A DNA stretch of 64,000 nucleotides from NCBI RefSeq assembly GCF_947495145.1, contig NZ_CANLXP010000003.1, positions 62,001 through 126,000 of the forward strand, written 5' to 3'. Under the pieces are notes generated by a model. That model saw only the letters and a list, made by a program, of their open reading frames with translations, did no database searches and had not been told where the DNA came from. Position 1 is the stretch's first letter. The number at the start of each line of letters is the position of its first letter. Below, in pieces: positions 1-64,000 of the stretch. The position numbers and the translations under genes were made by a program. Source of the DNA: an uncultured Arthrobacter sp. GTDB lineage: Bacteria; Actinomycetota; Actinomycetes; Actinomycetales; Micrococcaceae.

Positions 1-2976
1 CGGCAGCTGACTCCCCTTGGGAAGCAGGCTGACGTCGCCCGCCGTGCCCAGCAGGTGCAGTTCGAGGCCCGCGATGCGCGTGCCCGACTGCTGGCGGACG
101 ACCTCGTCCAGCTGACCGCTTCCTTTGAACAGGAGATTGCTGACGAGGCGGCGCTGAAGGACCGGCGGACGGAAGTCGAAGCCCAATTGGAATCGGCGCG
201 GTCCCGGCAGGCCGAACTCGAGCGCCTTGCCGCAGAGGCGACGCCGCGCCTGAACTCAGCGCGCGACGCCTGGTACCGTCTTTCCTCCGCGCGCGAACGG
301 TTTCGCTCCCTGGGCGCACTGGCCGACGAGCGGCGTCGTCTCTTGGGGTCGGAGGACCCTGCGGGGGAGACAGGGCGCAATCCCGATGAGCTGGACCGGC
401 AGGCCGCGCTTGTCCGTGCGGAAGAGGCTGAGCTGCAGGAACTTATCGCCGAGCGGTCGGACATGCTTGAGGACGCGCTTGAGCAGCGTGCGGAAGCGGA
501 AGACGCAGCGGCAGCCGAGGAGCAGCGCCTCGCCTCCCTCCTGCGCGCGGCTGCGGACCGGCGCGAGGGTTTGGCGAAGCTGTCTGGCCAGGTGGGCGCG
601 GCACGCTCCCGGGTGGAGGCGGCAGAGGCGGAGCTTGGAAGGCTACGGGGATCCGTCGTCGAAGTGGGTGAGCGTCGTCGTCACGCGCAAAGCGAGTTCA
701 CCGCGCTTGAATCACAGGTGGCGGGTGCGGAGGAAGGCGAAGAAAGCCTCGACGCCGACTACGAGGAAGCAGGCGCCGCTCTCGACGCCGTGCTTGCAAC
801 GCTCGAGGAGCTGCGGACGGAGGAACGGGCGGCGGAGCGGGAGCGCGACGCCCTGCACGCACGCATCGAAGCGCTGAGATTGGGTCTGGAGCGCAAGGAC
901 GGGTCGCGCTCACTACTGGACGCCGGCCTCGATTTCGTGATTGGTCCCGTGTCCGGACTGCTTTCGGTGGAGCCCGGCTACGAGACCGCGATCGCGGCAG
1001 CGCTCGGCACGCTTGCCGAGGGTGTGGCAGTGGATTCACTGGAAGGGGCCGGTGCTGCGCTTCATCGGATGAAGGACGACGACGCCGGCAGGATTGCGTT
1101 ACTGGTTGCCGGATCATCTCCGGTTGAAGCGGAGGCCGGAGCACTGCCCGACGGCGTCCGTGCAGCGGCCTCGCTGGTTACCGCCCGGGGCGGGCTGGAA
1201 GGTGCCGTCAAAACGCTGCTGGCCGCCGTCGTCGTCGTTGATTCTCTCAGCGACGCCGCCGAGGTGGTGGAACAGCGCCCGCTACTGACGGCAGTGACCC
1301 GCGAAGGCGACGTCTACACAGCGGTATCGGTGAGCGGAGGTACCGCCGCAGCGCCGGGGACGCTCGAAATTCAGGCTGCCGTGGATGACGCAACCGAAGC
1401 CCTCCGCGCCGCCACCGAACGGTACGAGCGCTCGCGCTTCGGACTCTCCGCGGCGGCCGCGCGGCGGCAGGAGGCACAGGATCGGGCAGATGCAGCGTTG
1501 GAGCGGCTTCACGAGTCAGATGCCCGTCTCGCCGCCGTCGCCGAGAAGCTGGGCCAGCTCGGGTCGGTGCTGCGTTCGGCGTCCGGTGAAACAGAACGGC
1601 TGACCCGCCTGGCCGAGGCAGCGGAGGGAAACCTTGCCGCAGAGCAGGACCGGCTTGAGGAGATCACCGCGCGGCTGGCACAGGCGCAGGACGCACCGAC
1701 GGAGGCTGAGCCCGACACCCAGACGCGCGACATGCTCGCGCTGGCTGCCACGCACTCCCGCCAGGCGGAAATGGAAGCGAGGCTGGCCTTGCGCAGCGCT
1801 GAGGAGCAGCTGCGCGCAACCGCCAACCGGGCTGCGTCCCTTGAACATGCTGCACAGACCGAACGGACGGCGCGGGAACAGGCGGCGGAACGGGCACGGG
1901 TCCGGCGGATACAGAGCGCCAAGGCCGCTGCGGTGGGTCAGGCTGCGCAGCAAGCGCTCGCCTTTCTCGACATCTCTGTTGAGCGGGCCGGCCGGGCGCG
2001 CGATGCCGCCGAAGAAGTGCGGACGGCCTGGGAATCGGAGCTTTCCGCGGTCCGCAGCCGCAATGAGTCGCTGCTCACCGAGCTGGCGGAGCTGACCGAC
2101 TCCGTGCACCGGGATGAACTGGCGCGCGCCCAGCAGCGCCTCAGGATCGAGGCTCTTGAGAACCGGGCCATCGATGAGCTCGGACTCACTGCGGACCATC
2201 TTCTCGCTGAGTACGGTCCCGACCAGCCTGTTCCGGCCGCACCCAGCGCGGCAGACAAGTGGGCGGAATTGCGGGTAACGGTCGACGACGACGGGAATCC
2301 CGTGCGCGAGGGTGTTCCCTTCGTGAGGCAGGAGCAGGAGAAGCGCCTCAAACGGGCCGAGCGGGACCTGTCGGCGCTCGGCAAGGTCAATCCGCTGGCC
2401 CTTGAGGAGTTTGCGGCGCTGGAGGAACGCCATCAGTTCCTCAGCACCCAGCTGGAGGACCTGAAAGCCACCCGGAAGGACCTGCTCGACATCATCCGTG
2501 AGGTCGACGAGCGGGTGGAACAGGTGTTCACCGCCGCCTACCGCGACACGGCAGAGCAGTTCGAGCGGGTTTTCGGGCGCCTGTTCCCCGGCGGCGAGGG
2601 CCGCCTGGTACTGACCGAACCAGATGACATGCTGACCACCGGCATCGAAGTGGAGGCGAGGCCGGCCGGCAAGAAGATCAAGCGGCTCTCACTGCTTTCC
2701 GGCGGCGAGAGGTCACTCACCGCCGTCGCGCTTCTGGTTGCGATCTTCAAGGCCCGCCCGTCACCGTTCTACGTGATGGACGAGGTGGAGGCGGCACTGG
2801 ATGACACCAACCTTGGCCGATTGATCACCATCTTCGAGGAACTGCGGGAATCGAGCCAACTCATCGTGATCACCCACCAGAAACGCACCATGGAGGTAGC
2901 GGACGCGCTCTATGGCGTAACGATGAGGGGTGACGGCGTGTCCACGGTGATCAGCCAGCGGCTGGTCGACGCCTGA
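1..2976 (+). CDS. smc: Chromosome partition protein SMC (5' end missing)
   Basis: ATPase of the SMC-ScpAB condensin that compacts and segregates the chromosome. The frame is open from base 1, so the gene begins left of the window; 991 residues are visible and, against a usual length near 1,190, about 200 N-terminal residues including Walker A are absent. Seen in order: Ala/Glu/Arg-rich coiled coil, a hinge domain coded at about 900-1400, the returning coiled coil, then the C-terminal head with the ABC signature LSGGERS (about 2692-2712) and the Walker B motif FYVMDEVEAALDD (about 2766). The last 26 bases overlap the convergent MFS gene. smc next to ftsY is a common bacterial arrangement; here one gene on the other strand lies between them. 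Confidence 0.97.
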   Translation, partial: RQLTPLGKQADVARRAQQVQFEARDARARLLADDLVQLTASFEQEIADEAALKDRRTEVEAQLESARSRQAELERLAAEATPRLNSARDAWYRLSSARERFRSLGALADERRRLLGSEDPAGETGRNPDELDRQAALVRAEEAELQELIAERSDMLEDALEQRAEAEDAAAAEEQRLASLLRAAADRREGLAKLSGQVGAARSRVEAAEAELGRLRGSVVEVGERRRHAQSEFTALESQVAGAEEGEESLDADYEEAGAALDAVLATLEELRTEERAAERERDALHARIEALRLGLERKDGSRSLLDAGLDFVIGPVSGLLSVEPGYETAIAAALGTLAEGVAVDSLEGAGAALHRMKDDDAGRIALLVAGSSPVEAEAGALPDGVRAAASLVTARGGLEGAVKTLLAAVVVVDSLSDAAEVVEQRPLLTAVTREGDVYTAVSVSGGTAAAPGTLEIQAAVDDATEALRAATERYERSRFGLSAAAARRQEAQDRADAALERLHESDARLAAVAEKLGQLGSVLRSASGETERLTRLAEAAEGNLAAEQDRLEEITARLAQAQDAPTEAEPDTQTRDMLALAATHSRQAEMEARLALRSAEEQLRATANRAASLEHAAQTERTAREQAAERARVRRIQSAKAAAVGQAAQQALAFLDISVERAGRARDAAEEVRTAWESELSAVRSRNESLLTELAELTDSVHRDELARAQQRLRIEALENRAIDELGLTADHLLAEYGPDQPVPAAPSAADKWAELRVTVDDDGNPVREGVPFVRQEQEKRLKRAERDLSALGKVNPLALEEFAALEERHQFLSTQLEDLKATRKDLLDIIREVDERVEQVFTAAYRDTAEQFERVFGRLFPGGEGRLVLTEPDDMLTTGIEVEARPAGKKIKRLSLLSGGERSLTAVALLVAIFKARPSPFYVMDEVEAALDDTNLGRLITIFEELRESSQLIVITHQKRTMEVADALYGVTMRGDGVSTVISQRLVDA

Positions 2977-4219
2977 CGGACCGGTCCGCGTCCGCCAGCG
3001 TTTCGTGGGCGGCCGTCCACATCAGGAATGCCGCCAGCGCCGTGACGCCGGTCAGCCCGAAGGCCCAGCCGTAGGAGAAAGCATCCACAAGGAGCCCGGC
3101 CAGAATCGGCCCGAAGATTGTTCCCGTATCGGTGCTCATCTGGAAGGCTGCCAGCACCTTGCCGCCGCTTCGGTCGTTCCCGATGACATCGGCGACGGCA
3201 GCCTGCTGAGCGGGATTGAGGATTCCCGCACCAATGCCGGCAACCGCTGAGACGGCGAGGAACGTCGTCACATCGCCGGTCAGGCCCAGGCAGGCCATGG
3301 CGGCGCCGTTGACTGCCAGCCCTGTGAGCACCAGTGGTTTCCGACCCAGTGAATCAGCGAGCCTGCCGGATACGGTGAGCGCCAGCGCTGTACCCCCTGC
3401 GAAGAAGGCCAGCGAGATGCCCGCCACTTCGGGTCCGGCGCCGAGTACCGCCGCCGCGAATAGCGGGACGAGCGCCATCCGGACCCCGAACGATGCCCAG
3501 CCGTTGGCGAACCCTGAGACCAGTGCGGCCCGGTATGCCGAGTTCCTGACCGCCTCCCGCACCGTGAGCACGGGCTGGGCAGTACCACCCTTGCGGCCGC
3601 CCCGGGTGGTGGTGGTGTCTTTGAGTTGAAAGAAGACGACCGCGGCAGCCACCAGCAGGGCGCCGGCGTAGACAAGGAACGGAACACGTAGGCCGAACCC
3701 GGCCAGCAGGCCGCCCAGGAACGGCCCGGCAATGCTGCCGAGGAGGAAGGCGGAGGCATAAGCGCCCGTCACCCGTCCGCGTATCCCGGCGGGCGCCAGC
3801 CGGACGATGAGGCCCATCGCGGAAATGGTGAACATGGTGGAGCCGATACCGCCGAGCCCCCGGAAGATCAGCAACTGCCAATAGTCGGCGGCAAACGCGC
3901 ACGCCGCCGTTGACAGGGCCACGATCAGCAGTCCGGCCACATAGACGGGCCGTTCGCCGAGGCGTTCGACGAATTTGCCGCCGGCCGGGGCGAAGACCAA
4001 CCGCGTGAACGCGAACGCGCTGACGATGACGGCCGCGGCCGTTGCCTCCACTCCGAAGCTCTGCGCAAACTGGGGGAGCACCGGTGCAACCAGCCCGAAA
4101 CCGATCGCGATCACGAAAGCCGCGGCAATCAGTACCTTGAGTTCGCGCGGCAGGCGCGGCCGATCTTCTGCACGCGCTCGGAATCTGGCCCGCCCGGGAA
4201 AGTTTTTGAAAGCAACCAC
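2951..4219 (-). CDS. MFS transporter, drug-efflux-like
   Basis: A 422-residue major facilitator superfamily permease with about 12 hydrophobic segments split into two six-helix halves around a short Arg/Gly-rich loop (near residues 200-215). The cytoplasmic loop after helix 2 carries a degenerate MFS motif A (GGKFVERLGERPVY). The start is GTG at 4219, the first start after an in-frame stop at 4223-4225. It points away from ftsY, and its 3' end overlaps smc tail to tail. The substrate cannot be told from sequence; multidrug efflux is the usual role of this type. Confidence 0.85.
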   Translation of the reverse strand: MVAFKNFPGRARFRARAEDRPRLPRELKVLIAAAFVIAIGFGLVAPVLPQFAQSFGVEATAAAVIVSAFAFTRLVFAPAGGKFVERLGERPVYVAGLLIVALSTAACAFAADYWQLLIFRGLGGIGSTMFTISAMGLIVRLAPAGIRGRVTGAYASAFLLGSIAGPFLGGLLAGFGLRVPFLVYAGALLVAAAVVFFQLKDTTTTRGGRKGGTAQPVLTVREAVRNSAYRAALVSGFANGWASFGVRMALVPLFAAAVLGAGPEVAGISLAFFAGGTALALTVSGRLADSLGRKPLVLTGLAVNGAAMACLGLTGDVTTFLAVSAVAGIGAGILNPAQQAAVADVIGNDRSGGKVLAAFQMSTDTGTIFGPILAGLLVDAFSYGWAFGLTGVTALAAFLMWTAAHETLADADRSVRRRPAAG

Positions 4220-4284
4220 GATTCATGATTCTCCCAGTTTCTTCGGCCGGGCCCGCCCGGTGGCCGTGTGAGAAGCTTGGGAGC

Positions 4285-5490
4285 GTGAATGAGATCCTTC
4301 CGATAGCTATTTACATAGTCGTAGCCTTGGCCGTGCTTGGGTCGCTGGCGGCCCTGCTGGTGCGCTCCCGCCGCACGCCCCCGGGCACCTACACCACCAC
4401 CCGCGACCTCGACGACGACGGCGGCCTCGCCTCACGCGGCGCAGGAACCGACACGCTCGAAAGGCCCGGTGACCTCGATACCGGACCCGACGTCGTCGTT
4501 CCGGATGACCTGCGTGACCTCGAGGAGACGCAAACCGGCGTCGAGACCATACCGGTCGAGACTCCGGACCCCGTGCAGGGACGCCTCGCCCGGTTGCGCG
4601 CCCGGCTCGCGAAGTCCAACAACGCGCTCGGCAAGGGGCTCCTGGCGCTGCTGTCCCGGGACCGCATCGATGAGGACGTATGGGACGAGATTGAGGAGAC
4701 CCTTCTCCTGGCCGACCTGGGCACCGCACCGACCGGCGAACTCGTGGACGCCCTTCGCGAACGCGTGAAAATCGCCGGCAGCCGCAGTCCGGAAGAGGTC
4801 AAGGGGATGCTCCGTGAAGAGCTGATCAAGCTCGTGGACCCCACGATGGACCGTTCGCTGGCCACGGACCGCCACGCCGACCGCCCAGCCATCGTCATGG
4901 TTGTCGGGGTGAACGGCGTGGGCAAGACCACTACGGTCGGGAAGCTCGCCCGCGTCCTCGTCGCCGAGGATAAGGATGTGCTCCTGGGAGCCGCCGACAC
5001 CTTCCGCGCAGCCGCTGCCGAGCAGCTTGCCACCTGGGGACAGCGGGTCGGGGTACCCACAGTGAAGTCCGACGTCGACGGCGCCGATCCTGCCTCGGTG
5101 GCCTTTGAGGCTGTCAAGGCCGGCATTGAAGGCGAGGTCGACGTCGTTATGATCGACACGGCCGGCCGCCTGCAGAACAAGGTTGGCCTGATGGACGAGC
5201 TCGGCAAGGTCAAGCGCGTCATTGAGAAGCAGGGCACCGTGGATGAGGTGCTGCTCGTCCTTGACGCCACTACCGGTCAGAACGGACTGAATCAGGCGAA
5301 GGTGTTCGCTGAGGTCGTCAACATCACGGGAATTGTCCTGACCAAGCTGGACGGCACCGCCAAGGGCGGCATCGTCGTCGCAATCCAGCGCTCGCTGGGG
5401 GTGCCGGTCAAGCTGATCGGTCTGGGTGAGGGCGCTGATGACCTGGCGCCTTTCGACGCTGAGGAATTCGTCGACGCGCTGCTGAACTGA
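4285..5490 (+). CDS. ftsY: Signal recognition particle receptor FtsY
   Basis: SRP receptor GTPase that docks ribosome-SRP complexes at the membrane. The 401-residue protein starts with a hydrophobic segment (ILPIAIYIVVALAVLGSLAA), giving a transmembrane anchor as in other actinobacterial FtsY, followed by an acidic linker (residues about 30-90) and the NG domain: P loop GVNGVGKTTTVGKLA, DTAGR, and TKLDGTAKGG. I chose the GTG at 4285 because a GGGAG sits just upstream (4279-4283) and the protein then begins directly with the anchor; an in-frame upstream ATG at 4225 would add 20 unconvincing residues. A strong hairpin terminator follows. Its partner ffh lies 5 kb downstream. Confidence 0.96.
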   Translation: MNEILPIAIYIVVALAVLGSLAALLVRSRRTPPGTYTTTRDLDDDGGLASRGAGTDTLERPGDLDTGPDVVVPDDLRDLEETQTGVETIPVETPDPVQGRLARLRARLAKSNNALGKGLLALLSRDRIDEDVWDEIEETLLLADLGTAPTGELVDALRERVKIAGSRSPEEVKGMLREELIKLVDPTMDRSLATDRHADRPAIVMVVGVNGVGKTTTVGKLARVLVAEDKDVLLGAADTFRAAAAEQLATWGQRVGVPTVKSDVDGADPASVAFEAVKAGIEGEVDVVMIDTAGRLQNKVGLMDELGKVKRVIEKQGTVDEVLLVLDATTGQNGLNQAKVFAEVVNITGIVLTKLDGTAKGGIVVAIQRSLGVPVKLIGLGEGADDLAPFDAEEFVDALLN

Positions 5491-5507
5491 CCGCTGCCTG
5501 CCAACGG

Positions 5508-5544
5508 AAAACGCGCCGGAGAGGATGCCTCTCCGGCGCGTTTT
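5508..5544. terminator. Bidirectional intrinsic terminator, ftsY / GH79-like gene
   Basis: A perfect 17-bp inverted repeat (5508-5524 and 5528-5544) with a 3-base loop, GC-rich core and A4/T4 flanks. It lies between two convergent genes and can stop both. Confidence 0.9.
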
Positions 5545-5563
5545 CTTTCCAGCTGACGCTGTG

Positions 5564-7303
5564 TCAGAACGTGAACGTGAAGACAGTTGCCGTACCCGCC
5601 GTGATCGGGAGAGCGACTTCAGTAGTTCCCGGAACAAAGCCCGGAATTGAGGGGCGGTCGGCGGCTGGGATCGGCGGAGCTTCCCGTCCATCAATCAGCG
5701 TTTCATTCTCGGCGCCGTAGGAAGGCCCGTTCATCTGCGTCATGACTCCGGTGTGCGCGCCGTCCGGCAAGCTGATTGTGACATCGGTTTGCGCGGCCGT
5801 CTCCGGATTGTTCTCATTGACCAGAATGACGCTCAGGCTGCCGTCGTCGTGCTGAACGGCGTAGCTGTAGGCAAGGCCGCCGCCGCTCTGCGATGATTCG
5901 AGGAACCAGCCCGCGGGCATCTCCGCGACGAGTGACTGGCCGTACCAGTTGGCCCGCTCATGGAAGGTGCCGTCCGGCTGCAGGTACGCGCCGCCGGTGC
6001 AGATGGAGGACATGGGAGGTCCGCCCTGGCAGGTGATGAGGGAGCTATGGAAGCTGAGCTTCGGGATACCGAGCTTTGCGGCGCTGAGCGCGTAATCCAC
6101 GGTCCAGAGCGCGGAAGCATGGGTTTCAGTGGTTTCATTCGATCCCGGACAGGCGGAAATGCCGGTCTCGGGGATCCACGTGCTCAAGCCGGCCGCGTTG
6201 GCGGGCGCCATCGCTTGCAACCGGTAGTCCTGCGCCCGCTCGTGGATCGGCGCAGCCATCAGGTTCTCCATGATCGGCTCTCCCAGAGGGTCCTTTGCAC
6301 CATCGCACTGCGAAAGCGGGTAATGATGAAATGACAGGACTTTCTCCTGCGGCAGGTCGGCCTGCGCAAACGGTTCCCACCAGGACTCGGAATAGGTACC
6401 CGGGCCAACAATGGGCACATCGGGGGCGACTGCGTAGATGGCGTCTGCATACTGCTTCAGTTCGCCGAGATACTCCTCCACGCCCCAGTCGTCCGGACGA
6501 AGCCCGGTGCTTGGATATCCATTTGGCTCGTTACCGACCGTGATGCCGACCAACCGGTCTCCAAAAATACCGGTCGCGTGCTTCGCCATGTCGGCCGCCC
6601 GTGCGGGGTCAAAATGGGCGAGGTCAACGGTCAGACTGATGGTCGCGTCTGCGGCCTCGAGAAGGGTATTGATCCGTTCGAGATCAGCCGGACCCACGGC
6701 GCGAACGGGGTGCGCCTCATCTCCGGTGAGATTGGACGGAGTCGGCTCACCGGTCGAGGTCCAGAAAAATCGGCGATCCACCGCGTTGCCGCCGAACCGG
6801 AGCATCGGCTTCCCCAGTCCTGTCAGACTCGAAACGATTTCGGCGTTGTCGCCCGACAATTGAGGACTCGCAAGGTCCGTGGCCTCAAGAGAGATACCGA
6901 TGAGGCCGGTAGGCAGCATGGTGCCCGTTTGTTCGTTACTGACGTCGATGGACATCGGCTCGACGGCCTCCAGCGGAGACCCCGCGGGTGGCCCCGCTTG
7001 TTGGTAGAACACAGTGGGGGCAGGAGGAAGCGCCTCTGGTGCAGGAGGCGATGTCTCATTAGCGATGGATGGCGGCGGCGTCGCGCCAGAGACCGGCGGA
7101 GGCGTGCCGATGTCGACGCCCTGGTCAGTCCGGCCATCATTCCCGATCACAGAGACGCCGATCAAGCCGGCCGCTACCAACGCAGCCAGCGCTGCGGAAG
7201 TGCCCACGAGGATGCGGGGACTTGGACGACGGCGGCGGGGCGGGTCTGCTTCGTGTCCGTCTCGGGGTGACGGGTAGTTCGATTCATTGGGCGGGTGAGA
7301 CAT
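5564..7303 (-). CDS. Secreted or membrane-anchored GH79-like glycoside hydrolase
   Basis: A 579-residue protein that resembles clan GH-A beta-glucuronidase/heparanase-like enzymes. Visible: a basic cytoplasmic N terminus, one hydrophobic segment at about residues 30-54 (signal anchor), a Pro/Ser/Ala-rich linker to about residue 115, a TIM-barrel region, and a C-terminal beta domain. The probable acid/base Glu259 lies in GITVGNEPNG and the probable nucleophile Glu379 in STWIPETG, the order and spacing expected of GH-A enzymes. The start is ATG at 7303, preceded by TGGAG; an upstream in-frame start adds only 11 residues. Substrate is unknown; a uronic-acid-containing polysaccharide is a guess from family. 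It stands alone, facing ftsY. Confidence 0.65.
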   Translation of the reverse strand: MSHPPNESNYPSPRDGHEADPPRRRRPSPRILVGTSAALAALVAAGLIGVSVIGNDGRTDQGVDIGTPPPVSGATPPPSIANETSPPAPEALPPAPTVFYQQAGPPAGSPLEAVEPMSIDVSNEQTGTMLPTGLIGISLEATDLASPQLSGDNAEIVSSLTGLGKPMLRFGGNAVDRRFFWTSTGEPTPSNLTGDEAHPVRAVGPADLERINTLLEAADATISLTVDLAHFDPARAADMAKHATGIFGDRLVGITVGNEPNGYPSTGLRPDDWGVEEYLGELKQYADAIYAVAPDVPIVGPGTYSESWWEPFAQADLPQEKVLSFHHYPLSQCDGAKDPLGEPIMENLMAAPIHERAQDYRLQAMAPANAAGLSTWIPETGISACPGSNETTETHASALWTVDYALSAAKLGIPKLSFHSSLITCQGGPPMSSICTGGAYLQPDGTFHERANWYGQSLVAEMPAGWFLESSQSGGGLAYSYAVQHDDGSLSVILVNENNPETAAQTDVTISLPDGAHTGVMTQMNGPSYGAENETLIDGREAPPIPAADRPSIPGFVPGTTEVALPITAGTATVFTFTF

Positions 7304-7424
7304 ACTTCTCCATATCAGGCTGGGATCCAGCGTCAATCCAGCTTAACCGCTTCTGGACTATCGTCCGAGCGCCGGCCGATGACAACGAGCTAAGGCCGTC
7401 AGGAAGGCGCCCCGGGATCCTCTT

Positions 7425-7440
7425 GAAACATGTTCGAAAC
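7425..7440 (+). promoter_or_regulatory. Candidate GlnR-type box upstream of amt
   Basis: Two GAAAC pentamers separated by exactly six bases, at 7425-7429 and 7436-7440. This matches the half-site spacing of the actinomycete GlnR box (GTNAC/GAAAC-N6-GAAAC). It lies about 135 bp upstream of the amt start. A second, less regular pair of GAAAC pentamers is at 7511-7515 and 7526-7530. That GlnR binds here is inference. Confidence 0.45.
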
Positions 7441-7574
7441 TTCGCCGATTTGCATTCTTTACTCCAGCGGGTCCGCCGTAACGTCCCGGCAACACAATTC
7501 CCAAGGTGCCGAAACACGCGATTGTGAAACTTCTTTCAGCGGGAAGTGCCCGCCACTCGCGAGAGGACGTAACG

Positions 7575-9217
<1,643 letters not shown>

Positions 9218-9237
9218 TTCGATGTGACCCCCCGAAA

Positions 9238-9275
9238 AACTGTGGCGGACTGGTGCATACCAGTCCGCCACAGTT
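9238..9275. terminator. Intrinsic terminator after amt-glnK
   Basis: Perfect 16-bp inverted repeat (9238-9253 / 9260-9275) with a 6-base loop, preceded by a run of A. It lies between convergent glnK and zwf-like genes; the A-run gives a T-run for leftward transcripts, and TTGCG follows rightward. Confidence 0.85.
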
Positions 9276-9308
9276 GCGTCATTCCGCAGATGCCACCTCG
9301 GTGGATCG

Positions 9309-10754
9309 TTACGCATCATCTCTATGCAACGCCCAGGATTCAGGTCCGTCGGACCCGGCGGGGTACTCATCCATCGGTACCTCGTCGGCTTTCCACGCGG
9401 CCAGTACCGGCTCCACGATGCGCCAGCAGTCCTCAGCGGTATCCCCGCGGACGGACAATGTCGGGTCACCTGACAGCACGCCGTCGAGGACTTCGCCGTA
9501 GGGCAGAAGCTCCGACGCGTTCAGCTCGGCCTGAAGTGTTGTCCGGTCGAGGCAGAAGACATCCCCGGGCCCGTTGACGTCAATATCCAGTTGGAGCGTG
9601 TCCGGGCCGAAACCGATCCGGAGTTGTGTGGGGGAGTCCACCCCGGTGAAACCATCAGGCAGGTGATTCACCGGCTTGAAGGTGATCACCGCTTCCTTCC
9701 GGGTTCGGCCGAGTGACTTCCCTGAGCGCAACCGGAACGGAACTCCTGCCCACCGATCGTTGTCAATCGACACCACAATCTCCGCCAGCGTTTCAGTGCC
9801 CCGGGATTTGTCGACACCGCTCTCATCGACGTAGTTGGGAACGTCGCGTCCGTCGATGCTGCCGGCCGTGTACCGCGCCCGCCGGGTACTGGAGCGGAAA
9901 TCCTGATGTACGGAACTCGCCCTGAGAACCGATCCGATATGGTCCCGCAGGTCCCGCTCATGCAGGGTTGACGGAGCGTTCATCGCGATCAGCGCCATCA
10001 CCTGCAGAAGGTGGCTCTGGATCATGTCCTTCAAAGCACCGGCGCCGTCGTAATAGCGTGCGCGGTTCTCGAGGGTGAGCTTCTCGTCGAAGACGATGTC
10101 GACGGATTCGATGTGCAGGCTGTTCCACACCGGCTCCAGCAGACGGTTAGCGAAACGCAGCCCGAGAATGTTCAGTACCGTCGCTTTGCCGAGGAAGTGA
10201 TCAACCCGGTGGATGTGGTCCTCCGGCACAAGCCGGCTGAGCACCGTGTTGAGTCGGGCCGCCGATTCCCTGTCGGTACCGAACGGTTTCTCCATCACCA
10301 GACGTGAACCTTCGGGCAGATCCCCGGGCTCGAGCGTGGCGCAGGCCTTTTCGCTGACGGCCGGCGGTAACGCGAAGTAAATGGCGACCGGAGGCTGAAG
10401 CCCTGCGATAAGTTCCGCCAGCGCACCCTGTGCAGTCACATCAACTTGATGGTAGCTGCTGGCAGCGCAGATCTGTTCCAGCGCTCCGCCGTCGTTCCTG
10501 GCGCCCGAGTCAGGCGTGGCGGCGGCGAAGGACGTATCCAGCCGCCTCTGCCAATCCTCAGCGTTCCACGCGTCGGAACCCGCTCCCACCAGGGTGATTC
10601 CCTCTGCTTTGCCGTTCCTCACAAGCCGCGCGAGTCCCGGCAGCAGCAGGCGGCCTGTGAGGTCACCCGAAGCACCGAGAATCAGCAGCGTCCTGATTGC
10701 CTGGCCTCGAAATTGGTTTCCGGATGCCTGTTCATCAATCGCATGAGTAGTCAC
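9309..10754 (-). CDS. zwf: Glucose-6-phosphate dehydrogenase family protein
   Basis: Oxidises glucose 6-phosphate to 6-phosphogluconolactone with NAD(P), the first step of the oxidative pentose phosphate route. The 481-residue protein has the N-terminal Rossmann motif ILGASGDLTGRLLLPGL, the VMEKPFGTD segment and the family signature DHFLGKATVLNILGLRF; the catalytic His is probably that in QSHLLQV. The start is GTG at 10754 (first in-frame start after a stop) but its Shine-Dalgarno signal is poor, so the true start could lie inside. It is not next to tal, opcA or pgl, as the main actinobacterial zwf usually is, so it may be a second copy. gnd is far away at 38 kb. Confidence 0.85.
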   Translation of the reverse strand: MTTHAIDEQASGNQFRGQAIRTLLILGASGDLTGRLLLPGLARLVRNGKAEGITLVGAGSDAWNAEDWQRRLDTSFAAATPDSGARNDGGALEQICAASSYHQVDVTAQGALAELIAGLQPPVAIYFALPPAVSEKACATLEPGDLPEGSRLVMEKPFGTDRESAARLNTVLSRLVPEDHIHRVDHFLGKATVLNILGLRFANRLLEPVWNSLHIESVDIVFDEKLTLENRARYYDGAGALKDMIQSHLLQVMALIAMNAPSTLHERDLRDHIGSVLRASSVHQDFRSSTRRARYTAGSIDGRDVPNYVDESGVDKSRGTETLAEIVVSIDNDRWAGVPFRLRSGKSLGRTRKEAVITFKPVNHLPDGFTGVDSPTQLRIGFGPDTLQLDIDVNGPGDVFCLDRTTLQAELNASELLPYGEVLDGVLSGDPTLSVRGDTAEDCWRIVEPVLAAWKADEVPMDEYPAGSDGPESWALHRDDA

Positions 10755-10868
10755 CCTTACACCCTGCCACTGTCAGGGGGTGGCTGTCTGCTGCCCGAAA
10801 GGAGTGAACCCAGTTGCTACCCTAGATAGTTGAATCCACTTGAGTTCGAGGAAAGCAGTTCACGCACC

Positions 10869-12455
10869 GTGTTCAATTCACTCTCAGACCGGCTGACAGC
10901 GACCTTCAAGAACCTCCGGGGCAAGGGCCGCCTGTCGGAGGCCGACGTCGACGCAACGGTCCGCGAGATCCGTCGCGCCCTGCTCGACGCGGACGTCGCC
11001 GTGCCTGTGGTGCGGGCGTTTGCCGCGCAGGTTAAGGAACGGGCCCTCGGTCTTGAAGTATCCCAGGCACTGAATCCTGGACAGCAGGTCGTCAAGATTG
11101 TGAATGAGGAGCTGGTGGGCATTCTCGGTGGCGAGACGCGCCGTCTCCGCCTCGCCAAGAATCCTCCGACGGTCATCATGCTTGCCGGCCTGCAGGGCGC
11201 GGGCAAGACCACCCTGGCGGGCAAGTTGGCCAAGTGGCTGAAGGGTCAGGGGCACAGCCCGCTTCTGGTGGCGTGTGACCTCCAGCGGCCCAATGCCGTG
11301 AAGCAGCTGCAGGTTAACGGGCAGCGGGCCAGCGTTCCTGTCTATGCGCCCCACCCGGGCGTGAGCTCCGAATTCGAGGCCGCCACCGGCAACCCCGTTG
11401 AAGTCGCCCGGCAGGGCGTCGCCGAGGCACGCACCAAGCTCCACGACGTCGTCATAGTGGACACCGCCGGTCGCCTCGGCATCGATGCCGAGTTGATGCA
11501 GCAGGCCTCGGATATCCGCGACGCCGTCAATCCCGATGAAGTGCTCTTCGTCATTGACGCGATGATCGGTCAGGACGCAGTGAACACTGCGCAGGCCTTC
11601 AACGAGGGTGTCAATTTCACCGGCGTGGTATTGACCAAGCTCGACGGCGATGCACGCGGCGGTGCCGCGCTCTCCGTGGCGTCGGTCACCGGCAAGCCGG
11701 TGATGTTTGCTTCCACAGGTGAGGCACTGACGGATTTCGAGGTCTTCCATCCGGACCGCATGGCCTCCCGCATTCTCGACATGGGTGACATACTCACCCT
11801 GATCGAGCAGGCCGAGCAGGCATGGGACAAAGACGAGGCTGCCCGGATGGCGAAGAAATTCGCCGACCAGGAAGACTTCACCCTCGACGACTTCCTCGCC
11901 CAAATGCAGCAGATCCGCAACATGGGTTCGATGAAGAAGATGCTCATGATGATGCCCGGCGCGGCCAACATGCGGCAGCAGCTGGAGAACTTCGACGAAC
12001 GCGAGATTGACCGTGTGGAAGCAATTGTCCGCTCCATGACGCCGCATGAACGCGTCGCCCCCAAGATCATCAACGGCTCACGACGCGCCCGCATTGCACG
12101 CGGCTCCGGCGTCCACGTCTCCGAGGTGAATGGGTTGCTGGAGCGTTTCGGGCAGGCGCAGAAGATGATGCGCAAGATGGCTGCCGGCGGCGGCATCCCC
12201 GGTATGCCCGGAATGCCGGGCCCGGGCGGCTTCAACGGTGGCGGTGCACGGAAGGGCAAGGCTGCTGCCAAGGGAAAGAAAAAGCCGCGCTCGGGAAATC
12301 CCGCCAAGGCCGCGCAGGAGGCCGCTGCTGCCGAGGCCCGCCGGAACGGTCAGCGTGCATCCGTTCCCACAGGTGCAGCCTTCGGCCAGCAGAACGACTT
12401 CGATCCCTCATCGCTGAACCTCCCCAAGGGCTTCGAGAAGTTCCTCGGGAAATAG
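10869..12455 (+). CDS. ffh: Signal recognition particle protein Ffh
   Basis: GTPase of the signal recognition particle that binds signal sequences and 4.5S RNA and docks on FtsY. 528 residues: N domain, G domain (P loop GLQGAGKTTLAGKLA, DTAGRLG, TKLDGDARGG), then the methionine-rich M domain (for example MKKMLMMMPG) and a Gly/Lys-rich tail. I chose the GTG at 10869, which gives the family N terminus (V/M)FNSLSDRL; GAGGAAAG lies 13 or more bases upstream. An in-frame TTG at 10830 is an alternative start. Confidence 0.96.
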   Translation: MFNSLSDRLTATFKNLRGKGRLSEADVDATVREIRRALLDADVAVPVVRAFAAQVKERALGLEVSQALNPGQQVVKIVNEELVGILGGETRRLRLAKNPPTVIMLAGLQGAGKTTLAGKLAKWLKGQGHSPLLVACDLQRPNAVKQLQVNGQRASVPVYAPHPGVSSEFEAATGNPVEVARQGVAEARTKLHDVVIVDTAGRLGIDAELMQQASDIRDAVNPDEVLFVIDAMIGQDAVNTAQAFNEGVNFTGVVLTKLDGDARGGAALSVASVTGKPVMFASTGEALTDFEVFHPDRMASRILDMGDILTLIEQAEQAWDKDEAARMAKKFADQEDFTLDDFLAQMQQIRNMGSMKKMLMMMPGAANMRQQLENFDEREIDRVEAIVRSMTPHERVAPKIINGSRRARIARGSGVHVSEVNGLLERFGQAQKMMRKMAAGGGIPGMPGMPGPGGFNGGGARKGKAAAKGKKKPRSGNPAKAAQEAAAAEARRNGQRASVPTGAAFGQQNDFDPSSLNLPKGFEKFLGK

Positions 12456-12516
12456 GCGCTTCAGCGCTTCCGAACCCCCGGCCGGTTTCGTCAGAGGCGG
12501 CAGCTAGGTTGATGTC

Positions 12517-13233
12517 ATGAAAAGCGATCGGGTGGTTTTTGTCCACGGAGCCGGAAGCTTTGGCGCGGCAGCCTGGTCGCGGCAGCACGGAATGGCACTC
12601 GAGTTTGACTGCCTCTTTCTGCGCCGGCACGGCTTTGATCCCGTTGCTGCTCCGCTCCCAACAGATTTCTACGCTGATCAGCACATCCTTGAGGAGGCGC
12701 TGGGGCAGGGCGGTCATCTGGTTGCGGCCTCGCAGGGCGCCGTGGCGGCGATGATGCTGGCCGTTGAAAGGCCTGAGCTGGTCCGGTCGTTGGTTCTGGC
12801 GGAGCCGGCGTGCCTGTCCCTCACCAAGGAGTTGCCCGCAACAGCAGCGCACCGCGCCCGGGTCGAGCCGCTGTTCGAACGCGCAGCCGACGTGACCGAC
12901 GCGGAATTCACCAGGGAATTCGCCCGGGCTGTCTTCGCCTCCGAGCCGCCGCCGTTGAACACGGCAGTAGACCATCATCGCGCACTCCGCCTCAGGTTGC
13001 AGGCGCCGCCCTGGACCGCACCGCTCACCATCGTGCCCGGGGTTCCCACCCTCGTCCTGACCGGTGGTTGGGAACCGGTCTATGAAGAAGTCGCTGAGTA
13101 CCTGGCAGAAACAGGAGCGGTACACAGGATCGTTGGAGGCGGACACCGTCCTCAGGACACTGAAGAAGGTGATGCACTCATCCGGCAGTTCATTCGAAAG
13201 CATACTGGGGTGGGCACCGCCCGGGTGAATTGA
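12517..13233 (+). CDS. Alpha/beta-fold hydrolase
   Basis: A 238-residue single-domain alpha/beta hydrolase. The oxyanion motif is VHGAGSFG near the N terminus, the probable nucleophile Ser72 lies in VAASQGAVAA (a variant of GxSxG with Ala in the first position), and the probable catalytic His210 is in GGGHRPQD. No signal peptide. The substrate is unknown; it sits between ffh and a VOC-family gene, about 60 bases after ffh, with no sign of a shared pathway. Confidence 0.75.
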   Translation: MKSDRVVFVHGAGSFGAAAWSRQHGMALEFDCLFLRRHGFDPVAAPLPTDFYADQHILEEALGQGGHLVAASQGAVAAMMLAVERPELVRSLVLAEPACLSLTKELPATAAHRARVEPLFERAADVTDAEFTREFARAVFASEPPPLNTAVDHHRALRLRLQAPPWTAPLTIVPGVPTLVLTGGWEPVYEEVAEYLAETGAVHRIVGGGHRPQDTEEGDALIRQFIRKHTGVGTARVN

Positions 13234-13267
13234 CGGGCGCCATTGACGGGGCCGGTCGGAGGGAATA

Positions 13268-13283
13268 ACTTTAACCTTCAAGT
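13268..13283. promoter_or_regulatory. Imperfect palindrome upstream of the CatE-like gene
   Basis: A 16-bp imperfect palindrome (ACTT.AA..TT.AAGT, 12 of 16 positions symmetric), 36 bases upstream of the VOC gene start. It looks like an operator for a dimeric MarR- or HxlR-type repressor, which often control such genes, but no regulator gene is adjacent. Confidence 0.35.
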
Positions 13284-13319
13284 AGTTGCCATGAGGTGAA
13301 CCATCGCTTGGAGGACACG

Positions 13320-14204
13320 ATGAACGCTCAGGATCTGCTGCCCGCGGACACGATGATGGGCACGGTGATGCTCAAGGTCGGAAACCTTGACCGCATGGCC
13401 AACTACTACCGGAATGCGCTCGGCCTTGTCGACGTCGCCGAATCCGACGGCGGGCTGTACCTGGGGCGGGCCGGCGAGCGATTGATTCATCTCGCCCCGG
13501 CTGCCGGGTTGAAACTTCCGGCCCCGACCGAGGCTGGACTCTTCCATACAGCGCTTCTTTTCGGCGATCGGGCAGATCTTGCCGCAACGGTTGCCTCCGC
13601 CGCCCAGGTCGCTCAGTCGGCAGAAGGCCGCTATGTGGGAAGCGCGGACCACCTGGTGAGTGAAGCCTTCTACTTCTCGGATCCTGAAGGCAATGGAATT
13701 GAACTCTACTTCGACAAGCCAAGGGATACCTGGGACTGGACTGTAAGCGAGGGGCGGCGCACCGTGGTCATGGACAATGCGCCGCTTCCGCCGCAGCAGT
13801 ACCTCGAAAGCAACCTCACCGAAGAGTCGGTGACGAACCAGCAGAAGTCGGCGGCCGACGTCGGGCACGTCCACCTGCAGGTAGGGGACGTAGCAACAGC
13901 GGAGAAGTTCTATGTGGGTACACTCGGTTTCGAGCGCACTGCAGGCTGGCACGGCCAGGCACTGTTCGTCTCTGCAGGCGGCTATCACCACCACATGGCG
14001 ATGAATGTCTGGAACAGCCGGGGGGCGGGTCCGCGCAAGGACACCCTCGGGCTCGGGGAGGTCCTCATCCAGGTGCCGCATTCCGATGAGGTCGGCGCGC
14101 TTGCTGAACGGCTGGAGGGTGCCGGCATAAAGCACCATCACACCGGCCGGGAGTTGCGGTTTGAAGACCCGTGGCGGAACAAGCTCAGGGTCGCTGTCCG
14201 CTAG
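13320..14204 (+). CDS. VOC-family protein, CatE-like ring-cleavage dioxygenase homologue
   Basis: A 294-residue protein with two vicinal-oxygen-chelate modules (about residues 10-130 and 165-290), the layout of CatE-type catechol 2,3-dioxygenase homologues. Visible candidate metal ligands are His in GHVHLQVGD, His in GGYHHHMAMNVW and Glu in the module ends. The start is ATG at 13320 with a strong GGAGG at 13310-13314. In Bacillus, relatives are induced by quinones and electrophiles and remove them; the same role here is only inferred. The gene stands alone and has a palindromic operator-like site upstream. Confidence 0.75.
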   Translation: MNAQDLLPADTMMGTVMLKVGNLDRMANYYRNALGLVDVAESDGGLYLGRAGERLIHLAPAAGLKLPAPTEAGLFHTALLFGDRADLAATVASAAQVAQSAEGRYVGSADHLVSEAFYFSDPEGNGIELYFDKPRDTWDWTVSEGRRTVVMDNAPLPPQQYLESNLTEESVTNQQKSAADVGHVHLQVGDVATAEKFYVGTLGFERTAGWHGQALFVSAGGYHHHMAMNVWNSRGAGPRKDTLGLGEVLIQVPHSDEVGALAERLEGAGIKHHHTGRELRFEDPWRNKLRVAVR

Positions 14205-14249
14205 GAGCCGGTCCGGTACTGCGAGAAGTCGCATGCAGGCACCAACTTC

Positions 14250-14258
14250 TGGCACAAT
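14250..14258 (+). promoter_or_regulatory. Candidate extended -10 promoter of rpsP
   Basis: TGGCACAAT fits an extended -10 (TG-N-CACAAT) about 130 bases upstream of the rpsP start; no good -35 is seen. The rplS region carries the similar TGGCATAAT. Confidence 0.4.
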
Positions 14259-14390
14259 GGCTTAGTACCCAATCCGCGCAGCCCCTCTCTCTGCGTGCGT
14301 TGTGTCCTCTAGAACCCCCAAATGTATGGCCCGCCCCACGGGTGCAGAAACCGGGATTCGCCCTTTGATCAACAAGGAGTGACCACACAA

Positions 14391-14795
14391 GTGGCCGTAA
14401 AGATTCGCCTGAAGCGCTTCGGCAAGATGCGCGCACCGTACTACCGCATTGTCGTCATGGACTCACGCGCCAAGCGCGATGGCCGTGCCATTGAGGAAAT
14501 CGGTAAGTACCACCCCACCGAAGAGCCCTCGTTCATCGAGGTCAAGTCCGACCGTGCGCAGTACTGGCTCGGCGTCGGCGCACAGCCCTCTGAGCAGGTT
14601 GCCGCGATCCTGAAGATCACCGGTGACTGGCAGAAGTTCAAGGGTATCGAGGGCCAGGAAGGCACCTTGAAGACCAAGGCTCCGAAGGAGGCCTTCACGG
14701 CCCCTGAAAAGGGTTCCGTCATCGTTCCCGAGGCGATCACGCCGAAGAACAAGAAGGCCGACGAGCCTGAAGCTGTTGCCACCGAGGCTGAGTAA
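14391..14795 (+). CDS. rpsP: 30S ribosomal protein S16
   Basis: Small-subunit protein needed for 30S assembly. The conserved core is [20 protein letters not shown] at the N terminus and the [19 protein letters not shown] stretch that follows. At 134 residues it is longer than the roughly 80-residue bacterial core; the extra C-terminal Lys/Ala/Glu-rich tail is usual in actinobacteria. The start is GTG at 14391 with AAGGAG at 14374-14379. It opens the cluster rpsP-khpA-rimM-trmD-rplS. Confidence 0.97.
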
Positions 14796-14796
14796 A

Positions 14797-15039
14797 TTGC
14801 TTGCTGAAGCGCTGGAGCACCTCGTCCGCGGAATCGTGGACAGCCCTGATGATGTGCAGGTTTCCTCCAAGTCGAACCGTCGCGGTGAGACCCTCGAGGT
14901 GCGTGTGCATCAGGAAGACCTCGGCCGTGTAATCGGTCGTCAGGGCCGAACGGCACGCGCATTGCGCACCGTCATTTCCGCACTGGCGGATGGCGAGCCG
15001 GTGCGGGTCGATGTCGTGGATACCGACCGCCGCCGCTGA
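14797..15039 (+). CDS. khpA: KH-domain RNA-binding protein KhpA
   Basis: An 80-residue protein with one KH domain; the GxxG loop is in GRVIGRQGRTARALR. It starts at TTG 14797, one base after the rpsP stop, which gives the family N terminus (M)LAEALEHLVRGIVD. KhpA proteins bind RNA, often with KhpB, and affect ribosome maturation and cell elongation in Gram-positives. The position between rpsP and rimM is conserved in Gram-positives. Confidence 0.93.
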   Translation: MLAEALEHLVRGIVDSPDDVQVSSKSNRRGETLEVRVHQEDLGRVIGRQGRTARALRTVISALADGEPVRVDVVDTDRRR

Positions 15040-15059
15040 TCAGCAGCACATGCTTGAAG

Positions 15060-15095
15060 TCCGGCCCCACACGCAGGTGTTGGGGCCGGATTTTT
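15060..15095 (+). terminator. Intrinsic terminator-like hairpin between khpA and rimM
   Basis: A 10-bp GC-rich stem (15060-15069 / 15081-15090), an 11-base loop and a T5 run followed by GTTT. It lies inside the rpsP-rplS cluster, so it should lower read-through into rimM. A TTGACA hexamer follows at 15098-15103, but no well-spaced -10 precedes rimM. Confidence 0.75.
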
Positions 15096-15127
15096 GTTTG
15101 ACACGCCATCTAAAAACCGGAGAACCC

Positions 15128-15718
15128 ATGGATCTGCAGGTCGCCCGTATCGGAAAGCCCCACGGCATTCGGGGGGAAGTAACCGTCCAGCTCTTCACCG
15201 ACGCGCCTGAGGAGCGGTTCGAGCCAGGGGCGGTATTCCGGGTTGAGCCGGCTGCGCAGGGACCCCTGACTGTTTCCAGCGCGCGCTGGAACAAAGACAT
15301 TCTTGTTCTCGGCTTTGCGGAAGTGCCGGACCGGAATGCGGCCGAGCTGCTGCGCGGTGCACAGCTTTTCATCGAATCGGATGACACTGCTGACAACGAC
15401 GGCGATGCCTGGTACGAGCACGAATTGGTGGGACTCGAGGCACGCGTCGGAGACGACGTCGTCGGCCGCGTCAGCGCGCTGCGCACCATGACAGTCCAGG
15501 ATCTGCTCATCATCGAGCGGTCGGACGGCGAGGAGATCCTGGTGCCCTTCGTCGAGGAGATTGTTCCCGAGGTAGATGTCGAGGGAGGATTCGTGGTTCT
15601 TACCCCGCCGGAGGGCCTGCTCGAACTGAACCTGCCCGGCTCCAACCAGGCGGAGCCCGGTGAGACGGTGTCCGGTGAGGACGAGGATGACAGCGCAAAG
15701 AAGGCTGGCGAAAGCTAG
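15128..15718 (+). CDS. rimM: Ribosome maturation factor RimM
   Basis: Assembly factor for the head of the 30S subunit; it binds S19. 196 residues: N-terminal RimM barrel beginning [19 protein letters not shown], then a PRC-barrel domain ([13 protein letters not shown] onwards) and an acidic tail. The start is ATG at 15128 with GGAG at 15119-15122; longer in-frame starts run through the hairpin and are rejected. The last base of its stop is the first base of the trmD GTG, so the two are coupled. Confidence 0.95.
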
Positions 15719-16506
15719 TGCGCATCGACGTCGTCAGTATCTTCCCGGAGTACCTCGCCGCACTGGAACTTTCGCTGATCGGCAAAGCCCGGCAGGACGG
15801 ATTGCTCGACCTCACGGTTCACAACCTCCGCGAATTCACAGCTGACCGGCACCGTACCGTTGATGACACTCCATATGGCGGTGGCGCGGGTATGGTCATG
15901 AAACCGGAGCCGTGGGCGCAGGCACTCGAGAGCGTGCGGCAAGACGCGCGGCCGGTCCTGATTGTCCCGTCACCGGCCGGAGCGGTGTTCACGCAGGCGA
16001 TGGCTCACGAGCTGGCACGGGAAGAGCACCTGGTGTTCGCCTGCGGCCGCTACGAGGGGATAGACGAGCGGGTTCTCGAGTGGGCCGAAGGATCGTTCGA
16101 CGTACGCCCGCTCAGCCTGGGCGACTATGTACTGAATGGCGGGGAGGTGGCCGTACTCGCCATTGTAGAGGCGGTGGCACGGCTGCTGCCCGGGGTCGTA
16201 GGGAACCCGGAGTCGCTTGTGGAGGAGTCGCATTCCGACGGACTGCTGGAATATCCGGTGTACACGAAGCCATCGTCCTGGCGCGGGCTGGACATCCCCG
16301 AAGTACTTCTGAGCGGCAACCATGCCCGGATCGCGCGATTTCGGCGGGATGAGCAGCTGCGCAGGACTGCGTCCCGACGGCCGGATCTGCTGGCGAAGCT
16401 GGACGCGGGAAAGCTTACGCCAGCCGACCTGGCAGTACTGGCCGCTGAGGGCTACACCGTGGTGCACGGAAGAATGGCGCCGGCACCGCCGTCGTCCGAT
16501 TCCTGA
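15718..16506 (+). CDS. trmD: tRNA (guanine37-N1)-methyltransferase TrmD
   Basis: SAM-dependent SPOUT enzyme that makes m1G37 in tRNA and so prevents +1 frameshifting. 262 residues with [13 protein letters not shown] at the N terminus, the [13 protein letters not shown] loop, [13 protein letters not shown] and the trefoil-knot SAM site [13 protein letters not shown]. The start GTG at 15718 shares one base with the rimM stop. Confidence 0.97.
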
Positions 16507-16521
16507 GTGCTGAGTTCGCTG

Positions 16522-16530
16522 TGGCATAAT
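16522..16530 (+). promoter_or_regulatory. Candidate extended -10 promoter of rplS
   Basis: TGGCATAAT (TG-N-CATAAT) just after the trmD stop, 180 bases upstream of rplS. It implies that rplS also has its own promoter and a long 5' leader. No good -35 is visible. Confidence 0.5.
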
Positions 16531-16536
16531 TGAAGT

Positions 16537-16708
16537 TCGTGCCAACCGGTGCGCGCCTGCCACAGGGGGAGCGTAGCCAACAGGTCGGCACACCGGAATC
16601 CGCCAAAGGGTGCACCGGTATCTAATCTTCAACGGCAATTGCCTGCGTGCAGGTCTTCGTCGTTGTGACCAACGTGAATGACCCGTGGCGTTCACCAGGA
16701 GCAATCAG
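16537..16708 (+). promoter_or_regulatory. Possible structured leader of rplS
   Basis: About 170 bases of noncoding DNA between the candidate promoter and rplS. It contains several self-complementary stretches: GTGCC at the start can pair with GGCAC near 16583-16589, the hairpin GTTG-tgac-CAAC lies at 16663-16674, and a GTGAATG/CGTTCAC pair lies just before the Shine-Dalgarno. An autoregulatory L19 leader would fit, but this is inference from hand folding. Confidence 0.35.
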
Positions 16709-17068
16709 ATGCATATTCTCGACAATGTGGACGCAGCTTCCCTGCGTAACGACGTTCCCGACTTCCGCGCGGGAGACACCCTGAAGGTTCACGTCAACAT
16801 CATCGAAGGCAAGAACACCCGTGTTCAGGTCTTCCAGGGGTTCGTTCTCGGCCGCCAGGGTGACGGCGTCCGCGAAACCTTCACGGTGCGCAAGGTCAGC
16901 TTTGGCGTCGGCGTTGAGCGTACCTTCCCGGTGCACTCCCCGGTGATCGACAAGATCGAGGTTGTCAGCAAGGGCGACGTGCGCCGCGCGAAGCTGTACT
17001 ACATGCGCGAACTCCGCGGCAAGGCTGCGAAGATCAAGGAAAAGCGCGATCCGAAGACCGCCAAGTAA
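16709..17068 (+). CDS. rplS: 50S ribosomal protein L19
   Basis: Large-subunit protein at the 30S-50S interface. 119 residues, full length, with the family core [34 protein letters not shown], and [17 protein letters not shown]. The start is ATG at 16709 with AGGAG at 16697-16701. Confidence 0.97.
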
Positions 17069-17083
17069 CTTTCCTTTCTACCC

Positions 17084-17794
17084 ATGCCTGAATCTTCCGT
17101 TGAGCGGAAAGCCTCCAGGCACCAGCCGAAGCGCTGGCCCGGCACCACGGGCTGGCGCTTCGCCTTTTGCACGGTGGCGTTCGTGTGCGTTGCCGTCATC
17201 GCCGTCCGTGCGCTCCTCGTCGATGTCTTCTACATCCCGTCCGGGTCAATGGAGCCGTTGCTCAAGGAGGACGACCGGGTCCTGGTATCCAGAACCGACT
17301 ACGCGTTCGGAGAGATCCAGCCCGGCGACGTCGTCGTCTTCGACGGTAGGGGATCGTTCGCCCCGCTCGGCGAAGGCGGGCTGAGGCAGACGTTTATCGA
17401 TGCAGCGCACTTCTTCGGCCTCGGCACCTCCGAGACAACGTATGTGAAGCGCGTGCTTGGAACAGGCGGTGACACCGTCGCCTGCTGCGATCCCGCCGGG
17501 CGATTGACAGTCAACGGGAACGCCATCGAGGAGCCCTACGTTTTTTCCATGGACGCGGCAAGTGACACGGAGTTCGAGGTCGTCGTCCCGGAAGGTAAGT
17601 TGTGGCTCATGGGTGATCATCGGTCGGAGTCGTTCGACTCGCGGGCGCTGTTGGGCGCCCCTGGCGGTGGCCTTGTCTCCGAGGAACGGGTCGTCGGCCG
17701 GGCTACCCATGTGCTCTGGCGCTTCGAACGCTTCACGACAATCCCACGCCCGTCGGATCACCCGCCGTCGGCCGGTTTCGCCCGGAACGCATAG
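17084..17794 (+). CDS. lepB: Signal peptidase I, first of two tandem copies
   Basis: Membrane serine protease that cleaves signal peptides from exported proteins. 236 residues: short cytoplasmic tail, one transmembrane segment (about residues 25-45), box B with nucleophile Ser55 in IPSGSMEP, box D with general base Lys122 in YVKRVLGTGGD, and box E GDHRSESFDSR. It begins 15 bases after the rplS stop, with no convincing Shine-Dalgarno. A second copy follows 17 bases later. Confidence 0.94.
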   Translation: MPESSVERKASRHQPKRWPGTTGWRFAFCTVAFVCVAVIAVRALLVDVFYIPSGSMEPLLKEDDRVLVSRTDYAFGEIQPGDVVVFDGRGSFAPLGEGGLRQTFIDAAHFFGLGTSETTYVKRVLGTGGDTVACCDPAGRLTVNGNAIEEPYVFSMDAASDTEFEVVVPEGKLWLMGDHRSESFDSRALLGAPGGGLVSEERVVGRATHVLWRFERFTTIPRPSDHPPSAGFARNA

Positions 17795-17811
17795 CAGAGG
17801 AACAACACATA

Positions 17812-18618
17812 ATGGCTAAAGCCCACCCGGGGACCCCGAACGACGGCGCCGAAGATCCGGCAGGTACGCCCCGTTTCGACGGTCCGGACGAGGAGGCCCC
17901 GTCCGGTGGGTCAGTGGCGCGCAGCCTGGGCAGCTGGGCCAAGGAAGTTCTCATCATCGTCGCAGTCGCGTTACTGCTGTCCTTCCTCATCAAGACCTTC
18001 CTCTTCCGGGCGTTTTTCATTCCCTCAGGATCCATGGAAAACACTTTGGAGGTCGACGACCGCATCTTCGTAAATCAGCTCGTTCCCGAACCGTTCGAGC
18101 TGAAGCGAGGCGATGTTGTCGTCTTTCGCGATACCCAGGGCTGGCTTCCGGAGCCGGCCGCTGGAACGGCGTCCAGTAACTGGTTCAAAGATGCGCTCAT
18201 TTTCGTCGGGCTGCTGCCGGATGAGTCCCAGCAGCACCTGGTGAAGCGCGTTATCGGTCTGGAGGGCGACCGCGTGATTTGCTGCGACGCGAACGGCCGA
18301 CTCACGGTCAACGGCGAAGCTCTTGACGAGCCGTACCTTTTCCCCGGTGCCAGTCCCTCGGATATGCCATTCGACGTCACGGTGCCGGAAGGAAAGATCT
18401 GGGTCATGGGCGATCACCGAAACGCGTCCGCGGATTCCCGCGCCAACACCGGTAAGCCCGGCGGCGGTTTCATCGATGTCGATGACGTCGAGGGCAAGGC
18501 TGCGGTCATTGCGTGGCCCCTGGATCGCATGGGCTTCCTGGGCAACTACCCCGACGTTTTCGCTGACGTACCTGATGCACCACAAAGCAGCAGCGGACGG
18601 GAACCAGCGACGCCGTGA
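17812..18618 (+). CDS. lepB: Signal peptidase I, second of two tandem copies
   Basis: 268 residues; the N-terminal cytoplasmic tail is acidic and Pro/Gly-rich and longer than in the first copy. One transmembrane segment (about 45-65), nucleophile Ser74 in IPSGSMENT, general base Lys145 in [11 protein letters not shown], and the [11 protein letters not shown] box. ATG at 17812 is preceded by AGAGG at 17796-17800. The two copies diverge in tail and insert, so they may prefer different preproteins (inference). The stop overlaps the start of rnhB. Confidence 0.94.
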
Positions 18619-19328
18619 GAGGGAAGGCACCTACGCTGCGCTATGAACGGTCGTTCCTGGCAGAAGGGCACCGTTTCCTGGCTGGATGTGACGAGGTAGG
18701 CCGCGGAGCCCTTGCAGGACCGGTCACTGTCGGGCTTGTCGTCGTCGACCTGACAGCAGTGAAGCCGCTGCGCGGCGTCCGTGACAGCAAGCTCCTCGCT
18801 GCGCCTCACCGGGAGGCGCTGGTGCCCAGGATACGACGGTGGGCAGTGGCGCACGGAGTGGGACACGCTTCGGCGGCAGAGATCGACTCCACCGGGCTGA
18901 TGGCCGCGTTGCGCACCGCTGGAAACCGCGCCTGGACGCAGGCGACGCGGGATGTCCACCCGGAAGCGGTCATTCTGGACGGTAACCACAACTGGTTGGC
19001 ACCGCTTTCGCAGGGCTCCCTGTTCGATGATGCAGAAGCCGTCGAAGTGCACTGTGATGCCCCGGTCCATACCCGGATCAAGGCGGATCTGCAGTGCCTG
19101 AGCGTTGCCGCGGCGAGTGTGCTGGCGAAGGTGGAACGTGATCGGCTGATGGTCGATTTTGCTCAGAACTATCCCGGCTACGGTTGGGAAATCAATAAGG
19201 GATATGCGACAGCCGCGCACCGTGCCGCGATTGACAGTCTCGGGTCCAGCGTTGAACATCGGCGGACGTGGCGTCTGGGTAGTATGGGCGCCGATCCGGG
19301 CATGCCTGCAGCCGAAATTGGGGGATGA
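18615..19328 (+). CDS. rnhB: Ribonuclease HII
   Basis: Removes ribonucleotides and RNA-DNA hybrids by cutting the RNA strand. 237 residues with the catalytic acids in [13 protein letters not shown] (Asp, Glu), ILDGNHNW (Asp) and the [20 protein letters not shown] region (Asp). GTG at 18615 overlaps the lepB stop (GTGA), which implies coupled translation. Confidence 0.95.
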
Positions 19329-19335
19329 TGGGTTC

Positions 19336-19662
19336 ATGAGTGCCGAAGATCTCGAGAATTATGAAACTGACATGGAGTTGCAGCTCTATCGTGAGTACCG
19401 CGACGTCGTCAGCCTTTTCAACTACGTGGTCGAGACGGAGCGGCGGTTCTACCTGGCCAACCACGTCGACCTGCAGGCACGCTCGGCGGACGGCGAGATC
19501 TATTTTGATCTCACCCTGAATGACGCCTGGGTTTGGGATGTGTACCGCTCCGCCCGGTTCGTCAAGACGGTGCGAGTCATCACTTTCAAGGACGTGAACG
19601 TCGAGGAACTGGCGAAGACCGACGACATTCCGCTTCCAAAAGACGGCTCGCTCGGAGCCTGA
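19336..19662 (+). CDS. DUF2469 family protein
   Basis: A 108-residue acidic protein conserved in actinobacteria between rnhB and yraN; its function is not known. The sequence begins MSAEDLENYETDMELQLYRE and continues with FYLANHVDLQAR and DAWVWDVYRSARFVKTVRV. The start is ATG at 19336, seven bases after the rnhB stop. An in-frame extension upstream overlaps rnhB and has no family support. Confidence 0.9.
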   Translation: MSAEDLENYETDMELQLYREYRDVVSLFNYVVETERRFYLANHVDLQARSADGEIYFDLTLNDAWVWDVYRSARFVKTVRVITFKDVNVEELAKTDDIPLPKDGSLGA

Positions 19663-19766
19663 CTACTGCTCCACATCCGGGGCGCTTTCCTGTAGTTACC
19701 CACATAGCTTGCCTGCCCGACACCTTCGGCTACCGGTTGTTCCACGCTGGTACCGGAGGTGTTTTC

Positions 19767-20123
19767 ATGAGAACCAAGGACGAGCTGGGCAAACGGGGAG
19801 AAGCCATTGCTGCCAGCTATCTCGAGGACGCGGGGCTGAGGGTCATCGACCGCAACTGGCGGTGTGCGCTCGGGGAAATTGACCTCGTGGCGGTTGAGGG
19901 CGCCACACTGGTGGTCGTTGAGGTCAAGACCAGATCTTCCGAAGCGTACGGTCATCCATTAGAGGCGATTACGCCGGGAAAGCTGGAACGGTTGTACCTG
20001 CTCGCCTCGCGTTGGGCGCGCTCTCATGACCTCCGTTTTTCGGGCTTCCGGGTCGACGCGGTGGCGATTCTGGATGACGGCACAGGGAAACCCGTTGTCG
20101 AACACCTGCGGGCGGTGAGCTGA
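19767..20123 (+). CDS. YraN family putative endonuclease
   Basis: 118 residues of the UPF0102/YraN family, a PD-(D/E)XK nuclease-like fold. The predicted metal site is in GEIDLVAVEGATLVVVEVKTR (Glu, Asp, Glu-x-Lys). The start is ATG at 19767 with GGAGG at 19755-19759. It overlaps comM by one base (TGATG). The companion genes comM and dprA act on incoming DNA, so a role in DNA processing is likely but unproven. Confidence 0.9.
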   Translation: MRTKDELGKRGEAIAASYLEDAGLRVIDRNWRCALGEIDLVAVEGATLVVVEVKTRSSEAYGHPLEAITPGKLERLYLLASRWARSHDLRFSGFRVDAVAILDDGTGKPVVEHLRAVS

Positions 20124-21661
20124 TGCCGCTTGGACGAACTTACGCCGTTTCACTCGTGGGACTCAACGGCTACATCGTTGAGGTCGAGTCCGATATTGGA
20201 CAGACACTCCCGGCATTTGTCCTGCTCGGCCTGCCAGATGCGTCCCTGACGGAAGCCAAGGAGCGAATTCGGGCTGCGGCGCGAAACGCCGGTCTTCCGC
20301 TCACGCGCCGGAAGATAACGGTGAATCTGGTTCCGGCGTCGCTACCCAAGAGGGGTTCGGGTTTCGATCTGGCCATTGTGATGTCTGCTCTTGCAGCGGC
20401 GGGCGATGTCCGCAACTGCGGCCGCACCGTCTTCCTTTCCGAGTTGGGGCTGGATGGGCGACTTCGGCCCATTCGCGGAATACTCCCAGCTGTCATGGCT
20501 GCGGTGAAGGCGGGTTTCACCAGCGTAGTTGTAGCCAACGGGAACGGCGCCGAAGCAGCGCTCGTTCCAAGCGCTGAGGTGAGAAGCTACGACTCGCTTG
20601 CCGAGGTGGCCCTGGCCTTCGGAGCGGACGCAGCAGTTGTTGAGCTGCCCTCACCGCAACTGGAAACACCTTCCGGTATCACGCAAGGGGGTATTGCGCC
20701 CATTCCCAAAGACATGTGCGACGTGGCGGGCCAGTCGGAAGCCCGGTTCGCCGTCGAGGTCGCTGCGGCTGGAGCCCACAACCTGATGATGGTCGGCCCA
20801 CCGGGGGCTGGAAAAACCATGTTGGCCGAGCGCATTCCCGGAATTCTTCCGGACCTCACAGATAAGCAGGCGATGGAAGTTACGGCCATACATTCGCTGG
20901 GGAGCGCGGAGGCCTGCCGGGAACTGCGGCGGCGGCCACCCTTCGAGAGCCCGCACCACACCGCCAGCGCAGCGTCGATCATCGGCGGAGGCAGCGGAAT
21001 TCCCCGGCCCGGAGCGGCTTCCCGAGCTCATCGCGGCGTGCTGTTCCTGGACGAGGCGCCGGAATACCAGCGACGCATTCTCGACGCGCTTCGCGAACCG
21101 CTCGAGAGTGGAGAGCTGGTTCTCCACCGCGCAGCAGGCACCGCCACTTACCCCGCGCGCTTCCAGTTGGTCCTGGCCGCGAATCCATGTCCTTGTGGGA
21201 AGGCGACTGGCAAGGGTATCGATTGCAACTGTTCCGCCCAGCAGCGCCGGCGTTACTTCAACAGGATGTCTGCCCCGCTCCTTGACCGTGTCGATTTGCA
21301 GATGGCAGTCCACCGGGTGGCACTCGGGGATTTTTCCGGGACAGCCACTGCTGAGTCCAGCGCGGATGTGGCGGCGCGCGTCGCCGAAGCGCGGGCGGCC
21401 CAGTACGAGCGGCTCGGCAGATGGGACTTGTCCACCAATGCAGAGATCCCCGCTTCACTGCTTCACGGCGAGCTCAGGCTCACCCGGAAGGCAACCGAAT
21501 CGGTGGACAGCAAGATGGAGCAGGGTGTGATCACCAAGCGCGGCTATGATCGGGTCCTTCGCGTGGCGTGGACCGTCGCTGATCTGGCGGGAAGGACTGT
21601 GCCCATCCCGGACGATGTCTTCACAGCACTTCTGTTCCGGACGCAGGAGGATGCAGCATGA
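20123..21661 (+). CDS. comM: YifB/ComM family Mg chelatase-like AAA ATPase
   Basis: A 512-residue ATPase; ComM homologues are helicases that promote branch migration during natural transformation. N-terminal Lon-like domain (VGLNGYIVEVESDIG, LPKRGSGFDLAIV), then the AAA module with Walker A GPPGAGKTMLAERI, Walker B VLFLDEAPEY, and the Cys-rich insert NPCPCGKATGKGIDCNCS, then the C-terminal domain. The start overlaps yraN and the stop overlaps dprA (ATGA), so yraN-comM-dprA form one translational unit. Confidence 0.93.
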   Translation: MPLGRTYAVSLVGLNGYIVEVESDIGQTLPAFVLLGLPDASLTEAKERIRAAARNAGLPLTRRKITVNLVPASLPKRGSGFDLAIVMSALAAAGDVRNCGRTVFLSELGLDGRLRPIRGILPAVMAAVKAGFTSVVVANGNGAEAALVPSAEVRSYDSLAEVALAFGADAAVVELPSPQLETPSGITQGGIAPIPKDMCDVAGQSEARFAVEVAAAGAHNLMMVGPPGAGKTMLAERIPGILPDLTDKQAMEVTAIHSLGSAEACRELRRRPPFESPHHTASAASIIGGGSGIPRPGAASRAHRGVLFLDEAPEYQRRILDALREPLESGELVLHRAAGTATYPARFQLVLAANPCPCGKATGKGIDCNCSAQQRRRYFNRMSAPLLDRVDLQMAVHRVALGDFSGTATAESSADVAARVAEARAAQYERLGRWDLSTNAEIPASLLHGELRLTRKATESVDSKMEQGVITKRGYDRVLRVAWTVADLAGRTVPIPDDVFTALLFRTQEDAA

Positions 21662-22863
21662 GCTCTTCTGGATGGAGCGAAGAGCAGGTCGCACGCGCCG
21701 CCCTGGCCCGGCTCATCGAACCCTCCAACAACGTCGGGTTAGCTCTGGTGGCGGCTGCGGGGCCGGCCGAGGCATTCCAGATTGCCACTGGCGCGGCAAC
21801 CTGTAGTGCCAGGCTTCACCGCACTTTCCTTGAGGTACTTGCCGCAAACGGACATACCATGCGAGCGGATGCGCTTGCACAGGCGGTTGACGGATGGCGG
21901 GCACGCGTGGACACGTTGGCACCGCTCAGGGATCTGGAGACGGTGCGTCGGTTCGGAGGTACCCTGCTTACGCCCGAGTCCGACTGGTGGCCATCAGCGC
22001 TGGCAGATCTCCAGTTGCAGGAACCGTTGTGCTTGTGGGTGAGGGGCGAAAATGCGGTTGCAATCCCACCATCCAACCGGGTTGTCGCAGTAGTTGGTTC
22101 CCGGGACAGCACCAATTACGGACATCAGCTGACCGGTGAAATCGCAGGGGGTCTCGTGGCGCGCGGCTATACCGTGGTGTCCGGAGGCGCTTACGGTATC
22201 GATGCACATGCACATCGAGCGGCCCTGGGTAGAGCGAGTGAGAACCATCCGCTGCCAACGATGGGAGTTCTCGCCTGCGGCGTCGACCGGTACTACCCCG
22301 CCGGAAACGAGGGGCTGCAGAGGGAGATCGCCGCGAAGGGGTTGCTCATCTCGGAAGTTCCACCTGGTTCATCGCCCTCCCGCTACCGATTCCTGCAACG
22401 AAACCGGCTTATAGCTGCCCTCAGCTCAGTCACAGTAGTGGTGGAGGCCCGGTGGCGGTCGGGAGCACTCAATACGGCGCACCACGCCGCCGGTTTGGGA
22501 CGCGCGGTGGGAGCTGTTCCGGGCTCCGTTCTATCCGCGAATTCAGCGGGGTGCCACCGCCTGCTGCGGGATGGAAGTGCAATCTGCGTCACTGACGCCG
22601 CGGAGGTCGCGGAGCTCACTGGTCCGCTGATCCTGGAATCCGGCCAGAAGCACGATGAGCGGCCGGCTATACACGACGGCCTCACCGTGGAGGACCTGTT
22701 GCTGTTGGACGCGCTGCCTGTTCGCGTCTCTTCTTCGGTGGACAAGCTTGCAGTGGTTGCCGGTCTCAGCGTGCCCGGTGTTCTGGCGGGCCTCGGTCGT
22801 TTGGAGACTGATGGACTCGCACAGCGTGCCGACGACGGCGGCTGGCGGAAACGTCGACGATAA
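21658..22863 (+). CDS. dprA: DNA-processing protein DprA
   Basis: Binds incoming single-stranded DNA and loads RecA during transformation. 401 residues: an N-terminal helical region, the Rossmann-like core (VVAVVGSRDSTNYG, VSGGAYGIDAHAHRAAL, FLQRNRLIAALSSVTVVVEA) and a C-terminal winged-helix region (about residues 335-401). The ATG overlaps the comM stop. Many actinobacteria keep dprA without known competence, so its role here is open. Confidence 0.94.
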   Translation: MSSSGWSEEQVARAALARLIEPSNNVGLALVAAAGPAEAFQIATGAATCSARLHRTFLEVLAANGHTMRADALAQAVDGWRARVDTLAPLRDLETVRRFGGTLLTPESDWWPSALADLQLQEPLCLWVRGENAVAIPPSNRVVAVVGSRDSTNYGHQLTGEIAGGLVARGYTVVSGGAYGIDAHAHRAALGRASENHPLPTMGVLACGVDRYYPAGNEGLQREIAAKGLLISEVPPGSSPSRYRFLQRNRLIAALSSVTVVVEARWRSGALNTAHHAAGLGRAVGAVPGSVLSANSAGCHRLLRDGSAICVTDAAEVAELTGPLILESGQKHDERPAIHDGLTVEDLLLLDALPVRVSSSVDKLAVVAGLSVPGVLAGLGRLETDGLAQRADDGGWRKRRR

Positions 22864-22926
22864 TCCGACCCGCACCGTCCTTTATCACGATCAATACAGC
22901 AGTCAGCACAAAGAGAGGTACAAGTT

Positions 22927-23490
22927 GTGAACACCTTTGAAATAATTGACAGCCCGATTGGTGGACTGGTTCTGATCGCCCGGAACGAGTTGCTCGTCGG
23001 CCTTTACCACGAGTATCACTCACCGGAGCCTTCCCCGGTTCTACTGGGCCTGCCCTTCGCCAGGGAACAGCTGAACCTTGCCGAAGAGATACCGCCGGAG
23101 GGTTCACCGGCTGTCGATAGGGAGGCTGCCGCCGAAGTGTATCGGCTCACGAGCGATTGGCTGCGAGCATACTTCGATGGCACAGTCTCTGAGCCTGTGC
23201 CATACACGCTGTTGAACGGGACAGAATTTCAGCGCCGGGTCTGGAAAGCTGTCGCCGATATCCCGTACGGTGAGACACGCACGTACAAGGACATAGCAGG
23301 CGCGCTGGGCAATGAGTCGATGGGACGGGCGGTGGGGGCGGCGGTCCGTGCTAACCCCCTGTCGATTGTTATCCCGGGACACCGGGTAGTAGGTGCAGGC
23401 GGAGCGATTACAGGCTACGCGGCAGGCATGGCAGTTAAACGTGCCCTGCTCGAACTGGAAGCGGCAGTGATCGCGGGAGCTGCCGCGTAG
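22927..23490 (+). CDS. Ogt-family alkyltransferase-like protein without the active-site cysteine
   Basis: Full-length (187 residues) homologue of O6-methylguanine-DNA methyltransferase. The DNA-binding half is intact: FQRRVWKAVADIPYGETRTY, the RAVGAAVRANP recognition region and the end GYAAGMAVKRALLELE. The PCHRVV motif, however, reads IPGHRVV, so the cysteine that accepts the alkyl group is Gly151 (codon GGA at 23377-23379; at least two base changes from a Cys codon). By analogy with ATL proteins it may bind alkylated bases and flag them for repair rather than repair them. GTG at 22927 is preceded by GAGAGG. It lies between dprA and xerC. Confidence 0.85.
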   Translation: MNTFEIIDSPIGGLVLIARNELLVGLYHEYHSPEPSPVLLGLPFAREQLNLAEEIPPEGSPAVDREAAAEVYRLTSDWLRAYFDGTVSEPVPYTLLNGTEFQRRVWKAVADIPYGETRTYKDIAGALGNESMGRAVGAAVRANPLSIVIPGHRVVGAGGAITGYAAGMAVKRALLELEAAVIAGAAA

Positions 23491-23509
23491 ATTGGTTGGA
23501 GGCAGAAGT

Positions 23510-24439
23510 ATGACGACACGACCAGATAGCCATTCTCAATTCGCCCCCGAGATGGATGGATTCATCCGCTATCTGTCCCACGAACGGAACCGTTCCGCTC
23601 ATACAGTGCGCGCCTACCGGGGCGATCTGGAGCATTTCGCATCTTTTTCTGCCGCCCGCGGTATCGAGACACTTGCGGAAGTTGACCTCAGGTGTCTCAG
23701 GTCCTGGCTGGCTTCCCTCGATCAGCAAGGGCTATCCCGGGCAACGATTGCCCGGCGTGCAGCAACTGTCCGTAACTTCCTGACGTGGGCAACCAGGGAG
23801 GGATTTTTGAGCGACAATCCCTCACTTCGCCTCAAAGCACCCCGACGGCAGAACAATCTCCCGGACGTGCTGTCTGTTACGCAGCTCGAACCGTTACTTG
23901 CAACCACCCAGGAGGCTGCAAGAGCGGGCGATCCTCAAGGCCTCCGCGCCTGGGCCGTGCTGGAACTGCTTTATGGATCAGGAATTCGTGTCGGCGAATT
24001 GGTGGGACTGGACATCGACGACCTGGATCACGGCAGGCGTACTGTACGTGTGCTAGGCAAGGGAAACAAGGAGCGCACTGTTCCCTACGGCGTTCCGGCC
24101 GCCCATGCCCTGAACGACTGGATAAGCCGTGGCAGGGACCAGTGGGTCACCTCACACAGTGGACCGGCGCTGTTTCTCGGACCCCGAGGGGGGCGTCTGG
24201 ATCAGCGACAGGCCCGGTCGATTGTGGAGAAGCTCCTTGCAACCGTTCAAGGCTCCGGGGCCAGTGGACCCCACGCCCTCCGTCATACGGCCGCCACGCA
24301 CCTGCTGGACGGGGGAGCAGACCTGCGGGGGGTCCAGGAGCTTCTTGGACACCGCAGCCTCGCAACAACACAGCTCTACACGCACGTATCCGTTGATCGC
24401 CTCCGGCGCAGTTATGAGCAGGCCCATCCGAGGGCCTGA
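23510..24439 (+). CDS. xerC: Tyrosine recombinase XerC-like
   Basis: Site-specific recombinase that resolves chromosome dimers at dif, with XerD. 309 residues: N-terminal SAM-like core-binding domain (about 10-105) and the catalytic domain with the complete set Arg160, Lys184, His255, Arg258, His281 and nucleophile Tyr290. ATG at 23510 with GGAGG at 23498-23502; an in-frame start 18 bases upstream lies before that signal. Location after dprA is usual for actinobacterial xerC and there are no phage genes nearby, so this is housekeeping rather than an integrase. Confidence 0.9.
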   Translation: MTTRPDSHSQFAPEMDGFIRYLSHERNRSAHTVRAYRGDLEHFASFSAARGIETLAEVDLRCLRSWLASLDQQGLSRATIARRAATVRNFLTWATREGFLSDNPSLRLKAPRRQNNLPDVLSVTQLEPLLATTQEAARAGDPQGLRAWAVLELLYGSGIRVGELVGLDIDDLDHGRRTVRVLGKGNKERTVPYGVPAAHALNDWISRGRDQWVTSHSGPALFLGPRGGRLDQRQARSIVEKLLATVQGSGASGPHALRHTAATHLLDGGADLRGVQELLGHRSLATTQLYTHVSVDRLRRSYEQAHPRA

Positions 24440-24681
24440 ACCCGCGCGGCTTAGGCAGGTGCCGTCGAAGCTCACTGAATGCTGCCGTGGTAATTACAGG
24501 GTGAGTAATCACAGTGGCGCTATCTGTCGCCATAGTGCACAATGATCGTAGTTCAATAACTGTGGACTGAGCACACTAATACCAAGCAAACTCCTACTGA
24601 GCAAGTACTTTGCAACAAGGGCAGTACCTCCGAGAGTTGAAGGTCGTTGGGGAAGACGTACCTACAGCTATGGAGGATGGA

Positions 24682-25185
24682 ATGTCTGTTGTGATGGCGC
24701 GCGGTGTTTTGTATATTCACTCAGCCCCTTCTGCGTTGTGCCCTCATATTGAGTGGGCGATCGGATCGGTGATTGACCAGCGGGTAGACCTGCAGTGGTC
24801 CCCGCAGCCTGCCGCGCCCGGAATGTTTCGGGCGGAGCTTTCCTGGGTTGCAGCGCAGGGATCGGGAGCTAAACTTGCGTCTGCCCTCAGGGGCTGGGCG
24901 CACCTGCGCTACGAGGTCACGGAGGAGCAGAGCGCCGGAGCGGATGGCGGTCGCTGGTCGCACACTCCGGAGTTGGGTATCTTCCACGCCACAACGGACG
25001 TCCACGGTAACGTCATGATCTCCGAAGACCGCATCAGATACGCCTACGAGGCAGGGGCGGGCGACCCGTCAGCGGTCTACCATGAACTGTCGCTGGCCCT
25101 GGGCGAGTCCTGGGACGAGGAACTGGAACCCTTCCGACATGCAGGAGAGGGCGCGCCCGTCCGCTGGCTGCATCAGGTCGGCTAG
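24682..25185 (+). CDS. DUF3145 family protein
   Basis: A 167-residue actinobacterial protein of unknown function. It begins MSVVMARGVLYIHSAPSALC and ends with the conserved PFRHAGEGAPVRWLHQVG-type tail. The start is ATG at 24682, five bases after GGAGG (24672-24676); in-frame starts further up lack that signal. It faces fabF, a neighbourhood common in this group, but nothing shows a link with fatty acid synthesis. About 240 bases before it hold no gene. Confidence 0.88.
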   Translation: MSVVMARGVLYIHSAPSALCPHIEWAIGSVIDQRVDLQWSPQPAAPGMFRAELSWVAAQGSGAKLASALRGWAHLRYEVTEEQSAGADGGRWSHTPELGIFHATTDVHGNVMISEDRIRYAYEAGAGDPSAVYHELSLALGESWDEELEPFRHAGEGAPVRWLHQVG

Positions 25186-25216
25186 CACGCCCTTCTGAAA
25201 CAGAACCTCTGAAAAT

Positions 25217-25258
25217 AACAAGGTCCGGGCACCAGTCAACTGGTGCCCGGACCTTGTT
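25217..25258. terminator. Bidirectional terminator, DUF3145 / fabF
   Basis: A perfect 20-bp inverted repeat (25217-25236 / 25239-25258) with two bases between the arms, GC-rich core and AACAA/TTGTT ends, between two convergent genes. Confidence 0.92.
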
Positions 25259-25283
25259 CGTTGTTCATCCAACCAACGGATCG

Positions 25284-26519
25284 CTAGACGTTCTTCACCA
25301 CGATGACCGCATTGTGACCGCCGAATCCGAAGGAATTGCTCAGGGCCACGATATCGCCTGAGGGAAGGTCACGGGCCGACGTCACTACGTCCAGCGGGAT
25401 TTGCGGGTCCTGGTTTTCAAGATTGATCGTCACCGGGGCGCGCCGGTCGTGGACTGCAAGTACCGTCATGACCGCCTCTACAGCGCCGGATGCGCCAAGC
25501 AGGTGCCCCGTCTGCGATTTTGTGGCAGAGACTGCGACCGAATCCACCTGGTCACCGAGGGCGGTCTTCAGTGCTACATACTCCGGTTGGTCGCCCACCG
25601 GTGTGGAAGTTGCATGAGCATTGACGTGCACCACGTCGGACGGCTGAACGCGCGCGTCGAACATCGCCGCCTTCAGGGCCCTGGTCGCACCGAGGCCGCC
25701 GGGATCCGGCGCTGTGATGTGATACGCATCCGCAGTCACAGATGTGCCGGCCAGCTCCCCGTAGATCCGTGCCCCCCGTGCAAGAGCATGCTCCTCTGCC
25801 TCGATCAGCAGGGCACCCGCGCCCTCGCCCATCACAAAACCGTCGCGGTCGACGTCATACGGGCGCGAGGCATGTTCAGGATCATCATTGCGGCGGGACA
25901 GCGCCTGCATGGACGCGAAAGCCGCAATCGGCATCGGGTGGATCGCGGCCTCCGCGCCGCCGCACATGACGACGTCAGCCTTGCCGGATCGAATCAGTTC
26001 AAGACCCTGATGGAGGGCCTCGGTGCCGGATGCGCATGCAGATACAGGAGTGTGTGCGCCGGCGCGTGCACCCAGATCCAGGCTTACGGCGGCTGCAGGG
26101 CCGTTGGGCATCAGCATAGGAACTGTCATGGGAAGGACCCGGCGCGGACCCTTCGCACGCAGGGTGTCCCAGGCGTCCAGCAGTGTCCAGACGCCGCCGA
26201 TGCCCGTTGCAAATGCGACAGCGAACCGGTCATGGTCTACCTCTTCGATCCCGGAATCGCGCCACGCCTCACGGGCAGCAATCACGGCGAACTGGGTGGA
26301 CGGATCCATCCGTTTTGCCTCGACGCGGGTGAGGACCTCGCTCGCCGGAGTTGAAATCTGCGCAGCGAAGGTCACCGGAAGCTCGTACTCCGCAACCCAG
26401 TCGGCCTCGATCGTTCGGGCGCCGGAGACGCCTTTGAGCGCGTTCTCCCACATGGTGGGAACATCGCCGCCGATGGGTGTCGTGGCGCCCAAGCCGGTGA
26501 TGACTACTTTGCGTGCCAT
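25284..26519 (-). CDS. fabF: 3-Oxoacyl-ACP synthase II (FabF)
   Basis: Condensing enzyme that elongates acyl-ACP with malonyl-ACP. 411 residues, full length, with the Cys-His-His triad: Cys162 in VSACASGTEAL, His in VNAHATSTPVGD and His in KSQTGHLLGASG, and the GFGGHN motif at the end. Last gene of the leftward fasR-fabD-fabH-acpP-fabF group; 93 bases separate it from acpP. Confidence 0.96.
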   Translation of the reverse strand: MARKVVITGLGATTPIGGDVPTMWENALKGVSGARTIEADWVAEYELPVTFAAQISTPASEVLTRVEAKRMDPSTQFAVIAAREAWRDSGIEEVDHDRFAVAFATGIGGVWTLLDAWDTLRAKGPRRVLPMTVPMLMPNGPAAAVSLDLGARAGAHTPVSACASGTEALHQGLELIRSGKADVVMCGGAEAAIHPMPIAAFASMQALSRRNDDPEHASRPYDVDRDGFVMGEGAGALLIEAEEHALARGARIYGELAGTSVTADAYHITAPDPGGLGATRALKAAMFDARVQPSDVVHVNAHATSTPVGDQPEYVALKTALGDQVDSVAVSATKSQTGHLLGASGAVEAVMTVLAVHDRRAPVTINLENQDPQIPLDVVTSARDLPSGDIVALSNSFGFGGHNAVIVVKNV

Positions 26520-26612
26520 GGTTCACTCTTTCGATGCGTCGTCGTTTCCGTGTGGAAGGTTGCCTGGGGAGGCGGCGATGGCGACCCTTTCGGAGGCCAT
26601 CGCCGCGCGTCA

Positions 26613-26858
26613 CTAGGACTGTGCGCTGGCGATGAAGTCCACAGCATCGCCGACGGTCTTGAGGTTCTTGACCTCCTCGTCGGGGATGCGCACGCCGAAC
26701 TTCTCCTCGGCATTGACAACGATGGTCATCATCGAGATGGAGTCGATGTCCAGGTCGTCAGTGAACGACTTGTCAAGTTCCACCGATTCGGGTGCGAGGC
26801 CGGTTTCTTCGTTAACGATTTCTGCCAATCCTGCAAGGATCTCTTCATTGCTAGCCAT
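26613..26858 (-). CDS. acpP: Acyl carrier protein
   Basis: Carries growing acyl chains on a phosphopantetheine arm. 81 acidic residues; the attachment site is Ser40 in DDLDIDSISMM (Ile follows the Ser, where Leu is commoner). ATG at 26858 lies behind AGGAG. Sits between fabH and fabF. Confidence 0.96.
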   Translation of the reverse strand: MASNEEILAGLAEIVNEETGLAPESVELDKSFTDDLDIDSISMMTIVVNAEEKFGVRIPDEEVKNLKTVGDAVDFIASAQS

Positions 26859-26940
26859 GATGGCTCCTTTTCTTCTTGTGTGTTCCGGCGGGTACCGGAT
26901 CGTTCGATCAGGCCGCGGCTTGCGGCTTGAAGCGGGAAAA

Positions 26941-27996
26941 CTATGGGAGTACAACCACCTGGGCGCCGAATACCAGTCCAGCACCGAAACCGATCTGCAG
27001 GGCTAGACCGCCGCTCAGATCGGGCTTCTCCGACAACAGGCGGTGCATTGCGAGTGGAATCGAGGCGGCGGAGGTGTTGCCGGCGTCGACGATGTCCCGC
27101 GCGACAGCCACGTGCTCCGGCAGACCCAATTGCTTCACCATCTCGTCGATGATACGGATGTTCGCCTGATGGGGGACGAATGCTACAAGATCCTCGGCCC
27201 GCACGCCCGCCGCGTCGAGAGCCTGCTGCGCGACCTTTGCCATCTCCCATACAGCCCATCGGAACACAGTGGGGCCGTCCTGGCGCATCGTGGGCCAGAT
27301 TGCGGACTCTGCGGCCGCCGCAAGGGCGTTCGGTCCCTCTGAAAGTGCTGCAAGGGACAGCTCCCGGACATCGAGCAGCGAGTGCGTCATGCGGATGGCT
27401 TCATGCTTGCTACCGTCCGAGCCCCAGACAGAGGGGCCGATTCCCGAACTTTCGGACGGGCCGATGACGACGGCGCCGGCCCCGTCACCGAGCAGGAAAG
27501 AAATAGTCCGCTCGTTGTTGTCGATGAAATCCGAAAGCTTCTCCACGCCGACCACGAGTACGTACTCAGCGGTTCCCGCGTGTACAAGGGCGTCGGCCTG
27601 CGCGATCCCGTAGCAGTAACCTGCGCAGGCCGCTGAAATGTCATAGGCGGGCGCCGGAGTTGCACCGAGGCGATCAGCAAGCTGCGCTGCCGCTGAGGGC
27701 GTGGCGTAAGGGTGCGTGACGGTTGAGACCAGCACAGCGCCCAGCTGCGAAGCCTCGATGCCGGCGTCCGCGAGGGCGGCACGGGCTGCTGATTCCGCCA
27801 TGTCGATGACACTGGTGTCCTTGCCGGCCCGGTGACGCGTGACGATACCCGTGCGCTGACGGATCCACTCATCGGAGGAATCGATCCACTGGCAAATGTC
27901 CTCGTTGGTGACGATCACGTCCGGGCGGAAAACTCCCAGCCCGTGGATGCGTGTGTGCTCGCGCAGGGTGGACTGTTTGAGGGTTGGTGTAGTCAC
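26941..27996 (-). CDS. fabH: 3-Oxoacyl-ACP synthase III (FabH)
   Basis: Starts fatty acid synthesis by condensing an acyl-CoA with malonyl-ACP; in actinobacteria it often prefers branched primers. 351 residues with Cys124 in ISAACAGYCYG, the His of FVPHQANIRI and the Asn of DAGNTSAASIP, plus the C-terminal GFGAGL. GTG at 27996 overlaps the fabD stop (GTGA), so they are coupled. Confidence 0.96.
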   Translation of the reverse strand: MTTPTLKQSTLREHTRIHGLGVFRPDVIVTNEDICQWIDSSDEWIRQRTGIVTRHRAGKDTSVIDMAESAARAALADAGIEASQLGAVLVSTVTHPYATPSAAAQLADRLGATPAPAYDISAACAGYCYGIAQADALVHAGTAEYVLVVGVEKLSDFIDNNERTISFLLGDGAGAVVIGPSESSGIGPSVWGSDGSKHEAIRMTHSLLDVRELSLAALSEGPNALAAAAESAIWPTMRQDGPTVFRWAVWEMAKVAQQALDAAGVRAEDLVAFVPHQANIRIIDEMVKQLGLPEHVAVARDIVDAGNTSAASIPLAMHRLLSEKPDLSGGLALQIGFGAGLVFGAQVVVLP

Positions 27997-28958
27997 GCGT
28001 TTCCTTCTGCGATGGGGGCGTCGGCCGGGGGAGCAGTACGGGAATGTTCTTCCATGAAGGCACGTGCGGCGCTGAGATCCTCCGGCGTTTTCACTGCCAG
28101 GCTGGCTGTTCCGCGCATCCCACGCTTCGCCAGCCCTGTCAGGGTACCTGCAGGAGGAAGTTCAAGCACCCCTGAAACGCCCATGTCCTGCAGTCGCTGC
28201 ATGCAGAGGTCCCATCGGACCGGCCTGGACACCTGCGCTATCAGGCTGTCAAGGTTGAGGTCTCCGGACGCGACCGGTTCGCCGTCGTAATTGGAAAGCA
28301 GCGTGGCAAGGGGCTCCGCGGGCGAAAGGGACGGCCGCAGCGCCTCGAGAGCTTCCACGGCGGGAGCCATATGGTTCGTATGAAAAGCTCCGGCCACCTT
28401 CAGCGGGATGACGCGCGCCTTCTGGGGCGGATCCGCAGCCAGGGAAGCCAGCTGCTCCAATGTGCCCGCCGCAACGGTCTGGCCGCCGCCGTTGGCGTTC
28501 GCAGCGGTCAGTCCGTGCCGCTTCAAGCTGGCGGCGACGTCAGCGGGGTCTCCGCCCAATACCGCGCTCATGCCTGTCGGCGTGGCAGCGGCAGCCCTGG
28601 CCATCGATTGGGCGCGGGTGCGGACGAGCGCGACGGCATCCTGCTCAGTCAGCGCTCCCGCAATGGCGGACGCCGTGAGTTCGCCCACCGAGTGGCCCGC
28701 GACGACGGTAGCGGATGTCAGCGGTGTGTCTCCGAGGAGCACGCGTGCAGCCACCAATCCGGCGGCAACTATCAGCGGTTGCGCAACGGCGGTATCGCGG
28801 ATGGTCTCTTCGTCGGAGACGGTGCCGTGCCGCAGGAGGTCTACGCCGGCAACTTCGCTGAGAGCGCCCAGATGGTCGCTTACGCCTGGGACGTCAAGCC
28901 ACGGGGTCAGGAATCCGGGGGACTGGGAGCCTTGTCCAGGGCAGAGAATTGCAAGCAC
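27993..28958 (-). CDS. fabD: Malonyl-CoA:ACP transacylase (FabD)
   Basis: Moves malonyl from CoA to ACP. 321 residues with the N-terminal CPGQGSQSPGF, nucleophile Ser90 in VAGHSVGELTA, and the catalytic His in GAFHTNHM. The start is GTG at 28958, which gives the family N terminus. The operator-like palindrome at 29026-29042 lies 67 bases upstream. Confidence 0.95.
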   Translation of the reverse strand: MLAILCPGQGSQSPGFLTPWLDVPGVSDHLGALSEVAGVDLLRHGTVSDEETIRDTAVAQPLIVAAGLVAARVLLGDTPLTSATVVAGHSVGELTASAIAGALTEQDAVALVRTRAQSMARAAAATPTGMSAVLGGDPADVAASLKRHGLTAANANGGGQTVAAGTLEQLASLAADPPQKARVIPLKVAGAFHTNHMAPAVEALEALRPSLSPAEPLATLLSNYDGEPVASGDLNLDSLIAQVSRPVRWDLCMQRLQDMGVSGVLELPPAGTLTGLAKRGMRGTASLAVKTPEDLSAARAFMEEHSRTAPPADAPIAEGNA

Positions 28959-29025
28959 GTATCAAGCTTTCCAAATGAGCGGTCAGAAGCAGGGTGTCCC
29001 GGTGCACGAAGCTCCCGAAGTCACT

Positions 29026-29042
29026 TTGTAGGAAGTCTACAA
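29026..29042. promoter_or_regulatory. Candidate FasR operator upstream of fabD
   Basis: 17-bp palindrome with arms TTGTAG and CTACAA around five bases. It overlaps the stop codon of fasR and lies between fasR and fabD. A near-identical copy (15 of 17 bases) lies upstream of fasR at 30313-30329. Binding by FasR is inferred from position and duplication. Confidence 0.7.
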
Positions 29043-30275
29043 CGAGGCAGTCCTATCCGTACGTGCCGGCGAACGATCGGCCACTCCCTTGAGGGGCGGT
29101 GCGAGCCGCCCGATGACGAGGGCAGTCTGTAGCACGAATGCCTCGCGGGGAAGCAGCGGATCCCACCCCGTGATGTCACAAACCCGCCGTAAGCGGTAGC
29201 GGACGGTATTGGCATGGACGAAGAGTTCGCGGGATGTTGCTTCCAGTGAATGACCCAGGGCGAGATACGCGGACAGGGTTTCCTCAAGACCGTTCTGTGC
29301 GCCGACGAGAGGGCGGTAGATGTTGCGCAGGAGTGCCTTGCGGGCCGTTTCGTCGCCCGAGATGACCCGCTCCGGCCACAGGTCGTCAGCGGCAACCGGA
29401 CGCGGCGCAGAAGGCCAGGCCCGGGCAGCAGTGAGGCCGGCAAACGCGGCCTGGGCTGAACTGCTTGCGGCTACCAGGGAGGCCGATTCCGGTCCGTAGA
29501 CTACCGCTCCCGGTCCGAACAGTTCGCTCAATCTGGCGTACGAGCTGTCCCGGTCCTGAACGCCTCCAAGCACCAGGATGAGCCGATCGCCCTGAATGCC
29601 GACCAGGGTGTCTTCGGCAAGGCGGCCCGTGATGCGCCGCAGCTCGTTGAGGAACATCGCATTTGGTTCGGCGGGAGAGCTGCCTACCATAACGGTGATT
29701 GGCGCCTGGGATTTCCAGCCGACGGCTGCAATCCGCGACCGCAAGGCATCCGAGCTCTCGCCCCGGAGGATGGCGTCGACCACCAGGGCCTCAAGTCGCG
29801 TGTCCCAGGAACCCCGCGTTTCAGCAGCTCGGGCATAAACGTCAGCCGCGGCGAACGCGACCTCGCGGGAATACCTGAGCACAGCTTCCCGAAGGAGTCC
29901 CTGGTCGGCATTAGAGGCGAGATCGGGGACCTGATCCTCCACCACCTGCACGACGACGCGGATGAGCTGGAGTGCCTTCTGGAGACTGATGGAACGCGTA
30001 AGTTCAGTGGGCGCTGTTCCGAACACGTCGCTCAGGACCCAGGCAGGAGAAACCGGCTTCTGGTACCAGTTGACGAAGGAGGCGATGCCCTTCTGCGCAA
30101 CCAGGCCAAGCGCGGACCGCTCGTCGGGACGCAGATTGCGGTACCAGGGGAGAGAGGAATCCAACTGCTTCAGCGTGGCCGTCGACAGAGCACCGATTTG
30201 CGTGCGCAGCCGGTCAACAGTTGCCGGATCCGGGGCGGGCAGGGACGTTCCGCGCGGGGGAGTGGGCGATGCCAT
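29037..30275 (-). CDS. fasR: PucR/CdaR-type regulator, FasR-like
   Basis: 412-residue regulator whose C-terminal 60 residues form the PucR helix-turn-helix (LEATSRELFVHANTVRYRLRR...). The N-terminal two-thirds resembles the GGDEF-like/ligand part of this family. In Streptomyces the same family, FasR, activates the fabDHPF operon; position directly before fabD supports the same role. ATG at 30275 lacks a Shine-Dalgarno but has TATGCT six bases upstream (complement of 30282-30287), which suggests a leaderless mRNA. The upstream operator copy suggests autoregulation. Confidence 0.85.
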   Translation of the reverse strand: MASPTPPRGTSLPAPDPATVDRLRTQIGALSTATLKQLDSSLPWYRNLRPDERSALGLVAQKGIASFVNWYQKPVSPAWVLSDVFGTAPTELTRSISLQKALQLIRVVVQVVEDQVPDLASNADQGLLREAVLRYSREVAFAAADVYARAAETRGSWDTRLEALVVDAILRGESSDALRSRIAAVGWKSQAPITVMVGSSPAEPNAMFLNELRRITGRLAEDTLVGIQGDRLILVLGGVQDRDSSYARLSELFGPGAVVYGPESASLVAASSSAQAAFAGLTAARAWPSAPRPVAADDLWPERVISGDETARKALLRNIYRPLVGAQNGLEETLSAYLALGHSLEATSRELFVHANTVRYRLRRVCDITGWDPLLPREAFVLQTALVIGRLAPPLKGVADRSPARTDRTASL

Positions 30276-30312
30276 GATCCGAGCATACGGCCCCGCCGAC
30301 CGAGGCTCCATT

Positions 30313-30329
30313 TTGTACGAAGGCTACAA
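30313..30329. promoter_or_regulatory. Candidate FasR operator upstream of fasR
   Basis: 17-bp site with arms TTGTA and TACAA, matching the site before fabD at 15 of 17 positions. It lies 38 bases upstream of the fasR start, about at the -35 region of the putative leaderless promoter. Confidence 0.7.
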
Positions 30330-30345
30330 ACAGTGGGTTAACAGA

Positions 30346-30387
30346 GCAGGGCCCGCCGGCTCCCTGTCTGGAACCGGCGGACCCTGC
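30346..30387 (-). terminator. Imperfect hairpin after aceE
   Basis: 18-base arms (30346-30363 / 30370-30387) with two mismatches and a 6-base loop, 20 bases beyond the aceE stop. The T-run after it is weak, so termination may be partial and aceE could read into fasR. Confidence 0.6.
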
Positions 30388-30407
30388 TCAATCCGAAACG
30401 GTGTGGG

Positions 30408-33152
30408 CTAGGACTCTCCGCCTGTGTTCCCCGTTGTGCCCGCGTTCACGTCGAGGAGTGAGTACTTCTCGATTGCCTGGCGGGGTGCATCCGAGTCGAC
30501 CTCGCCTCGCTTGGCGAGGAGTTCAAGGGTGCGTACGACGACGGAGTGCGAGTCGATCTTGAAGTACCGTCGGGCGGCGGCGCGGGTATCGGAGAAGCCG
30601 AAGCCGTCCGCTCCCAGGGTGGCGAAGTCCTGTGGGAGGAATTGCCGGATCTGGTCGGGGACCGCCTTCATGTAATCCGTGACGGCGACGATCGGCCCCG
30701 GCGCTTCGCCGAGCTGCTGCGTGACGAACGGGACGCGGGTTTCGGCGCCGGGATTGAGGAATGCCTCTTCCTCTGCGGCCAGGGCATCCCGTCGAAGCTC
30801 AGTCCATGACGTCACCGACCAGACATCGGCTGAGACGCCCCACTCTTCGGCAAGAATCTGCTGTGCTTCGAGCGCCCACGGCACGGCCACACCGGACGCC
30901 AGAATCTGCGACTTCGGAGCGTTCTCCGCCGATTGCCCATCCCTGAGCTTGTATACGCCGCGCAACAGTCCGTCGACGTCGAGGTTCTCGGGCTCAACAG
31001 GCTGAAGTATGGGCTCGTTGTACACGGTGAGGTAGTACATCACGTTCGGGTCGGACCCGGAGACAGCATTGCCGTTTCCGTACATGCGCTCGAGCCCGTC
31101 GTGAACGATGTGACCGATCTCGTACCCGTAGGCCGGGTCGTACGTGACCACGGCGGGGTTGGTCGAAGCGAGGATGGGGGAGTGTCCGTCGGCGTGCTGC
31201 AGGCCTTCACCGGTGAGGGTGGTGCGCCCTGCGGTCGCGCCGATGATGAACCCACGGGTCATCTGGTCCCCCGCGGCCCAGAAGGAGTCCCCGGTGCGCT
31301 GGAAACCGAACATCGAGTAGAAGACATAAATGGGAATCAGCGGCTCGCCCTGAGTGGCGTATGCCGTTCCGGCAGCTGTGAATGCCGCAACTGATCCTGC
31401 CTCGTTGATACCTGCGTGCAGGATCTGGCCCTGGATCGATTCCTTGTAGGCGAGCACAAGGTCGCGGTCTACCGACAGGTAGTTCTGGCCGTTGGGATTA
31501 TAGATTTTTGCCGTTGGGAAGAACGAGTCCATACCGAACGTGCGTGCTTCATCCGGAATGATCGGCACAATCCGCTTGCCGAACTCCTTGTCCCGCATGA
31601 GGTCCTTCAGGAGCCTCACGAATGCCATGGTTGTCGCGGCCTGCTGCTTGCCGGACCCACGCTTGGCTACCTCGTAGGTCTTGTCTCCGGGAAGGGCAAC
31701 CTCGGCATGCTTGGTGCGCCGCTCCGGCAGGTAGCCGCCAAGCGCCTTGCGGCGTTCGTGCAGGTATTGGATCTCCGGTGCGTCGGCTCCAGGGTGGTAG
31801 TACGGGGCGTTGTAGAGGTCATCGTCGATCTGTTCGTCGGTAACAGGAATGCGAAGGTAGTCGCGGAATGCCTTCAGATCGGCGTTCGTGAGTTTTTTCA
31901 TTTGGTGGGTGGCGTTGCGGCCTTCGAAGTGGGGGCCGAGGCCGTAGCCCTTCACGGTCTTCGCGAGGATGACGGTGGGCTTGCCCTTGAATTCCGTGGC
32001 TGCCTTGTACGCGGCGTAGACCTTGCGGTAATCATGCCCGCCGCGCTTCAAGCCCCACACCTGGTCATCGGTCATGTCCGCCACGAGATCCTTCGTGGCC
32101 GGGGTCTTACCGAAGAAGTGATCGCGCACGAACCCACCGGATTCAGCCTTGTAGGTCTGGTAGTCCCCGTCAGCGGTTTCGTTCATGATCTTCACCAGGT
32201 CCCCGCTGGTGTCCTTCTCAAGCAGGTCATCCCACTCCCGGCCCCAGACGACCTTGATCACGTTCCAGCCCGCACCACGGAAGAACGCCTCGAGTTCCTG
32301 CATGATCTTCCCGTTACCCCTGACCGGCCCGTCCAGGCGCTGCAGGTTGCAGTTGATCACGAAATTCAGGTTATCCAGCCCGTCATTGGCTGCCAGCTGC
32401 AACAAGCCGCGGGATTCGGGTTCGTCCATCTCCCCGTCGCCGAGGAACGCCCACACCTGCTGCTCGCTGGTGTCTTTCAACCCACGGTTCTGCAGATACC
32501 GGTTGGACTGGGCCTGATAGATGGCGTTCATCGGCCCGATGCCCATCGACACCGTGGGGAACTCCCAGAACTCCGGCATCAACCGCGGGTGCGGGTACGA
32601 GGACAACGCGTGACCGGCCTTGGACTTCTCCTGCCGGAACCCGTCAAGATCCTCCTCGGTGAGCCGGCCTTCCAGGAACGCCCGCGCATACATGCCCGGG
32701 GACGCGTGTCCCTGGAAGAAGATCTGGTCCCCGCCGCTTGGGTGGTCCTTGCCCTTGAAGAAGTGGTTGAACCCGACCTCATACAGGGTCGCCGCGCCGG
32801 CGTAGGTGGAGATGTGACCGCCGACGCCGATCTCCGGGCGCTGCGAACGGTGCACCATAACCGCGGCATTCCACCGCATCCACGCCCGGTACTTCCGCTC
32901 GATCTCCTCATCGCCGGGGAACTCAGGCTCCTCGTCAACAGGGATGGTGTTCACATAGTCAGTCGTTACAACGCTGGGAAGGCCCACGGACCGGCCGCCG
33001 GCACGCGCGAGCAGACGCCCCAAAACCTCACGGGCACGCTCGGATCCACGCACATCAACCAGCTGATCAAACGACTCAACCCACTCAGCCGTCTCCTCCG
33101 GATCCGAATCCCCACCGGTACCCGAACCCACAATCCCCTGATCAGCAACCAT
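30408..33152 (-). CDS. aceE: Pyruvate dehydrogenase E1 component, homodimeric type
   Basis: Thiamin-diphosphate enzyme that decarboxylates pyruvate and feeds acetyl groups to E2. 914 residues, the single-chain E1 of actinobacteria. Visible: [20 protein letters not shown] near residue 110, the ThDP motif beginning [10 protein letters not shown] and ending [12 protein letters not shown], the pyrimidine region with [11 protein letters not shown], and [17 protein letters not shown] at 33152 is preceded by GGGAGGG. It lies upstream of fasR-fabDHPF on the same strand, a link from pyruvate to fatty acids. The same neighbours occur in Mycobacterium tuberculosis. Confidence 0.96.
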
Positions 33153-33579
33153 GCCAAACCCTCCCAATCCGCAGATTATGTCTGCGACGTCTACGACTTC
33201 GTGCTTCGGGCCGTTGCTCGTCGAAGCGGTCAGAATCCGATCGGCGTTCGCCGGACCTATGGATTCACTGGAACACTCTAGCCCTGCGGGGTGTTGGATG
33301 CGTAGCTGAATGGGTACTGCCGCGGCAGGTTACGCCTAGAGGGTAAGCCGATGCCCCTGACGTTTCTCCCGTCACCCCTCCTTCGAGGCTGCGCGTGAAG
33401 GAGGGGTGACTCGCCGCCGTCGTGCCGGTCTGCCGCGTACTCGGGTTGAAGCGTGGCGCTAAAGGGTGTTGGCTGGTAATAATGCATATCAACGTACTGT
33501 GGAACCGGGGTCAGAGGCACCATCGAGACAGCCACAGCAATAAGCGCAGCGACAATTGCAGTTTTTCGGGAGGAAAAAA
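33153..33579. other. Intergenic region between divergent aceE and DUF3052 genes
   Basis: 427 bases with no convincing gene. It must hold both promoters. A perfect inverted repeat is at 33371-33410 (entered separately). AATAAT-like sequence at about 33477-33483 could be a -10 for the rightward genes, but no matching -35 is clear. I see nothing else. Confidence 0.6.
33371..33410. repeat. Perfect 14-bp inverted repeat in the aceE/DUF3052 intergenic region
   Basis: Arms 33371-33384 and 33397-33410, 12-base loop, no T-run on either side. It could be a 5' leader hairpin or a regulator site; an intrinsic terminator is unlikely. Confidence 0.8.
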
Positions 33580-33999
33580 GTGAGCGAGGCCGAAGCCGCC
33601 ACAGCAACAAGCGTGGCGGGCAAACTGGGTTTCAAGGACGGCGACCTCGTTCAGGAGCTTGGGTACGACGAGGATGTCGATTTCGACTTCCGTGCTGAAC
33701 TGGAAGACGAGATCGGTTCCGAGCTCCTTACGGAGGATGACCAGGACGTTGTCGACGGTGTAATCCTGTGGTGGCGCTCCGACGACGGCGACCTGGTGGA
33801 TGCACTCGTTGATTCGCTGACCAGTCTGGATGACGGCGGTGTTGTATGGCTGCTGACACCGAAATCGGGCCGGGACGGGTACGTTCCTCCATCTGAAATT
33901 CAGGAGGCAGCACCGACCGCCGGGCTTCACGCCACCTCCTCAGCGGGGGTCTCCCGCGACTGGGCGGCAACCAGGCTAGTAGCGCGCCGCAAGCAGTAG
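33580..33999 (+). CDS. DUF3052 family protein
   Basis: A 139-residue acidic actinobacterial protein of unknown function. Core: GKLGFKDGDLVQELGYDEDVD, then VDGVILWWRSDDGDLVDALVD and the C-terminal VSRDWAATRLVARRK. GTG at 33580 follows GGGAGG (33568-33573). It abuts the peroxiredoxin start with no gap. The order aceE / DUF3052 / ahpE is also found in mycobacteria. Confidence 0.9.
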   Translation: MSEAEAATATSVAGKLGFKDGDLVQELGYDEDVDFDFRAELEDEIGSELLTEDDQDVVDGVILWWRSDDGDLVDALVDSLTSLDDGGVVWLLTPKSGRDGYVPPSEIQEAAPTAGLHATSSAGVSRDWAATRLVARRKQ

Positions 34000-34485
34000 G
34001 TGGCAAATTTCCCTGCGCCCGGCGACGCGGTCCCGGGGTTTGAACTCCCCAATCAGCATGGGGAGCTTGTCAGCCTGGACGCATTGCACGGTTCCTCCGC
34101 GGTGCTCGTGTTTTACCCTTTCGCGTTCTCCCGCGTCTGCACCGATGAACTGGACGAACTGCAGCAGAATCTCGAGCAGTTTCAGCGGCGTGGTGTGAGA
34201 GTTCTCGCTATCTCGATCGACCATCGATACGCCCTTCGAACGTACGCAGAGGAGAGGGGTTACGAGTTCGACCTCCTCGCTGACTTCTGGCCTCACGGTG
34301 CGGTGGCCGAACGGTACGGGGTTCTGGATACCTCCGATGGCTATGCGCGCCGAACCACATTTTTCGTTGACCCCACTGGTTGCCTGACCTCCAGAATCGA
34401 GGCTCCCCTTGGCCAGGGCCGCTCCTTCGCGGATTACTCGACAGCGCTTCGCGGCCTGCCCCTACAGGCTGAACTGCCGCAATGA
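34000..34485 (+). CDS. AhpE-like peroxiredoxin
   Basis: Thiol peroxidase of the AhpE/Prx family. 161 residues with a thioredoxin fold; peroxidatic Cys47 lies in YPFAFSRVCTDEL (P-x3-S-x2-C, Ser in place of the usual Thr), and the DFWPHGAVAERYGV block typical of AhpE is present. GTG at 34000 follows directly on the previous stop. The stop overlaps the Sir2 start (ATGA), so the three genes form an operon. Confidence 0.9.
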   Translation: MANFPAPGDAVPGFELPNQHGELVSLDALHGSSAVLVFYPFAFSRVCTDELDELQQNLEQFQRRGVRVLAISIDHRYALRTYAEERGYEFDLLADFWPHGAVAERYGVLDTSDGYARRTTFFVDPTGCLTSRIEAPLGQGRSFADYSTALRGLPLQAELPQ

Positions 34486-35438
34486 CTTCCTCACCGCTGC
34501 CGCATGCCTCCTCCCTCCCCGGCTTCGGAGTGACCGGTTTCGCCAGGGAAGACGGTGCGGCGGCCAGGACCCTCTCGACAGAGCAGGTGGCGAACCTTCG
34601 TTCTGTCGTCGATCTTCTCGCGGGCAAGCGCCTTGCCGTCCTGACCGGAGCCGGTCTCAGCACAGACTCCGGCATCCCGGACTATCGTGGACCGAATTCC
34701 GTTCCTCGCAATCCAATGACCTACCAGCAGTTCGTTGGTGATGATGCGCTGAGACGGCGCTATTGGGCGCGAAACCACGTCGGCTGGCACCACCTTCGAC
34801 GAGCGGACCCCAACAGCGGTCACCGTGCCCTGGCGCAGATGGAGCAGCGCGGACTCCTGGCTGGACTGATCACCCAGAATGTGGACCGGCTGCACTCAAT
34901 GGCAGGCAGTACCAATGTGGTGGACCTGCACGGAACTTATGACCGCGTGGTGTGTCTTGGCTGCCGCAGTTCCTTCAGCCGCCAGGAGGTTGCGGGCCTG
35001 CTCGAGCGCCTGAATCCCGGGTATCTCGAGCGCACAGGCAACGCGGGCGACGTGGCGCCGGATGCGGACGCTGATGTCGATGACACCTCAGACTTCACCA
35101 TTGCGCCATGCCCGGTGTGTGGTGGAATGCTCAAACCGGATTTCGTGTATTTCGGCGAGAATGTGCCCAAGGACCGGGTTGCGCGGGCCTACGCGATGGT
35201 GGATGACTCGGGCGCCCTCCTGGTGGCCGGATCGTCGCTGACAGTGATGAGCGGCCTTCGTTTTGTCCGGCATGCAGCGAAACAGCAGAAGCCGGTTGTC
35301 ATCATCAACAGGGGCCAGACGCGTGGTGACGAGTTCGCATCGTTGAAACTCGAGTTGGGGGTTTCGGAGGCACTGGCGTACCTCGCGGAGGCCCTGCCGG
35401 GGCTTGAAAGAGAAGACGCCGGTCGGTCCCCGCACTGA
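34482..35438 (+). CDS. Sir2-family NAD-dependent protein deacetylase
   Basis: 318-residue sirtuin. Motifs: GAGLSTDSGIPDYRG (NAD loop, residues 57-71), TQNVDRLH (131-138), catalytic His150 in LHGTYDRV, zinc cysteines Cys158/Cys161 and Cys210/Cys213, and the NAD-binding VAGSSLTV. It has a roughly 35-residue N-terminal extension and an acidic insert (DADADVDD) within the zinc domain. The ATG overlaps the peroxiredoxin stop. Substrates unknown; acetyl-CoA synthetase is the usual bacterial one. Confidence 0.93.
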   Translation: MTSSPLPHASSLPGFGVTGFAREDGAAARTLSTEQVANLRSVVDLLAGKRLAVLTGAGLSTDSGIPDYRGPNSVPRNPMTYQQFVGDDALRRRYWARNHVGWHHLRRADPNSGHRALAQMEQRGLLAGLITQNVDRLHSMAGSTNVVDLHGTYDRVVCLGCRSSFSRQEVAGLLERLNPGYLERTGNAGDVAPDADADVDDTSDFTIAPCPVCGGMLKPDFVYFGENVPKDRVARAYAMVDDSGALLVAGSSLTVMSGLRFVRHAAKQQKPVVIINRGQTRGDEFASLKLELGVSEALAYLAEALPGLEREDAGRSPH

Positions 35439-35469
35439 TTGGCATTGGGGCGCGTCGATCCGGTACAGT
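35439..35469 (+). promoter_or_regulatory. Candidate promoter of tRNA-Val
   Basis: TTGGCA (35439-35444) and TACAGT (35464-35469) separated by 19 bases, 45 bases before the tRNA. Confidence 0.45.
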
Positions 35470-35514
35470 AGTTCCTCGTGGCGCAGGGCGGTTCTCCGGC
35501 CCCGCCGCAACTTT

Positions 35515-35590
35515 GGGTCTTTAGCTCAGCTGGTAGAGCGCCACGTTTACACCGTGGATGTCATCGGTTCGATCCCGGTAGGACCCACCA
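35515..35590 (+). tRNA. tRNA-Val (anticodon TAC)
   Basis: Cloverleaf folds: acceptor GGGTCTT/AGGACCC (one G-T pair), D arm, anticodon stem CCACG/CGTGG with loop TTTACAC, T arm with GGTTCGATCC. The 3' CCA is encoded (35588-35590). Confidence 0.96.
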
Positions 35591-35594
35591 CCAC

Positions 35595-35637
35595 AAACCC
35601 CGCTGTTCTGAGACCCACGGTCCGGGCAGCGGGGTTT
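35595..35637 (+). terminator. Terminator after tRNA-Val
   Basis: 11-bp stem (35595-35605 / 35627-35637) with a 21-base loop ending in five T (35635-35639). Confidence 0.85.
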
Positions 35638-35658
35638 TTGCGTCCGAGTCAGTCGGAG

Positions 35659-37746
35659 TCAGAGGGCACGGTGCAGTTCCTCCACGAACCGGGGTGCAAG
35701 CGCTTCCGCCATCGGAGCCGACAGATGGTGGGTATCACGGTAGGCCAGGATGTCCCCGATGATCACGGGACAATCGTCAGCGCACAGATACTTGTTCATG
35801 TCCACGAAGTGCGCTCCGGTTTCGACTGCGACCTTCCGCTCGGAAGCAGCCCGCTCCGGGTCGATGGCCTCATCTCGTTCGGCGTCGCAGCTTGTTGCGC
35901 GTTCGACGTTCCGTGAGAGGCAGGAAGCCGGGGCGGAATCATGAGCCGGAGTGTCAGCCAGGACCACCACCTCGGTTTCCGCCGGCATCGCCTTGATGGT
36001 CTCTCTCAGACCCTCCTCCCACTGGGATCGGAGACTGTGGGATCCGTCGACAGGGCTCACCTTTCCGTAGCTGCCGAGCACGACGAGGCGCGGCTTCATA
36101 GCGCTAATCTCGCGCAGCGCGCTGTCCCGCCACTGGTCACATGCGGTGTATGGCGAGCCCTGGTTCTCGATCGAAATCGAAACTGCCGGGCAGGAGGATT
36201 TGGTGAACGTGTGCAGTCGCAGCGAAGCGTCCTCTGCCAACAGTTCTACTCCGGCAAACCACTGCTCGGCGTGCGAGTCGCCAAAAAGGACAACGTCTTC
36301 AGATCCTTCGGCAGCTCCGTACACGCACTGGGTCTGCAGTTGTGTCTGCTCCTCCTGCGCATGGCAACCATCCGCGTTTGTAGGTGGCGCACTGGTCGAA
36401 GCGTCCTCAAGCAACGGCGTGACATTGGCCGGGACGAAAGTGGTGCCCGCCGGATACGGCATGCCCGCCTCACGCTGCGCGGATTCGGTCGCCGTGACAG
36501 GAATCCGGTCAATGTGAAAGCCAACCGCATACGCCGAGCATGCGATCGTGAGCGAACCCGCGGTCGCCACCGCAATGGCCGGGACCGCCCGTTTCGATCG
36601 GGCGCGGCGAGCGGCAGGTCCAGCCGGCACCGGGGCTTCTGTGTCGCGGCGACGAAACGAGTTCGGGCGACGGAACGGCTCCTCCACGAAACGGTAGAGC
36701 AGCACTGCAAGCGGCAGGCTGAGTGCGCCGAGGACGAGCGTGATGGGAACCGGCAATTCATTCTCGACGCCGACAGCAAGCTGGGGAATCGTCAGGAGGG
36801 GCCAATGCACGAGGTAGATGGAGTAGGACCAGCGGCCGAGGGCCTGCATCACCCGATTGGTCAGGACCCGCGGCTGCGCCCCGCTGACGCCTCCGACCAC
36901 CACCGCAGCGGTGGAAAGGACCGGAAGCAGCGCTGCCCACCCCGGGAACGCTGTCGAAGAGGTCAGGAGGGCGAAGCTTGCGACGATGCCAGCGAGACCG
37001 CTCCACACCAACAGACGTCCTGCCCATGCCGGGAGCATCCGGGCGGCACTGCTCAGCGCACACGCCGCGAGAGCGCCGATGCCCAGTTCCCATCCTCTGC
37101 TTGGAAGCGAGAAGAATGCCCATGCGGGGTAGGTGTGGAGCAGTAGCAGGCCGCAGAGGAACGACGCCGCAACCACCACGGACAGGACGACGACGACGGC
37201 CCGCTTCCCGACGCGCCGCCCCAGGAGGAAGGCCCCGAGCAGTATCAGCGGCCATAAGAGGTAGAACTGCTCCTCAATGCCGAGGGACCAGTAATGCTGG
37301 AATGGAGAAGGGGAGGTTTCCGCAAGGTAATCTGTCCCCTGAACCGCGAAAAGCAGGTTGGGCACGTAGAGGGCTGTTGCAGCGGCGTCGTGCATAGTGC
37401 CCGGTACGTCTACGCGGGGCACGAAGCAAAGCGACGCCACCGCTGTCAGGATCAACACCGCCAGGGCAGCCGGAAGAATCCTGCGTATACGGCGGGAATA
37501 GAACTGGGCGAAGCGGATGGTGCCGTCCGCCCGCAACATTGACAGCAGGTGGCCGGTGATCAGGAATCCGGAAATGACGAAAAAGACGTCAACGCCGGCG
37601 TAGCCGCCCGGCAGTGCGGACACACCGGAGTGGTACAGCACCACGCCAAGGACGGCGAGAGCTCGCAATCCTTGAATATCCGGGCGGAAGTCAGATCGGC
37701 TTCCGTTCTTTCGAACCGGCGCTGTGCGTTCTGAAGTGGCAGACAT
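35659..37746 (-). CDS. OafA/YrhL-type membrane acyltransferase with SGNH domain
   Basis: 695 residues that O-acetylate cell-surface glycans or peptidoglycan in relatives. N-terminal acyltransferase-3 domain with about 10-11 transmembrane helices (RPDIQGLRALAVLGVVLYHSG, GVDVFFVISGFLITG, SLGIEEQFYLLWPL), then an extracytoplasmic SGNH-type domain with the Ser block LFGDSHAEQW and the Asp/His block YRDTHHLSAPM. This two-domain design transfers acyl groups across the membrane. ATG at 37746. It converges on tRNA-Val and is divergent from gnd; the acceptor is unknown. Confidence 0.9.
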   Translation of the reverse strand: MSATSERTAPVRKNGSRSDFRPDIQGLRALAVLGVVLYHSGVSALPGGYAGVDVFFVISGFLITGHLLSMLRADGTIRFAQFYSRRIRRILPAALAVLILTAVASLCFVPRVDVPGTMHDAAATALYVPNLLFAVQGTDYLAETSPSPFQHYWSLGIEEQFYLLWPLILLGAFLLGRRVGKRAVVVVLSVVVAASFLCGLLLLHTYPAWAFFSLPSRGWELGIGALAACALSSAARMLPAWAGRLLVWSGLAGIVASFALLTSSTAFPGWAALLPVLSTAAVVVGGVSGAQPRVLTNRVMQALGRWSYSIYLVHWPLLTIPQLAVGVENELPVPITLVLGALSLPLAVLLYRFVEEPFRRPNSFRRRDTEAPVPAGPAARRARSKRAVPAIAVATAGSLTIACSAYAVGFHIDRIPVTATESAQREAGMPYPAGTTFVPANVTPLLEDASTSAPPTNADGCHAQEEQTQLQTQCVYGAAEGSEDVVLFGDSHAEQWFAGVELLAEDASLRLHTFTKSSCPAVSISIENQGSPYTACDQWRDSALREISAMKPRLVVLGSYGKVSPVDGSHSLRSQWEEGLRETIKAMPAETEVVVLADTPAHDSAPASCLSRNVERATSCDAERDEAIDPERAASERKVAVETGAHFVDMNKYLCADDCPVIIGDILAYRDTHHLSAPMAEALAPRFVEELHRAL

Positions 37747-37953
37747 TCAACACAAGGTATCAATTCGGTAACGGTGCCCGCATCTTGAGGCCGCCGGTCT
37801 CCCGTCCTAATGTTTCGACGGATTACCTGAGAACCGAGGCGCCGTCTGGCTTCGAACGTGACCCCGGTAATAGGGTGGGAGGGCCAAGGCGCACAGGGGC
37901 GTCGCTAAATGATGTGCCCCTGACCATGGGGGCAAGCTGCAGATGGAGACTTG

Positions 37954-39390
37954 ATGAGTGCACAAATCGGCGTGACCGGCCTTGCCGTCATGGGGGCAAA
38001 CCTGGCCCGAAACCTTGCCCGGAACGGGTACACCGTAGCCCTTCACAACCGGTCGGTCGAGAAGACCGATGCGCTGCTTGAAAAGCACGGAGACGACGGC
38101 GATTTCGTCCGCACGGAGTCACTTCAGGAACTTGTCGACTCGCTGGAGAAGCCGCGCCGCGTACTGATCATGGTGAAGGCCGGCGCTCCAGTCGACTCTG
38201 TCATCGAGCAGCTTGAGCCGTTGCTGGAGCCGGGGGACATTGTCATCGATGCCGGCAATTCGCACTATGAGGACACCCGTCGGCGGGAAGCGGCCCTGGC
38301 TGAGAAGAACCTTCACTTCGTCGGCGTCGGTGTTTCCGGTGGTGAGGAGGGAGCGCTGCTCGGCCCCTCCATCATGCCGGGCGGCTCACGTGAGTCCTAC
38401 GATTCGCTTGGTCCCATGCTGGAGAAGATTTCTGCCAAGTACAACGGTGAGCCGTGCTGTCGCTGGATCGGCACGGATGGCGCCGGTCACTTCGTCAAGA
38501 TGGTGCACAACGGAATCGAATACGCCGACATGCAGGTGATCGGGGAGGCTTATGACGTCCTCCGCACTGCTGCCGGGATCGAGCCGGCAGAGCAGGCAAA
38601 GATCTTCACCGAATGGAATACGGGAACCCTTTCCTCCTTTCTCATCGAGATCACCGCCGAGGTCCTCGCTCACACGGACCAGCGCACCGGCAAGCCCTTC
38701 GTTGACGTCGTCGTCGATTCGGCAGGTCAGAAGGGCACCGGTCGCTGGACCGTCGTCTCTGCGCTCGAGCTCGGCAGCCCCACCTCGGGCATTGCGGAGT
38801 CGGTCTTCGCGCGCGGTCTCTCCTCCCAGCGGGGCCAGCGCGAGCTTGCACAGGGCATCCTCGAAGGGCACGAGGGCAGCGTTGAACTGCCCGAGGGCTT
38901 CGTCGAAGACGTGCGCCTGGCCCTCTACGCGTCGAAGCTGGTCAGTTATGCACAGGGCATCGATATGCTCACTGCTGCTGCAACGGAGTACGGCTGGGAC
39001 CTCAAGCTCGACGAGATCGCCTCCCTCTGGCGTGCAGGCTGCATCATCCGCGCTGAGCTGCTCGATGACATCATGAAGGCGTACGCTGCGGATGAAAAGC
39101 CAGCCAACCTGCTCCTGGCTCCGGCCTTCGCGCATTCCATCGCCGGAGCGGTTCCTGTGTGGCGCCGGGTGGTTGCCACGGCAGTGCAGTTGGGCATCCC
39201 GGTTCCGGTTTTCTCCTCATCGTTGGCCTACTACGATGGCCTGCGTCGTAAGCGGCTGCCGGCAGCCCTGACCCAGGGGCTGCGCGATCTGTTCGGCGCT
39301 CATACCTATAACCGCGTCGACGCCGAAGGTACCTTCCACACGCTCTGGGGCGAGGACCGCTCGGAAGTCGAAGCAGTCGATACCCACTAG
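37954..39390 (+). CDS. gnd: 6-Phosphogluconate dehydrogenase, decarboxylating
   Basis: Makes ribulose 5-phosphate, CO2 and NADPH in the pentose phosphate pathway. 478 residues, the long dimeric type. N-terminal Rossmann motif GLAVMGANLARNLARNGYTV, substrate signature VGVSGGEEGALLGPSIMPGGS-like block, catalytic Lys in GHFVKMVHNGIEYADMQ. ATG at 37954 with GGAG at 37945-37948; a TTG immediately before it is in frame. Divergent from the acyltransferase gene. Confidence 0.96.
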   Translation: MSAQIGVTGLAVMGANLARNLARNGYTVALHNRSVEKTDALLEKHGDDGDFVRTESLQELVDSLEKPRRVLIMVKAGAPVDSVIEQLEPLLEPGDIVIDAGNSHYEDTRRREAALAEKNLHFVGVGVSGGEEGALLGPSIMPGGSRESYDSLGPMLEKISAKYNGEPCCRWIGTDGAGHFVKMVHNGIEYADMQVIGEAYDVLRTAAGIEPAEQAKIFTEWNTGTLSSFLIEITAEVLAHTDQRTGKPFVDVVVDSAGQKGTGRWTVVSALELGSPTSGIAESVFARGLSSQRGQRELAQGILEGHEGSVELPEGFVEDVRLALYASKLVSYAQGIDMLTAAATEYGWDLKLDEIASLWRAGCIIRAELLDDIMKAYAADEKPANLLLAPAFAHSIAGAVPVWRRVVATAVQLGIPVPVFSSSLAYYDGLRRKRLPAALTQGLRDLFGAHTYNRVDAEGTFHTLWGEDRSEVEAVDTH

Positions 39391-39399
39391 AAACCCAGG

Positions 39400-39435
39400 A
39401 AAGCGCCCCGGCGGACTCATCCGCCGGGGCGCTTT
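39400..39435. terminator. Bidirectional terminator, gnd / cysE
   Basis: Perfect 16-bp stem (39400-39415 / 39420-39435), 4-base loop, between convergent genes. Confidence 0.9.
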
Positions 39436-39460
39436 CCCGATTAACCTTGGAAGGAATTTT

Positions 39461-40048
39461 CTAGATGTACAGGGCCGGGTCGATGTACTCGGCCGGGTCC
39501 ACCGCCGGCAACGTTTCCCTTGCGGAATCGCGATGGCGGAAGGTCGCCGGAATGCCTGTGATGATCGAGTCAGGAGGCGTGTCCTTTACGACGACGGCAT
39601 TGGCACCGACCGCGCTACCGGCGCCGATCGTAATCGGCCCGAGGACTTTGGCACCGGCGCCGATCGTGACCCTGTCGCCAATGGTCGGGTGGCGCTTGAC
39701 CTTCTCGAGCGAACGCCCGCCGAGGGTGACCCCCTGATACATCATGACGTCGTCGCCAATTTCGGCGGTTCCGCCGATCACCACTCCCATGCCGTGGTCG
39801 ATGAAGAACCGACGACCGATCGTGGCTCCGGGATGAATCTCGATCCCCGTGAGGAAGCGTGTCATCTGCGCAAGAACCCGCGCGGGAAACCGGAGCGTGG
39901 GAATCTGCCACATGCGGTGCGTCAGACGGTGCACCCAGATCGCATGCAGGCCTGAGTAGACAACGCCGTTTTCAACGTCGCCCCGCGCGGCCGGATCATG
40001 TGCCCGGGCGGCTTCGAGGTCTTCTCGGAGTCTCGCTAGGAAGCTCAC
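39461..40048 (-). CDS. cysE: Serine O-acetyltransferase
   Basis: Acetylates serine with acetyl-CoA, the first step of cysteine synthesis. 195 residues: short N-terminal helical part ([21 protein letters not shown]) and left-handed beta-helix hexapeptide repeats with [25 protein letters not shown] (catalytic His) and [27 protein letters not shown] at 40048, which follows AGAGAG and gives the family N terminus; a longer frame reading into cysK is rejected. Lies 25 bases after cysK in the same direction. Confidence 0.94.
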
Positions 40049-40073
40049 AAACCACTCTCTTTTGAAGGGATGA

Positions 40074-41009
40074 CTAACCCCGGATGTCGTCGAACAGCAC
40101 GGTGGAGATGTAGCGCTCCCCAAAGTCGCAGACAACGGCGACAATGAGCTTACCCGCGTTCTCCGGGCGCTTGGCCAGCTCAAGGGCGGCCCACACGATC
40201 GCTCCGGAGGAGATGCCGCCGAGAATGCCTTCCTGGGTACCAAGTGCCCGTGCTACCCGTACGGAATCTTCAACACTGGCGTCCATAACTTCGTCGTAGA
40301 CGGACGTATCGAGAATTTCGGGAACGAAGTTTGCTCCCAGGCCCTGGATCTTGTGCGGTCCGGGAGCGCCGCCGTTCAGGATCGCCGAGTCTGCTGGTTC
40401 CACAGCTACGATCTTGACCCCCGGCTTGCGCTCTTTGAGGACCTGTCCGACGCCGGTGACGGTACCTCCGGTGCCTACACCGGCGACGAAGATATCCACC
40501 TGGCCGTCAGTGTCATTCCACACCTCTTCGGCGGTGGTTTCGCGGTGAACAGCGGGATTTGCTTCATTCGCAAACTGACGCGCCCAGATGGCGTTGTCGC
40601 TGGAGGCGACGATTTCCTTGGCCCGGTCGACGGCCCCGCGCATGCCCTCGGAGCCCGGCGTCAGAACGATCTCCGCACCGTAGGCCCGGAGCATAACCCG
40701 ACGCTCCGTGGACATGGTCTCGGGCATGGTGAGCACGACTTTGTAGCCGCGGGCAGCGCCCACCATGGCCAGCGCGATTCCCGTGTTGCCGGAAGTGCCC
40801 TCCACGATGGTGCCGCCCGGCTTCAGGGCGCCGGCTTTCTCAGCTGCATCGATGATTGCGACGCCGATGCGGTCCTTGACACTGTTCGCGGGATTGTAGA
40901 ACTCGAGCTTCACAGCCACCTGAGCGTCCAGGCCCTCGGTCAGGCGGTTCAGACGCACCAGGGGAGTGCGGCCTACCAACTGGGTAACGTCGTCGTAAAT
41001 CGGTGCCAT
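40074..41009 (-). CDS. cysK: Cysteine synthase (O-acetylserine sulfhydrylase)
   Basis: PLP enzyme that makes cysteine from O-acetylserine and sulfide. 311 residues: PLP lysine in [11 protein letters not shown], substrate loop [10 protein letters not shown], phosphate-binding [12 protein letters not shown], and ISSGA near the C terminus. The C-terminus ends FDDIRG rather than a long regulatory extension. ATG at 41009 has AGGAAT upstream. With cysE directly downstream the pair can form the cysteine synthase complex. Confidence 0.96.
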
Positions 41010-41082
41010 GAGATTCCTGTCTGGGGTTACATACGGATTGGAGCAAAACTGTGCCCAGCCTAGCCAGCGGCCACTCGCAGAA

Positions 41083-41607
41083 CTATGCGGTGAGCCATTC
41101 AGCGTAATATTTCCGTGCCTTGGCAAGCTTCGGATTGATAATCACCTGGCAGTACCCCTGCTCGGGGTGCTTGGCATAGAAATTCTGGTGGTATTCCTCC
41201 GCCACGTAGAACCGTGGGAGGCGCACCACCTCAGTCACGATCGGATTTGCCCAGTCGTCCTGATGCCGCTCAATTGCGCGCTCAAACAGTTCCTTCTGCC
41301 CGGCATCCTGGTAGAACATCGACGAACGGTACTGTGTGCCGACGTCGTATCCCTGGCGGTTGAGCGTCGTGGGGTCGTGGGAAGCGAAGAAGATGCCGAG
41401 GATCACCTCAACGGGAACCACCGTCTCATCGAAGCTGACGGCCACGACTTCTGCGTGGCCGGTGATACCCGAGCACACTGATTCGTAGTGAGGAGCCGGG
41501 TCATGGCCACCGGTATAACCGGACACCACTTCGGTCACGCCGCGGGTTTTTTGGTAGACGGCATCGAGGCACCAAAAGCAGCCCCCGCCAAGGACGAAAG
41601 TCATCAT
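41083..41607 (-). CDS. msrA: Peptide methionine-S-sulfoxide reductase MsrA
   Basis: Repairs oxidised methionine (S epimer). 174 residues with [18 protein letters not shown] (catalytic Cys10, second Cys13), GYTGG and GHAEVV, and a C-terminal Cys in [15 protein letters not shown]. Two adjacent ATG codons (41607 or 41604) could start it; no strong Shine-Dalgarno. It sits upstream of cysK on the same strand with about 70 bases between. Confidence 0.95.
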
Positions 41608-41718
41608 GGTCTTAACAATGCATCCATGGACGCGATGATTCCCGCCAGTCGGCTGCGGACCATGGCGGGGATCCCCGGAACCGGGAACAGGCCTGAAGAA
41701 ACTGGTAGAACTAGGGCT

Positions 41719-42609
41719 ATGGAAGCTGACGAAGAGCGCGTCCAGGACAGTGGCGAGGTGAACGGGTCGAGGCCCACCGTCGGCGATGTCCTGCTAGCGA
41801 TCGAGGAGTTGTGGCCGGAATCCCTGGCGGAAGGTTGGGATGCGGTCGGGCTAGTGGTGGGGCGTGCCGATCGCGAGGTGTCGACGGTCGTCTTTGCTGT
41901 GGATCCGTCGGAGGCAGTCATTGACGATGCTGTGCAATTGGGTGCTGATCTGATCGTTGCGCATCATCCACTCATGCTGAAAGCCGTGCACTCAGTGGCG
42001 GCCACCCATGCCAAGGGCGCGGCGGTGCACCGGCTTATTGAGTCGGGTTGTGCGCTGGTTACGGTGCATACCAATGGAGACAGCGCCATCGGGGGTGTCT
42101 CGGATGTGCTGGCAGACGCGTTCGGACTGGGCAACGTTGAGCCGCTGGCCGGTTCTGCGGACGGGCTGCCGGAGGAAGGCATCGGTAGGGTCGGTGATCT
42201 GGCGGAGGTGATGTCGCTCGGGGAATTCGCCGAACTGGTGTTCGGTCTACTGCCGGCTGTGGCCGGCGGAATGCGCGTCGCCGGTGACCGTTTCGGACTC
42301 GTTCGGCGTGTGGCGGTGTGCGGTGGGGCGGGAGACAACCTGTTCGACCGGGTGCGTGCGAGTCAGGCGGATGTTTACGTTACGGCGGACCTGCGGCATC
42401 ACCCCGCCCTTGAAGCGCGGGAGTCCGCGGTGAACGGGCGCCCTTACCTCATCGACGTGTCCCACTTCGGCAGCGAGTGGCTCTGGCTGACGCCCGCCGC
42501 CAGCGCATTATCCAACGTCCTGTCTGATCAGGGTTTCTCAGTTGACGTGCGGGTAAGCACCGTCAATTCAGACCCTTGGGACTTCGTGCTCACGCCTGGC
42601 GGAAACTAG
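41719..42609 (+). CDS. Nif3-like dinuclear metal center protein
   Basis: 296 residues of the Nif3/YbgI family (GTP cyclohydrolase I type 2-like), ring-forming proteins with a two-metal site; the reaction is not established. Visible ligand motifs: DLIVAHHPLML, VTVHTNGDSAIGGVSDVLAD and the C-terminal LIDVSHFGSEW. I chose ATG at 41719; the preceding in-frame sequence overlaps msrA antisense and lacks family similarity. The gene lies divergent from msrA. Confidence 0.88.
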   Translation: MEADEERVQDSGEVNGSRPTVGDVLLAIEELWPESLAEGWDAVGLVVGRADREVSTVVFAVDPSEAVIDDAVQLGADLIVAHHPLMLKAVHSVAATHAKGAAVHRLIESGCALVTVHTNGDSAIGGVSDVLADAFGLGNVEPLAGSADGLPEEGIGRVGDLAEVMSLGEFAELVFGLLPAVAGGMRVAGDRFGLVRRVAVCGGAGDNLFDRVRASQADVYVTADLRHHPALEARESAVNGRPYLIDVSHFGSEWLWLTPAASALSNVLSDQGFSVDVRVSTVNSDPWDFVLTPGGN

Positions 42610-42700
42610 GTCGTCGGCCGGCCATTCAGCACGTTTCTGTCCTCACCGACGTGCCATAAGGTAGACGGACAACGGAATTAGCGACGGCGGAGGACTATCG

Positions 42701-43441
42701 GTGGCAAAAGCACCTCAGGCGGAACAACTGCGGCTCCTTGAACTGCAGGCTCATGATTCGAAGCTCAACCAACTGCAGCGGCAGGCGGCTGCCGCCAGGG
42801 CGAATCCCGAGCTGGCTGTGCTGGCTGCGCAGGCAGCCGGTGCTGAGTCTGAGCTGGTGACTGCGGCAACGAATCTCGGCGATGCTGAACGGGATCTTAC
42901 CCGGGCGGAAGATGACGTGCAGGCAGTGGTCACCAGGCTTGAGCGGGACGAGCAGCGGCTGAACAGCGGCTCGGGTACGTCGAAGGACCTCACTGCGCTG
43001 CAGAGCGAAGTCGCTTCGCTCACCCGGCGTCGCTCGGACCTTGAAGATATCGAGCTCGAGGTGATGGAACGCGTCGAAGCCGCAAAGGCAGCGCGTGATG
43101 ACGCCCGAAACCGTTCGGAGGCTGTTCAAAGTCAGCTCCGCGAACTCGAGCAGGCACGCGACGAGGAGTTGGGCCGGATCGATGCAGAGCGCAGGGAGGT
43201 CCAGGCAGCACGGGATGAGCTGGCCGCTTCTTTTGAGCCCGCCCTGCTTGGGATCTACGAAAAGACGCTCGCCCGACGGGGCGTCGGCGCGGCCCGTCTT
43301 TCTCACGGCCGATCGGAGGGGTCAGGCATGCAGCTCAGCCCTGGCGACCTCGCCGACATCTCCAAGGCGGCTGACGACGACGTTGTCTTCTGCCCCGATT
43401 CCGGATGCATTCTCGTGCGCTCGGCTGAGTGGGGAAGCTGA
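42701..43441 (+). CDS. Coiled-coil protein with degenerate C4 zinc-ribbon (CT398 family)
   Basis: 246 residues: long coiled coil (about residues 5-185, Ala/Glu/Arg/Leu-rich) and a C-terminal zinc-ribbon-like region. Only the second Cys pair remains (VVFCPDSGCILVR); where the first CxxC normally stands, the sequence is SHGRSEGSGMQLSP, so zinc binding is doubtful. GTG at 42701 follows GGAGG (42689-42693). Found with Nif3 and RNase H-like genes in actinobacteria; relatives in other bacteria bind secretion or flagellar proteins, but here the role is unknown. Confidence 0.85.
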   Translation: MAKAPQAEQLRLLELQAHDSKLNQLQRQAAAARANPELAVLAAQAAGAESELVTAATNLGDAERDLTRAEDDVQAVVTRLERDEQRLNSGSGTSKDLTALQSEVASLTRRRSDLEDIELEVMERVEAAKAARDDARNRSEAVQSQLRELEQARDEELGRIDAERREVQAARDELAASFEPALLGIYEKTLARRGVGAARLSHGRSEGSGMQLSPGDLADISKAADDDVVFCPDSGCILVRSAEWGS

Positions 43442-43445
43442 ACGG

Positions 43446-44420
43446 GTGAGTGACTCTGCTGGAACCCTGTTCGACGACGCTTCCGCTGCCGCTGCCGATG
43501 GACGGGCCGGAACCTCGGTCCACAACCTCCTGATTGTTGAAACAGACGGGGGTTCCCGCGGGAATCCCGGTCACGCCGGCTATGGTGCCCTTGTCCGCGA
43601 TCCCAAGTCGGGCGTCATCCTGAAGGAGAAGGCAGGTTATGTAGGAATCGCCTCGAACAATGTCGCTGAGTACTCGGGGCTTCTCGCAGGTCTCGAGCTG
43701 GCGCACGAGATTGACCCGGATTGCCGCATCCTCGTCAAAATGGATTCCAAGCTCATCGTCGAACAGATGAGCGGGCGCTGGAAGATCAAGCATGCCGACA
43801 TGCAGAAGTTGGCTGGGCAGGCCCGCCGTATTGTCGATCCCCGGCGCGTGCGCTACGAGTGGATTCCCCGTGAGAAGAACAAGGACGCAGACAGGCTCTC
43901 CAATGAGGCCATGGACGCGGGCATGGCGGGCGTTGCGTGGAAGCCCAAGAATTCGGGCGAACCCAAAACCACTGTCCAGACGGGCGAGGAGGCTGCCGCT
44001 GTTGCCGATACTCCCCGGGAAGCCACCGGCACCCTCAACCACGTCGAGATCTGGGTTCAGGACCTCGACGCAGCGCTGGCCAGTATGGGTTGGCTGTTTG
44101 AGCGGCTGGGGTTTGTACCGAAAGACACCTGGAAGGACGGCGCGAGCTGGGCGGGTAACGGAACATATCTCGTGCTGGAGGCCGGCCCGGACGTCGTTCC
44201 CGCGCCGTACGATCGCCGTCGCCAGGGCGTCAACCATCTAGCGTTCAACGCAGGTACGCGTGCCGAAGTCGATCTGCTCGCGCGCCGGGCTGCCAGTCAC
44301 GGCTGGTCCCTGATGTTCAGGGACAAACATCCCTATGCCGGCGGGCGGAAGCACTACGCGGCCTATCTTGAGAACGCAGAGGGGTTCGAAGTGGAACTCG
44401 TCGCCGGGCCAGACGCTTAG
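43446..44420 (+). CDS. RNase HI-domain protein fused to a VOC (glyoxalase-like) domain
   Basis: 324 residues in one uninterrupted frame. Residues about 26-160 form an RNase HI-like domain with the acid set Asp34 (ETDGGSRGNPG), Glu75 (NVAEYSGLL), Asp100 (VKMDSKLIVEQ) and Asp149 (NKDADRLSNEAM). After a Pro/Thr/Ala-rich linker (165-195), residues 197-320 form a single VOC module with His199 (LNHVEIWV), His264 (GVNHLAF) and Glu317 (FEVELVAG). GTG at 43446, five bases after the previous stop. Mycobacterial homologues of the first half are fused to a phosphatase instead. Confidence 0.88.
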   Translation: MSDSAGTLFDDASAAAADGRAGTSVHNLLIVETDGGSRGNPGHAGYGALVRDPKSGVILKEKAGYVGIASNNVAEYSGLLAGLELAHEIDPDCRILVKMDSKLIVEQMSGRWKIKHADMQKLAGQARRIVDPRRVRYEWIPREKNKDADRLSNEAMDAGMAGVAWKPKNSGEPKTTVQTGEEAAAVADTPREATGTLNHVEIWVQDLDAALASMGWLFERLGFVPKDTWKDGASWAGNGTYLVLEAGPDVVPAPYDRRRQGVNHLAFNAGTRAEVDLLARRAASHGWSLMFRDKHPYAGGRKHYAAYLENAEGFEVELVAGPDA

Positions 44421-44452
44421 AAACCGGCGGCGCCCGGGAGGACCAGCGGCGA

Positions 44453-45220
44453 TCAGGCGCCGGGCAGGACGATGTTCAGCTGGGCGGCTTTCCGGGCAGT
44501 GGCGGGCACAAGCTCGCACACCCACCGTTCAGATGCTGCCTGCAGCAGCTGCTCTGGAGTCGCGGGTTGTTTCCCCCTCCGCGTCAGGAGGTGGCGAGCC
44601 AATTCACCGCGGGTGTGCTTGGCGAAGTGGGAAACCACCGATCGTTTGCCGTTCCGTTCCTGGAACACGTTGACGGCGGCCGTCCGCTCGGGTGTTCCGG
44701 ACCATACTGTGGCGTAGGTGCTCGACCGGCAGTCGACGATGAGGGAACCGCCGGCACGTTCGTCGAGGACGGCTGCGAGACGTTTTCGCCAGAAGGGCGC
44801 CAGCTTCCCGGTGCCCGGCAGATTCACCGACATTGAGAGCCGGTAGGCCGGAACGGCGTCGGCGAATCCGACTGCGCCCCAGAGCCCTGAAATGATGACG
44901 ACGGCGGCATCAGCCTTCATTTTCTGCACGCGGGTCATGCTCCGGTATCCGAGCGCGTCGTACAGCACACCGGAGTAGACCGAATGTGCAGGCGCTGCGG
45001 CGGCTTCCCGCAATCCGGTATTGCGGCGCACATCCTCAGCCAGGGAGGCTCCCACCCCGAGGACGGCGTGAGCGTGGTCATGTGCGCTGGCCTTCGCAAG
45101 CGCCGCGAGCACCTCCAGCCGGGCATCGGTCAACTCAGGAAAGGCCAGCGAGGCCAGGTCGAGGGGACGCCCGTTGTCTGCAGCCGTTTTTCCTTCGGAG
45201 GGTGGGAGCAGAATAAGCAC
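44453..45220 (-). CDS. yaaA: YaaA family peroxide-stress protein
   Basis: 255 residues of the YaaA (DUF328) family, which in E. coli lowers free intracellular iron under H2O2 stress. N-terminal LILLPPSEGKTAADNGRP, SVYSGVLYDALGY, and the C-terminal block FAKHTRGELARHLL. GTG at 45220. Faces the RNase H/VOC gene and is divergent from rnpB. Confidence 0.9.
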   Translation of the reverse strand: MLILLPPSEGKTAADNGRPLDLASLAFPELTDARLEVLAALAKASAHDHAHAVLGVGASLAEDVRRNTGLREAAAAPAHSVYSGVLYDALGYRSMTRVQKMKADAAVVIISGLWGAVGFADAVPAYRLSMSVNLPGTGKLAPFWRKRLAAVLDERAGGSLIVDCRSSTYATVWSGTPERTAAVNVFQERNGKRSVVSHFAKHTRGELARHLLTRRGKQPATPEQLLQAASERWVCELVPATARKAAQLNIVLPGA

Positions 45221-45301
45221 CCGACCACTTTACCTGCGTCCGGCCGGCTGGGATCTCACCAGCACTGGATCCAGCCGGCCACAACTGCCTCTTCCGACAC
45301 G

Positions 45302-45307
45302 TAGGAT
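45302..45307 (+). promoter_or_regulatory. Candidate -10 of rnpB
   Basis: TAGGAT exactly eight bases before the predicted RNA 5' end at 45315. An interrupted inverted repeat (45242-45255 / 45268-45280) lies just upstream, where a -35 would be expected. Confidence 0.5.
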
Positions 45308-45314
45308 TGATGTG

Positions 45315-45750
45315 GATGGGTTGGCCAGGCGGCCGCGTGGGAAGCACTTTCGTCGCTTCCCCCGAGGAACGTCCGGGCTCCGCAGGGCAGGGTGGTGGGT
45401 AACGCCCACTCGGGGTGACCCGCAGGCAAGTGCCACAGAAAATAGACCGCCCCGGTGATTCGTTCAGGCGGGGTAAGGGTGAAACGGTGGTGTAAGAGAC
45501 CACCAGCGCACCGGGTGACCGGAGCGGCTAGGTAAACCCCACCCGGAGCAAGGCCAGACAGGGCACGATCGAGGGCTGCCCGCCCGAGTGTCCGGGTAGG
45601 CCGCTGGAGGGCGTCGGCAACGGCGCTCGTAGATGGATGGCCGCCACTGCAGTCTTCACGGACCTGCAGGACAGAACCCGGCGTATCGGCCGACCCATCC
45701 CTTTCGGTGATTTCGCATCTCGGGCGAGCGGACATAATTCACCGGCTTGG
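45315..45750 (+). ncRNA. rnpB: RNase P RNA (type A)
   Basis: Catalytic RNA that removes tRNA 5' leaders. Universal segments are present in order: CCGAGGAACGTCCGGGCTCC (P4 5' strand region, from 45361), the AAGTGCCACAGAAAATAGAC segment (about 45428-45447), GGTAAGGGTGAAACGG, GGCTAGGTAAACCCC, and the 3' strand ending ACATAATTCACCGGC. P1 forms between GATGGGTTGGCC (45315-45326) and GGCCTATTCGTC (45739-45750) with G-U pairs. About 436 bases. The ends are set by P1 and may be off by a few bases. Confidence 0.93.
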
Positions 45751-45836
45751 CCTATTCGTCAAGAGTCTGAAACTTCTTGCGGACCGGTCATCCACAACCG
45801 CGGTTATCGCCCAATACGTTCCATTACGCTAAGGGG

Positions 45837-47102
45837 ATGGCCGAGACGACTGCATCCAGCGTTTCCCTGGTGCGTCGCAACCCGAATTTCAGAGCCTTGT
45901 GGTTGTCAGCCACAGTCGGAGTTTTCGGCACGGCCGTTGCTGCTGTTGCCCTGCCCATCATTGCGGCGGTGGAACTCGCCGCAAGCGATTTCGCGGTGGC
46001 CGCACTGGCCGGAATGGCCTTCCTGCCCTGGCTGCTCTTTGGCCTGCCTATCGGGGTGTGGGTAGACCGCTGGCCGCGCAAGCCGGTGATTGCCTGGTCC
46101 CTCGTGGCGAGGATAGTGTCCCTTGCCACGCTGCCGCTCGCCTACTGGTTCGACATGCTCACAGTGGTGCAGTTGTTCGTCGTCGCATTTGTCGCCGGAC
46201 TGTCATCGGTATTCTTCAGCCTCGCCGACCAGGCGCTGGTACAGCGCGCCCTCTCTGGGGATGAACTGGTCGAGGGGAACGGCATCATCACTGCCTCCGG
46301 GGCTTCGGCGGATGCAGCAGGACGCGGGATCGCTGGCTGGCTAACGGTGGTGCTCGGGGCTTCCAACACGCTCCTGGTGCAGGTTGCAGCGTCGTTCGCT
46401 TCACTGGCCGCTATCTCATCCCTGCACATCGAGGAAGAACGCGTGGTCACGGGGGAGCGTCGCATCTTCGCGGAGATGTTGGACGGGCTTCGGTACACCT
46501 TCAGTACCGCGCCGCTTCGGGCAATCCTGTTCAATGCAGCGCTCTGGAATCTGGGCGGAAGCATGGTTGCCTCCCTGATGGTGCTGTTGGTGATTCGCGT
46601 CTTGGGGGAGTCGGAAATCTGGCTCGGCCTTCTCATGGCTGCGACCTCTGTCGGCGGCGCCGTCGGAGGTTTGAGCGCCAAACGGCTCACCGAGCGGCTG
46701 GGATCCGGACCGGTGTGGCGGTGGTCGATGGTGCCCGGCGTCCTGGGCTACGCGTCGCTGCTGATTATGACGCCGGGCCCGGGGATGCTGGTGGGGATGG
46801 CCGGGATGTTCATCATGGGCATTTCGATCGCGCTGAACATTGTCGTCGGTACAAGCTTCCGCCAGCGTGTCTGCCCACCGGCGATGATGGGCAGGCTTGG
46901 CGCTGCAACCAGGATGGTCAGCTGGGGGATGCTGGGCATAGCGAGCATTCTTGGCGGGATTCTTGCCGAAATGTTCGGCATTACCGCCGCGGTCCTGGTG
47001 GGAGTCCTGCTGGCTGCCACAGCTCCCCTCGTGGCACTCTTGGGCCCTCTGCGCTCGGTCCGGCGTCTGGAGGACCTTGACCGCGGGGTTACTACGGGCT
47101 GA
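45837..47102 (+). CDS. MFS transporter, MFS_3/EntS-like
   Basis: 421 residues with about 12 transmembrane segments. Motif A-like loop GLPIGVWVDRWPRKPVIAW after helix 2; relatives include enterobactin exporters and macrolide efflux proteins. ATG at 45837 is preceded by GGGG. Convergent with def. Substrate not predictable. Confidence 0.85.
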   Translation: MAETTASSVSLVRRNPNFRALWLSATVGVFGTAVAAVALPIIAAVELAASDFAVAALAGMAFLPWLLFGLPIGVWVDRWPRKPVIAWSLVARIVSLATLPLAYWFDMLTVVQLFVVAFVAGLSSVFFSLADQALVQRALSGDELVEGNGIITASGASADAAGRGIAGWLTVVLGASNTLLVQVAASFASLAAISSLHIEEERVVTGERRIFAEMLDGLRYTFSTAPLRAILFNAALWNLGGSMVASLMVLLVIRVLGESEIWLGLLMAATSVGGAVGGLSAKRLTERLGSGPVWRWSMVPGVLGYASLLIMTPGPGMLVGMAGMFIMGISIALNIVVGTSFRQRVCPPAMMGRLGAATRMVSWGMLGIASILGGILAEMFGITAAVLVGVLLAATAPLVALLGPLRSVRRLEDLDRGVTTG

Positions 47103-47130
47103 CTAGCGACTACTGACTTGTCACTACTGA

Positions 47131-47700
47131 CTAGTGACCGAATGGGTCCGGATCGACGCCAGGTATCCAGGTCAGGCCCGGTTGGCCCCATCCATTAGCC
47201 CTTGCCACCTTCTTTGCCTTCCGTGCATAGCGCTGATTCAGCCGGTCGACGTACAACGTGCCGTTCAAGTGGTCGAATTCATGCTGCATGCAACGGGCGA
47301 ACCACCCGGTTGCCTCGAATTCCACCGCGTTGCCGTCGCCGTCGTAACCGTTGACTTTCACCCAGTCCGCGCGTTTGAGCGGGAAGGACTCCCCGGGGAA
47401 GGAAAGGCACCCTTCTGATTCGTCCTCATCCGGTTCGGCGCCTGACACCTTGGAGGTGACCAGCGTGGGGTTCACCAGAACCCCCCGAGGAGGCACGCCG
47501 TCATCATTCATCATGCCGTAGACGAAGACCCGCAGCCCCACTCCAATCTGCGGCGCCGCGACACCAACACCGTTGGCCTCGTCCATGGTTTCGAACATAT
47601 CCGCGATGAGAGAGCGCAGCTCCTCATCGAACTGTTCAACTTCGGCAGCGCGGCGGTGCAGCACGTGCTCTCCGGCGATCGTGATAGGGCGGACAGGCAT
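47131..47700 (-). CDS. def: Peptide deformylase
   Basis: Removes the formyl group from nascent proteins. 189 residues with motif 1 GVGVAAPQIG, motif 2 EGCLSFPG (metal Cys) and motif 3 MQHEFDHLNGTLY (metal His pair and catalytic Glu). Follows the acyl-CoA dehydrogenase by 27 bases on the same strand, so they probably share a transcript. Confidence 0.96.
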   Translation of the reverse strand: MPVRPITIAGEHVLHRRAAEVEQFDEELRSLIADMFETMDEANGVGVAAPQIGVGLRVFVYGMMNDDGVPPRGVLVNPTLVTSKVSGAEPDEDESEGCLSFPGESFPLKRADWVKVNGYDGDGNAVEFEATGWFARCMQHEFDHLNGTLYVDRLNQRYARKAKKVARANGWGQPGLTWIPGVDPDPFGH

Positions 47701-47727
47701 AGGGGGAACCTTCCTTGCTCCGGTGGG

Positions 47728-48882
47728 TTAGCGGGCGATGTTGCGGCCGATGGTTTCGCGCATAATCTCGCTGGTCCCGCCAAAGATGCTCAGGAGACGA
47801 ACAGCAAGGAATGCCTGCGCAATCGGATATTCGAGGATGTAGCCGTATCCACCGTGCAGCTGGAGGCAACGATCCGTGATTGATTTAACCCGCTCGCTGG
47901 CCCACAGTTTCACCCCGGCAGCGCTGACGGCGTCGAGCTCACCGTCATTGAATGCCAAAACGGCCCGGTCAACGTAAGCTTCCAGAACCTCAACCTCCGT
48001 CAGGACATCCGCAAGTTCGAATCGGGTGTTCTGAAAGTCGATGACCCTTTCGCCGAAGGCGTTGCGCTCCTTCGTGTACTGGACAGTGGCTTCGTACATG
48101 GTCCGCGCCACAGCCGAGGACGCGACGGCGATAGCCAGGCGTCCCTGCGGCAGTTGTTCGGCCACGTACCGCAGCCCTTGCCCCATTTCGCCCACAAGGT
48201 GTGACTCCGGAACGCGTACGTTATCGAAGAAGAGTTCGGCCGTATCCGAGGCCTTCAACCCCATCTTGTCCAGTTGCTTGCCGGTCTCGTAGCCCGGACC
48301 TTTCGCCACCATAAACAGGGAAAATGAATTGCTGCCGCCTCGCCCGGTTGACCCGTCGGTACGTGCGAGAACGAGCGAAGAGTCACCGCTGATGCCGTTT
48401 CCGATGAAAGTCTTCTGCCCGGTGATCAGCCACTCACCGCCGTCGCGCACTGCCTTGGTCCGGACTCCGCGGAGGTCGCTTCCGGCCCCCGGCTCAGTCC
48501 AGGCCACAGACGTGACTTTCTCACCCGTCACCATTCCCGGCAGCCACTGTTGCTTGAGGTCGTCCGATCCGTAGGCGAGCAGATGGGGGAGGACCATGTC
48601 ATCGTGCAGGTGAAGTGCCAGCCCTGCTGCGAGATGGTTTGCGCGCGCGAACTCCTCGTCAAGGACAACCCGGAAGCGGTAGTCAGGCATGCCTGCGCCA
48701 CCGAATTCCTCAGGCACGGCCAAGCCCAGCAGTCCTTGCTCGCCGGCCGCGCGCCACATGCTGCGCGGCATCAGATGATCCCGGTCCCACTGCGCGTAGT
48801 GCGGGGCGATCTCGCGTGCGTTGAATTCCTGCGCCACATCCCGGAAGAGTTCGTGGTCTTCCTCGAACAATGTGCGTTTCAT
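47728..48882 (-). CDS. Acyl-CoA dehydrogenase family protein lacking the usual catalytic glutamate
   Basis: 384 residues with the complete acyl-CoA dehydrogenase fold: N-terminal helical domain, FAD/substrate region VAWTEPGAGSDLRG, ITGQKTFIGNG, and the C-terminal LHGGYGYILEYPIAQAF. In medium-chain enzymes the base is Glu in IYEGT, here IFGGT (Gly368); in the long-chain/isovaleryl type it is Glu in LPQERL, here LPQGRL (Gly247). Either another residue serves or the enzyme does something else. ATG at 48882 with AAGGGG upstream. Confidence 0.85.
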   Translation of the reverse strand: MKRTLFEEDHELFRDVAQEFNAREIAPHYAQWDRDHLMPRSMWRAAGEQGLLGLAVPEEFGGAGMPDYRFRVVLDEEFARANHLAAGLALHLHDDMVLPHLLAYGSDDLKQQWLPGMVTGEKVTSVAWTEPGAGSDLRGVRTKAVRDGGEWLITGQKTFIGNGISGDSSLVLARTDGSTGRGGSNSFSLFMVAKGPGYETGKQLDKMGLKASDTAELFFDNVRVPESHLVGEMGQGLRYVAEQLPQGRLAIAVASSAVARTMYEATVQYTKERNAFGERVIDFQNTRFELADVLTEVEVLEAYVDRAVLAFNDGELDAVSAAGVKLWASERVKSITDRCLQLHGGYGYILEYPIAQAFLAVRLLSIFGGTSEIMRETIGRNIAR

Positions 48883-49005
48883 GCAGCAATCCCCTTCTGG
48901 TGAATTCTTGTTCCCACGCCGCTGGGCCGAGCGAATAAATACCAATGGCCGCCCCGCTACAACCAGGACGGCCACCGAAGCCTGCGGCTACTGCCAACGG
49001 GCCAA

Positions 49006-49082
49006 TGGGGTGAGTAACGGGGTTTGAACCCGCGACCTCCTGGACCACAACCAGGCGCTCTGCCAACTGAGCTATACCCACC
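49006..49082 (-). tRNA. tRNA-His (anticodon GTG)
   Basis: On the minus strand: acceptor GTGGGTA/TACTCAC, anticodon stem CCTGG/CCAGG with loop TTGTGGT, T loop TTCAAAC. The extra 5' G (position -1) opposite C73 typical of tRNA-His is encoded, as is CCA. Confidence 0.96.
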
Positions 49083-49221
49083 ATGTGCCTCACAAAACGG
49101 CCCGAGCACGGTTCGCTTCCAAGCGAACGTACTGGGGCTGAACGAGGCAGCGCAGACAATTCTACACACTTTTCTGCGTACATTTTCCGCACCCTGCGCA
49201 CCGTAACCCGCAGGGTGCCGC

Positions 49222-49830
49222 TCACGCTTCGGCGAGCAAATCCCTCGCGGCTGTCTTGCTGGTTTCGGAATCGGGTCCAGGGCCCGGTACGAAGATGGTG
49301 CTGCGGTAGTACTGCAGTTCGCGGATCGAATCCTTGATGTCTCCCAGCGCCCGGTGGTTACCGCTCTTCTCCGGGGCTTGGAAATAAGCACGCGGATACC
49401 AGCGGCGGGCGAGTTCCTTGATTGTCGACACGTCCACTACCCGGTAGTGGAGGTGCTCCACCACCGCCGGCATGTCACGAGCAAGGAATATCCTGTCGGT
49501 CCCTACTGAGTTCCCACCCAACTGGGCGCGACGCGGTTCCGGGACGTGTGCGGTGATGTAATCCAGCACGCGTTCCTGGGCTTCCTGCATTGTGATGCCT
49601 GAGGGGAGTTCCTCCAGGAGCCCGGACTCGGTGTGCATGTTGCGCACGAAGTCGCCCATGGTTTCGATGGCGCCCGCGGGAGGAGCAATAACGACGTCGA
49701 CCCCCTCACCGAGGACATTCAGTTCAGAGTCGGTGACAATGACCGCCACCTCAATCAGGGCATCGGCGACAGGATCCAACCCCGTCATCTCGCAGTCGAT
49801 CCAGACGATGGGTTCACTTGATATCGGCAC
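49222..49830 (-). CDS. orn: Oligoribonuclease
   Basis: DEDDh 3'-5' exoribonuclease that degrades 2-5-base RNAs, including pGpG. 202 residues with WIDCEMTGLDP (Asp, Glu), NMHTESGL, GNSVGTDRIFLARDMP (Asp) and HRALGDIKDSI (His, Asp). I chose GTG at 49830: no Shine-Dalgarno, but TACATT lies six bases upstream (complement of 49837-49842), so the mRNA is probably leaderless. ATG at 49851 would add seven residues. Confidence 0.94.
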   Translation of the reverse strand: MPISSEPIVWIDCEMTGLDPVADALIEVAVIVTDSELNVLGEGVDVVIAPPAGAIETMGDFVRNMHTESGLLEELPSGITMQEAQERVLDYITAHVPEPRRAQLGGNSVGTDRIFLARDMPAVVEHLHYRVVDVSTIKELARRWYPRAYFQAPEKSGNHRALGDIKDSIRELQYYRSTIFVPGPGPDSETSKTAARDLLAEA

Positions 49831-49836
49831 CCGACA

Positions 49837-49842
49837 AATGTA
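49837..49842 (-). promoter_or_regulatory. Candidate -10 of leaderless orn transcript
   Basis: TACATT on the minus strand, six bases before the GTG start, placing transcription start at the start codon. Confidence 0.5.
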
Positions 49843-49918
49843 CCGGTTCATCAATGGCCGTCGCGCCTGTGCGCACCGGTTGCGTAGCGTGCCCCGAGGC
49901 ACCGTCAAGGTGTCTGAA

Positions 49919-49927
49919 TGGTAAAAT
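49919..49927 (+). promoter_or_regulatory. Candidate extended -10 upstream of the mannosyltransferase
   Basis: TGGTAAAAT (TG-N-TAAAAT), 60 bases before the start; -35 not recognised. Confidence 0.5.
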
Positions 49928-49986
49928 CGTCCAACCTCGAACCCATTTTCACCGCCCTGTCAGACTGACGATCGGATCCACCCATA

Positions 49987-51501
49987 ATGACCGCCCCTGC
50001 GCCCGCCTCCGTTGCGACTGCGCACATTGGGCGTCCGCGGATTGCGATCATCCAAGGTTTCGTCGGCTCCATGCTCATGCTCGTCGGATCGTTCGGGGTG
50101 GGCTGGCTTTCGCTCGCGTCCAGGGAACTTCGCCAAGTGCCTGTGATCATCTGGCTACGCTTCGAACCCGTCGGTGCTGTCCTTTCCGTCATCCTGCTTG
50201 CTCTTGGCGGGATGCTGCTGGTGCGGTCGTGGCTGAGACTGGGCCAACGACTGCAGGGATGGGGGCCCGAAACACGCCGAACCATCCTGGCGGCAACGCT
50301 TGCCTGGGCTGCACCGATGTGTTTCGCTCTTCCGCTGTTCAGCAGGGACGTTTTCGCGTACATCGCGCAAGGCCAGGTCATGGTCGCGGGGCTCAACCCC
50401 TACGAGGACGGCTACTCCCAGATCTCCAACTATTTGCAGATCGGAGCGGACGATCTGTGGGCGCAGAGCCCCACTCCCTACGGGCCCATCTTTCTCTGGA
50501 TGGAAGAGTTTGTGGTTCGGTTGACCGGAGGGCAGCCGGACCTGTCAATCCTGCTCTTCCGCCTGCTGGCAATCGTGGGTGTTGCATTGTGCGTGTACTA
50601 CGTGCCCCGGCTCGCTGAACTGCACGGTGTCAATCCCAACCGGGCCCTGTGGCTCACGGTTGCCAACCCGCTGTTCCTCACCAACTTCGTGGCCAGCATC
50701 CACAACGATTCACTGATGATGGGCTTCGCAGTGGCCGGACTCTACTTCGCTGCGCGGGGACGATACGTCACGTCGATCCTCCTTGTAACGCTGTCCATCG
50801 GCATCAAACCGATAACCCTGATCTTCCTGCCGTTCATAGGACTCATGTGGGCCGGGCGTGGGGCAAGTTGGCCCCGCAAGTTCCTTTGCTGGGCCCTCAC
50901 AGCCGGCCTGTCGCTTGGCATTCTCTGGGTTCTGGGCATCATCAACGGGTTTGGCTTCGGCTGGGTGGGCGCCCTCAGTACACCGGGAAGCGTCTGGATC
51001 TGGTACGCGCCGATCGGCTTTCTCGGCATGATTGTCGCCCTTACAGGAGATGCCCTCGGTTTTGACGGATGGACCTGGGCCGACGTCGTCCACAGGATCG
51101 GCACTGTAGTGTCGCTTGTCCTTGTTGCCTGGTTCATTTTCAAGGGGGACCATGCCTACCTGGTGCGCCGGCTGGCACTGGCTCTTACCGCCGTCGTACT
51201 TCTGGCTCCGATGATCCAGTCCTGGTACGTCGTATGGCTTATTCCCCTGTTCGCGGTGACCGGGATCAGGGACGACTGGCAGGTGAAGGTCCTCTACTTC
51301 CTCGTGTCCTTCTTCATGATCTACGCGATCTCGGACCAGCTGGATATCTTCCCCTACATCGAGCTCAGCCTGCAGACTGCGCGGCAGATCGCCGCGGTCG
51401 TCGGGGTGGCTTTTGCGACCTACCTTGTCCTGCTCGATCCGCGCACGAAGATGCTCTTCCGGGGCCCAGCATCGCCGAAGGACGCCGCTCTCAACCCGTA
51501 G
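49987..51501 (+). CDS. MptB-like polyprenol-phosphomannose-dependent alpha-1,6-mannosyltransferase
   Basis: 504-residue GT-C-type membrane glycosyltransferase with about 12-13 hydrophobic segments. The first long loop holds the catalytic-type acidic motif LFSRDVFAYIAQGQVM followed by GLNPYEDGYSQ, typical of MptB-like enzymes that extend lipomannan with mannose from polyprenyl phosphate. Also SPTPYGPIFLW and FVASIHNDSLMMG. ATG at 49987. Acts in the envelope; Micrococcaceae make lipomannan, so the role fits, but the exact linkage is inferred. Confidence 0.8.
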   Translation: MTAPAPASVATAHIGRPRIAIIQGFVGSMLMLVGSFGVGWLSLASRELRQVPVIIWLRFEPVGAVLSVILLALGGMLLVRSWLRLGQRLQGWGPETRRTILAATLAWAAPMCFALPLFSRDVFAYIAQGQVMVAGLNPYEDGYSQISNYLQIGADDLWAQSPTPYGPIFLWMEEFVVRLTGGQPDLSILLFRLLAIVGVALCVYYVPRLAELHGVNPNRALWLTVANPLFLTNFVASIHNDSLMMGFAVAGLYFAARGRYVTSILLVTLSIGIKPITLIFLPFIGLMWAGRGASWPRKFLCWALTAGLSLGILWVLGIINGFGFGWVGALSTPGSVWIWYAPIGFLGMIVALTGDALGFDGWTWADVVHRIGTVVSLVLVAWFIFKGDHAYLVRRLALALTAVVLLAPMIQSWYVVWLIPLFAVTGIRDDWQVKVLYFLVSFFMIYAISDQLDIFPYIELSLQTARQIAAVVGVAFATYLVLLDPRTKMLFRGPASPKDAALNP

Positions 51502-51553
51502 GTTGACGTCTGCGCAACATGCGAAGGTCGCGCGATGCCGCAATACTGGGAGG

Positions 51554-51961
51554 ATGAGCGAACTGCAGGAACAGGTTGTACGGGCAGCATTCGACATCTC
51601 ACACTGGGAACCTGAGTCCTACTCGGTTGAAGGCGTTGACAGCGAACTGACCCGCGTTCGTGCCACGAAAGATTTTGCGGGCGACATCGAGGGATCCTCG
51701 GTCGCTGAACTGCTGATGGCCGGTAACAACAGGGGAGCCGGTTATGTGGCGTCCGAAGTGTTCAGTGGAAATGTGCTCGGGCGCCGCGGAAGCATGATCA
51801 TCCAGCATTGGGGACTGGCGGAGGGAAACGCAGCGGCCAGTTCAGGACACATCATTCCCGGATCCGGGACGGAGGAACTGGAGGGAATTGCCGGACGCGC
51901 GGAGTACTCCCAGGATGTTGCGGGCCAGCACTACCTCGAACTGCGGGTTACTTTCCCCTAA
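51554..51961 (+). CDS. DUF3224 family protein
   Basis: 135 residues, no signal peptide or membrane segment. The core (TRVRATKDFAGDIEGSSVAEL, GYVASEVFSGNVLGRRGS, QHWG) is of the DUF3224 allene-oxide-cyclase-like barrel; function unknown. ATG at 51554 has GGGAGG immediately before it, too close for a normal Shine-Dalgarno; AATACT six bases upstream could be a -10 of a leaderless mRNA. Confidence 0.75.
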   Translation: MSELQEQVVRAAFDISHWEPESYSVEGVDSELTRVRATKDFAGDIEGSSVAELLMAGNNRGAGYVASEVFSGNVLGRRGSMIIQHWGLAEGNAAASSGHIIPGSGTEELEGIAGRAEYSQDVAGQHYLELRVTFP

Positions 51962-51966
51962 GTGAT

Positions 51967-52042
51967 TGGTGCCCCCGGCGCGACTCGAACGCGCAACCTA
52001 CGGATTAGAAGGCCGTTGCTCTATCCATTGAGCTACGGGGGC
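51967..52042 (-). tRNA. tRNA-Arg (anticodon TCT)
   Basis: Acceptor GCCCCCG/CGGGGGC, anticodon stem ACGGC/TCCGT region with loop CTTCTAA, T loop TTCGAGT. CCA encoded. Confidence 0.95.
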
Positions 52043-52226
52043 TCGGCAGGCACGCTGCCCACATAACTTTAGCGGTACTTAGTCTGCTTCATCTCCTCCA
52101 CAGCGGACAAATTGCATTGCGGTTGCCCACATAGCAGCGATCACTGATCACGCCATGTTCTGCTCATCAGACACTGGAGCTAACCGGCGCATCGGCGTCG
52201 GTCCTCGAACCCTGAAGGGATGAACG

Positions 52227-52796
52227 ATGAGCAATTATGTGACTATTCGTGGATTCGTCGGTACCGAAGTCAAATGCGCCGTAACCGGCAGCGCACTGCC
52301 GATCACAAAGTTCAGGTTGGGCAGTTCCGACCGCTACTTCGACAAGAAGGTGAACGCATGGGTAGACGGAGATACCAACTGGTATTCGGTCTCCATGTTC
52401 CGTCACCTGGCAACGAACGCCGGAGTCAGCCTGCAGAAGGGTGACCGCGTGATTGTCACAGGCAAACTTCGAGTCCGGACCTGGGTCAATGACGAAGGGA
52501 AAAGCGGGACCACCGTGGAGATCGACGCGGATTCGGCCGGCCATGACCTCCTGTTCGGCACGGCCAGCTTCCGCAGATCGAGTGCAGACCGCAATGACTC
52601 GGCGCAGGCGGGCGCGGAAGACGGCTTCGATGGCGTGAATTTCGCCACTGGTGAGATCTCGGCACCGGGTTATGGAGCACCTGGAACAGCTGTTGAGGCG
52701 TCGTCAGACCCGGACAGTCGGTCCGATGCCGAGAGTGATGCTGAAGCCGATGCGGAAGTAGATGCGAAAGGTGAACTGGCCTCCGCGCCCTTCTAA
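52227..52796 (+). CDS. ssb: Single-stranded DNA-binding protein, paralogue
   Basis: 189 residues. N-terminal OB fold (VTIRGFVGTEVKCAV, WVDGDTNWYSVSMFRHLATN, KGDRVIVTGKLRVRTWVNDEGK), then a Ser/Asp/Ala-rich acidic linker. The extreme C-terminus is ELASAPF: it ends in Pro-Phe but lacks the acidic DDxPF tip that normally binds partner proteins. ATG at 52227 with AAGGGA upstream. It is not beside rpsF/rpsR, so this is likely the second copy rather than the replicative SSB. Confidence 0.85.
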   Translation: MSNYVTIRGFVGTEVKCAVTGSALPITKFRLGSSDRYFDKKVNAWVDGDTNWYSVSMFRHLATNAGVSLQKGDRVIVTGKLRVRTWVNDEGKSGTTVEIDADSAGHDLLFGTASFRRSSADRNDSAQAGAEDGFDGVNFATGEISAPGYGAPGTAVEASSDPDSRSDAESDAEADAEVDAKGELASAPF

Positions 52797-52831
52797 GCGG
52801 CTGTCCAACAGCATCGTGACAGAATCACATC

Positions 52832-53365
52832 ATGCGGGAACAGCGGGCGCGGGCGGAACTGGACGTTGATCGGGCACGTCGGGTGGTGCTTTTCTGTACC
52901 CTCGCGGCAGGCATCGCGGTGGCAGTCAGCGCTTGCGGGTCCGAAGCCGGTGAAAGTCGGCCTCCGGCCTCGGAGAGGGCACCGGCAGCACCAAGTCCCG
53001 GACCTGCTAACTTGCCTGTTCCTTCGGTCCCGCCTGCGCAGTCGGATCCTGCTGCGACGCCCGATTCGTCCGCAGCGGATGCGATCACGTCCGCTATTGA
53101 AGACTCGCTGAATTCCCTGGCTGCAGAGACCCCGAGGCCGGCGTCAGAAGAGCTGAAGGCGGCGTTTCAATCAGCGGGCGCCGATGCCGGCTCGGTCGAG
53201 GTTTCCGTGGATACCACTCCAACCGGTCTGGAGGTGGACGCGATGACCGCGGCCGTGCCGGTCGGGGATATCTGCATTTTCGGTCACGTCCGCGATGGCA
53301 TCGCAGCAGTGACACAACTTCCCGTTCTCGCCGATGGCCAATGCTTCGTCGGGGACCAGAGATAG
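52832..53365 (+). CDS. Putative lipoprotein
   Basis: 177 residues: basic N terminus, hydrophobic stretch (VVLFCTLAAGIAVAVSAC) and a lipobox VSAC with Cys35, then a Pro/Ala/Ser-rich linker and a C-terminal domain with two Cys (DICIFGHVRDG, DGQCFVGDQ). Predicted to be lipid-anchored on the outer face of the membrane. Function unknown. No Shine-Dalgarno before ATG 52832. The same neighbours (ssb, ettA) suggest a conserved but uncharacterised family. Confidence 0.75.
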   Translation: MREQRARAELDVDRARRVVLFCTLAAGIAVAVSACGSEAGESRPPASERAPAAPSPGPANLPVPSVPPAQSDPAATPDSSAADAITSAIEDSLNSLAAETPRPASEELKAAFQSAGADAGSVEVSVDTTPTGLEVDAMTAAVPVGDICIFGHVRDGIAAVTQLPVLADGQCFVGDQR

Positions 53366-53435
53366 CGCGGGCCGCAGCCGGTTCAGCGGACCGGCCGAAT
53401 ATGTTCTAGGGGCGTCCACGCACTAGCCTTGCACT

Positions 53436-55118
53436 ATGGCGGAATTTATCTACACGATGACCAAGGCCCGCAAGGCTGTAGGCGACAAAGTAATTCTCGA
53501 CGACGTAAGCATGTCCTTCTACCCCGGCGCAAAGATCGGCGTGGTCGGCCCGAACGGTGCCGGTAAGTCCACCATCCTGAAGATCATGGCTGGTCTGGAC
53601 ACTCCCTCGAATGGGGAAGCAAGGCTCAGCCCGGGCTACACCGTGGGGATCCTCCTTCAGGAACCGCCCCTGAACGAGGATAAAACGGTTCTCGGCAACG
53701 TGCAGGAGGGCGTCGGGGAAATCTACGGCAAGATCCAGCGCTTCAACGAGATTTCCGAAGAGATGGCTGACCCCGACGCTGATTACGACCGGCTGCTCGA
53801 TGAGATGGGCAAGCTGCAGGAAGCGATCGACGCTGCCGATGCGTGGGATATCGACTCACAGCTGGAGCAGGCGATGGACGCGCTGCGCTGCCCGCCGCCG
53901 GAGGCTGACGTATCGATCCTTTCCGGCGGTGAGCGGCGCCGTGTTGCTCTGTGCAAGCTGCTGCTTCAGAAGCCGGACCTGTTGCTGCTGGATGAACCGA
54001 CAAACCACCTCGATGCCGAAAGTGTGCTCTGGCTGGAGCAGCACCTGTCCGCGTATCCCGGTGCAGTCCTCGCCGTAACCCACGACCGTTATTTCCTCGA
54101 CCACGTCGCCGAGTGGATCGCGGAGGTAGACCGTGGGCATCTGTATCCCTACGAGGGCAACTACTCCACGTATCTGGAGAAGAAGCGCGCCCGGCTGGAG
54201 ATTCAAGGCAAGAAGGATCAGAAACTCTCCAAGCGACTCACCGAAGAGCTTGAATGGGTGCGCTCAAACGCCAAGGGCCGCCAGACCAAGTCGAAAGCGC
54301 GCCTCGCCCGTTACGAGGAAATGGCATCCGAAGCCGAGCGAACCAGGAAGCTTGACTTCGAGGAGATCCAGATCCCGCCGGGCCCGCGCCTCGGCAGCCA
54401 GGTCATCGAGGCACACGACCTCCGCAAAGGTTATGACGACCGCATCCTGATCGACGGCTTGTCATTCTCGCTGCCCCGAAACGGAATTGTCGGTGTCATC
54501 GGCCCCAACGGCGTCGGAAAGACCACGCTCTTCAAGACGATTGTCGGCATGGAGCCGCTGGACGACGGCGAGTTGAGGATCGGCGAGTCGGTCAAGATCT
54601 CCTACGTTGACCAGTCCCGCGGCGGAATCGATCCCAACAAGTCCCTGTGGGAAGTGGTATCAGACGGTCTCGATTACATCCAGGTCGGCCAGGTCGAAAT
54701 GCCCTCCCGTGCTTACGTCTCAGCGTTCGGATTCAAGGGACCGGACCAGCAGAAGAAGGCCGGAGTTCTTTCAGGCGGTGAACGCAACCGCCTGAATCTC
54801 GCATTGACTTTGAAGCAGGGCGGCAACCTGCTTCTCCTCGATGAGCCCACCAACGACCTGGACGTCGAAACTCTCTCCAGTCTCGAGAACGCGCTGCTTG
54901 AGTTCCCCGGTTGCGCAGTTGTGGTTTCGCACGACCGCTGGTTCCTCGATCGGGTAGCCACCCATATCCTCTCCTATGAAGGCACTGAGGAAGACCCGGC
55001 GAACTGGTACTGGTTCGAGGGCAACTTCGAGGCCTATGAGGAGAACAAGGTTGAGCGGCTCGGCCCCGATGCAGCAAAGCCCCACCGTGTGACCCACCGG
55101 CGCCTTACCCGCGACTGA
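53436..55118 (+). CDS. ettA: Energy-dependent translational throttle protein EttA (ABC-F)
   Basis: 560 residues with two ABC cassettes: Walker A GPNGAGKST and GPNGVGKTT, signatures LSGGERRRVALCKLL and LSGGERNRLNLAL, and DEPTNHLD / DEPTNDLD. The linker between cassettes has the Arg/Lys-rich EttA-type segment (GRQTKSKARLARYEEM). It binds the ribosomal E site and links translation to ATP/ADP. Full length. Confidence 0.95.
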   Translation: MAEFIYTMTKARKAVGDKVILDDVSMSFYPGAKIGVVGPNGAGKSTILKIMAGLDTPSNGEARLSPGYTVGILLQEPPLNEDKTVLGNVQEGVGEIYGKIQRFNEISEEMADPDADYDRLLDEMGKLQEAIDAADAWDIDSQLEQAMDALRCPPPEADVSILSGGERRRVALCKLLLQKPDLLLLDEPTNHLDAESVLWLEQHLSAYPGAVLAVTHDRYFLDHVAEWIAEVDRGHLYPYEGNYSTYLEKKRARLEIQGKKDQKLSKRLTEELEWVRSNAKGRQTKSKARLARYEEMASEAERTRKLDFEEIQIPPGPRLGSQVIEAHDLRKGYDDRILIDGLSFSLPRNGIVGVIGPNGVGKTTLFKTIVGMEPLDDGELRIGESVKISYVDQSRGGIDPNKSLWEVVSDGLDYIQVGQVEMPSRAYVSAFGFKGPDQQKKAGVLSGGERNRLNLALTLKQGGNLLLLDEPTNDLDVETLSSLENALLEFPGCAVVVSHDRWFLDRVATHILSYEGTEEDPANWYWFEGNFEAYEENKVERLGPDAAKPHRVTHRRLTRD

Positions 55119-55143
55119 TACTCAGCGCGCCAGGGTAAGCCGT

Positions 55144-55182
55144 GAACTGAGGGAACGTGCATCGAGCACGTTCCCTCAGTTC
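55144..55182. terminator. Bidirectional terminator, ettA / tesB
   Basis: Perfect 17-bp stem (55144-55160 / 55166-55182), 5-base loop, between convergent genes. Confidence 0.9.
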
Positions 55183-55197
55183 GTTCCGGCGCGGATT

Positions 55198-56154
55198 TCA
55201 GTTCTTCCAGCGACGCATCTTCTGGTCCATCAGCTTTCTCTGCACTGCACCCTTGAGGCGGCTGCCGGCGTCGTCCGGAACCCGGATCATCCCTTCCTGC
55301 GCAACAGTGGCAACAAGGTCGCCGGTCCGGTTATAGATCTTCCCGAGCGCCAGCCCGCGCGCGCCCGAGGCGCTGGGGGAAGCCTGGACGTACAGCAACC
55401 ATTCGTCCACCCGTACCGGACGATGCCACCACATTGCGTGGTCGAGACTTGCCACGCTCATGCCCGGATGGATCCAGGTGAGTCCGTGCGGGCGCAGAAT
55501 CGATTCGAGCAGGGTGTAGTCGCTCGCGTACGCGAGCGCAGCCTGGTGCATTGCCGGATCTGCCGGCATTGAGCCGAAAGTCTTCATCCAGACGGCGTTG
55601 ACCGGCTCATCGGACCCTGTGTTCTCGACATAGAGGGGGGAATCGATATGGCGGATATCGAACGGACGGTCGTACGCCCACGCCTTCGCCACCGGATGGT
55701 CGAACCCGCCCAGAAGATCCGCCGTTGAGGGAAGCGACTCCGGCTGCGGTATGTCCTCGGGCATAGCTTCCTGGTGGGTAATCCCGTCGTCGGGCTGCTG
55801 GAAGGAAGCGATCATGGACAGGATGGGTACGCCGTTCTGGTAGGCGTGCACCCGCCTTGCTGAGAATGAACGGCCGTCCCGCAGCCGCTGTACCCCGAAA
55901 GTGATCGGGAGGTCCGCATCCCCGGCACGAAGGAAGTAGCCGTGCATCGAATGCACGTAGCGCACCGATTCGACGGTTCGGATCGCGGCGATCAGAGCCT
56001 GGGCGAGCACCTGCCCTCCGAATACCCGTTTGCCGGGCTGCTTCACCGGCGTCGCTACGAAGATTTCCTCGTCTGTCTCGGCCCCGGCGGCGCTATCCAG
56101 GTCGAGCAGGCTGACGAGGGCGGCGGTGGGATCCTGCACGGGGTCGGCGGACAT
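55198..56154 (-). CDS. tesB: Acyl-CoA thioesterase II (TesB family)
   Basis: 318 residues forming a double hotdog fold. Markers: KRVFGGQVLAQALIAA, FLRAGDADLPITFGVQRLRDG, SLDHAMWWHRPV (catalytic Asp) and the C-terminal VATVAQEGMIR. Hydrolyses acyl-CoA to free acid and CoA; physiological substrate unknown. ATG at 56154 with AAGGAG upstream. Confidence 0.92.
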   Translation of the reverse strand: MSADPVQDPTAALVSLLDLDSAAGAETDEEIFVATPVKQPGKRVFGGQVLAQALIAAIRTVESVRYVHSMHGYFLRAGDADLPITFGVQRLRDGRSFSARRVHAYQNGVPILSMIASFQQPDDGITHQEAMPEDIPQPESLPSTADLLGGFDHPVAKAWAYDRPFDIRHIDSPLYVENTGSDEPVNAVWMKTFGSMPADPAMHQAALAYASDYTLLESILRPHGLTWIHPGMSVASLDHAMWWHRPVRVDEWLLYVQASPSASGARGLALGKIYNRTGDLVATVAQEGMIRVPDDAGSRLKGAVQRKLMDQKMRRWKN

Positions 56155-56369
56155 GGTGATGGTTGGCTCCTTCAATACGCGGCATGTGTGCCCTTGCGGC
56201 TCCCGGTGCATCCGGAGATCTGAGGTCAGTGGAGCCATGACCGACACTAGACCGCGCGGCCTGCCGCCTCAACCGGCTGTGCCGCTGCCTGCCGCTATCG
56301 CGGGGGTTGGCAGGCAGTCGAAGGTTACGCGAATAGAAGCGTCCGGCGCGCGAGTGAGAGGATTGCACC

Positions 56370-57041
56370 ATGTCCCAACCCTCCACCATCTCCCGTGAAC
56401 TGACTTTGGCTGAACCGCAGGTAATGCTCGACCTGCGCACGTATGTGGGGCGCGCCCGCGCTGCCCAGGACGGTGCGGTGAGGCTGCAAGCCACTGGCGG
56501 AGTACTTGCGGCGTATGTCTGCATCCTCGCCCCCCGCATCCTCGGCGAAGCGACGCCGACGGTCCTCGGGCTGCGCACCATGCCGCTGAGTGAGCCGGCG
56601 CAATTGGACACAACCGTGGCGCTTGCCGCTGTGTCGGACCGTCTCGCCCGGATGGGAGATAACGACGTCGTCCTGCCGGTACCGCCATCGACAGTCACCG
56701 AAATCTGGGCAGGAGTGCTGCCGCCACGGTCGGGTTGGGCATCGAAGGGTTCCATGCCGGCGGACCTGTTGCTCGCTGCTGCTTCCGAAGGAATCAAGGA
56801 AGTCGCCGAGTCGGTGCCGCAGTCCACGGGAGCGATTGCCGTCAATAACGCCCGCGGAATAATCTGGGGCCGACCGGTCCAGGAAGCGCCGGTGGAGCTA
56901 CCGGCCGGTGCGGCTTTCGGCGCATTCGCACTCGGTTTCCTGGCTCCGGGAGCGCAGGTCGGAGTATTCACCAACGGCCGGTGGGCACGGCTCAGCACAG
57001 GCAACGGACACGTTCTTGTCCGTCAGGCTGCTGTTCTCTAA
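56370..57041 (+). CDS. Conserved hypothetical protein
   Basis: 223 residues, no signal peptide or membrane segment; I do not recognise a catalytic motif. It is Ala/Val-rich with features such as [19 protein letters not shown]-like start, [20 protein letters not shown] and [19 protein letters not shown] at 56370 follows GAGAGG. Its last four bases overlap the convergent globin gene. Codon use is like its neighbours, so it is a real gene. Confidence 0.7.
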
Positions 57042-57511
57042 GCGGAGTTCACCATGGAATGTGCCGCCCGCTCCAGATAGTCCCACAGCGTTGCCTCGTG
57101 CAGGGGAGAGAGCTCGAGGGAGTCGACGGCATCCCGCATGTGCGTCAGCCAGCGGTCGCGGGCGGCGGGAGTCACCTGGAACGGCTGGTGTCGCATCCGC
57201 AGACGCGGGTGGCCCCGGGTTTCGCCGTAGGTCTTCGGACCGCCCCAGTACTGTTCCAGGAAGAGCAGGAGCCGCTCTTTGGCCGGGCCCAGATCCTCCT
57301 CCGGGTACATGGGACGCAGGAGTTCATCCGATGCCACCCCGTCGTAGAACACATCGACCAGGCGGACGAAGGTTTCGTGTCCGCCGACAGCTTCATAGAA
57401 GTTGTCGGTATAGGACGGCTGATCGAACCGCGGCCCCACCGGCGTCAACCGGGCGATTGGTTCACCGAACCGGGATGGAATGGGGATGGGGCCCGGTGTT
57501 TCACTGCTCAT
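57038..57511 (-). CDS. Truncated haemoglobin (group II, GlbO-like)
   Basis: 157 residues with the group II globin pattern: [48 protein letters not shown], and proximal His in [13 protein letters not shown]. An N-terminal extension of about 30 residues. Binds oxygen; roles in actinobacteria include redox and NO defence. Its start overlaps the stop of mscS by 11 bases. Confidence 0.93.
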
Positions 57512-58124
57512 TGGCTTTTTCCGCCTTTTCCTCGTCAGTTGCGGGCGGGACGTAATTCCCCTGGGACCTGTTGCCTACCTTCATGATGTCACCGTTGCGG
57601 ATGTACCAGATCGCACCGTTCTCATCCACCATTCGGGTGATCCGCAGCCCAACCGACTGCACAACTCCGACTGTGTCCCCCACTTCGATAACATCGCCGA
57701 TGCCGTACTGATCCTCGATGGTGATGAAGAATCCAAGGAAGGCATCCCGGATCACTTCGCGGGCTCCGAAACCGATGGCAATACCGACGATCCCCACGCT
57801 CGCGAGAATCGGACCGATATTGACTCCCAGCTGCTCGATCGCGGTCATCAGCGCGATGATCGCGATGGTAACCGCCGTCGTGCTGCGCAGGAGCGCGCCG
57901 ATAGTTTCAGCGCGCTGCATGCGCCGCTTGTGATCGAGCGTGCGGAGCACCGGTTGAGCCCACCGGAAGTGCGGCTTCCTGAACATCTCATACCCGTTTT
58001 GCACGCGGGAGACCATGCGGTTGATCAACATCCGCAGGATGAGCCAGAGTATGAGCGCGGCCAGCAGGATCAGCGCGGCGGCGAGGATGTTGCCGCCGTA
58101 ACCGAGCTGGTCAAGGAACTGCAT
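57501..58124 (-). CDS. MscS-family small mechanosensitive channel
   Basis: 207 residues: two to three hydrophobic segments, the pore-lining helix region [26 protein letters not shown] and the beta domain [24 protein letters not shown] at 58124 has AAAGG ten bases upstream; a GTG nine bases earlier overlaps that signal. Shorter than E. coli MscS and lacks most of the C-terminal vestibule. Opens on osmotic downshock (family). Confidence 0.9.
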
Positions 58125-58266
58125 GGGGGACACCTTTCATTGGTCTGCGCCCGGGCGGCGTCAATCGGCGCATTGGGGCAGGTCAAGATTACCGTTGCAG
58201 GCTTGACGACTGTGCATGCGCCGTTCCAGCCCCGCCATTCCCTCACCGCGGGCTGCGGGGAGCTGA

Positions 58267-58788
58267 TCAGGCTGGAGTCTTTTCGCGCGGAGGCTCGGTC
58301 AGCGGGCCCGCCTTCCCGCCAACCACTACAACGGGCTCATGCAGGACGGGAAAATTCACCGACCTGCCAATGAAACAGGCGGCAGCAGCGTCCGCGTGAA
58401 TCGATTGGGCCGTGTGCTTGGCCGTGCTGTCCGTAATGGTCACGCGGGGCTTGAGCGTCACGCCGGTGAACTCCCCGCTGCCGTCGGGATTGAGCCGCAT
58501 GGTGCCTTCGGCTGCATCTTCGTAGGCGGTCACAATGACGCCGTTCTTCACAGCCATGTGCAGGTAGGACAGCATGTGGCACTGCGAGAGGGCGGCCAGG
58601 AGAAGCTGTTCCGGATTCCAGCGTTCAGGATTGCCGTGGAAAGTCGGGTCTGCTGATCCGAGGATGACCGGCACACCCGCTGAGGAAACGTCGTGATCAC
58701 GGGTGTAGGAACGGTAGGAGGAGGTGCCCTCACCACGGTTTCCCGTCCATACGACCCGTACCAGATAGGAGTGCTCGGAGAGGTTCAT
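58267..58788 (-). CDS. OsmC family protein
   Basis: 173 residues; OsmC/Ohr-like peroxidase fold with the conserved Cys pair in LLLAALSQCHMLSYLH and AAAACFIGRSVNF. ATG at 58788: no Shine-Dalgarno, but TATTTT lies six bases upstream, so leaderless transcription is likely. An upstream ATG would run into the pepN terminator. Detoxifies organic hydroperoxides in relatives; substrate here unknown. Confidence 0.88.
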   Translation of the reverse strand: MNLSEHSYLVRVVWTGNRGEGTSSYRSYTRDHDVSSAGVPVILGSADPTFHGNPERWNPEQLLLAALSQCHMLSYLHMAVKNGVIVTAYEDAAEGTMRLNPDGSGEFTGVTLKPRVTITDSTAKHTAQSIHADAAAACFIGRSVNFPVLHEPVVVVGGKAGPLTEPPREKTPA

Positions 58789-58794
58789 AGGCAC

Positions 58795-58800
58795 AAAATA
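58795..58800 (-). promoter_or_regulatory. Candidate -10 of osmC overlapping the pepN terminator
   Basis: TATTTT on the minus strand, six bases before the ATG and two bases after the pepN hairpin. Confidence 0.5.
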
Positions 58801-58803
58801 CAC

Positions 58804-58845
58804 CCGATGGTTCGCAAACCGCAGGTGCGGTTTCCGAACCATCGG
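58804..58845 (-). terminator. Terminator hairpin after pepN
   Basis: 20-base arms (58804-58823 / 58826-58845) with a single mismatch, followed on the minus strand by GTGTATTTTG. Lies 21 bases beyond the pepN stop. Confidence 0.75.
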
Positions 58846-58866
58846 ATTGGGTAGCGCGAAGGTCCG

Positions 58867-61428
58867 TTACCTGTCGGCGGCCTGCGCGCGTAGAGCCCGT
58901 GCCACGCCGTCGCGGTTCTCCAGCGTGAGCCGGCGGAGGGACGCCGAATCCGAATCCAATGTGGCCAGGAATTCGTCGGTGGCATCAAGTGTCGACTGCG
59001 TAGTCAGGCGCGACGGGTAGAGGCCAACGATGATCTGCTGGGCAATCTCATGGGTGCGGTTCGCCCACACATCCTTCGCAGATGCGAAGTACTTCCCGGC
59101 GAAAGGCTCCAACAGGGCTGCGTCATGCACGCGGGTGAACCCGGCGATGGCAGAGCGCTGTGCGGCGTTGGGCATGTCCGAGCGCTCAACGATGGCCTCC
59201 CAGGCCTCTTCCTTCGCTGCAGCGGTCGGAATGGCGGCCTTCGCCTGGGCGGCAGCGAGGGCACCCGTGGCGGTGGCATCCCGCTCGAGCTCTGCGTCGA
59301 TGTCTTCCCCCGTCCTGCGCCCGCCGACCACGAGACTTGTCAGCAGCTCCCACCGCAGGTCGGCATCGACCGTAAGGCCCTGTGGTGTGCCGGAACCGTC
59401 GAGGATTCCCTCGACGGTATCCAGCTGTGCATCGGTCTGCGCGTGCGCAGCGAACGCCTTGACGAACTGCAGCTGCGAGTCCGAGGCGGCGCCGGCTGCT
59501 GCTGCCAATTCCCAGAGGCTGTCGGCCGCCGCTATCTCCATCGCCTGCCGGTCATCGGGGTTCACATAGAACGTCAACGTAGTTGCCAGCTGCCGCAGGA
59601 GTACCAGGACCACCGAGGAGTCGGATTCCGAGGCGATGTTCTGCAGAATCAGCTCGACGTAGTTGCGTGCGGGCGTCTCTCCGTCCCGTGCGGCGTCCCA
59701 GGCAGAGGCCCACACCAGCGTGCGGGGAAGGGACTCAGCGAAATCCTTGAGGTGGCGGGTGGCGGTTCGCAGCGACCGGTCGTCGAGACGGATCTTCGCG
59801 TACGCCAGATCGTCGTCGTTGAGAAGCACCAGGTCAGGCCTCTGCAGCCCGATGAGCTCCTGGACGTCAGTGCGAACTCCTGCGACATCAAGCTCTACCC
59901 GGTGGGACCGCTCGAGCTGGCCTTGCACCGTCAGGTTGTAGAAACCGATCGCCAACCGGTGGGACCGAATGGTCGGATAGTCCGCGACGGCGGACTGGAG
60001 AACCGCGAAAGAGGTGATGCGGCCGTCGTCGTCGTAAGCGATTTCCGGACGGAGGGTGTTCACGCCGGCTGTTTCCAGCCACTCGGCCGACCACTCCTTG
60101 AGGTCGCGGCCGCTCGCCTTCTCAAGCTCGACGAGCAGGTCGGAGAGCTCTGTGTTGGACCAGGCATGTTTGCCGAAATATTCGCGCACTCCCTGCATGA
60201 ACTTGTCCTGGCCTACCCACGCCACCAGCTGTTTGAGCACTGAGGCGCCCTTGGCATAGGTGATGCCGTCGAAGTTGACCTGCACATCCTCCAGGTCATT
60301 GATCGGAGCGACGATGGGATGTGTTGAGGGCAGCTGGTCCTGGCGGTAGGCCCAGGCCTTTTCGAGGGACGCGAAGGTGGTCCACGATTGCGTGAACTTC
60401 GTTGCCTCCGCGGAGGCAAGGGTGGACATGAACTCGGCGAAGGATTCATTCAGCCAGAGATCGTTCCACCACCGCATCGTTACCAGGTCGCCGAACCACA
60501 TGTGCGCGAGTTCGTGCAGGATGGTGATGGCCCGGCGCTCCACGGTGGCCTCGGTGACGCGGGAGCGGAACACGTAGCTCTCGAGGAAGGTCACCGCCCC
60601 GGCATTCTCCATTGCGCCGGCATTGAACTCGGGTACGAACAGTTGGTCATATTTCTCGAAGGGATAGGGCGTGCCGAACTGCGCCTCGAAGAACTCGAAG
60701 CCCTGGCGGGTCAATTCGAAGACGTTCTCGGCGTCCAGGTGCTGCATAAGTGACTTGCGTGCGAAGACGCCCAGCGGGACCGTGCGGCCGTCAGAGCTCG
60801 TGAGCTCGCTGCGCACAGCCTGGTACGGGCCCGCGATCAGGGCGGTGACGTACGAGGACAGGACGGGCGTCGGTTCGAAGGCCCACGTGGAGCGTGCACC
60901 GCCGTCGTCCGCTGAACCGGCTTCCACAGGCTCAGGCGTGGGGGAGTTGGAGATGACATCCCAGTGCGACGGCGCTGTCACAGTGAATCGGAAGGTCGCC
61001 TTCAGATCCGGCTGCTCAAAGACGGCGAAAACGCGGCGGGAATCAGGAACTTCGAACTGGGTATACAGGTAGACCTCGTTGTCTACCGGATCGACGAAAC
61101 GGTGCAGGCCCTCGCCGGTGTTCATGTAGAGCATGTCCGCATCGACAACCAGTTCGTTGGACGCGGCAAGGTTGTCCAGGCGGATCCGTACGCCATCGGA
61201 GACCTCCTCGACATCAAGGTCCAGCCCGTTCAGTGTCACGCGGTGGACCGCGGCCGTGACGGCGTCGATGAACGTTGACGAACCTTGCTCGGCGTCGAAA
61301 GACACCACTGTGGTTGATCTGAAGATGGAATCGCCGCGGGTCAGATCGAGGTTGATGGCGTAGCTGTGGACGCTGACTATGGCCGCGCGTTGGCGTGCTT
61401 CGTCCCGCGTCAGGTTCATACCTGGCAA
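58867..61428 (-). CDS. pepN: Aminopeptidase N
   Basis: M1 zinc aminopeptidase, 853 residues. GAMEN (about 271-275), HELAHMWFGDL with zinc ligands His305, His309 and Glu328 in NESFAEF, then the long C-terminal helical domain. The start is TTG at 61428: it is seven bases after a strong GGAGG and gives the family N terminus (M)PGMNLTRDEA. Upstream in-frame starts lack such a signal. Confidence 0.95.
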   Translation of the reverse strand: MPGMNLTRDEARQRAAIVSVHSYAINLDLTRGDSIFRSTTVVSFDAEQGSSTFIDAVTAAVHRVTLNGLDLDVEEVSDGVRIRLDNLAASNELVVDADMLYMNTGEGLHRFVDPVDNEVYLYTQFEVPDSRRVFAVFEQPDLKATFRFTVTAPSHWDVISNSPTPEPVEAGSADDGGARSTWAFEPTPVLSSYVTALIAGPYQAVRSELTSSDGRTVPLGVFARKSLMQHLDAENVFELTRQGFEFFEAQFGTPYPFEKYDQLFVPEFNAGAMENAGAVTFLESYVFRSRVTEATVERRAITILHELAHMWFGDLVTMRWWNDLWLNESFAEFMSTLASAEATKFTQSWTTFASLEKAWAYRQDQLPSTHPIVAPINDLEDVQVNFDGITYAKGASVLKQLVAWVGQDKFMQGVREYFGKHAWSNTELSDLLVELEKASGRDLKEWSAEWLETAGVNTLRPEIAYDDDGRITSFAVLQSAVADYPTIRSHRLAIGFYNLTVQGQLERSHRVELDVAGVRTDVQELIGLQRPDLVLLNDDDLAYAKIRLDDRSLRTATRHLKDFAESLPRTLVWASAWDAARDGETPARNYVELILQNIASESDSSVVLVLLRQLATTLTFYVNPDDRQAMEIAAADSLWELAAAAGAASDSQLQFVKAFAAHAQTDAQLDTVEGILDGSGTPQGLTVDADLRWELLTSLVVGGRRTGEDIDAELERDATATGALAAAQAKAAIPTAAAKEEAWEAIVERSDMPNAAQRSAIAGFTRVHDAALLEPFAGKYFASAKDVWANRTHEIAQQIIVGLYPSRLTTQSTLDATDEFLATLDSDSASLRRLTLENRDGVARALRAQAADR

Positions 61429-61588
61429 GGTGATGCCTCCGGAAGTGGGGAGTGGACTTACCGCGCGGTGACGCGGTGTGATCCACCTTACGCAGAACCG
61501 TGTACCTTCACCATTTCCGCGGCGTCGCCCCGCCGGCCGGCGAAGTACTCTGGACCGGACGAATAAATCTCTCTGGAACGGATCCGAC

Positions 61589-62062
61589 ATGCGCGTTCAT
61601 ATTGCAACCGACCACGCCGGCATGGAGCTCAGTGCGCACCTCGTCGCGCACCTCAGCGCGAAGGGATATGAACTGATCGACCACGGCCCATCCGATTACG
61701 ATGCCGAGGACGACTACCCTGCCTTCTGCATCAACGCAGCCCTGGCGGTCGTCGACGATCAGCTTTCTGGCGTTGAGGCGCTCGGCATCGTCCTTGGCGG
61801 GTCGGGCAACGGGGAGCAGATCGCAGCGAACAAGGTCCGTGGCGTACGCGCAGCGCTGGCCTGGAACCTCGACACAGCCCGGCTTGCCCGGGAACACAAC
61901 GACGCCAATGTCGTAGCGCTTGGCGGACGCCAGCATTCGCTCGAAGAGGCCACCGCCATTGTGGAGGCCTTTCTCGAGGAGTCCTTCAGCGGTGCAGAGC
62001 GGCACGTACGGCGAATCAGCAAGATTGCCGTTTACGAGACAACCGGCGAAATTCTCCCGTAG
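61589..62062 (+). CDS. rpiB: Ribose-5-phosphate isomerase B
   Basis: 157 residues of the LacAB/RpiB family: HIATDHAGMELSAHL, HGPSDYDAEDDYPAF, GIVLGGSGNGEQIAANKVRGVRAAL. Interconverts ribose 5-phosphate and ribulose 5-phosphate. ATG at 61589. Its stop shares one base with the GTG of the next gene. Confidence 0.94.
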   Translation: MRVHIATDHAGMELSAHLVAHLSAKGYELIDHGPSDYDAEDDYPAFCINAALAVVDDQLSGVEALGIVLGGSGNGEQIAANKVRGVRAALAWNLDTARLAREHNDANVVALGGRQHSLEEATAIVEAFLEESFSGAERHVRRISKIAVYETTGEILP

Positions 62063-62961
62063 TGCCTGAGGGCCACTCCATCCACCGGCTTGCCCGGCAG
62101 TTCACTTCGGTGTTCACCGGTGAAACGCTGAAAGCGAGCAGTCCCCAGGGCCGCTTCTTGGAGGGTGCCGGACGTATTGACGGCTCAGTTCTGACCGGCG
62201 CCCGGGCGCACGGCAAACAGTTGTTTCTGGAGTTCGACAATGATCTGGTCATGCGCGTCCATCTTGGCCTATACGGGGCGTGGAGCTTCGGCGGAGACAG
62301 CCGGTTCCGTGGCGCATCCAGTATCGGTGCGCCGAGGCGGGTAGGGGAGAGGGAAACCCCGAACGACGACGACGGCGGCTCCTCCTACGGCGGCCCACCG
62401 GCTCCGGTGGGGGCGGTCCGTGTCCGGCTGGTATCGAAGCATGGTTGGGCGGACCTGCGCGGTCCGACAGCCTGCGAGATCATCACCCAGGCGGAGCGCG
62501 ACGCGATCATAGCCAAACTCGGACCGGACCCGCTGAACCCGGACTCCGATCCTGCCCGATTCGTTGCGCGCGTAAGGCGTACCCGGACCGCTGTAGGTCT
62601 TTCGCTGATGAATCAGGCAGTGATCGCAGGCGTCGGCAACGTCTATCGCGCCGAGGTGCTCTTCCGGCGTCGGGTGCATCCATGGCTTCCGGGCGTGGCG
62701 CTCGGGGAGGTTACGGCGCTGGCACTGTGGGAAGACCTCGTCCTCCTGATGAACGACGGCGTGCGTGCCGGGCGCATTGTTACGACGACGCCGCAGCACC
62801 GGTCTCCCGGCTCCGGGAGCTCCTCCGCTGTGCCGGCGGAGGATGCGCACTATGTGTACAAAAGGACTGGCCTCGAATGTCGGATCTGTGGCACGCCGGT
62901 GGCCATGGCTGAGATGGGTGCTCGGAAGCTGTACTGGTGTCCGTACTGTCAGGCTGACTGA
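62062..62961 (+). CDS. Fpg/Nei family DNA glycosylase
   Basis: 299 residues. N-terminal MPEGHSIHRLARQ (Pro nucleophile and Glu after Met removal; MPEGH marks the Nei group rather than MutM), helix-two-turn-helix NQAVIAGVGNVYRAEVLF, and C4 zinc finger CRICGTPVAMAEMGARKLYW followed by CPYCQ. A Gly/Ser/Asp-rich insert (residues about 82-116) is unusual. Repairs oxidised bases, probably as endonuclease VIII. GTG at 62062 coupled to rpiB. Confidence 0.92.
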   Translation: MPEGHSIHRLARQFTSVFTGETLKASSPQGRFLEGAGRIDGSVLTGARAHGKQLFLEFDNDLVMRVHLGLYGAWSFGGDSRFRGASSIGAPRRVGERETPNDDDGGSSYGGPPAPVGAVRVRLVSKHGWADLRGPTACEIITQAERDAIIAKLGPDPLNPDSDPARFVARVRRTRTAVGLSLMNQAVIAGVGNVYRAEVLFRRRVHPWLPGVALGEVTALALWEDLVLLMNDGVRAGRIVTTTPQHRSPGSGSSSAVPAEDAHYVYKRTGLECRICGTPVAMAEMGARKLYWCPYCQAD

Positions 62962-63007
62962 TTCAGGCGTGGACGACTGTCCAAAAAGGGGCGGTCCGGG
63001 AAGAACG

Positions 63008-63081
63008 TGGAGGGGATGACGGGAATCGAACCCGCGTAATCAGTTTGGAAGACTGAGGCTTTACCATTAAGCTACATCCCC
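63008..63081 (-). tRNA. tRNA-Gly (anticodon TCC)
   Basis: Acceptor GGGGATG/CATCCCC, anticodon stem TCAGT/ACTGA with loop CTTCCAA, T loop TTCGATT, discriminator T, CCA encoded. Confidence 0.95.
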
Positions 63082-63225
63082 GAGACCCGCCGGAAGACTG
63101 AATCGCGGTGAAAGCTGCGCGATTCCAGGTCGGGCTGGAACGCATATAACTACACCATAAGGGCGTCGAATTCTCAAAATGTGCAACCTTGCCGTTTCTT
63201 TCGTAGACTTGCCTCTGCACTCAAA

Positions 63226-63299
<74 letters not shown>

Positions 63300-63310
63300 C
63301 TCTGTGTTCA

Positions 63311-63378
63311 ACGGTGCAGAAACCTGTATCAAACGGTGCAGACATGATCCTTCGCGGGATACGTATGCCCGGTGCAGA
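63311..63378 (+). repeat. Three copies of CGGTGCAGA in the tig leader
   Basis: CGGTGCAGA occurs at 63312-63320, 63334-63342 and 63370-63378 between tRNA-Pro and tig; the first two are also flanked by an A and AA. Spacing is uneven (22 and 36 bases). Confidence 0.6.
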
Positions 63379-63409
63379 ACCGATCCCTATCATTCAGGAG
63401 AACTAGGCT

Positions 63410-64000
63410 GTGAAGAGCGCTGTCGAAAACCTCACTCCCACGCGAGTGAAGCTCAACGTGGAGGTCCCTTTCGAGGAACTCAAGCCGAACATCGAAGCTG
63501 CCTACAAGACCATCGCCACCCAGGTGCAGGTTCCGGGTTTCCGCAAGGGCAAGGTTCCCAACAAGCTGATTGATCAGCGCGTCGGACGCGGCTACGTCAT
63601 CGAGACAGCAATCAACGAGGGTCTGAACGGCTTTTACCAGGACGCTGTGCAGGAGACGAAAATCCGTCCGCTGAGCAGGCCCGAGGTAGAGATCACCGAG
63701 GTTCCGGACCCCTCGGCGCAGGACGGCCAGCTTCTCTTCACGGTTGAGCTTGATGTTCGTCCTGAGATTGAACTTCCCGAGTACTCCGGTCTTGAGGTAA
63801 CTGTCGAGGCCGCCAAGGCGAGCGACGAAGACATCGTGAAGGCGCTGGATGAACTGCGCGGGCGGTTCGGCACGCTCAAGGAAGTAGACCGTCCCTCGAC
63901 CGACGGTGATTTCCTGACTCTTGACCTCACGGCGAAAATCGACGGTGAGGAAGTGGACTCCGCCGCGGACATCTCGTACCAGGTGGGCTCCGCCACCATG
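63410..64000 (+). CDS. tig: Trigger factor (3' end beyond the window)
   Basis: Ribosome-bound chaperone and peptidyl-prolyl isomerase. The first 197 residues are visible: ribosome-binding domain with the signature PGFRKGKVPNKLIDQRVG, then the start of the PPIase domain. GTG at 63410 with AGGAG at 63396-63400. The window ends in frame within the gene. Confidence 0.96.
   Translation, partial: MKSAVENLTPTRVKLNVEVPFEELKPNIEAAYKTIATQVQVPGFRKGKVPNKLIDQRVGRGYVIETAINEGLNGFYQDAVQETKIRPLSRPEVEITEVPDPSAQDGQLLFTVELDVRPEIELPEYSGLEVTVEAAKASDEDIVKALDELRGRFGTLKEVDRPSTDGDFLTLDLTAKIDGEEVDSAADISYQVGSATM

Follow-up and report, generated by a model that had tools for sequence, protein, structure and literature searches.

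Paired palindromes before fabD and fasR in Arthrobacter are probable operators of a MabR-like activator, with like sites before acc and bioY genes

The closest described systems are PucR-type regulators encoded next to fabD. In the accessible part of one report (PMC5541348), mycobacterial MabR (Rv2242) is an activator that recognizes TTTTGT(N)9ACAAAA upstream of fabD, its sites lying at −87 and −147 relative to the transcription start, and its affinity responds to long acyl-CoAs. The same text gives S. coelicolor FasR (SCO2386) as the MabR orthologue, with 42% identity, and describes highly similar repeats around −67 and induction of the operon. Initially, overexpression had led to MabR being described as a repressor, according to the available portion of another report (PMC12845086), so the regulatory sign can mislead. 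The name FasR is also used for other proteins. Corynebacterium FasR (accD1, fasA, fasB), as the partly available sources describe it, shares with the protein studied here the name and the control of acc or fas genes, which here is predicted, but it is TetR-type, of another and unrelated protein family, and has another motif. In similarly partial sources, mycobacterial FasR (Rv3208, fas-acpS) shares the name and the control of fas but belongs to a different protein family and is no relative of ours; we take it to be of the TetR type.

The stretch of DNA analysed here (the window) comprises 64,000 nucleotides from an uncultured Arthrobacter sp. (assembly GCF_947495145.1, contig NZ_CANLXP010000003.1, positions 62,001 to 126,000). 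Its minus strand carries, in this order, aceE (30408-33167), fasR, fabD, fabH, acpP, and fabF, fasR being immediately upstream of the fabD operon on the same strand. The features are as follows.

30313..30329, minus strand: predicted operator for FasR in the fasR promoter region, minus-strand sequence TTGTAGCCTTCGTACAA (TTGTACGAAGGCTACAA as given at the coordinates), with its centre near −46 when the TATGCT below is taken as the −10
30282..30287, minus strand: putative fasR −10 hexamer, TATGCT, located 25 nt past the operator
29037..30275, minus strand: fasR, PucR-type regulator of 412 aa from ATG 30275, with GGDEF-like domain and PucR HTH_30
29026..29042, minus strand: predicted operator for FasR preceding the fabD operon, minus-strand sequence TTGTAGACTTCCTACAA (TTGTAGGAAGTCTACAA as given at the coordinates)
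27993..28958, minus strand: fabD, malonyl-CoA:ACP transacylase (PF00698), with which the presumed target operon begins
26941..27996, minus strand: fabH, KAS III (PF08541, PF08545)
26613..26984, minus strand: acpP, acyl carrier protein, its true start probably inside the ORF (PF00550)
25284..26519, minus strand: fabF, KAS II (PF00109, PF02801)
24610-25185, plus strand: DUF3145 protein, convergent with the end of fabF (PF11343, E 5.4e-74)

An Rfam search of 24000-34500 gave no match at the gathering cut-offs. The FasR protein contains PF13556 (E 1.2e-18) and PF17853 (E 3e-11), the PucR HTH_30 and GGDEF-like domains, and among solved structures it matched MabR/Rv2242 over its whole length (C-terminal part, 9f80, E 6.9e-52; N-terminal part, 9fb1, E 1.6e-20). 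By this homology, its N-terminal domain is expected to have the globin fold of MabR. The two proteins share a globin-like N terminus, a GGDEF-like domain, and a PucR HTH, as well as a gene directly upstream of fabD and the same palindrome. S. coelicolor FasR, as far as its partly available description goes, also has its gene beside fabD, is an activator of fabD-fabH-acp-fabF, and has a predicted site at about −67. The FasR of the window appears to be the orthologue of both. The closest among the best 80 of 574 loci encoding a FasR relative (named loci below) is that of Arthrobacter subterraneus, 95% identical over FasR. Two other loci carry an exact fabD site under unexpected record titles, namely, Acidobacteria bacterium (a MAG, FasR 73% identical to that of the window) and Sporosarcina beigongshangi (67%); for both, the record labels or the assemblies look wrong. 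In one further genome (G014), whose assembly shows 4% contamination, FasR is encoded at two loci (85% and 84% identity to the FasR of the window), probably because a second strain is present.

The sequence-only reading had proposed that two near-identical 17-bp palindromes are operators of FasR, and both were found in the sequence at 29026-29042 and 30313-30329. They are identical at 15 of 17 positions and their 5-bp arms are perfect inverted repeats, just as it had stated. The first site does overlap the TAG stop codon of fasR (29039..29037, minus strand), 67 bp before the GTG start of fabD (28958). The second is upstream of fasR as claimed, although its distance from the likely fasR ATG (30275) is 37 bp and not the 38 bases originally given. 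Both contain the exact core TTGT-N9-ACAA and part of the outer T/A of the MabR palindrome; the bioY site described below has the outer T/A in full. Exact copies of TTGTA-N7-TACAA numbered 2 in the window, whereas 100 dinucleotide-preserving shuffles averaged 0.00. For the 17-mer itself, when up to 3 mismatches were allowed, the count was 2 compared to a shuffle mean of 0.11. When 2 mismatches were allowed in TTGTA-N7-TACAA, the window showed no excess (4 found, shuffle mean 4.09), so only the exact form of this motif is informative.

Conservation in relatives, named beforehand as one of two tests of the proposal, was evident, with the fabD and fasR sites both present in 17/17 same-genus relatives. 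Of the named loci, 77 have the fabD site and 61 have the fasR site with at most one mismatch. Across the class, TTGT-N9-ACAA precedes fabD with at most one mismatch in 24/30 loci (a manual count, own genome included) and, in a second set, in 25/29, where it was exact in 19/29. The controls for the second set were much lower: the reversed pattern matched with at most one mismatch in 2/29 loci and exactly in 0/29, and coding windows of the same length matched in 12/290. These two kinds of control were relied on because the random-window control run for the named loci contains true sites (58 exact in 1,600 windows). The exact loose fasR site was seen in 19/30 (manual count) and 5/29 class loci. 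In family f14, four sites read TTTGT-N9-ACAAA or longer, which is the MabR form. A FasR match was present in 65 class genomes, and these counts cover 59 of them, six being left out for a contig edge or a partial match. Because the loci share descent, the counts are not independent trials and indicate constraint.

This pattern bears on the possibility that the sites reflect chance, or conservation of coding sequence rather than of an operator. In favour of a coding origin, the stop codon of fasR is part of the fabD site in the window, an overlap also seen in 12/77 named loci, and in 2/77 the site falls inside the reading frame. However, it lies entirely 3′ of the stop codon in 63/77, the arms are conserved while the flanks have diverged in the same-genus alignment rows, and the shuffles give none. 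Conservation in intergenic positions refutes this explanation, to which we would assign a vanishingly small chance.

Between the operator and fabD (28959-29025), same-genus relatives also have in common an AGCTT[C/G]GT element and, before the fabD start, TTTGGAAAG. The AGCTT and AAGCT in this fabD mRNA leader could pair.

Copies of the motif elsewhere in the 3.55-Mb genome were few. Only four exact sites were found, before fabD, fasR, accBC (biotin carboxylase), and bioY (biotin importer), and in each of two close relatives (G002 and G004) the exact copies likewise number four, before the same four genes. The accBC site is between a biotin carboxylase gene with a biotin-carrier domain and a gene that we take to be maf (L002). 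The bioY site is between bioY (PF02632, E 5.3e-35), which is followed by an ABC-type ATPase gene, and an ABC-F gene (L001). A fifth copy with one mismatch, TTGTAGGTGTTCTACAG, was found 126 bp before accD, a carboxyl transferase gene (PF01039, E 7e-195) and the sole gene of its kind found in the genome at E ≤ 1e-150. The nearest NCBIfam matches are methylmalonyl-CoA decarboxylase alpha for accD and pyruvate/biotin carboxylases for accBC; these are below the curated cut-offs, and therefore sequence does not prove whether acetyl- or propionyl-CoA is the substrate. A paralogue of accBC had no site in the five loci looked at. One-mismatch matches elsewhere are mostly background because the genome total at this level (22) is below that of the reversed-pattern control (38). 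Five of the 18 one-mismatch sites were read, and these were at accD, at nrdR, and, for the other three, inside reading frames of unrelated genes.

At L001:1501-1567, the bioY operator also precedes the divergent ABC-F gene, by 14 or 47 bp according to which start codon is used, and it might influence this gene too. The nrdR copy (L005:1501-1517), TTGTAGTTTCACTACAT, is just upstream of the gene and occurs in G002 as well; it may be an NrdR box that resembles the FasR motif by chance.

The acc and bioY sites were followed outward from the genus. Within it, the accBC site was exact in 17/17 loci, own included, with one genome (G012) giving no accBC match at the cut-off; the bioY site had at most one mismatch in 18/18; and the accD site had at most one in 15/18 and two in the other three. 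In the family, where only the closest loci were read, the frequencies at one mismatch or fewer were 26/28 for accBC (61 genomes searched), 25/29 for accD (41 genomes searched), and 8/28 for bioY (61 genomes searched; 13/28 at two or fewer), compared to 0/560 coding-window controls each for accBC and bioY. One accBC locus with an incomplete flank (L265) was counted as a miss here and left out of the spacing analysis below. Outside the family, the accD site was found with at most one mismatch in 1/8 loci (2 of the 8 genomes are without FasR), the strict accBC motif in 0/8, with two exact loose sites in one genome (G025), and the strict bioY motif in 0/9. The loose accBC motif was found there in 5/29 loci compared to 1/29 for the reversed pattern, and the acc sites were mostly absent even with FasR present. 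From these distributions, the fabD site is likely ancestral and fasR autoregulation widespread but patchy, the accBC and accD sites look like a family trait, and the bioY site appears to be strongest in the genus.

Family f29, with genomes of 7.9-9.7 Mb, is a separate case. In all four of its genomes (L382, L383, L385, L386), a GTAGGGA-TCCACAAA-like near-match with one mismatch to TTGT-N9-ACAA is found ~207-220 bp upstream of the best accBC match; other outside families are mostly without it. FasR control of acc genes may extend to this family.

The frequent absence of acc sites from outside genomes that do have FasR would agree with a different regulator of the same genes binding the sites, their adjacency to fasR being a chance of operon position. 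FasR binding here is predicted from sequence, and C. glutamicum, in the partial sources available, controls accD1 and fas genes by a TetR-type protein also called FasR. However, the motif equals the experimentally supported MabR operator. Moreover, FasR-bearing loci of the class usually carry it before fabD, and FasR-less genomes do not: of 17 genomes without a FasR match (cut-offs 1e-3 or 1e-60), 11 had a fabD match and five, from two families, were usable, and in this small sample no site was found upstream of fabD, the best having 2-3 mismatches of 8. Another regulator is therefore quite improbable, and FasR is the preferred candidate for the protein that binds.

The distance from the site to the next TAnnnT (the −10 core) was compared at loci with a site, that is, 44 of 47 for accD and, of 80 each, 61 for fasR and 77 for fabD. 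Some trends were apparent. First, TAnnnT was at +22 from the site in 43/44 accD loci. The bioY loci, 46 in all, were similar: 26 have at most one mismatch, with TAnnnT at +22 in 24, and 31 have at most two, with TAnnnT at +22 in 29 and at 21-26 in 31/31. Second, it was at +24/+25 in 51/61 fasR loci, and, at the predicted −10 of fasR, CGTATGCT was present in all 18 same-genus rows listed. Third, it was at +60/+61 in 44/44 accBC loci. The background is ~0.01 per offset on average. The candidate −10 hexamers are TAGACT for accD, TAATCT for bioY, and TAGGCT for accBC, beside TATGCT for fasR. Finally, the −10 of fabD is less clear: of 77 named loci, 27 had TAnnnT at +46/47 and 21 at 76-78, 34 had one or the other, and the window has neither. 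With the first base of TAnnnT as −12, the predicted site centres are −43 for accD and bioY, −45/−46 for fasR, and −82 for accBC, and −67 for fabD where TAnnnT is present, which is the value quoted for S. coelicolor FasR. The predicted −43/−46 geometry at three promoters differs from the −87/−147 that the partly available MabR description gives. These near-fixed positions relative to TAnnnT would correspond to an activator geometry and, as far as sequence can tell, point to activation. They also make the autoregulation of fasR that had been suggested plausible, since the fasR site is at a near-fixed distance from TAnnnT.

The predicted −10 TATGCT ends 6 nt before ATG 30275, which implies that the fasR mRNA is probably leaderless. 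An upstream start at ATG 30311, abutting the operator, is a disfavoured alternative. In its favour, an ATG directly after the fasR site is in frame in 40/61 named loci and open in 38. However, the fixed spacing would by itself place an ATG in frame there (24 + 6 + 6 = 36 nt), an in-frame stop is present between site and protein in six loci (L113, L115, L118, L126, L155, L160), and in further loci the site-adjacent ATG is out of frame.

The same geometry could be taken to mean that FasR activates fabD and the acc genes but represses at some promoters, repressing fasR by blocking polymerase at the site next to −35 and so providing homeostasis in place of positive feedback. The fasR site ends 24-25 nt before TAnnnT in most loci, where a bound dimer could exclude polymerase, and translation from ATG 30311 would put the start codon right next to the site. 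MabR overexpression also lowered fasII transcription, according to the accessible part of that report (PMC12845086). On the other hand, accD and bioY have nearly the same geometry and poor −35 boxes, the best match to TTGACA being at most 3 of 6 in the loci scored (43 for accD and 22 for bioY; the latter were taken from 24 hand-picked loci, two loci with at most one mismatch being left out), which suggests that these promoters are activator dependent. For fasR, too, none of the 53 loci scored has a −35 with more than 3 of 6 matches. Repression at some promoters is the less likely reading. A promoter/terminator scan of 28900-30500 found nothing, so the standard sigma-70 pattern misses the proposed promoters.

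Our preferred reading, with a probability of about 0.8, is that both palindromes are operators of the PucR-type FasR encoded between them, which most likely acts as an activator of the fabD, accBC, accD, and bioY units and probably of fasR. Conservation in relatives and identity with the published MabR operator support what the sequence-only reading had called a strong candidate operator. A FasR dimer would bind the TTGTAS-N5-STACAA palindrome; the fabD site would drive fabD-fabH-acpP-fabF, and the fasR site would govern fasR's own promoter. At fasR, accD, and bioY, the operator would sit just upstream of the −35 position and replace a poor −35 box, whereas at accBC it would act from further upstream (~−82) and at fabD perhaps from ~−67. 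Bound FasR would then most likely recruit RNA polymerase at promoters with weak −35 boxes, so that biotin import, the production of malonyl-CoA, and FAS II rise together, probably along with fasR itself. We infer FasR binding, activation, and positive autoregulation from these patterns, and an acyl-CoA-type ligand is plausible as the signal by analogy with MabR.

The operator type is already known, and the acc and bioY sites probably widen the predicted regulon beyond fabD and fasR. MabR controls FAS II for mycolic acids, whereas the operator of the window type also precedes accBC, accD, bioY, and fasR. For S. coelicolor FasR, the partly available description names only the fabD operon as a direct target. 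The literature searched, with few subscription papers and some of it available in part, named no acc or bioY target of a PucR-type FasR/MabR, which is no proof of novelty. The accessible text of a 2024 paper (PMC11602165) states that regulators specifically controlling acetyl-CoA carboxylase transcription are still elusive and that the sole confirmed acc-promoter binders are TetR-type, on some but not all acc operons.

Since the same site precedes the fab, acc, and biotin-import genes, the entire supply line of malonyl-ACP is probably turned on by a single protein. The chances are about even that FasR of the Micrococcaceae is a single-input master activator of biotin import, the sole AccD-type carboxyltransferase (at E ≤ 1e-150), the biotin carboxylase, FAS II, and itself, with the −35 contact replaced at accD, bioY, and fasR and the regulon built stepwise on an ancestral fabD site. 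A PucR-type activator is thus predicted to link both carboxylase genes, the importer of the biotin that they need, and FAS II. The near-fixed spacing between operator and promoter would make the mechanism directly testable in a harmless soil Arthrobacter, which may serve as a model for MabR-type activation.
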